From Terriglobales bacterium (GTDB lineage: Bacteria > Acidobacteriota > Terriglobia > Terriglobales > Acidobacteriaceae), in the NCBI GenBank assembly GCA_025935035.1, contig JAICWB010000005.1, positions 1 to 32,241 on the forward strand: DNA of 32,241 bases. The letters are read 5' to 3'. Position numbers and translations under genes: made by a program. The notes under the pieces were generated by a model that was given only the letters and a program-made list of their open reading frames with translations, did not search any database and was not told the origin of the DNA. Positions 1 to 32,241 of the stretch are shown here, in pieces (positions within the stretch are counted from its first letter, which is position 1; each line of letters starts with the position of its first letter).

Positions 1-1155
1 AAACCGTTCTTGGTGAAGCTGCTCCGCGAACAGGTCGCCGGATTTTATGACGCAAAGACCAAAACGATGCACCTGCTGGATTGGCTTCCGGCGGAGGTGC
101 AACGCCCGGTGATGGCGCACGAACTCACTCACGCATTGCAAGACCAAACGGTGGATCTGGACAAATGGACGGGCGAAAAGACCGATGCCGCTGACAAAGC
201 CGCAGATCCCATCAATGCCGAGATCGAAGATGACGAAGATTCAACTGCGCGCTCGGCAGTGGTCGAGGGGCAGGGAACTGCGGTAATGATCGATTACATC
301 CTGCTTCCGATGGGCAAGTCACTGGAGACTTCGCCGGAGCTGGGCGAAGTCATGAAAAAATCCATGGATTCGCCGGAAGGCGAGGGCATGCAAGTGCTGG
401 CTTCCGCCCCTATCTTGCTGAAGGAAACCCTTACGTTCCCATATCGTGATGGGTTGGGTTTTGTGCAAGCATTGCTCAAAGCGGGCAGCAAGAAGAAGGC
501 CTACATGGGAGCGCTGATGGATCCTCCACACGATACCCACCAGATATTGCACCCCGAAGATTATTTGAACCACAAGCCCACGCCGGTGATGCATATGCCG
601 GACTTGAACAGCGCGTTGAAAGGCGCCTACGAGAAGTATGACGTTGGCTCGATCGGTGAGTTCGACTTGAGGGTTCTCTTCAAGCAATTCGGCGATGAGA
701 AAGCTGCGAATCACCTCGCGCCAGAATGGAACGGCGGCATGTACTATGCGGCCAGGAAGCAAAAGAAGAATGGCAATGCGGATACTTCGGTTTCGCCAAG
801 CGACGTTGCGATCCTCTATGTATCTGATTGGAAGTCGCCGGAAGATGCGCGCGAGTTCGCCGCTTCCTACGGACAGACGGTGCTGAAGCGCTATGCCGGC
901 TACGTTCGAACAGACTGTGCGGGTCAAGCCGGTTGCTCGACGTGGAGTGCGGCCGGCAGCGATCCGGTGATCGTACAAGTGATCGGCAACCGCGTTTTCG
1001 TAAGTGAAAGCTTCGACCAAAAAACGGCCGATGCTCTCCGCAAGATCATCCTTGCTGATGCGCCAGCGGGGAAGAGCACCGAGATCCGCGGCGGCAACTT
1101 GAGCATGCGTGTCGCGGCGCCGTACTTTGCCGCGGAACGCGCGCTCGCTCATTGA
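1..1155 (+). CDS. Putative zinc metallopeptidase (HEXXH family), N-terminus outside window
   Basis: Frame open to the window edge (KPFLVKLLREQVAGFYDAKTKTMHLLDW...). Contains HELTHALQDQ (HEXXH) and a downstream Glu-containing EGQGTAVMIDY segment. Confidence 0.7.
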   Translation, partial: KPFLVKLLREQVAGFYDAKTKTMHLLDWLPAEVQRPVMAHELTHALQDQTVDLDKWTGEKTDAADKAADPINAEIEDDEDSTARSAVVEGQGTAVMIDYILLPMGKSLETSPELGEVMKKSMDSPEGEGMQVLASAPILLKETLTFPYRDGLGFVQALLKAGSKKKAYMGALMDPPHDTHQILHPEDYLNHKPTPVMHMPDLNSALKGAYEKYDVGSIGEFDLRVLFKQFGDEKAANHLAPEWNGGMYYAARKQKKNGNADTSVSPSDVAILYVSDWKSPEDAREFAASYGQTVLKRYAGYVRTDCAGQAGCSTWSAAGSDPVIVQVIGNRVFVSESFDQKTADALRKIILADAPAGKSTEIRGGNLSMRVAAPYFAAERALAH

Positions 1156-1236
1156 GCGGCGAAGGTCGCCTCGCGCCGTTTTGTATAATCGTTGGTTCGC
1201 AACAACTCACCATCCCAATCAGGAGCACCCCTGATC

Positions 1237-2130
1237 TTGCATTCAGAGGTTTCGCATCAAGCAGAGATAGGCATCATCGGCGGCAGTGGCCTGTATTCCA
1301 TGCCTGGCCTCACGGCCGCGCAGGAACTAACGCAGACCACGCCGTTTGGCGCGCCGTCTGACGCCTACGTGCTAGGCACACTGGAAGGCCGCAAAGTCGC
1401 CTTCTTATCGCGCCATGGCCGTGGGCACCGCATCTCGCCCAGCGAGCTGAATTTCCGCGCCAACATCTATGGGTTCAAGCAGCTTGGTGTGGAACGCATT
1501 CTGTCTGTCTCCGCCGTCGGCTCACTGAAGGAAGAACACAAGCCCACTGACTTCGTTATTCCCGACCAGTTCTTTGACCGGACGCGCCATCGTGTGGACA
1601 CATTTTTTGGCGACGGCATCGTCGCGCACGTTTCGCTCGCCGATCCAGTCTGCGGCGAGCTGGCGAAAGTCTTTGCGGGTGCTTGTAAAACCGTGGGTGT
1701 CGTCGGAAAGCTCGGCGGCTCATATGTCTGCATGGAAGGGCCGCAATTCTCCACGCGCGCCGAGTCAAACGTTTATCGCAGTTGGGGAATGGACGTCATC
1801 GGCATGACCAACCTGCAAGAGGCACGGCTCGCTCGCGAAGCAGAGATCTGCTACTCGACGCTCGCGATGGTCACCGATTATGACTGCTGGCATACCGGGC
1901 ACGATGCCGTCACGGTGGAGCAAGTAGTCGCGGTAGTCCATCAGAACGCGGAGAACGCTCAGAGAGTGCTTCGCCAAGCTGTGGCTGCTTTGCCGAAGGT
2001 ACGCGGATGCAAGTGCGGTTGCGCTCTGGCGAGCGGGATCATGACGGACCCTTCCAAGATCCCCGCGGTAGCGCGTGAGAAGTTGAAGCTGATCTTGGAC
2101 AAGTATCTTGAGAAGAAGGTGAGCGCCTAA
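1237..2130 (+). CDS. mtnP: S-methyl-5'-thioadenosine phosphorylase (MTAP/PNP family)
   Basis: IGIIGGSGLY, LSRHGRGHRISPSELNFRANIYGFKQLGVERILSVSAVGSL, GMTNLQEARLAREAEICYSTLAMVTDYDCWH. Start taken as TTG 1237 (CTG 1231 also possible) behind AGGAG at 1221-1225. The ORF track starts at TTG 1192. Confidence 0.9.
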   Translation: MHSEVSHQAEIGIIGGSGLYSMPGLTAAQELTQTTPFGAPSDAYVLGTLEGRKVAFLSRHGRGHRISPSELNFRANIYGFKQLGVERILSVSAVGSLKEEHKPTDFVIPDQFFDRTRHRVDTFFGDGIVAHVSLADPVCGELAKVFAGACKTVGVVGKLGGSYVCMEGPQFSTRAESNVYRSWGMDVIGMTNLQEARLAREAEICYSTLAMVTDYDCWHTGHDAVTVEQVVAVVHQNAENAQRVLRQAVAALPKVRGCKCGCALASGIMTDPSKIPAVAREKLKLILDKYLEKKVSA

Positions 2131-2132
2131 CC

Positions 2133-3047
2133 ATGTCGATCCTGGTCGTTGGCTCAGTCGCATATGACGGCATCAAGTCTCCCGCAGGTTCTGTGGACCG
2201 CGTGCTGGGAGGCTCCGCGACTTATTTTTCCATCTCCGCGAGCTTCTTCACGCAGGTGCGCGTCGTCGCCGTTGTAGGGGATGATTTTTCCAAAGAAGAC
2301 GAGCAGGTACTGCTCGATCGCAAAGTCGATCTGACCGGATTACAGCGCGTTCCGGGCAAATCATTTTTCTGGCGGGGCGAGTACAACGAAAATCTGAACG
2401 AAGCCCACACGCTAACGACTGAACTGAATGTATTTGAAAAGTTCCAGCCGCAGATCCCGGAGAGCTACAAAGACAGCGATTATCTCTTTCTCGCCAACAT
2501 CGATCCCCTCTTGCAGATGGGCGTGCGTGACCAGATGAATAGATCCATGCTAGTCGGTTGCGACACGATGAATTACTGGATCAACAGCAAGCCCAATGAA
2601 CTGGCGCAGATCCTAAAGAAAGTGGACGTCCTGCTCATCAACGATGGTGAAGCGCGCATGTTGGGCAAGACTGCGAGCTTGCCGCGCGCCGCCCAGAAGA
2701 TCTTGGCGCATGGCCCGCGCGTGCTGGTGATCAAACATGGCGAGTACGGCGCCACCGCATTTTTCAAAGAAGCGGGCATGCATCCCTTCCGTGCGCCGGC
2801 GCTGCCCGTGGAAGAAGTAGTGGATCCCACGGGAGCTGGGGACTGCTTTGCGGGCGGGTTTATGGGATACATAGCCGCGCAGAGCGAGTTAAACCGCGAA
2901 GTATTCAAGCGGGCGATGTTCTTCGGCGGCGTGATGGGCTCGTTTGCCGTGGAGAAATTCGGCCCCGAGCGGTTCAAGACACTCAAGCGCGCCGAGATCG
3001 ATGCTCGCTTCGAACTCTTTCGCGAACTCAGCCATCTAGAGGACTAG
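2133..3047 (+). CDS. PfkB-family carbohydrate/nucleoside kinase
   Basis: Ribokinase-like fold motifs: GGSATYFSISASFF near the N-terminus, DPTGAGDCFAGGFMGY at the C-terminus. Starts 2 bp after the mtnP stop. Confidence 0.85.
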   Translation: MSILVVGSVAYDGIKSPAGSVDRVLGGSATYFSISASFFTQVRVVAVVGDDFSKEDEQVLLDRKVDLTGLQRVPGKSFFWRGEYNENLNEAHTLTTELNVFEKFQPQIPESYKDSDYLFLANIDPLLQMGVRDQMNRSMLVGCDTMNYWINSKPNELAQILKKVDVLLINDGEARMLGKTASLPRAAQKILAHGPRVLVIKHGEYGATAFFKEAGMHPFRAPALPVEEVVDPTGAGDCFAGGFMGYIAAQSELNREVFKRAMFFGGVMGSFAVEKFGPERFKTLKRAEIDARFELFRELSHLED

Positions 3048-3063
3048 CTCCCTCAGCAAACGC

Positions 3064-4656
3064 TTGCGCAAGAATCCCCACTCCGACGAGACGGTGCTGA
3101 CCATCATCAGCACGGTCATGGCGCTGGTCGCATTTGCTTGGTTCTTTCGGCACAACGAAATACTTCTATACGGCGATGCGGTCGCGCACATCAACATCGC
3201 GCGCCGTGTGATTGATTCCCTCACGCCTGGACCGCTGCAACTAGGCACGGTCTGGCTGCCGTTGCCGCATGTGTTGATGCTGCCGTTCGTCGCCTCTGAC
3301 GTAGCCTGGCAAACGGGCATCGCCGGGTCGATCTGGTCAATGCTGGCCTTTATGTTTGGCACGGTCGGGGTGTACGGCATCGTCTCGCGACTTGCATCGC
3401 GTCCTGCGGCTTGGCTGGCAGCGCTGATCTACGCATGCAATCCAAATCTTTTGTATCTGCAATCGACGGCGATGACGGAGTCGATCTATTTGGCAGCGAT
3501 GGTCTGGGCGATTGCTTACTTGATCGAGTTCGTTCAAGGCATCAGTGAACAGCGCGGGTTGACCGCTGGTAGTGCGCTTACGAAATGCGGTATTGCGCTG
3601 GCTGCCGCCATGTACACGCGATATGACGGCTGGGTGCTTGCTGCCGTGGTTGCGCTGTGTGCGTTGTTTTATTTCAGTCGCAGCAGCTCTGAAGTTAGAG
3701 CATCACTTGGCCGTAATCCGATAATCTTTGCTGTGCTCGTCGTCATTCCGCCGCTCTCATGGCTGGGATACAACTGGCTGGTCTTTCACAACGCGTTGGA
3801 ATTTGCCAACGGTCCCTATTCCGCGCGCGCCATTGCAGCGCGAACCATGGCAGCCGGTGGCTCGCCTCATCCGGGATACCGCAGTCCTTGGGTGGCATGG
3901 ATCTACTTCATCAAGTGCGCCAAGCTCAATGTTGGCGACGACAAATGGCAGAACGTTTTGCTGCACATCGCCGTACTGGCGAGTCTGCTAGGCGCTCTGC
4001 GCAAACAATGGCGGCCGGCACTGCTGCTATGGCTACCTTTGCCGTTTTACATTTTTTGTATTGCCTATGGCGGCGTGCCCATCTTCATTCCAGTCTGGAC
4101 GCCGTACTCGTATTACAACGTTCGTTATGGCTTGCAACTTCTGCCCGTGATTGCGGTCTTCACCGGGCTGGGCCTCGAGTTGGTCCTGCGCGTGAACTAC
4201 TCGCGCCGATTCAATCTGATCGCGGTGGCCGTGTTCGCCCTGGTCGCCGCCTTGAGTTATGTAAGCGTGGTCCGCGGTGTACCTTTGTGCTTACGCGAAG
4301 CGAGGGCGAATGCCGTCACCCGCATCGGGTTCGAGACCGCACTGGCCAATGAACTACGTTTCTTTCCCAAAGACACCACTTACATCATGTACACGGCAGA
4401 CCATGTAGGGGCGTTGCAACGTGCCGGCATTCCGCTGAAGCAAGTGGTGACTGAAAACAATTGGGGATACTGGCAGCGCGCGCTCGAAGCTCCAGCGAAA
4501 AACGCAAATGTTGTGATCTCCATCGGCGACGATCCGGTAAGTGTGGCCGTCAAGAAACATCCCGACGACCTAGAGGAGTTGGAAGTCCTGCATACTAACG
4601 GACAGCCTCCCGCCCGCATCTATCAAAGCCACGCCAGAGTATCGCCCCCGCGGTGA
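3064..4656 (+). CDS. Polytopic membrane protein, GT39/ArnT-like glycosyltransferase
   Basis: Many hydrophobic segments. An acidic residue in the first loop (LLYGDAVAHINIARRVIDS) followed by WLPLPHVLMLP resembles GT-C/GT39-like proteins. TTG start. Confidence 0.65.
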   Translation: MRKNPHSDETVLTIISTVMALVAFAWFFRHNEILLYGDAVAHINIARRVIDSLTPGPLQLGTVWLPLPHVLMLPFVASDVAWQTGIAGSIWSMLAFMFGTVGVYGIVSRLASRPAAWLAALIYACNPNLLYLQSTAMTESIYLAAMVWAIAYLIEFVQGISEQRGLTAGSALTKCGIALAAAMYTRYDGWVLAAVVALCALFYFSRSSSEVRASLGRNPIIFAVLVVIPPLSWLGYNWLVFHNALEFANGPYSARAIAARTMAAGGSPHPGYRSPWVAWIYFIKCAKLNVGDDKWQNVLLHIAVLASLLGALRKQWRPALLLWLPLPFYIFCIAYGGVPIFIPVWTPYSYYNVRYGLQLLPVIAVFTGLGLELVLRVNYSRRFNLIAVAVFALVAALSYVSVVRGVPLCLREARANAVTRIGFETALANELRFFPKDTTYIMYTADHVGALQRAGIPLKQVVTENNWGYWQRALEAPAKNANVVISIGDDPVSVAVKKHPDDLEELEVLHTNGQPPARIYQSHARVSPPR

Positions 4657-4671
4657 TAAAATCCTTCGCGC

Positions 4672-5388
4672 ATGCATCTGCTTTGGGAAACATTCTCGCC
4701 GAAGATGGACCTGGCAACATTCGTCTCTGAGACGGTGTTGAAGCTGGTCGTCTCGGCGGTGCTGGGCGGCATCATCGGCTTGGAGCGTGAGCTGCGGCAC
4801 AAACCGGCGGGGTTACGCACGAACATGTTCATTTGTTTCGGCGCCGCCATGTATACGCTACTGTCTATGCGCTATTCACATTCCACCGCTGGCGCGAATT
4901 TCGACCCCAGCCGTATCTCGGCACAGATCATTCCGGGGATCGGATTCATCGGCGCCGGCGCGATCCTGCACTCGGGAGCGACGGTCACGGGCGTTACCAC
5001 GGCAGCCACTTTGTTCGTGGTCGCATCTATTGGCATGGCGGTAGGCGGCGGTGAGTACTTGTCCGCGATCTTTGCCACGATCGTGATTCTCGTGGCGCTC
5101 ACGTTGCTGGGCAAGATGGAAGCACGTTTTAACTTCAAACCTCTGACCATGTGTTATGAGGTCATGGGAAATTATCCAGACCAGCTGATCGCGACCGTGA
5201 ACCGCGTGATGGAGGAGCTACGACTGATCACGAAAAGCATCGCCATTGCGCCTTCCAACGGTGGACACCGGGTGCAGTTCACGGTGGACGCGAAGCATAG
5301 AGACCACATGGCGTTGCTGAAGAAATTGCAAAGCACGACCGGCATCGTGCGAGTCGAATCGATCAGGGGAAACGAAGCGAGTGAGTGA
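4672..5388 (+). CDS. MgtC/SapB family membrane protein
   Basis: GGIIGLERELRHKPAGLRTNMFICFGAAMYTLLS and IIPGIGFIGAGAILHSGATVTGVTTAATLFVVASIGMAVGGG are typical of MgtC/SapB; C-terminal ACT-like region. Confidence 0.9.
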   Translation: MHLLWETFSPKMDLATFVSETVLKLVVSAVLGGIIGLERELRHKPAGLRTNMFICFGAAMYTLLSMRYSHSTAGANFDPSRISAQIIPGIGFIGAGAILHSGATVTGVTTAATLFVVASIGMAVGGGEYLSAIFATIVILVALTLLGKMEARFNFKPLTMCYEVMGNYPDQLIATVNRVMEELRLITKSIAIAPSNGGHRVQFTVDAKHRDHMALLKKLQSTTGIVRVESIRGNEASE

Positions 5389-6172
5389 ATCGGGGATCCA
5401 GTTCGTAAAAGCCAGTGGTTGCGGAAACGTGTTTCTGCTTGTGGGCCAGGACCAGATGGCGGCGGAGCATCGGTCCGCAGTTTCCAAGAAGATGTGCAAA
5501 GAGTTTGCAGCAGACGGCGTGGAGTGGATAGCGCCTAGCCCGGACGCAGATGCGGACGTCGATGCCAGCCTTATAAACGCGGATGGCAGCCCCGCGGAGA
5601 TATCAGGAAATGGAACGCGATGCGTGGCTGCGTATTGGCACACGCTGCATGGCAGCGAATTAGTGCGTGTGCGCACCGGCGCGGGAGTAAGACCTTGCAA
5701 GCTACGGGCGCGTGACGGCAATGATTTTGAATTCGAGACCAACCTGGGCCAGCCTGAACTGGAAGGCGTGATGGAGATGTTCCTGCCCGTAGGAAAGTTA
5801 AAGGGCATGAAACTTTCCATGGGCAATCCGCAATTCGTGGTCTTCGTTGAGAGCTTTGATTTCGATTGGAAGAAGCGCGGCGCTGAGATCCAGGCCAAGA
5901 AAGTTTTTTCCAAAGGCGTGAACGTGAGTTTTGTGCAAGTTCTGCGCTCGTCGGAGATCGAGGCGCGGTTCTTCGAGCGCGGAGTCGGGGCGACTCAATC
6001 ATCTGGTACGGGATCGTGCGCGGCGGCAGTTGCAGCCATCGCTGCGGACCTTGTGGTCTCGCCTGTGCGCGTTCGTTCTGAAGGTGGATTGCAGATCGTG
6101 ACGTGGGAGCAGGAAGACGTCATCTTGCGGGGACCGGCGAGCATCGAAGAATCCGGCGAATTCGCCGCTTAA
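5381..6172 (+). CDS. DapF-superfamily (diaminopimelate epimerase-like) protein with both catalytic Cys replaced by Ser
   Basis: INADGSPAEISGNGTRC (canonical NADGSxxxxCGNGxR), MGNPQFVVF (canonical MGNPHxV), VNVSFVQV, FFERGVGATQSSGTGSCAAA (canonical ERGxGETxACGTGxCA). GTG start overlaps the previous stop. Confidence 0.85.
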   Translation: MSESGIQFVKASGCGNVFLLVGQDQMAAEHRSAVSKKMCKEFAADGVEWIAPSPDADADVDASLINADGSPAEISGNGTRCVAAYWHTLHGSELVRVRTGAGVRPCKLRARDGNDFEFETNLGQPELEGVMEMFLPVGKLKGMKLSMGNPQFVVFVESFDFDWKKRGAEIQAKKVFSKGVNVSFVQVLRSSEIEARFFERGVGATQSSGTGSCAAAVAAIAADLVVSPVRVRSEGGLQIVTWEQEDVILRGPASIEESGEFAA

Positions 6173-6186
6173 CTTACAATAGGCAG

Positions 6187-7110
6187 ATGCGCGAGCCCGG
6201 CAAGCCTGCAAGAAATATTCCGAAGATCCCGCGCGCAGGCGACACGCTCGGCATTATCGCTCCGGCCAGCCAGATCAAAAAACAACAGTTGGACGAATCA
6301 TGCGCCTCTCTGCAGAAGCTGGGATTCAAGACCACATATTTTGATTCCATCTTCGACAGCGAACTTTATTTCGCGGGGAACGCTATTCGTCGTGCGTGGG
6401 AAGTGCACAAGATGTTCAAGCGCAGCGATATTGATGGCATTGTCTGCGCGCGCGGCGGCTATGGAACAAATCACCTCTTGCCCCGCATCGACCTTGATGT
6501 GATCCGGGCGCACCCCAAGTTCTTTATGGGATATAGCGACGCCACCTCATTGCTCACATATTTTTGTGACTACGCTGATTTGGTGACCTTCCACGGTCCC
6601 ATGGCGGTCTCTGACCGCGAACAATTTGCGCGAGGAACTTTCATTGACGATGTGACCAGCGGATTCGAATACAGCGCGCGAGTGCAACAGGTCACTGAAG
6701 GCAATGTGACTGGGATTTTTTACGGCGGATGCCTGTCGATGCTCGCGGCGTCGCTGGGCACACCCTATGAGATTCAGACCGAGGGAAGCGTTCTCTTCAT
6801 CGAAGACATTGCGACCAAGCCGTACCAGATCGACCGCATGCTTATGCAGTTAAAGCTGTCGGGAAAGTTGAAAGGCGTGCGAGGAATCTGTTTCGGCGAG
6901 ATGGTGGATTGCTCCCAACCCGGCGGGCAGGACTACACGCTAGTGCAATCTATCCGCAATGTGGTTGCAGATCTGCGGATTCCCGTGGGAATCGGTTTGC
7001 GTTCAGGGCACGTCAAGCCGGATCCGGCGCCAAATCTATGTTTACCACTCGGCATGCAGGTCGAACTCAACGTTACATCAGATGAGGTGACGCTCTCATG
7101 CCGGCCATGA
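6187..7110 (+). CDS. LD-carboxypeptidase, peptidase S66 family (LdcA/MccF-like)
   Basis: PRAGDTLGIIAPAS, CARGGYGTNHLLPRID, GYSDATSLLTYF (nucleophile Ser), LFIEDIATKPYQIDRML, GLRSGHVKPDP. ATG at 6187; the ORF track over-extends to 6103. Confidence 0.88.
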   Translation: MREPGKPARNIPKIPRAGDTLGIIAPASQIKKQQLDESCASLQKLGFKTTYFDSIFDSELYFAGNAIRRAWEVHKMFKRSDIDGIVCARGGYGTNHLLPRIDLDVIRAHPKFFMGYSDATSLLTYFCDYADLVTFHGPMAVSDREQFARGTFIDDVTSGFEYSARVQQVTEGNVTGIFYGGCLSMLAASLGTPYEIQTEGSVLFIEDIATKPYQIDRMLMQLKLSGKLKGVRGICFGEMVDCSQPGGQDYTLVQSIRNVVADLRIPVGIGLRSGHVKPDPAPNLCLPLGMQVELNVTSDEVTLSCRP

Positions 7111-8552
7111 ACGCCTCTCCTGACAACCGGACTGGCAAGCGCGTACACCTCATCGGCATCTGCGGCACGGCCATGGCCTCGCTAGCGGCGCTTTTACAAG
7201 AGCGCGGATATGAAGTCACCGGCTCTGACGCTGCTGCATATCCGCCAATGTCAGATTTTTTGCGCAACCGGGGCATCAAGATAATGGAGCCCTACTCCGC
7301 TGCAAATCTTCATCCCAAGCCGGAGTTTGTTGTAGTAGGCAACGCCATATCGCGTGGCAATGTTGAACTGGAAGAGGTATTGAACAGCCGCATTCCTATG
7401 CGTTCGTTGCCGCAGACGTTGCACGAGGACTTTCTGGCGGGAAAAGAAAAACTAGTGGTGGCGGGTACGCATGGCAAAACCACCACCACATCGATGCTGG
7501 CATGGATGTTGGAGACGGCTCAGGCGCAGCCGTCGTTCCTGGTCGGCGGAATCGCGGAAAATTTCGGCAGCAGCTTCGCGTTGAATCCAGGCGCCATCTT
7601 CGTGGTGGAGGGCGACGAGTACGACTCTGCATTCTTCGATAAGGGACCGAAGTTTCTACACTACTTTCCTGACGCGGTAATCCTGACCTCCGTGGAATTT
7701 GATCACGCTGACATATACAGAGACCTCGATGCGGTGAAGACCGCATTCAAGCGCCTGGTAAACCTGGTCCCGCAACGCGGCCGTATCATCGCCTATGACG
7801 CGAATGTGAATGTGGACGAATGCGTTGCCAGGGCCTTCTGTCAGGTAGAGCGGTACGGTTTTTCTGCGGGCGCCTACTGGCGCATCGTCGATCTCAAGTT
7901 CGCTCCGGAGAAGACTAGTTGGAGGATTTTGAAACAAGGGGAGCCATGGGCTGAGCTCGAATTCTCTCTGGCCGGTGAGTACAACGTATTGAACGCGACT
8001 GCCGCCGCCGCTCTGGCTTATTCCTATGGAGTAAAAGTTCCGGATATTGCGAAGGCCTTAGCTACGTTCAAGAGTGTGAAACGCCGGCTTGAGGTGAAGG
8101 CGCAGGTCAACGGCATCACGATCATTGATGACTTTGCCCACCATCCGACGGCGATATCGGAAACCTTGAAAGCGCTTCGCACGCGTTATTCGAACTCCCG
8201 GCTGTGGGCGATCTGCGAACCTCGGTCGAATACGCTGCGGCGTAAAGTCTTCGAGAAAGAATTAGCGGAAAGCTTGGCCATCGCTGATGAGGCCATCATC
8301 ACAAGCATCTTCAAACCGGAGGCGATCGCTGAGAACGAACGTCTCACGACCGCAGCGGTTGTGAGCCTGATCAAAGCGCAGGGCCGCAACGCCCGCGAGC
8401 TGCGCGATGCTGACGCCATTGTCGATACCATTGCGCCCGAACTGCGCAGTGGCGATGTTGTCGCCATCCTTTCCAATGGCGGATTCGGCAACATTTATGA
8501 AAAACTGCCGCAAAGCCTGCAATCCATGCCAAAAGCCGAGCACCGGGCGTGA
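7098..8552 (+). CDS. mpl: UDP-N-acetylmuramate:L-alanyl-gamma-D-glutamyl-meso-diaminopimelate ligase (murein peptide ligase)
   Basis: VHLIGICGTAMASLAALLQERGYEVTGSD, VVAGTHGKTTTTSMLAWMLE (P-loop), EGDEYDSAFFDKGPKFLHYFPDAVILTSVEFDHADIY, DDFAHHPTAI. The DEYDSAFFDK segment matches Mpl rather than MurC. Confidence 0.9.
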   Translation: MPAMNASPDNRTGKRVHLIGICGTAMASLAALLQERGYEVTGSDAAAYPPMSDFLRNRGIKIMEPYSAANLHPKPEFVVVGNAISRGNVELEEVLNSRIPMRSLPQTLHEDFLAGKEKLVVAGTHGKTTTTSMLAWMLETAQAQPSFLVGGIAENFGSSFALNPGAIFVVEGDEYDSAFFDKGPKFLHYFPDAVILTSVEFDHADIYRDLDAVKTAFKRLVNLVPQRGRIIAYDANVNVDECVARAFCQVERYGFSAGAYWRIVDLKFAPEKTSWRILKQGEPWAELEFSLAGEYNVLNATAAAALAYSYGVKVPDIAKALATFKSVKRRLEVKAQVNGITIIDDFAHHPTAISETLKALRTRYSNSRLWAICEPRSNTLRRKVFEKELAESLAIADEAIITSIFKPEAIAENERLTTAAVVSLIKAQGRNARELRDADAIVDTIAPELRSGDVVAILSNGGFGNIYEKLPQSLQSMPKAEHRA

Positions 8553-9253
8553 TACGCGTAATTATTTGGGCGCTGTTCTACGCCATCATGATCCCGCTCA
8601 TTGGGATCGTTGGCATACCTTGGACGCTCATCACCGGCAGTGTGGAATGGATGTATCGCGCGGCGATGTGGGCAGCTTTCACCGGTGCGAAGATCGCAGG
8701 CGTCCACGTAGATGTGCGCGGGCTGGATAACTTCGATAACAACGGCACATATATCTATATGTGCAACCATGTCTCAAATCTGGACCCGCCCTTAGTAGTG
8801 CCCAGTATTCCCAGACGCAGCGCCGTGTTAGTAAAGAAAGAACTATTTCGTATTCCGCTGCTAGGCACGGCCATGAAAATGGCTTCATTTGTCCCCGTGG
8901 ACCGTAGCAATCGCGAAGCGGCGATCGCCAGCATCCAGCGCGCGACGGAAGTGATGCGTTCGGGCATAAATATCACGGTGTTTCCTGAAGGCACACGCTC
9001 GCCTGACGGCAAACTGCTCCCGTTCAAGAAAGGGCCTTTCCATCTAGCGATGGAAAGTGGAATGAAAGTCGTTCCTATGACCATCTACGGCACGGAGATC
9101 ATGATGCCCAAAAAGACTTGGAAAATTAAAAAGGGAACGGCGACCCTCGTGTTTCATCCAGCCATGTCGCCAGCGGACTTTACTGACCGCGAACAATTAA
9201 TGGCAGCCGTGCGCGACAAAATCGCCAGCGCGCTGCCGGAAGAGATGAAATAA
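8549..9253 (+). CDS. plsC: 1-acyl-sn-glycerol-3-phosphate acyltransferase (PlsC family)
   Basis: NHVSNLDPP (HX4D), FVPVDRSNREAA, VFPEGTRSPDGKLLPFKKGPF. 4-bp overlap with mpl. Confidence 0.88.
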   Translation: MIRVIIWALFYAIMIPLIGIVGIPWTLITGSVEWMYRAAMWAAFTGAKIAGVHVDVRGLDNFDNNGTYIYMCNHVSNLDPPLVVPSIPRRSAVLVKKELFRIPLLGTAMKMASFVPVDRSNREAAIASIQRATEVMRSGINITVFPEGTRSPDGKLLPFKKGPFHLAMESGMKVVPMTIYGTEIMMPKKTWKIKKGTATLVFHPAMSPADFTDREQLMAAVRDKIASALPEEMK

Positions 9254-9264
9254 GGGAGGACATC

Positions 9265-9552
9265 ATGTCTGCATACATAGTCGTGAATGTGACCGTGAAA
9301 GACCCGAAACGCTATGAGGACTACAAAATCCTCGCCCCGGCGTCCATTGAACAGTATGGCGGGAGGTATTTGGCCCGCGGCGGACGCTCTGAATCGCTCG
9401 AAGGTTCGTACAAGCCCAACCGCATGGTGATCCTCGAATTTCCGAACGTCGATAGGGCGAAGGCATGGTGGGCATCGACCGAGTATGCGAAGGCGAAATC
9501 GATCCGTCAGTCGTGCTCCGAAGCGGACTTGGTGGTTATAGAAGGTTTGTAG
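9265..9552 (+). CDS. DUF1330 family protein
   Basis: MSAYIVVNVTVKDPKRYEDYKILAPASIEQYGGRYLARGG... typical of DUF1330. AGGGAGG-type RBS just upstream. Confidence 0.85.
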   Translation: MSAYIVVNVTVKDPKRYEDYKILAPASIEQYGGRYLARGGRSESLEGSYKPNRMVILEFPNVDRAKAWWASTEYAKAKSIRQSCSEADLVVIEGL

Positions 9553-9894
9553 CTACTTTGCGCCGCCAGTCCAATGCTGGCCACCGGCATCGATCGTCAA
9601 CGTGACTGCGCCTTCGGCATTTTTGCCCAGCTTGGGTCCGTCCGTCGTGACGTGTTTTCCCGCGGCATCGTCAAACTGGACTTGGATCGGCGCCAGGCTG
9701 AAGACCTTGATGCGATTGTGATTGGTGGCGCCCGCCGCGATTGAAGATTTGCCATAAGTCCCGCCGCCAAAACTCACTTCGATATTGCGAATAGCTTGGG
9801 GCCGGTGATTTACGATGTCCACCTCAACCACATGCGCAGTGCATCCGGAAAGGAGCAGGCAAGCAGCCAAAAGGGTAAGACCAACGCGATTCAC
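9553..9894 (-). CDS. Small predicted lipoprotein of unknown function
   Basis: Signal peptide with lipobox: MNRVGLTLLAACLLLSGC. Confidence 0.65.
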   Translation of the reverse strand: MNRVGLTLLAACLLLSGCTAHVVEVDIVNHRPQAIRNIEVSFGGGTYGKSSIAAGATNHNRIKVFSLAPIQVQFDDAAGKHVTTDGPKLGKNAEGAVTLTIDAGGQHWTGGAK

Positions 9895-9929
9895 TCTTCC
9901 AGTGTAGCGCGAACTTGAGGCGAAGTCCG

Positions 9930-10712
9930 TTAGGCTTTCTTCTCGATCACCCGCGCCGTCAGTACAACGCCATTCCGCTCATCATGCAACTTCAGAGGGA
10001 ATACGAGAACATTCCACGTCCAACTAGAATTCTTCTTCGGCAGCTTGGGAATGCCGCGGAAACTGCGATCCACGTAGGTTTCCCGGGTGGTGGCTACGGT
10101 TTGCAAAATCTCTTGCCACTCGCCGCGAAGTTCAGGAAACTCATCAAAAAGGTTCTTGCCCAGGAACCACGTTCGCTTCTTGTCGTAGAGTTTGGCGAAG
10201 GTGTCGTTCACGTATTGCCAGTTACCCTCTTCGTCCATGATCTCAAGCACGATGTCATCGCCCATGGCCATGCTGATACGCGAATAGTAGAAGCTTCGCG
10301 CATCCACCACCACCGGTTTGCCGCGCCGTTTAGCTTCGAACGACCGCAACGCTGCCAGCATGTCTTCGACAGAACTATGGCCCTTCAGCAGGTGCATGTC
10401 TTCCACGCCGCCAAATTTTCGTTCGAGCGTAGCCGACAAAATAATGATGGGAACTTGTGGACGCTTTTCGCGCAAGCTCTCAGCTACCGTCGTTCCAAAT
10501 CGTCCTTGTCCGAGGTGATAGTCGAGGATGGCAATATCGCAATCTTCCAGCTTGGACTCTGCTTCTTCGATAGAAGAGGAAGTAATAGCTTCATAACCGT
10601 TCTGTCGAAGGATGGCAGACCTCAGGATCAAGAGATCCGGACGGTCGTCGAGCAGGAGAACTCGAATGGGCGCGACTTCAGTTTTCTTGGATTCAGTGTC
10701 CAAAATGAACAT
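9930..10712 (-). CDS. Response regulator receiver domain fused to a PAS domain, no obvious output domain
   Basis: REC: RVLLLDDRPDLLILRSAILRQNGYEAITSSS...DIAILDYHLGQG...PIIILSA. PAS-like: MGDDIVLEIMDEEGNWQYVNDTFAKLYDKKRTWFLGKNLFDEFPELRGEW. Start Met set at MFILD; the ORF can extend to 10775. Confidence 0.75.
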   Translation of the reverse strand: MFILDTESKKTEVAPIRVLLLDDRPDLLILRSAILRQNGYEAITSSSIEEAESKLEDCDIAILDYHLGQGRFGTTVAESLREKRPQVPIIILSATLERKFGGVEDMHLLKGHSSVEDMLAALRSFEAKRRGKPVVVDARSFYYSRISMAMGDDIVLEIMDEEGNWQYVNDTFAKLYDKKRTWFLGKNLFDEFPELRGEWQEILQTVATTRETYVDRSFRGIPKLPKKNSSWTWNVLVFPLKLHDERNGVVLTARVIEKKA

Positions 10713-10844
10713 GTGATCGTTTCTGGTGGATCGGTGCAGCGGGTGAATCTTACTTGAGGTTCCGGTTTGCGCCAACTACAAGAAAGGATTACAGCAACTC
10801 TGCTTCTCTTGGATGCACTTTTCCCGCTAAACGTTAAAAAATGG

Positions 10845-11894
10845 TCAATCTTTTTTGCTGGTTTGCGCGGCGGAAGTGGCAGAACGCACGGCTTTAGCTA
10901 ATTCGGGTAACTTATTGAATATAGAAACGCTTTTCAGCCATTGCTTGTTGTCAAAGGCGGGCGATCCACTGACTACCTTGCCATCCTCCACGTCTCCGGG
11001 AATGCCGCTTTGAGCAGTGACAATCACGTTATTTCCGATTCTCAGGTGCCCAACCACACCCACCTGGCCGGCAAGAATGGCATTCTTTCCTATTTCGGTC
11101 GAACCCGCCAGGCCGACTTGCGAACAGAGCAAAGTGTTTTCGCCGATGTCACAACTGTGAGCGACTTGCACAAGGTTATCTATCTTTGCGCCGGCTCGGA
11201 TGCGAGTCTCGCCTATGGACGCGCGGTCGATACAGGAATTGGCTTGGACCTCAACGTTGTCTTCGATCACAACGATGCCCGACTGGAAGACCTTGTACCA
11301 TTTGTTGTCATCGGTCTTGGCAAAACCGAATCCGTCCGAGCCGATGACCACGCCCGGCTGCAAGATCACATTGTCACCGATACGGCAGTTCTCACGAACC
11401 GACACGTGAGAATGTGCCAGCAGATTGTTGCCGATCTGCACGCCGTCATAAAGAACAACGTGCGGTAGCAGCACGCAGTCATCTCCGATGACGACGTCCT
11501 TGCCGATCACCACGCAGGCCCCGATATGGCAGTTCTTCCCGATCTTGGCCGAAGCCTCGATCACAGCACTCGGGTGAATCCCGGCAGCGTACCTCGGCGG
11601 CTGCTGAAAAAGTTCAATGGCCTTCGCGAAGGCTAAGTGCGGATTCTTCGTGCGCAACGCGGAAGTGGTTTGCGTAGGCAGCGCAGAAAAATCTTCTGTC
11701 ACCAGCACGGCCGAGGCTTGCGTAGTCCGCGCCAGCGGCGCGTACTTAGGATTGGCAATGAAAGTGATTTCACCGGGCGTCGCGGTCTCGATGCCAGCCA
11801 CGCCGCGAACCATAACGCTCTCTTGAGCCATCAACTGCGAATCCAGCCGCGCGTCCAGTCTTGCCGCAACCTGTTTCAGTGTGAGTTCAGGCAT
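10845..11894 (-). CDS. lpxD: UDP-3-O-(3-hydroxyacyl)glucosamine N-acyltransferase
   Basis: Left-handed beta-helix hexapeptide repeats (IGKNCHIGACVVIGKDVVIGDDCVL...), VIGSDGFGFA, NSCIDRASIGETRI, KIDNLVQVAHSCDIGENTLLCSQVGLAGST. Confidence 0.93.
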   Translation of the reverse strand: MPELTLKQVAARLDARLDSQLMAQESVMVRGVAGIETATPGEITFIANPKYAPLARTTQASAVLVTEDFSALPTQTTSALRTKNPHLAFAKAIELFQQPPRYAAGIHPSAVIEASAKIGKNCHIGACVVIGKDVVIGDDCVLLPHVVLYDGVQIGNNLLAHSHVSVRENCRIGDNVILQPGVVIGSDGFGFAKTDDNKWYKVFQSGIVVIEDNVEVQANSCIDRASIGETRIRAGAKIDNLVQVAHSCDIGENTLLCSQVGLAGSTEIGKNAILAGQVGVVGHLRIGNNVIVTAQSGIPGDVEDGKVVSGSPAFDNKQWLKSVSIFNKLPELAKAVRSATSAAQTSKKD

Positions 11895-11931
11895 GCAAAA
11901 GATTTTACACAGATTGTGAGCGGCGAGATTA

Positions 11932-11960
11932 TTGACACCGCAAAGTGTGAAAAGTAAGAT
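11932..11960 (+). promoter_or_regulatory. Sigma70-like promoter for the CsgG-family gene
   Basis: TTGACA (11932-11937), 17-nt spacer, TAAGAT (11955-11960). An AGGAGG-like RBS lies at 11996-12001 upstream of ATG 12011. Confidence 0.7.
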
Positions 11961-12010
11961 TCTCGCCGCAAAGCACTGCGGTATTTTCTGTTTTCAGGAG
12001 GCGGGGGACA

Positions 12011-13003
12011 ATGAAACGTTCATTCTTAACTGTGTGCGCACTCGTCACGTTGTTGGGCGTAATAGCACAGGCACAAGCCACGCCGGCAGCCGGCGGACGC
12101 AAGAAACGTGTAGCGGTATTTGATTTCGATTACGCCACTGTGCGTTCCAATTCTGCAGCGCTGTTCGGTTCTGACGTTGACATCGGCAAAGGTATCTCTG
12201 ACCTGCTGGTGAAGTACCTCGTTAAGGATGGCACTTACTCCGTCATCGAGCGCAAGGCGATGGAGAAGATACTGGCAGAGCAAAACTTCTCTAACAGTGA
12301 TCGCGCGAATCCAAATTCCGCCGCGAAGCTGGGCAAGCTGCTGGGTGTTGACGCGATCATTGTGGGCAGCATCACGCAGTTCGGAAATGACAATAAGAAC
12401 CAGAACGTCGGCGGCGGAGGCGGTGGCTTCGGGCGCTTCGGCGTCGGCGGCTTCTCGCATAAAGAGTCCAAAGCGGTGGTGGCGCTCGATGCGCGCATCG
12501 TGGACATTGATACGGCTGAGATCCTGGGCGTGGCCGAAGGCAAAGGCGAGTCTAAGCGTTCAAGCACCGGCCTTCTGGGTGGCGGCGGCGGATGGAGCGG
12601 CTTTGGCGGTGGCAACGTAGATTTCGGTAGCAGCGGTTTTCAAAACACTATCATCGGTGAAGCGGTGAAGCAGGCCGTGGAGCAGATGAGCACTGAGGTG
12701 ATCGCCGACAACACCAAGCTGGTCGCCCGCACCATCACCGTTGAAGGCCTAGTCGCTTCCGTGGACGGCGGCATCGTGTTGAATGTAGGCAGCAAGAATG
12801 GCGTGAAGGTCGGCGACACGCTGAACGTGGAACGCGTGATACGTGAGATCAAAGACCCATCCACCGGCAAAGTGATTCGCCGCATGACTGATAAGATCGG
12901 CGTAGTGAAAGTCACTGACGTGGATGATGGCTCTTCAGTATGCTCAGTCGTTTCCGGCTCCGGATTCAAGGTCGGGGACGCAGTGAAGACAGTCACGCAG
13001 TAG
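12011..13003 (+). CDS. CsgG/HfaB-family protein with a glycine-rich insert and FlgT-like C-terminal region
   Basis: Signal peptide; KKRVAVFDFDYATVRSNS, IGKGISDLLVKYLVKDGTYSVIERKAMEKILAEQNF, GVDAIIVGSITQFG; Gly-rich loops (NVGGGGGGFGRFGVGGF, GLLGGGGGWSGFGGG). Confidence 0.8.
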   Translation: MKRSFLTVCALVTLLGVIAQAQATPAAGGRKKRVAVFDFDYATVRSNSAALFGSDVDIGKGISDLLVKYLVKDGTYSVIERKAMEKILAEQNFSNSDRANPNSAAKLGKLLGVDAIIVGSITQFGNDNKNQNVGGGGGGFGRFGVGGFSHKESKAVVALDARIVDIDTAEILGVAEGKGESKRSSTGLLGGGGGWSGFGGGNVDFGSSGFQNTIIGEAVKQAVEQMSTEVIADNTKLVARTITVEGLVASVDGGIVLNVGSKNGVKVGDTLNVERVIREIKDPSTGKVIRRMTDKIGVVKVTDVDDGSSVCSVVSGSGFKVGDAVKTVTQ

Positions 13004-13024
13004 GGACAAGTAAATGTAAGAGGG

Positions 13025-13052
13025 AAGCGCATCCGGAAACGGATGCGCTTTT
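13025..13052. terminator. Bidirectional rho-independent terminator between convergent genes
   Basis: Perfect 11-bp stem AAGCGCATCCG-GAAA-CGGATGCGCTT followed by TT. The opposite strand also gives a stem with an adjoining A/T tract. Confidence 0.8.
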
Positions 13053-13531
13053 CATTCGTGGAACAACGTTTCTTGGCTGACTTCGTCTTTCGCTGGACGT
13101 CTGCGCCCTTGCATGCCACCAATGACTGCAAGCACCGTCAGAGACGCTAGCGCTGACCGGGGAACGAAAATGCGTTGTGTGTTCCCGCGCGTGTCCGGCG
13201 GGTTGAGCAGAAAGCCGTCCGCAGGAATCTGCGTGAGGTCATTGGGCATAAGGCCTTCGACCACGTCGTTGTCTTTAAACTTGAGCCGAACCCAAAGTCC
13301 TTCGGTACGAGGACGGGTAGTGAAGGTCTTGCGGCTGGTACCTTCCGGGTCGTTGAAGTCGCGGACAAAGTAAACGCACTTCACTTCTGCAAGATCAATG
13401 CGTACGAGATTGCCTGCGGTGGAAAGCAATTCTAGCTTGCCCTCTGAAACGAAGCTCGCCGGGGACACATATCCGCTGATCGCATCGCGGGTGATCTTAC
13501 GGACGACGACCTTTTTATGAGTGGATGGCAT
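13052..13531 (-). CDS. Conserved hypothetical protein
   Basis: Intact 159-aa ORF, convergent with the CsgG gene and ending at the bidirectional terminator. Structured composition (VVVRKITRDAISGYVSPASFVSEGKLELLSTAGNLVRIDLAEVKCVYFVRDF). Confidence 0.7.
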   Translation of the reverse strand: MPSTHKKVVVRKITRDAISGYVSPASFVSEGKLELLSTAGNLVRIDLAEVKCVYFVRDFNDPEGTSRKTFTTRPRTEGLWVRLKFKDNDVVEGLMPNDLTQIPADGFLLNPPDTRGNTQRIFVPRSALASLTVLAVIGGMQGRRRPAKDEVSQETLFHE

Positions 13532-13539
13532 TAAGAAAT

Positions 13540-13601
13540 GTTTCCCGTTATTGGTTCCCGTTTCCCGGGAACGGTTTTTCGGGAAACCGGAAACGGGAAA
13601 C
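13540..13601. repeat. Imperfect inverted repeat / hairpin built from GTTTCCCG-CGGGAAAC units
   Basis: GTTTCCCGTTATTGGTTCCCGTTTCCCGGGAACGGTTTTTCGGGAAACCGGAAACGGGAAAC. About 22-nt arms with few mismatches, plus the nested palindrome TTCCCGGGAA. Confidence 0.65.
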
Positions 13602-13841
13602 GCCTGCTGATAGATTCTCGCACTAAAATCTAATGCTGCACCCCAATGTAGCCAACTGGTAACCTCTTATGTTATTGTGTTGCGTTTAGCAATTCTCATG
13701 GAAAGCTGTCTAAGTCTATATCTCGTAGCCACTTACAAGCAGAGAATAAAGAGCGGCTTGGCCTGCGCCGGGAAAATACTGCCTTAGAGACACCCGCGAT
13801 ACGGGCCGAGAGCCGGAAATCGACTAAACGACTGATCACAC

Positions 13842-15482
13842 ATGGCTGATTACATTTACATGATGGAAAGCCGGCTCACGCCGGAACAGCAGCGCGGAGT
13901 GAAGCTGGTGCAAGACGTTGCTCGCGAGCATGAGATGAATGTGCATCTGGTGGGCGGCGTAGTGCGTGACATTATCGGCGGCGCCACCATTCGCGATCTC
14001 GATTTTGCCGTGCAAGGCAACGCGTTGAAACTTGTAAAAGATCTGGAAAAAGCCGGCGCCGTCATCGAGGGCACTGACGAGAACGTTAAGACAGTCTTCG
14101 TGCTTTTGCCCGGCAACCTGCGTGGCGAGATCACCAGCGCCCGCAACGAAGTGTATGACAAGCCGGGAAAGCCGCCTGAGATGAGTCCCGCAACCATCAA
14201 TGAAGACGTTCGTCGCCGCGATTTTTCCATGAATGCTATGGCGCTGTCATTGAATCCGGGTTCGCGCGGCTTGCTGCTTGATCCTTTCAATGGCGTGGCA
14301 GACATTGAAGGCAAGCTGATCCGCATTCTTCACAACTATTCGTTCCTGGAAGAGCCTTCGCGAATGATCCGTGCCACGCGTTTCTGTGCCAGGTTTGATT
14401 TCACTCTGGAAGAGCGCACGCAAGGCCGTTATGACGCAGCCAAAGAGAACGATTACATCAGCCACGTGAACCGCAAACTGATCGGGCATGAGATCGAGCA
14501 GGTTGCGCATGAGACTGATCCGTTGAAGGTCATGCGCGCGCTGGAAAAAGAAGGATGGCTGCAAGTCCTACATCCGCACTGGTCAGTGGCCAAAGTGGAT
14601 GTGCCGGGGCTGAACCATCTGATGAAGGTCCGCCAGCAGATGGTGAACCTGGGCTACACCGTGGATTCCGGGCCGGCGGTGATGTACTTCATCACGGCCA
14701 AGATGAACAGCACGGATACTCATGCGCTGGAACAAGCGATACCGCGGAAGTCATTCGTCCAGGCGTGGAAGAACCTGGAAGAAGACTCCAAGGAATTCCA
14801 AAAGAAATTGATGGCCAAAGACATTGCCACGAATTCACAGGCTTGGACCTTCCTGCAGAACTCCAAGCCCGAAACGATCCTGTTCACCGCCGCCACCACC
14901 AAGAACGGTTCGGTCACGCGTCGGCTCAATGATTACTTTGGCAAGTGGCGCGACCTCAAGAAGCGCCTGCCACTTCCTGAGATGGCCGAACTACGCATCA
15001 CCCCGGAACTGCCCGAGTACCCGAAGCTGGCCGAAGAAGTCTTCATGCTGCTGCTTGACAACAAGCTGCGCACGCAGCCTGAGATCATCAAGTTCTTGAA
15101 GCCGTATTCGCCGCCGGAGCCGGTGGCGCCGCCTCCGCCTCCGCGTAAGGCGCGCAAGAAATCTTTAGATGGCGTAAAAGGAAAACGTGGTAGAAAGCCG
15201 GCAACTGAGCAAAAACAGGAGGGTATGATGGTAGATGAATTCGGTAATCCGACGCCGCTCGAAGAAGCAGCGGCGGTTGTAGGCAAGGCTGTGGGCTCGG
15301 TTGTAAAAGCGGCTACGGCCGCGGCAGATGCTGCGAAGAAGGTGGCTGCCGGCAAAAGCAAGAAAACCGCGACGAAGCCGGCTGCTAAAAAAGCTGCTCC
15401 GAAGAAGCCGGCTAAGAAAGCGCCTGCCAAGAAGGCCGCCGCTAAGAAGCCCGCAAAAAAGACTGCGAAGAAAAAGAAGTAG
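13842..15482 (+). CDS. Class II nucleotidyltransferase (poly(A) polymerase / tRNA CCA-adding enzyme family) with Lys/Ala/Pro-rich C-terminal tail
   Basis: VHLVGGVVRDIIGGATIRDLDFAV (GGxVRD plus DxD), NEDVRRRDFSMNAMALSL, LIRILHNYSFLEEPSRMIRATRFCARF; tail KKTATKPAAKKAAPKKPAKKAPAKKAAAKKPAKKTAKKKK. Confidence 0.85.
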   Translation: MADYIYMMESRLTPEQQRGVKLVQDVAREHEMNVHLVGGVVRDIIGGATIRDLDFAVQGNALKLVKDLEKAGAVIEGTDENVKTVFVLLPGNLRGEITSARNEVYDKPGKPPEMSPATINEDVRRRDFSMNAMALSLNPGSRGLLLDPFNGVADIEGKLIRILHNYSFLEEPSRMIRATRFCARFDFTLEERTQGRYDAAKENDYISHVNRKLIGHEIEQVAHETDPLKVMRALEKEGWLQVLHPHWSVAKVDVPGLNHLMKVRQQMVNLGYTVDSGPAVMYFITAKMNSTDTHALEQAIPRKSFVQAWKNLEEDSKEFQKKLMAKDIATNSQAWTFLQNSKPETILFTAATTKNGSVTRRLNDYFGKWRDLKKRLPLPEMAELRITPELPEYPKLAEEVFMLLLDNKLRTQPEIIKFLKPYSPPEPVAPPPPPRKARKKSLDGVKGKRGRKPATEQKQEGMMVDEFGNPTPLEEAAAVVGKAVGSVVKAATAAADAAKKVAAGKSKKTATKPAAKKAAPKKPAKKAPAKKAAAKKPAKKTAKKKK

Positions 15483-15501
15483 TTTGTTCAAGGCATCCAC
15501 G

Positions 15502-15530
15502 AATGCAGGGCTGCGGCCCTGCATTTTTTG
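15502..15530 (+). terminator. Rho-independent terminator downstream of the nucleotidyltransferase gene
   Basis: Perfect 10-bp stem AATGCAGGGC-TGCG-GCCCTGCATT followed by a T-rich tract. Confidence 0.85.
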
Positions 15531-15610
15531 TTTTGTCCTTGTTATGCACAGGCTAAGCCCTTTCTCGGGTTCGGAAATCGTGACGCAACAATTAAAATAG
15601 ACATAGCCCA

Positions 15611-18600
15611 ATGTCTGAATTCACCCACCTTCATCTCCATTCCCATTTCTCATTGCTGGATGGCGCTTGCGAGCCGGAAAAACTCGTCGCCCGGGTGAAG
15701 GAACAGGGTATGAAGTCGGTCGCCATGACCGACCACGGAAACATCTTCGGAGCGTGGCACTTCTACCAGGCGGCGAAAGCTGCCGACGTAAAGCCGATCA
15801 TCGGATGCGAACTCTACATCTGCAAGAAAGACGACCACCGCGCCGCGCCCGAAGGCGACAAGTACAACCATCTTCTTGTTCTCGCCGAGACCGACGAAGG
15901 CTACCGCAACCTGGTCAAGATCACCTCCGAAGCTTCGTTGCACGGTATGTATTACAAGCCGCGTGTTAGCAAAAAGTTTTTAGCCGAGCACTCGAAAGGT
16001 CTGATCGGTCTCTCTGGATGTCTTGCCGGCGAAGTCTGCGAAGAGTTGATGGAAGGCCACTACGAAAAGGCCAAAGTCGCCGCCGGACAATACAGCGAGA
16101 TTTTCGGCAAAAACAATTTTTTCATAGAGATTCAAGACCAAGGCCTGCCGGAAGAACACCGCATCCATAAAGATTTGTTCCGCCTGGAACAAGATCTCGG
16201 CCTGCCCATGGTCGCCACCAATGACTCGCATTACCTCTGTGAGGGCGACGCGCACGCCCATGACGTTCTGATCTGCGTACAGACTGGAAAGTCAGTCCAC
16301 GATACGAATCGCCTAAAATTCCATGGAGACCAGTTCTTCGTAAAGAATGCGGACGAGATGGGGCGCGTGTTCAAAGAAGCGCCCGCAGTTCTGTCCCGCA
16401 CCATGGGCATCGCCGAGCGCTGCAACGTAAAACTGGAAAAGGTGAAAAATCCTTTCCCGAAGTTCGACGTCCCCGATGGCCACACCGCCGACACGTACTT
16501 CGAACATGTCGCGCGACAGGGAATGGCCAAGCGCTTCGAGCAGATGCGCCTGCTCACGCATAGCGGAAAACTGAAGAAGACAGTATCGGATTACGAACAG
16601 CGGCTAACGCTGGAGATCAAGATCATCCAGCAGATGCAGTTCAGCGGATACTTCCTCATCGTGTGGGACTTCATCCGCTACGCAAAGGTCAACAACATTC
16701 CGGTAGGCCCGGGCCGTGGTTCCGCGGCGGGCTCGCTCGTTTCGTACGCAATGGAGATCACCGACATCGATCCTCTGCAGAACGAGCTTCTCTTCGAGCG
16801 CTTCCTGAATCCTGAGCGCGTGTCCTTGCCAGATATCGACATCGACTTCTGCATGAACCGCCGTGGCGAAGTGATCAATTACGTCACGCAAAAGTACGGT
16901 CGCGAGAACGTCGCGCAGATCATCACCTTCGGGACCATGGCCGCCAAGGCGGCGATCAAAGACGTGGGCCGAGCTATGGACATGCCCTACAACGAGGTGG
17001 ACCGCATCGCCAAGATGGTGCCCACCACGTTGAACATCACGCTCGAAGATGCGCTGAAAGATTCCCCGCCGCTCGCACAGGCCTACAACTCTGAGCCGCA
17101 AGTGAAGCAGTTGATGGACACCGCCCGCAAGCTCGAGGGCCTGGTGCGCAATGTCGGCGTCCACGCGGCGGGCGTTGTCATCGCGCCGCAACCGCTCATC
17201 GAGCTGGTTCCGCTGCACAAGACGAAGAACGACGAAATCGTGACTGCCTTCGACATGAAGGCCATTGAGAAGATCGGGCTGCTGAAGATGGACTTCCTCG
17301 GCCTGACGACACTCACTATTCTCGATGACGCGCTGAAGTTGATCGCGCAGCGTGGGATTCAACTCGATCTGAACGCCCTTCCTCTCGACGATCAGCAGAC
17401 ATATGAAAAGGTCTTCCACAAAGGACTCACCTCCGGCGTCTTCCAGTTTGAATCAAGCGGCATGCGGGACGTTCTGCGCAGGTACAAGCCCACAGTCGTC
17501 GAAGACCTGACAGCGTTGAACGCGCTCTACCGCCCCGGCCCCATACAGGGCGGCATGATCGACGACTTCATCGACCGCAAAGCGGGAAAGAAGAAAGTCG
17601 AATACGAACTTCCTGAACTCGAAGAAATCTTGAAGGAGACCCTGGGAGTCATCGTTTATCAAGAGCAAGTCATGCAGATCGCCAACCGTTTGGCCGGCTA
17701 CTCGCTCGGCGAAGCCGACCTGCTACGCCGCGCCATGGGTAAGAAGAACGCGGAAGAGATGGCGAAACAGCGCGAGCGCTTTGTCTCCGGCGCGAAAGAG
17801 CGCGGCTTCAACGAGCGCAAGATCGTAAAGATATTCGACCTGATGGAGCAGTTTGCCGGTTACGGCTTCAACAAATCGCACTCCGCCGCCTATGCGCTCC
17901 TCGCATTTCAGACCGCATATCTCAAAACGCACTACCCCATTGAGTTCATGGCGGCACTGCTCACTTCAGTAACGGGCAGCACTGACGATGTGGTGAAGTA
18001 CATCAACGAATGCCGCGAGATGGGGATTGCCGTGGAGCCGCCCGATATCAACGTCTCTGACGCCAACTTCACGCCGCACGGCAACGCCATCCGCTTCGGC
18101 CTAGCTGCAGTCAAGAACGTCGGACACAATGCCATCGAATCCATCGTCGCCGGCCGCAAGAAGTCCGGCAGGTACACATCATTCTTTGACTTCTGCGAGA
18201 GTGTGGACCTGCGCTTGCTCAACAAGCGCGTACTCGAGTCGTTGATCAAAAGCGGTGCCATGGACGCCCTCGGCTCTCGCTCGCAACTCTTCGCCGTTGT
18301 AGATAAAGCCATAGAGCGCGCACAAAAAGCACAGCGCGACGCCGAATCCGGCCAGCACGGCCTCTTCGGCGTCTTCAACGACGATTCTCCCGGAGCGGCG
18401 TCGCCAGAAAAGCTCCCGGCAGTCCCTGAGTGGGACGAATTCCAGCGTCTCGCTGCCGAAAAAGAGATTCTCGGCTTCTTCATCACCGGTCATCCACTGG
18501 AAAAATACGCAGACAAACTCAGTGACTTCAACGCACTCGACACGCGCGCTATCTCAGAGATGAAGCAGGGAACCGGTAAAGACGAGATTCGTGCCGCTGG

Positions 18601-19081
18601 CGTCCTCACAGGCATTAAAGTCCTGAAATCGAAAAAAGGCGACCTCTACGCGCAGGCTGCCCTCGAAGACATGTCCGGCAAAGTGGATGTGCTGGTCTTC
18701 CCTGAAGCCTATCGTAAGCTCTCAGAGAAGTTGAAGATCGAATCTCCGGTACTGGTAAGCGCCACGGTGCGGATCGAAGAAGGCGCGGCGCCCAAGCTCG
18801 CCCTCAGCCAGATCACTCCCTTGGAAGACGCCCAGCCCAAGCTTCCTAACTCCATTCGCATCCGCGTCCCGTTAGACACTGCCACGAACAGCACCGTAGA
18901 TGCCCTCCAATCACTATGCGTCGAGCGCAAAGGCGCTGCCAAAGTGTTATTTGACCTCGAGCGCCCGCGTGACTTTTTGGTCGTGCTGGAGGCGGAAGGC
19001 TATAATGTGCAGGCTGACCGCGCCTTCATCAATCGCGTGGAAGAGCTTTGCGGACGCAACAGCGTACGCGTGATCGACTAG
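15611..19081 (+). CDS. dnaE: DNA polymerase III subunit alpha
   Basis: PHP domain (HLHLHSHFSLLDGAC, MTDHGNIFGAWHFY), polymerase motifs (VGPGRGSAAGSLVSYAMEITDIDPL, LPDIDIDFC, GYGFNKSHSAAYALLAFQTAYLKTHYP), C-terminal OB fold. Confidence 0.97.
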   Translation: MSEFTHLHLHSHFSLLDGACEPEKLVARVKEQGMKSVAMTDHGNIFGAWHFYQAAKAADVKPIIGCELYICKKDDHRAAPEGDKYNHLLVLAETDEGYRNLVKITSEASLHGMYYKPRVSKKFLAEHSKGLIGLSGCLAGEVCEELMEGHYEKAKVAAGQYSEIFGKNNFFIEIQDQGLPEEHRIHKDLFRLEQDLGLPMVATNDSHYLCEGDAHAHDVLICVQTGKSVHDTNRLKFHGDQFFVKNADEMGRVFKEAPAVLSRTMGIAERCNVKLEKVKNPFPKFDVPDGHTADTYFEHVARQGMAKRFEQMRLLTHSGKLKKTVSDYEQRLTLEIKIIQQMQFSGYFLIVWDFIRYAKVNNIPVGPGRGSAAGSLVSYAMEITDIDPLQNELLFERFLNPERVSLPDIDIDFCMNRRGEVINYVTQKYGRENVAQIITFGTMAAKAAIKDVGRAMDMPYNEVDRIAKMVPTTLNITLEDALKDSPPLAQAYNSEPQVKQLMDTARKLEGLVRNVGVHAAGVVIAPQPLIELVPLHKTKNDEIVTAFDMKAIEKIGLLKMDFLGLTTLTILDDALKLIAQRGIQLDLNALPLDDQQTYEKVFHKGLTSGVFQFESSGMRDVLRRYKPTVVEDLTALNALYRPGPIQGGMIDDFIDRKAGKKKVEYELPELEEILKETLGVIVYQEQVMQIANRLAGYSLGEADLLRRAMGKKNAEEMAKQRERFVSGAKERGFNERKIVKIFDLMEQFAGYGFNKSHSAAYALLAFQTAYLKTHYPIEFMAALLTSVTGSTDDVVKYINECREMGIAVEPPDINVSDANFTPHGNAIRFGLAAVKNVGHNAIESIVAGRKKSGRYTSFFDFCESVDLRLLNKRVLESLIKSGAMDALGSRSQLFAVVDKAIERAQKAQRDAESGQHGLFGVFNDDSPGAASPEKLPAVPEWDEFQRLAAEKEILGFFITGHPLEKYADKLSDFNALDTRAISEMKQGTGKDEIRAAGVLTGIKVLKSKKGDLYAQAALEDMSGKVDVLVFPEAYRKLSEKLKIESPVLVSATVRIEEGAAPKLALSQITPLEDAQPKLPNSIRIRVPLDTATNSTVDALQSLCVERKGAAKVLFDLERPRDFLVVLEAEGYNVQADRAFINRVEELCGRNSVRVID

Positions 19082-19100
19082 TCCCGCTGCAAGACCCACT

Positions 19101-20054
19101 ATGGACAAGGTTTCCAAGACCCAACAAGAACTGGAACAGATGGAGCGCCAGCTCGGAAAGCTGGAGTCGCTCGCCGGCGACAACCAAGCTGCTAAAGAAC
19201 AACTTCATCAACTGCTCGAAAAATTAAACACCCTGCGCAACCAAGTGGGCGCCAGCATGAGCGCATGGCAGCGCACGGAACTCGCCCGACACGCGCAGCG
19301 TCCTTACACTCTCGATTACATCGAACGCATCTTCACCGACTGGAGTGAGATCCACGGAGACCGCGCATTCGGCGACGACCCCGCCATCGTCTGCGGTATG
19401 GCCCGCTTCCATGGCGAAGAGGTCATGGTAATTGGCCATCAGAAGGCGCGCGACACGAAGCAGAAGGTTTACCGTAACTTCGGCATGGCGAATCCTGAAG
19501 GCTATCGCAAGGCATTACGCACCATGAAGATGGCGGAAAAGTTTCATCGCCCCGTCCTCACATTCGTGGATACGCCGGGCGCATATCCCGGTCTAGGCGC
19601 AGAAGAGCGCGGACAAGCCGAAGCCATAGCCCGCAACCTGCGCGAGATGGTTCGCCTGAAGGTTCCTATCATCACTACCATCACTGGTGAAGGAGGCAGC
19701 GGCGGCGCACTCGCGATTGCCGTGGCCGACCGCGTGTTGATGATGGAAAATTCGGTCTACTCGGTCATTACTCCTGAAGGCTGTGCCTCCATCATGTGGC
19801 GGGATGCCTCGAAGAAAGAGCTCGCTGCCAGTGCGCTAAAAGTCACCGCGCGCGACCTGCGCGAGCTGAAGCTGGTCGATGACGTGGTTCCTGAGCCGGA
19901 AGGCGGCGCGCATCTTGACCATGAAAAAGCCGCTGCGTTGCTGGATGCCTCCTTACAAAAGTATCTTTCGGAATTACGCTCACAATCCGTGGATTCTTTA
20001 GTTGCCGCGCGTTACGACAAATTCCGCAACATCGGCCAGTTCTTCACCGAGTGA
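19101..20054 (+). CDS. accA: Acetyl-CoA carboxylase carboxyltransferase subunit alpha
   Basis: RPYTLDYIERIFTDWSEIHGDRAFGDDPAIVCGMARF, FVDTPGAYPGLGAEERGQAEAIARNLREM, GEGGSGGALAIAVADRVLMMENSVYSVITPEGCASIMWRD. Confidence 0.96.
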   Translation: MDKVSKTQQELEQMERQLGKLESLAGDNQAAKEQLHQLLEKLNTLRNQVGASMSAWQRTELARHAQRPYTLDYIERIFTDWSEIHGDRAFGDDPAIVCGMARFHGEEVMVIGHQKARDTKQKVYRNFGMANPEGYRKALRTMKMAEKFHRPVLTFVDTPGAYPGLGAEERGQAEAIARNLREMVRLKVPIITTITGEGGSGGALAIAVADRVLMMENSVYSVITPEGCASIMWRDASKKELAASALKVTARDLRELKLVDDVVPEPEGGAHLDHEKAAALLDASLQKYLSELRSQSVDSLVAARYDKFRNIGQFFTE

Positions 20055-21103
20055 CGCTCTCCCGAATGGCTAAACACCCAGATAAAACAAAAGGCATGGT
20101 TGCGCGTGCCTGTTGCCGCGTGGACCTTGCCGGCGGAACGCTGGACATGTGGCCGCTCTACCTTTTTCATCCAGGCGCAGTCACTGTCAACGTGGGTGTG
20201 AGCGTGATGACCGAATGCCGGATCACTCCTGCATCTTCACCGGCAATCACCCTTCGCTCACGCGATACGAAAAAGCAAGATAGATTCCCGAACGTGCCTT
20301 CGCTCCTGAAGGCCCCAGGTTTCAATCATCCTCTCGCCGGATATCTCTGCCGGTTCTTCCTGCAAGAAGAGAAGCTGAAGTCCGGCTTCACGCTGGAGAC
20401 CCACTCTGAATCTCCCGCCGGCGCAGGAATCTCTGGTTCGTCTGCCTTGATGATCTCTACCACCACCGCTTTAGCCCGTCTCACTGGACGCAAGCTGAGC
20501 AAAGAACAGATCCGTCAGATCGCGCAGAATGTTGAAGCGCAGCTCATTCGCGTCCCTACCGGATGCCAGGATTACTATCCCGCGCTTTATGGTGGCGTGA
20601 GCGCCATCCACCTTCGCGAAGACGGTGTTCACCGGGAAGAGCTGCCGGTCAGCCACGCAGAGATGAACTCGCGCTTCGTTCTCGCTTACACCGGTGCGCC
20701 CCGCCAATCGGGCATTAATAACTGGGAAGTCTTCAAGTCGCATATCAATGGCGACAAGCGTGTTTTCCGCAACTTCACGCAGATTTCGCAGATAGCCCAA
20801 GAGATGGAGCGCGCCGTAGGTTCGGCATCATGGACCGAGGTTGCTCGCCTCCTTCGCGAAGAATGGAAGCTGCGCAAGACCAACGCTCCGGGCATCACTA
20901 CTCCTCTGATTGATAAGCTTGTCGCCTCCGCAACTAAGCAAGGAGCCCGCGCGGCTAAAGTCTGCGGAGCGGGCGGCGGAGGATGCGTCATCTTCTTCGT
21001 CGAACCAGACGCGCAAGCCCGCGTAAAAGAAGCGATTGTGCAGCAAGGCGGCCGGGTGATGCCGTTCAAAGTACATGGGAAGGGCGTATCAGTCTCCGGC
21101 TAG
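20051..21103 (+). CDS. GHMP-family kinase (sugar-7-phosphate kinase / HddA-like; substrate uncertain)
   Basis: CRVDLAGGTLDMWPLY, ESPAGAGISGSSALMISTTTAL (GHMP ATP loop), GCQDYYPALYGGVSAIHL, KVCGAGGGGCVIFF. GTG 20051 overlaps the accA stop by 4 bp; ATG 20066 is an alternative. Confidence 0.8.
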   Translation: MTLSRMAKHPDKTKGMVARACCRVDLAGGTLDMWPLYLFHPGAVTVNVGVSVMTECRITPASSPAITLRSRDTKKQDRFPNVPSLLKAPGFNHPLAGYLCRFFLQEEKLKSGFTLETHSESPAGAGISGSSALMISTTTALARLTGRKLSKEQIRQIAQNVEAQLIRVPTGCQDYYPALYGGVSAIHLREDGVHREELPVSHAEMNSRFVLAYTGAPRQSGINNWEVFKSHINGDKRVFRNFTQISQIAQEMERAVGSASWTEVARLLREEWKLRKTNAPGITTPLIDKLVASATKQGARAAKVCGAGGGGCVIFFVEPDAQARVKEAIVQQGGRVMPFKVHGKGVSVSG

Positions 21104-21256
21104 CTGCTGTCCTGACGACACTCCACTTTTTGCCTCACTCTCGGCTTCAAAAAGCATCCAACTAAAGGCAGAGTTCCTGAAAACGAGGGAACATTTGCAA
21201 TTCACAAAAAATGGGCGAATCATAGTGCCAGCCACTCCGTCTAACACGGTGTCGTC

Positions 21257-22297
21257 ATGAAACAGTTCCGGTCTCCCAAGTTCGCCGCTATCGCAGCAAT
21301 CCTTGTCTTACTAGCGCAGCCGTTCGCGTTTGCCAAAGATCCCAAACCCAACCAGGCTCCGCCCATCAGCAAGGAGACCAAGCTGCAGATCACGCGCCTG
21401 CTAAGTTCAGAGTTCGTGTGGACGCGTAAGCCATTCCCGCTGGGAATGGAGGGCATCGTGATCATGCCGAATGGGGACATCAATCCCGACGGGCCTAATC
21501 TCGAGAAGGCAGTGATGGCAAAGGGAATGGCCGCCAAGGCCGGCGAGCGAGTGCAGATCACCGATGTGAAGTTCAAGGGCAGCGAGATCGTGCTTGAGAT
21601 CAATGGCGGCGGAAAGAAAAAGACCAAGTGGTACCAGCATGTCGAAGTCGGCATTGGCAACAATACTGCGCAAGCACCTGATACGGGCCCCGCGCCTAAG
21701 GGCACTTATTTGACCATGGAATTCAAGGGTTACGTGCCTGAAGTCACGCTCGATGAATTGAAAGCCCGCATGAATCCGGTGGTTGATTTTAGCGTCAAGT
21801 CTGCCGCTCAAGCGTACGTAGAAACACTTCCTCCAATAGCGCGCAAGGCGATTGAGAACCACGAAGCGCTGGTCGGGATGAATAAAGAAATGGTCACTGA
21901 GGCCATGGGACGCCCGCCCAAGCGTATCCGCGACAAAGACGATCAGAACCGCAACTACGAGGAATGGATCTTCGGCGAGCCGCCGCAAGATGTGGAGTTT
22001 GTCCGTTTTGTCGGCGATGAAGTGGTACGCGTCGAAGTGATGAAAGTGAACGGCGACAAAATCGTCCGCACGCAACGGGAAATCACTTTGACCGATCCCG
22101 CAGTGGCGACCGCTCAACCGAAGCCGGTCACTGGCCCGCGCCCCGCTAACGCGCCTACACTGCGACGCCCGGGTGAAGAGATCCCAGACACTGATCCGAA
22201 TGGCATACAGACGCGCGTTCCAAATCCGAGGCCTAGTGGGACTTCCACTGATCCCGGCCCGCCAAAGACGTTCATCTCCGCGGGACCAGCGCGGTAA
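21257..22297 (+). CDS. Exported hypothetical protein with a BamE/SmpA-like C-terminal segment
   Basis: Signal peptide MKQFRSPKFAAIAAILVLLAQPFAFA. C-terminal ALVGMNKEMVTEAMGRPPKRIRDKDDQNRNYEEWIFG resembles the SmpA/OmlA pattern; Pro-rich tail. Confidence 0.7.
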   Translation: MKQFRSPKFAAIAAILVLLAQPFAFAKDPKPNQAPPISKETKLQITRLLSSEFVWTRKPFPLGMEGIVIMPNGDINPDGPNLEKAVMAKGMAAKAGERVQITDVKFKGSEIVLEINGGGKKKTKWYQHVEVGIGNNTAQAPDTGPAPKGTYLTMEFKGYVPEVTLDELKARMNPVVDFSVKSAAQAYVETLPPIARKAIENHEALVGMNKEMVTEAMGRPPKRIRDKDDQNRNYEEWIFGEPPQDVEFVRFVGDEVVRVEVMKVNGDKIVRTQREITLTDPAVATAQPKPVTGPRPANAPTLRRPGEEIPDTDPNGIQTRVPNPRPSGTSTDPGPPKTFISAGPAR

Positions 22298-22343
22298 CCG
22301 TAGATTCTTTGCGGTAGTGCCAAGCAGGCTTTACACTAAAAGT

Positions 22344-23984
22344 GTGAAGATTGCGCTGGGCCAGATCAACCCAACCGTCGGTGATTTCTCCGGCAACTCC
22401 AGGAAGATAGTTGATTTTTCACTTCGCGCGCGTGAAGCCGGCGCTGAACTCATTCTGTTTCCTGAGATGTCAGTCTGTGGATACCCCGCGCGTGACATGG
22501 TCGAGCGTCCCGCGTTCCTCACCCAAAGCCAGGAATCAGTGGAATGGATCGCTGAACAGACCAAAGGCATTTCAGTGATCTGCGGATACACCACACCGGC
22601 TGCCGCCAGGACGGGCAAATGCGTGATGAACTCCGCCGCTCTCCTCAGAGAAGGCAAGATCGCGTTTGTGCAATCGAAAATGCTGCTTCCGACTTATGAC
22701 GTCTTTGACGAGCAGCGCAATTTCGCTCCCGCCGCAAAACAAGAATTGTTGGACTATGCCGGCCGAAAGGTCGCGTTGACTATCTGTGAAGACGCTTGGA
22801 ACGATCAGCACTTTTGGACACATCGTCTCTATAACATCGATCCCGTGGAAGAATTGGTGCGTTCGGGAGCAAGACTGATCCTGAATATCTCCGCCTCGCC
22901 ATTTCAGATGGGCAAGTTGCAAGTGCGCGAAAGAATGCTTGCCACGATGGCCAAGGCAGACCACATCCCCGTGATTCTTGTGAATCAGGTAGGTGGGAAT
23001 GATGGAGTAGTGTTCGATGGCACGAGTCTCGCTGTTGCGCCCGATGGCACAGTCATTGCGCGCGCTAAATCTTTTGAAGAAGATCTGATCTACCTTGATC
23101 TCGATACTCTGCGAGGGGACGTTCGTCCTGCGATTGAAAGCAGTGAAGCCGCAGCTTACAAGGCCCTAGTCCTTGGCACGCGGGATTACGTCCACAAATG
23201 TGGATTCTCCAAAGCCGTACTCGGTCTCAGTGGCGGCATTGATTCCGCCTTGGTGGCTGCGATCGCCGTTGAGGCGTTGGGAAAAGAGAATGTTATCGGC
23301 GTAGGCATGCCAGGCCCATATTCATCGCAGGGAAGCGTTGACGATGCAAAGGCGCTCGCCGAAAATCTTGGTATCCGTTTTGAGCTGATTCCAATCGGTG
23401 ACATGTTCACATCGTTCCAAGCCACTCTTAAAGACGTGTTCGCTGGATTGAACGAAGATGTGACGGAAGAGAACATGCAAGCGCGCATTCGCGGCAACAT
23501 TCTCATGGCATTGTCGAACAAATTGAATGCATTCCTTCTGGCGACAGGCAACAAGTCAGAGATGGCAGTCGGCTATTGCACACTCAACGGCGACCTCTCC
23601 GGCGCCATGTGCGTTATCTCAGATGTGCCTAAGACGATGGTGTACAAGCTTGCCGCCTACGTGAATCGCTGCTGTGAGATCATTCCGCGGTCCACGATTG
23701 AAAAGCCACCATCTGCGGAACTGCGCCCGGATCAGACTGACCAAGACACGCTGCCGCCCTACGAAGTGCTCGATGTCATCCTTGAGGACTACATCGAAGA
23801 CATGAAAACAGTGAAGCAGATAGCGTCGGAGCGAAATCTGGACAAAGATTTAGTCCTCAAGATCGTGCGCATGGTTGAGCGCAGCGAATATAAACGCCAG
23901 CAAGCGCCTGTCGGGCTCAAGATAACGGAAAAAGCATTTGGCGTGGGCCGCCGTTTTCCCATCGCAGCAAAGTACGAGAAGTGA
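22344..23984 (+). CDS. nadE: Glutamine-dependent NAD+ synthetase
   Basis: Nitrilase-type N-terminus (VKIALGQINPTVGDFSGNSRKI, LILFPEMSVCGYPARD, ALTICEDAWND) plus synthetase domain (VLGLSGGIDSALVAAIAVEALG, LATGNKSEMAVGYCTLNGDLSG). GTG start chosen by homology; the track extends to 22173. Confidence 0.93.
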   Translation: MKIALGQINPTVGDFSGNSRKIVDFSLRAREAGAELILFPEMSVCGYPARDMVERPAFLTQSQESVEWIAEQTKGISVICGYTTPAAARTGKCVMNSAALLREGKIAFVQSKMLLPTYDVFDEQRNFAPAAKQELLDYAGRKVALTICEDAWNDQHFWTHRLYNIDPVEELVRSGARLILNISASPFQMGKLQVRERMLATMAKADHIPVILVNQVGGNDGVVFDGTSLAVAPDGTVIARAKSFEEDLIYLDLDTLRGDVRPAIESSEAAAYKALVLGTRDYVHKCGFSKAVLGLSGGIDSALVAAIAVEALGKENVIGVGMPGPYSSQGSVDDAKALAENLGIRFELIPIGDMFTSFQATLKDVFAGLNEDVTEENMQARIRGNILMALSNKLNAFLLATGNKSEMAVGYCTLNGDLSGAMCVISDVPKTMVYKLAAYVNRCCEIIPRSTIEKPPSAELRPDQTDQDTLPPYEVLDVILEDYIEDMKTVKQIASERNLDKDLVLKIVRMVERSEYKRQQAPVGLKITEKAFGVGRRFPIAAKYEK

Positions 23985-24002
23985 TCTAAACTCTTCGTTC
24001 CA

Positions 24003-24929
24003 ATGAAAGCCATCATGAAAACTATCATCACTTTCTTTTTGTGTTCCGCAATGGCGTTCAGCCAAACCGCAAAGACATCGAAGCCCGCAACCCATACCAC
24101 GCCCCCGAAAAAGACGCCGCCTGCAGTGGCGACGCCACAGTCCGCCCCTGCCACAGTCACGACTGAAGAAGTGCAGTCTTTTCTGCAAAAGATGTTCGGT
24201 TTTCAGCCGAGCGCGGTGTGGAAGGTAGCAGACATCTCGCCGTCGTCTGAAGACCCGTCAGTCACGCGAGTGGTTCTTCAGGTCGGGGACCAGTCGCAGA
24301 TTCTGTATGTTCTTCCCGGGGGAAAGTTTGCTATGGCGGGGGAGATGATCCCGTTCGGAGCGGATCCTTTTGCCCCGGTGCGTGAGGCGCTGGCGGCGGG
24401 CGCTCATGGTCCAGTCATGGGTAACAAGGACGCGCCGGTCACTCTGGTGGAATTTAGCGATCTCGAGTGCCCCCACTGTAAAGTAGCCCAACCCGTGATC
24501 GAGAAACTGGTCAATGAGTCGCCGAACGCCAAGCTGATCTACCAGCCATTTCCGCTTCCAATGCACACATGGGCCAAGCAGGCCGCAGCGTACGCCGAGT
24601 GTGTGCGCCAGCAGAATGAGCCGGCCATGTGGAAATTTTCTGACAGTGTCTATGCCGCGCAGAGTGAGATCACCGATGCGAATGCCACCGAGAAGTTCAC
24701 GGGCTTGGCTTCGAGCGCCGGAGTTGACGCCGCCAAAGTCGCCGCCTGTGCCACTCAACCGGACACCATGGCAAAGATCCAGCAGTCGATCGACCTGGGC
24801 CTGAGTGTTGGCGTGAATGCTACACCCACGTTGTTCATCGAAGGACGGAGAGTCTTGGGTATAAGCGAGGAATCATTGCCCACACTCAAAGCCATGATCG
24901 ATTACGAAGCGAAACAAACGAAGAAATGA
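24003..24929 (+). CDS. Exported DsbA-like thioredoxin-fold oxidoreductase
   Basis: Signal peptide; APVTLVEFSDLECPHCKVAQPVIEKL (CPHC), C-terminal VGVNATPTLFIEGRRVLG (cis-Pro loop). Confidence 0.87.
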   Translation: MKAIMKTIITFFLCSAMAFSQTAKTSKPATHTTPPKKTPPAVATPQSAPATVTTEEVQSFLQKMFGFQPSAVWKVADISPSSEDPSVTRVVLQVGDQSQILYVLPGGKFAMAGEMIPFGADPFAPVREALAAGAHGPVMGNKDAPVTLVEFSDLECPHCKVAQPVIEKLVNESPNAKLIYQPFPLPMHTWAKQAAAYAECVRQQNEPAMWKFSDSVYAAQSEITDANATEKFTGLASSAGVDAAKVAACATQPDTMAKIQQSIDLGLSVGVNATPTLFIEGRRVLGISEESLPTLKAMIDYEAKQTKK

Positions 24930-24940
24930 GCCGGCGAAGA

Positions 24941-26779
24941 TCAGTCGCTGTCGAGCGTCATCTCTGTATGCTCGGCATCGGGCTTTTGCGTGATGATGTG
25001 CGGCGTGACCAGGATGATCATCTGATCGGCAGTCGTGGTCCTGCCGTTGTTGCTGAAGGCGCGTCCGAAACCGGGCAGGTTCGATAGCCATGGCATCCCG
25101 CTGAGAGTCTTTGTATCGCTCTTATCTACCGTCCCCGCGATCACTGAAGTCTCTCCATCACGCAACGAAATAGTGCCCGTGTACTGACGGTTCGTGATGG
25201 TGGGAATGTTATTAAGCGATGTCGAGCCCAGCGCCTTGATCGCAAAATCCATATTTAACGTGACGACCGAATCAGCGCCGATCTGCGGCGTTGCCTTCAA
25301 GGTGACTCCCAGGTCTTCATAACTGTATGAGGGAACGATCGGCTGTGAGCCCTTTATCGCGCTGGTAATGCCCGGGATGTTAATGGCCGGGCTGAACGTC
25401 GCGGTGATGACAGGGAAGCGGTCGCCCACGCGAAAGGTCGCTGCTTGCCCCTGCGAGGCCCGCAATGTCACATGTTCCATGTTCGTGAAGAGACTGTGCG
25501 TCGCGCTGAGATTCAATGATGCCGGAGGAACGGCCAGTCCTGATGTAGTCAAGCCTCCGCCAAAGATCGCGAATCCCTGTGAGAAGACTGAATTCGCCAG
25601 GCCACCACTCGCAAGCAATGCCGCCGCTGCAGCCAGGTCTTGCGCGGTTGCCGTTCCTGCGCGGATCCGATTGATGATGCCCACGGCGTCCGGTCCAAGG
25701 CTTGAGGCGGCGGTGTTCAAATTGAACAGCGTGAACTGCAACGGATAGGCGATGCCGATCTGCTTCGACGCGCTTTCATCCATGCGAAGCACGCGGATCT
25801 CAAGAAACACCTGCGGTCGCGGCGCGGTCATCTGATCAATGAGCATTTCAGCAGCGTCCAACGTCTGTTTTGGCGCGCGGATCGTGATGGTATTTTCCGC
25901 GGTGTCCGGCGCAAGGAATCGGATCTCCAACACGCTGCGAAGAATGTTCACCATCTCCGGCAGTGCCTGCGCGCCGCCTTCCGTGGGCACGTAGAAAGTG
26001 CGCACAGAAGTCCGCTCAACATTGCGACGCGCATCCTGACTATCATTCGCCACGATCATCTCATGGTCTGACACAGCTATGTGAAAGCAGTGTGCCATCA
26101 TGCAGGCGATGTGCATGGCGGTGCCGAAATCTACATTGTCGAGGGTCACTTTCATCTGTCGCGGAGTGAAGGAGCTATCGAATTCGGCCGCGATGCCGAA
26201 TGCTCGACCAACGTTCGTCAGTAGCTGGCGCGAGTCGCCTTTAAAGTTGAACGTGTGCGTGCCCGGCTTCGGCTTGAGGTCCGGTTCGCTGCCGTATTCA
26301 TATACAGGCTTCGGATAAGGCTTCGCCGTTTGAGCTGCGGCATCATGCAGGCGTTGGGCCGCATAGGTGTTAGCAGGGTCAAGCGCCATCGCTTGACGGA
26401 ACTCATCCATAGCGGCTGCGGCGTCATTGGCCTCCATCAGGTCGTTTCCCTTGGCCATGTGCTCTGAAACGAGTTCTTCGCGGACAAACTCACGCGCAGT
26501 GGTGGAGGCGACGTCACTGGGATTGAGGCTGGAGCTCTCTTCCAGCAGATTGAAGGCGTCCGGCAGGGTGGAGGGCGAGGAGGTGAGCCGCATCGCTCGC
26601 TGATAAAGCTTCTGCGATTGCGCGACATCAGCCTTGGAAGGAGCTGACGCTACCTCTTTTTTGTGAACTGCGCTGGATTTCTCAGGAACCGGGTCTTTTT
26701 GCGCACTAGCGGCACCGTGCGCCACGAATAGCGCCAAGCATAGCGTGCTGGCATTCCGAATATGCCGCTGATAAGACAC
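24941..26779 (-). CDS. Secretin-family outer-membrane protein (GspD/PilQ-like) with N-terminal TPR-like region
   Basis: AMDEFRQAMALDPANTYAAQRLHDAA (TPR), N-domain FNFKGDSRQLLTNVGRAFGIAAEFD..., secretin core SYEDLGVTLKATPQIGADSVVTLNMDFAIKALG...TITNRQYTGTISLRDGETSVIAGTVDKSD...LPGFGRAFSNN...QMIILVTPHII. Confidence 0.87.
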   Translation of the reverse strand: MSYQRHIRNASTLCLALFVAHGAASAQKDPVPEKSSAVHKKEVASAPSKADVAQSQKLYQRAMRLTSSPSTLPDAFNLLEESSSLNPSDVASTTAREFVREELVSEHMAKGNDLMEANDAAAAMDEFRQAMALDPANTYAAQRLHDAAAQTAKPYPKPVYEYGSEPDLKPKPGTHTFNFKGDSRQLLTNVGRAFGIAAEFDSSFTPRQMKVTLDNVDFGTAMHIACMMAHCFHIAVSDHEMIVANDSQDARRNVERTSVRTFYVPTEGGAQALPEMVNILRSVLEIRFLAPDTAENTITIRAPKQTLDAAEMLIDQMTAPRPQVFLEIRVLRMDESASKQIGIAYPLQFTLFNLNTAASSLGPDAVGIINRIRAGTATAQDLAAAAALLASGGLANSVFSQGFAIFGGGLTTSGLAVPPASLNLSATHSLFTNMEHVTLRASQGQAATFRVGDRFPVITATFSPAINIPGITSAIKGSQPIVPSYSYEDLGVTLKATPQIGADSVVTLNMDFAIKALGSTSLNNIPTITNRQYTGTISLRDGETSVIAGTVDKSDTKTLSGMPWLSNLPGFGRAFSNNGRTTTADQMIILVTPHIITQKPDAEHTEMTLDSD

Positions 26780-26827
26780 GTGTAATGGCTATTGTACTTA
26801 ATCTCAGACGGCCGGGGAGAGAAAGGG

Positions 26828-27529
26828 TTACAACTGGCCATCCGGAATGTGCTGCAGTAGTTCCTCGCAACTCTGCACGCATACTTCAGGGCCGGATTCC
26901 GATAACTGCTCGCAAGTAAAGATTCCGGTAGCCACTGCTATGACCGGCGCGTTCAACGCTTTCGCCGCGGTGACGTCATGGACAGTGTCTCCCACAAAGC
27001 AGACCGAAGCGGAACCGCCGAGTCGTTTGCGAACCTGTTCGATAGCATCGCGAAAGATCTCCGTGCGAGTCTCGTGCCCGTCCGAGAAGGCGCCGAAAGT
27101 GAAGTGATCGCGCACGCCAGCTGCTTCTACCTTTATCCAACCGATACGCTCCAGGTTGCCGGTAGCCACACCAAGCAGCTTTCCGCGACGTTTCAACGCC
27201 GCTAATAGCTGCGAGATTCCCGGACACAGCTCCGAACGCACCTGATCGCGGTTCTTTTCAACCTCAGCGCACATATCGGCGAACACAGCCTCGCGCTTCA
27301 AGTCGAATTGGTCCGCAGCCACGCCTTCGCGAGCCAGGACGGCGCGCAAGATCCCGGTATCGGTATTGCCATGCAGGGGAACGCCATCGATCTTGCAAGT
27401 CAAGGCGAAATGCTTTTCGAGCGCGGAATGGAACGAGTTGTAATGCGCTCCGCCATAAGCGTGCAGAAGTGTACCGTCGATATCGAAGACGTAAGCATCA
27501 GCCTCGATCCATTTGCGCGGAGCGGACAC
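26828..27529 (-). CDS. HAD-superfamily hydrolase (phosphoglycolate phosphatase-like)
   Basis: VFDIDGTLLHAYGG (DxDGT), GVATGNLERIGWIKVEAAG, VCFVGDTVHDVTAAKALNAPVIAVATG. Confidence 0.87.
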   Translation of the reverse strand: MSAPRKWIEADAYVFDIDGTLLHAYGGAHYNSFHSALEKHFALTCKIDGVPLHGNTDTGILRAVLAREGVAADQFDLKREAVFADMCAEVEKNRDQVRSELCPGISQLLAALKRRGKLLGVATGNLERIGWIKVEAAGVRDHFTFGAFSDGHETRTEIFRDAIEQVRKRLGGSASVCFVGDTVHDVTAAKALNAPVIAVATGIFTCEQLSESGPEVCVQSCEELLQHIPDGQL

Positions 27530-27573
27530 ACTTCTCCTTTCGGTGCAAAAATCGTTTTTCTGGAATACGAAAG

Positions 27574-27867
27574 CTAGCGGGTAGCCTTCTTTTCAATGGA
27601 AGCTGGCTGCGCGCTGCGTGGCGGCCTGCGCACCGCGCTGTCGGCGCCCGAGCGGCGCAGAGGCCGCACATCGAGTTCAAGTTCAGCCATGGTGCGGCTG
27701 AGTGTGTTGCGGTGCATGCCTAGTTGCCGGGCAGCCTTGCATTGGTTCCCCTTGTTCTGTTCAAGGACGTTAGCGATAAATACCTTCTTGAATTCACGCA
27801 CTGCTTCCGCGTAGAGGATGCCACTCGAGTTCATCTCAGAAACAAGGACTTCCAACTGGTTCTTCAC
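27574..27867 (-). CDS. Fis-type helix-turn-helix DNA-binding protein with basic Pro/Arg/Ala-rich C-terminal extension
   Basis: REFKKVFIANVLEQNKGNQCKAARQLGMHRNTLSRTMAELEL is a Fis/NtrC-C-terminal HTH; tail VRPLRRSGADSAVRRPPRSAQPASIEKKATR. Confidence 0.82.
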   Translation of the reverse strand: MKNQLEVLVSEMNSSGILYAEAVREFKKVFIANVLEQNKGNQCKAARQLGMHRNTLSRTMAELELDVRPLRRSGADSAVRRPPRSAQPASIEKKATR

Positions 27868-27893
27868 TGGACCCGCCTTCCTATTTATGCGTG

Positions 27894-28463
27894 CTACTTA
27901 CTGTTAGAACTGGATACGGATTTCTTGTCGCCGCCGTTCATTCCCACTTCCATCCCGGTCTTGCGCAACGTCGTTGCACCATCACGAAACATCTGCCTTA
28001 CATCAGACGGCGCCACCCAACTAGCGGCACGCGCGGTCACCAAAAAATATCTACCTAGCTGCGAGCCCTGGAACATGCCGGAGTTAGGGTAGAACGTGGC
28101 GAGCGCCAAAACGCCAACGGATACTATCACCACTCCGCGCACCAGACCGAACGCGGCCCCCAATAATCGATCGGCCCATCCCAATCCCACTTCTTTCATC
28201 GCCCATCGTGTCACTTTCCCCACGATACCCGCGAGCACGCAAACAAAAACAAATATCGTAAGAAAAGCAGCCACATTCGCTGCCGCCTGTGATTTCACGT
28301 ACTGCATGTACCACGGCGCTACTCGCCAGTACTCCCACGCCGCTAAGATGTAACCCAATACAACGCCTACCAAGCCAAAAATTTCGTAAAAGAACCCTTG
28401 CGCCGCGGCCACCAGGATCGATATGCCGATCACTGCGATGATGATCCAATCAATGGCTACCAA
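27894..28463 (-). CDS. CvpA family membrane protein
   Basis: IDWIIIAVIGISILVAAAQGFFYEIFGLVGVVLGYILAAWEY..., GWADRLLGAAFGLVRGVVIVSVGVLAL typical of CvpA. Confidence 0.85.
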   Translation of the reverse strand: MVAIDWIIIAVIGISILVAAAQGFFYEIFGLVGVVLGYILAAWEYWRVAPWYMQYVKSQAAANVAAFLTIFVFVCVLAGIVGKVTRWAMKEVGLGWADRLLGAAFGLVRGVVIVSVGVLALATFYPNSGMFQGSQLGRYFLVTARAASWVAPSDVRQMFRDGATTLRKTGMEVGMNGGDKKSVSSSNSK

Positions 28464-29362
28464 CTCAACTCCCGGCCGCTCAGCCTGCGAAACGCTTCTT
28501 GATATTTCTGGCTGGTCTTGTCCATTACATCTTCCGGCAACGATGGCGCCGGTGGCTGCTTGTTCCAGTGAATGCCCTCGAGGTAATCGCGCACAAATTG
28601 CTTATCGAACGAAAGCTGCGGACCGCCGGGTGCATAAGTGTCCGCCGGCCAGAACCGGGAGGAGTCCGGAGTGAATACCTCGTCAGCCAGCACAATGCCG
28701 CGCGGCGTTACGCCAAACTCAAACTTGGAATCCGCGAGGATGATGCCGCGCGACTGCGCATGCTCAGACGCTTTGTTGTACAGCGCGAGGCTAAGCTCAC
28801 GCAGCTTCTCCGCATTCGGCTTGCCCACGCGCGCCACCATCTCTTCAAAGGGAATATTCTCATCGTGTCCGCTAGTGGCTTTGATCGCGGGTGTGAACAG
28901 CGGTTCAGGAAGCTTGTCAGACTCGCGCAGTCCTGCCGGAAGCTTGATGCCGCAGACTGCTCCGGTCGCTTTGTAATCTTTCCATCCCGAGCCTGACAGA
29001 TATCCGCGCACCACGCACTCGACAGGGAACATCTCCGCTCGCGATACGATCATTGATCGCCCGCGCACTTGGTCTTCGTAAGGCTTCAGCGCTTCCGGAT
29101 ACGGCGCAAAATCCGCAGTGATCACATGGTTCGCGACGATGTCCTTCAGGAAGTCGAACCAGAACAGCGAAAGTTGTGTGAGCACACGCCCTTTGCCGGG
29201 TATTCCCGAACCCAAGATGTAATCGAACGCAGAGATGCGGTCGGTAGCAACGAATAACAGACGGTCTGGCTCCGGCAGCAGATAGATGTCCCGCACTTTT
29301 CCGCGGGCATGCAGCTTTAGCCCGGGGATTTCTGTCTGCAGGATGATGGAGTCGAGTACCAG
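28457..29362 (-). CDS. purC: Phosphoribosylaminoimidazole-succinocarboxamide synthase (SAICAR synthetase); proposed non-canonical CTG start
   Basis: ILQTEIPGLKLHARGKVRDIYLLPEPDRLLFVATDRISAFDYILGSGIPGKG..., RAEMFPVECVVRGYLSGSGWKDY, DSKFEFGV, LADEVFTPDSSRFW. The track begins at internal GTG 29296; the conserved N-terminus lies upstream of it in the same open frame. Confidence 0.88.
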   Translation of the reverse strand: MVLDSIILQTEIPGLKLHARGKVRDIYLLPEPDRLLFVATDRISAFDYILGSGIPGKGRVLTQLSLFWFDFLKDIVANHVITADFAPYPEALKPYEDQVRGRSMIVSRAEMFPVECVVRGYLSGSGWKDYKATGAVCGIKLPAGLRESDKLPEPLFTPAIKATSGHDENIPFEEMVARVGKPNAEKLRELSLALYNKASEHAQSRGIILADSKFEFGVTPRGIVLADEVFTPDSSRFWPADTYAPGGPQLSFDKQFVRDYLEGIHWNKQPPAPSLPEDVMDKTSQKYQEAFRRLSGRELSW

Positions 29363-29409
29363 ATGAACGCCTTTGTCTTTGAAATTATTTTGAGAAGAGC
29401 AGAGGCGTT

Positions 29410-29437
29410 ATTTTAAAACACGCGGAGCGTTTGTCAA
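29410..29437 (-). promoter_or_regulatory. Sigma70-like promoter for purC
   Basis: On the minus strand: TTGACA (29437-29432), 16-nt spacer, TAAAAT (29415-29410). Expected TSS near 29403. Confidence 0.65.
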
Positions 29438-29516
29438 CGCGTTGAGAGAGTAATCAACGCGGACAGAAAAAAGTTTTCACCAAAGACAATTGACAGGAGA
29501 GTGACTTTGGTGCAAC

Positions 29517-29541
29517 GCGCGCGGAAAATATTTCCGCGCGC
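29517..29541. repeat. Perfect GC-rich inverted repeat downstream of smc
   Basis: GCGCGCGGAAA-ATA-TTTCCGCGCGC: 11-bp arms, 3-nt loop, about 30 bp after the smc stop on the minus strand. Possible terminator-like hairpin without a U tract. Confidence 0.6.
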
Positions 29542-29570
29542 TTAAGAAAAGTTGCTTGCGCGGCGATGAA

Positions 29571-32241
29571 CTATGCGCTAGCGCGCTGTGCTTCGTCGCC
29601 GAACCTGACTGACACTACTTTAGACACGCCCGGCTCTTGCATCGTGACTCCATACATCACCGGTGCAGCATTCATCGTGCGTTTGCTGTGCGTGATTAGG
29701 ATGAATTGCGTGTGCGAACTCATCTCGCGCACCAGGTCGGCGAAGCGTCCCACGTTCGATTCATCCAGTGGCGCGTCCACTTCGTCCAGGATGCAGAAGG
29801 GGCTCGGCTGATACTGGAAGATACCGACCAGCAGTGAAAGCGCTGTGAGCGCCTTCTCGCCGCCAGACAGCAGCAGCACGTTCTGCAGCTTCTTCCCGGG
29901 AGGCGACGCCACAATATCAATGCCGCTCTCGGTCGAATTCTCTTCGTCCGTAAGCCGCATGAACCCTTGGCCTCCGCCGAAGAGCTTCGTGAATGTCCGC
30001 TGGAAGTTCTCATTGATGATGTTGAAGGCTTCCTCGAACTTCTGCCGCGACACCACGTCGATCTCTTTGATCGTGTTCTGCGTGTTCTCGATGGAGTCGA
30101 GCAGGTCTTTGCGCTGCGTCTCCATAAAGGCATGGCGTTCGGCGGCTTCTTTGTATTCTTCAAGGGCCATCATGTTGACCGGACCCATCGCATCGAGCCG
30201 CGAACGCATCTCGCGATACAGATTGTCCTCCGTCACGAGTGTTTCGCCTTCCACCAACGCGATAGAGGTGTCTGCACGAAGTTCATCGGCCGGAATGCCA
30301 AGGTCGTTCAGGCAAGACTCGTTCATGTATGTGAAGTCCGACTGCAGCTTGGCATGCGCCGCTGCCAGTTCACCCTTGCGATCGCGCGCTGCGTCCATCT
30401 CATGACGCGCCTGCTTGAGTTCTTGCTCGATCTCGGCAAGCCGCGAGCGCAACTGCTCAGATTCAGCATGTAGTTCCGCCGCGCGAGCCTGTGCTACTTC
30501 GCGTTCAGCCGACAACGCGACCAGCCGCTCAGAGATCTGCACATTCTCCGCCTCGCGTTGCTCTCGCTCAGCAACCGAAGAAGCGATCTGCGTGCGCAAT
30601 GACTCAACCCGCGCTCCAACTTCGGCCCTCAGCGTCTCAATGCGCTGCATTGAAGCCGACGCCGAGCGATGCCGCTCTTCCAAGCCCGCAAGCTTCGCAG
30701 ACATATCAGCCACAGCCTGTCCCGCAGATTCACGCGCAATTCGCAGGTTACCCAATTCCTGCTGCAAGATCGCAATAGCTGACTCAGCCTGCTCGCGCTG
30801 TGTCTCATGCTGCACCAGCATTTCGCGCAATCCCGCAGTCGCAGCTTCTTTCTCGGTCCGCTGTGCAGTCACGCGGTCGATCTCCGCGCGATAGCCGTTC
30901 ACACGCTGCTGCGTACGTGAGATCTCAGACTCCATCTGCTGCAGAGCATGGCCATGTGTCATAGCCTGCTTTTCCGCCTCGCGCAATTCGCCCTCGAGCC
31001 GGGAAAGCAGGGAAGTCAGATCGTGGATCTCATGCGTCAACTCTTGAATGCGGGCCGTCTCAGAGTGAATGTCACGCTCCACCTCGCCGATCAGCTTCAG
31101 CACATCGCGCAACTCGCGCTTCATGGATAGCGGACCTTCATTGCGCTGCTTGCCGCCTGTCACTGTCACGTTGTGGAATGTCTCACCGTTCGGCGCAAGA
31201 TAAAACGCATCGGGATTTTCCAGCGCCAGCTCGCGTGCGACGCCGGCGTCAGGAGCAATGAATCCTCCGCGCAGCTTCGGCAAAATGACTTCGAGCGACT
31301 TGCCAAACCCATCCAACACTTGAATGCAGCGGGTCAGCGGGACGATAGTGTCGCGCGGCAAAGCGGGCTTCATCGATTCATCCACGGCGAACGAGAACTT
31401 AGCCTGCGCATCGGAAGGATGCACAAGGAACGTCGCCCGGCCATCCACGCCAGTCTGCAAGAGGCGAAGACCTTCGTCCGCAGCGTCCCAGGATTTCACT
31501 ACCACATAGTTCAGCTCATCGCGCAGGAAGTCTTCGATAACGCTTTCATATTTGTTGTCCACCGCGAGAAAGTCAGCCAGCACGCCGACGGGAGCGCGAC
31601 CTTCGGCCAAAGCGCCTGATTGGAACAAGCGCTTCACTGACTCGGTCGAATAGCCATGCTCATTGATGATGGACTCCAAGGAGTTACGCTTACCCAGCAG
31701 GGTGGCAAACTCGGCGCGCATGGAATCAAGATGCTGTTTGGCAACGGTCTCAGCCGCTCGCTTCTCATCGATCTGTCCGCGCACTTCACGAATGCGTCCA
31801 CTCAGCGCATCTACACGCTGCGACTCGGTCTCAAACTCCAGACCCAACTGTCCACGCTTGCCGCCCATGGCTTCAATGTCGCCGAACGCAGCCGCTACTT
31901 CGCGGTTCAAGCGCTCCGATTCGCGATCGAGCGCCGCACAGTTCTCTTCGTTCTGCGTGATCTGGTTGCGAACTCGGCTGGCGTTCGTGAGTATGTCCAT
32001 CACTCCCGCACGAGCCTGCTCCTGCCTGAACTCCATATCAGAGACAGCAGCAGCTGCTCGCGACGATTCTTCGCGCTTCATCTGCGCTTCATTTTGTGCG
32101 GCAGCAACATCAGTGGCAGCCGACTCCAAGATGGCGCGGTTCGCCTCCCGCTCTTGCGTGAGCGATTCCAACTGCGCCACAGTACGCGTCAGCTCTGCTT
32201 CAGCGGCTACGGTCCGCGCCAGCAACTCAGCGCAACGCTCT
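29571..32241 (-). CDS. smc: Chromosome partition protein SMC (N-terminal part outside window)
   Basis: Frame open to the window edge; coiled coils, hinge (GVLADFLAVDNKYESVIEDFLRDELNYVVV), signature LLLSGGEKALTALSLLVGIFQYQPSPFCILDEVDAPLDESNVGRF, D-loop and ITHSKRTM. Confidence 0.95.
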   Translation of the reverse strand, partial: ERCAELLARTVAAEAELTRTVAQLESLTQEREANRAILESAATDVAAAQNEAQMKREESSRAAAAVSDMEFRQEQARAGVMDILTNASRVRNQITQNEENCAALDRESERLNREVAAAFGDIEAMGGKRGQLGLEFETESQRVDALSGRIREVRGQIDEKRAAETVAKQHLDSMRAEFATLLGKRNSLESIINEHGYSTESVKRLFQSGALAEGRAPVGVLADFLAVDNKYESVIEDFLRDELNYVVVKSWDAADEGLRLLQTGVDGRATFLVHPSDAQAKFSFAVDESMKPALPRDTIVPLTRCIQVLDGFGKSLEVILPKLRGGFIAPDAGVARELALENPDAFYLAPNGETFHNVTVTGGKQRNEGPLSMKRELRDVLKLIGEVERDIHSETARIQELTHEIHDLTSLLSRLEGELREAEKQAMTHGHALQQMESEISRTQQRVNGYRAEIDRVTAQRTEKEAATAGLREMLVQHETQREQAESAIAILQQELGNLRIARESAGQAVADMSAKLAGLEERHRSASASMQRIETLRAEVGARVESLRTQIASSVAEREQREAENVQISERLVALSAEREVAQARAAELHAESEQLRSRLAEIEQELKQARHEMDAARDRKGELAAAHAKLQSDFTYMNESCLNDLGIPADELRADTSIALVEGETLVTEDNLYREMRSRLDAMGPVNMMALEEYKEAAERHAFMETQRKDLLDSIENTQNTIKEIDVVSRQKFEEAFNIINENFQRTFTKLFGGGQGFMRLTDEENSTESGIDIVASPPGKKLQNVLLLSGGEKALTALSLLVGIFQYQPSPFCILDEVDAPLDESNVGRFADLVREMSSHTQFILITHSKRTMNAAPVMYGVTMQEPGVSKVVSVRFGDEAQRASA

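Follow-up and report, generated by a model that had tools for sequence, protein, structure and literature searches.

DapF, a textbook cofactor-independent epimerase, normally completes the synthesis of diaminopimelate (DAP), from which lysine and the cell wall are built. Its two catalytic cysteines form a thiol/thiolate pair, with pKa values of 6.5 and 8.5 in Haemophilus influenzae (PMC12039745), and this pair is taken as essential to remove a proton with a pKa near 29 (PMC8225329, PMC12039745). Single Cys-to-Ser mutants of PddB keep less than 0.1% activity (PMC8225329), a like loss for Mycobacterium tuberculosis DapF is cited in PMC8225329, and the HisR mutants C67S and C209S are strongly impaired (PMC11602996). 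The histidine racemases HisR and CntK, as well as PddB and DcsC, share the DapF fold and cofactor-independent two-base chemistry, and all use Cys/Cys. Serine forms of DapF in the PDB are engineered, among them the H. influenzae C73S and C217S structures (2Q9H, 2Q9J), each with one cysteine exchanged in the laboratory in order to slow the reaction. Natural catalytic serines on a DapF-like fold are found in the proline racemase superfamily: the consulted sections of PMC4113996 describe a Ser/Cys 4-hydroxyproline epimerase and a Ser/Thr trans-3-hydroxyproline dehydratase from Agrobacterium vitis, and no Ser/Ser epimerase is described in those sections.

Here, we analysed a DapF homologue with serine at both catalytic positions, encoded in a 32,241-nucleotide stretch of a Terriglobales draft genome (contig JAICWB010000005.1; hereafter the window). 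The open reading frame (5381..6172, + strand, as for all features below; 263 aa) begins with GTG at 5381, the sole start codon between this position and the in-frame upstream stop (5318), ends with TAA at 6170-6172 and shares 8 nt with the end of the MgtC gene upstream of it. Both half-domains matched PF01678 (119.5 bits), and the protein scored 166.4 bits against the NCBIfam DapF equivalog TIGR00652, above its cut-off of 114.65. In pairwise alignments to solved DapFs, two serines fell exactly on the catalytic Cys columns: Ser75 (TCA, 5603..5605), in the motif NADGSPAEI-S-GNG, corresponds to E. coli Cys73 and Anabaena Cys75, and Ser208 (TCT, 6002..6004), in ERGVGATQS-S-GTG, to E. coli Cys217 and Anabaena Cys224. 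Alignment, family model and codons thus confirmed what the initial annotation had proposed, namely a full-length DapF homologue in which serine takes the place of both catalytic cysteines. As the catalytic Cys pair is absent, the window protein is, by its sequence, a Ser/Ser variant of DapF rather than a canonical DapF.

The predicted structure agreed with this assignment. An AlphaFold2 model (pLDDT 97.1) adopted the DapF fold, with Anabaena DapF, solved in a closed, inhibitor-bound state, as its best match (9MRO; TM 0.91, rmsd 1.9 A, 27% identity), and the top 26 PDB matches were all DapF or O-ureidoserine racemase. The window protein resembles canonical DapF (EC 5.1.1.7; 9MRO, H. influenzae 1BWZ/1GQZ, E. 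coli 4IJZ) in fold and two-domain symmetry, and has its DAP contacts and, by context, its pathway role in common with it; the aligned canonical structures carry the Cys pair, whereas the window protein carries a Ser pair. It shares with 2Q9H and 2Q9J a serine at a catalytic position, but its two serines are natural and fixed over the class. Unlike HisR/CntK, PddB and DcsC, which have the same fold and of which HisR and PddB become nearly inactive upon Cys-to-Ser exchange, it has no catalytic cysteine. Likeness to the proline racemase superfamily was at the level of fold only: there was no match to the proline racemase sequence family, identity in the fold match was 11–17%, the substrate differs, and all 76 aligned Ser/Ser proteins matched PF01678. 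Likeness to PhzF (PF02567) was also limited to the fold (11–14% identity); the window protein had no match to this family, and one of the 76 Ser/Ser proteins matched it weakly (4.7e-05).

The DAP contacts known from Anabaena DapF are N13, N66, G76, N77, N164, N197, E215, R216, G225 and T226 (PMC12039745), and the window protein keeps all of them, as N16, N66, G76, N77, N149, N181, E199, R200, G209 and T210. Following that contact list, Asn16 (5426..5428) would bind the substrate alpha-amine, Asn66 (5576..5578) is a distal DAP contact, Asn149 (5825..5827) and Asn181 (5921..5923) correspond to the distal carboxylate contacts, and Glu199-Arg200 (5975..5980) to the distal amino and carboxylate contacts. 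Across 93 Ser/Ser proteins, each contact was conserved in 92–93, apart from the position of Thr226 (Thr in 81, Ser in 12), and the catalytic-subsite contacts G76, N77 and G209 were kept as strictly as the distal ones. Among catalytic and DAP-contact residues, only the Cys pair is exchanged. The complete contact set bears out the earlier statement that substrate-binding residues are kept; it argues for DAP as substrate and against changed specificity, one of the options raised in the initial annotation.

Further departures from canonical DapF had been listed in that annotation. One of them, a GxGFDQ substrate loop reading as GVEWIA, proved to be an ordinary GADG loop: the window sequence aligns as G-ADG-VEW, a version also found in most Cys/Cys relatives. 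The others (GNVF, MGNPQ and GAT) are present, but they are lineage or sub-clade features separate from the Ser/Ser trait. The Asp of GNDF (D17) is present in 88 of 93 Ser/Ser proteins, and it is the window lineage that reads GNVF. Position 151 is His in 64/93 and Gln in 25/93, with the change from His151 to Gln (MGNPH to MGNPQ) seen in the window genome and its nearest relative; PMC5885031 describes an equivalent His as essential in Cys-type DapF. No residue that covaries with the serines and could activate them emerged from a comparison of Ser/Ser with Cys/Cys proteins, in which a divergent Cys/Cys sub-clade confounds the residue differences.

The gene lies in a run encoding MTAP, PfkB, PMT, MgtC, DapF, LdcA, Mpl and PlsC, a gene order shared by much of the class. 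By profile matches and synteny, the window run comprises an S-methyl-5'-thioadenosine phosphorylase (MTAP; 1192..2130), a PfkB-family kinase (2133..3047) that is a conserved neighbour of Ser/Ser dapF in other classes too, a PMT_2-type membrane glycosyltransferase (3064..4656), the MgtC-family membrane protein whose gene overlaps the dapF start (4672..5388), the LD-carboxypeptidase LdcA of peptidoglycan recycling (S66 family; 6187..7110, in an open reading frame that opens at 6103 with a likely ATG start at 6187), the UDP-MurNAc:L-Ala-gamma-D-Glu-meso-DAP ligase Mpl (7098..8552; 442 bits, cut-off 388.7) and, at the end, a PlsC-type 1-acylglycerol-3-phosphate acyltransferase (8549..9253). A promoter scan gave no useful signal. 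Elsewhere in the window genome, we found DapB (160.4 bits with neighbours, above cut-off), LysA (495 bits) and a MurE, apparently split over two contigs, with the DNPR motif, which we take to be DAP-specific. Searches with PF01678 and with Ser/Ser and Cys/Cys profiles found no second DapF of either type in the window genome, a draft that is 84.9% complete, and the same held for a 100% complete congener (G001), which has a Ser/Ser DapF only. The meso-DAP dehydrogenase Ddh was likewise not found in the window genome or in any Ser/Ser genome tested (PF16654 and TIGR01921, whose positive controls both matched), and we discarded a Ddh bypass for the window genome; the single Ddh found lies in a Cys/Cys genome (G231). 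With TIGR03542, the model for plant-type DapL, only generic aminotransferases matched in Ser/Ser genomes, which says nothing about their route to LL-DAP.

Conservation of the substrate site and this context suggest that the window protein is probably the bacterium's DAP epimerase, working with a Ser/Ser pair. A paralog or a pseudoenzyme, both entertained in the initial annotation, is unsupported for the window genome, as neither a second DapF, including the Cys/Cys copy it had proposed to look for, nor a Ddh was found and Ser/Ser is the norm of the class. Its other suggestion, altered chemistry combined with retained binding residues, stood in part: the exchange of the catalytic pair and the retained contacts hold, changed specificity is disfavoured by the complete contact set, and the possibilities that the protein catalyses another reaction or none persist as rivals. 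In the former case, a DAP-like diamino acid could undergo dehydration, isomerisation or a one-sided elimination at the Ser pair, or the pair could epimerise lanthionine or a DAP-containing peptide. In the proline racemase superfamily, dehydratase activity accompanies a Ser/Thr pair (PMC4113996), and DapF pockets are able to accept lanthionine (PMC12039745). However, the DAP contacts are all unchanged, and the DAP-type MurE, LysA and Mpl of this genome need meso-DAP in a genome where we detected no other source by Ddh or second DapF, so that we regard such a reaction as improbable.

We next consider how the serines are distributed. When the two catalytic positions were typed in 114 DapFs (113 from Acidobacteriota, plus E. 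coli), 93 were Ser/Ser, 19 Cys/Cys (including E. coli), two Cys/Ser and none Ser/Cys. All 53 typed DapFs of the window's class were Ser/Ser; the pair is therefore fixed in the sampled class and common in the sampled phylum. This includes the nearest named record, an independent Acidobacteriales MAG (JAICLA010000046.1; L033/L096) whose DapF is 92% identical and has the same Ser pair. Together with the 93 Ser/Ser homologues among 114, this record ruled out sequencing error, for which homologues with cysteine would have spoken. The serine codons were TCN in 80 and AGC in 13 proteins at the first site, and TCN in 84 and AGY in 9 at the second, and Ala, Thr or Gly never took the place of serine at either site in this set. 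The use of both codon types and the lack of these substitutes indicate that serine itself is selected.

In a DapF tree that omitted the two trait columns and also contained Cys/Cys sequences from other phyla, the core Ser/Ser set (without four f31 and f74 sequences) formed one clade (SH-aLRT 98.9); a single clade for all Ser/Ser proteins was not rejected either (AU p 0.49). Some genera of family f37 have Cys/Cys and others Ser/Ser, each as the only DapF copy, and family f50 also holds both types as the only DapF. This alternation of sole copies within families fits a one-for-one functional replacement.

Several other homologues were noted. Two acidobacterial Cys/Ser DapFs, with the second Cys replaced (L043, L061), are the only DapF match in families f17 and f49. 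Among readable matches, plasmid DapFs of other phyla were Cys/Cys, except for Burkholderia and Sphingomonas plasmid paralogues (L165, L166), which are Cys/Ser with GDDF and CGSATRG motifs. Two near-identical Cys/Ser DapFs with an E. coli-type GFDQ loop lie on two contigs classed as viral in IMG/VR (L160:3001-3777, L161:3001-3777). A second kind of Ser/Ser homologue (L138, L129; GNTYF, SGNGLTIF, FERGEGPTLSSGSS) accompanies the main Ser/Ser copy in genome G316, which has 8% contamination, and a fragment of this kind was found in G260.

Purifying selection acts on the window gene: dN/dS relative to the 92%-identical homologue (L033) was 0.03–0.04, similar to that of the neighbouring MTAP and PfkB genes. 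A decaying DapF copy could be suspected from the loss of the GNDF Asp and the MGNPH His in the window lineage and from the long branch that carries the window/L033 pair. Yet the reading frame is intact, gene order is conserved and the gene is the sole copy, and low dN/dS together with fixation of Ser/Ser across the class and its frequency in the phylum refute decay, which the initial annotation had rightly judged unlikely; we assign it almost no weight.

Some genomes fit less easily. In a member of the same class that is 98% complete in 10 contigs (G055), dapF is precisely deleted from the run, such that the MgtC stop overlaps the LdcA start, with the MTAP-PfkB-MgtC-LdcA-Mpl run otherwise kept (L188:2575-7581); the absence is a real deletion. 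This genome retains LysA and a DNPR MurE, and profile searches detected no other DapF or Ddh in it. As it lacks dapF and Ddh but has LysA and MurE, another route to meso-DAP may exist in the class. In two genomes of family f31 (G118 and G302; L111 and L052 with L141 and L140), a divergent Cys/Cys DapF occurs together with a Ser/Ser copy, in which RIF replaces RC[VA] after the first Ser; at least there, the Ser/Ser protein is a paralogue. Two further absences were noted: in G052 both dapF and its PfkB neighbour are missing, and because the neighbour is absent too, the locus is probably missing from the MAG through an assembly gap; G287 lacks dapF, and DapB as well.

The G055 and f31 cases keep alive the alternative that DAP, or a wall peptide containing it, is still bound by the Ser/Ser protein but no longer epimerised, the protein serving as a sensor or carrier near LdcA and Mpl, with an unidentified enzyme making meso-DAP. 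The near-complete inactivity of engineered Cys-to-Ser forms points the same way. Against this, such a role would presuppose an unknown epimerase in almost every acidobacterium that has a Ser/Ser DapF, and it would leave unexplained why the catalytic-subsite contacts are conserved as strictly as distal ones, why both sites are exactly Ser, and why Cys/Cys and Ser/Ser copies swap within families. We consider binding without epimerisation unlikely, if slightly less so than a different reaction of the Ser pair. Either the serines do DapF chemistry, or a hidden enzyme makes meso-DAP.

If the window protein is the DAP epimerase, it would epimerise LL-DAP and so supply meso-DAP to LysA for lysine and to MurE and Mpl for peptidoglycan. 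Given the conservation of every contact residue, LL-DAP would be held in the same way as by Cys/Cys DapF, and the two domains would close over it. Ser75 and Ser208, each predicted to lie where a central helix begins, would then flank the substrate alpha-carbon on its two faces. One of them may take the alpha-proton as an alkoxide, with the helix dipole and backbone amides stabilising it, and the other may give a proton back on the opposite face. Such catalysis would be surprising chemistry. An alkoxide is a stronger base than a thiolate, yet much harder to form, and thus some feature of the closed pocket would have to compensate.

In the open-access literature searched, whose coverage excludes most subscription journals, we found no description of a Ser/Ser DapF, and no statement on DAP in acidobacterial peptidoglycan was found in the open-access literature searched. 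Automated annotation masks the Cys-to-Ser difference, as the proteins are captured by the TIGR00652 equivalog. A natural lineage whose sole DapF has retained Ser at both sites over a deep divergence offers a system for asking how an alkoxide pair works, or what replaces DapF. If the serines are catalytic, these enzymes should escape DapF inhibitors that target thiols (aziDAP), as well as the redox control of DapF. On balance, we lean, a little less firmly than for the window protein itself, towards the view that most of the phylum makes meso-DAP via a cofactor-independent epimerase with a Ser/Ser acid/base pair, and that thiols would then not be required for cofactor-independent amino-acid epimerases of this class.
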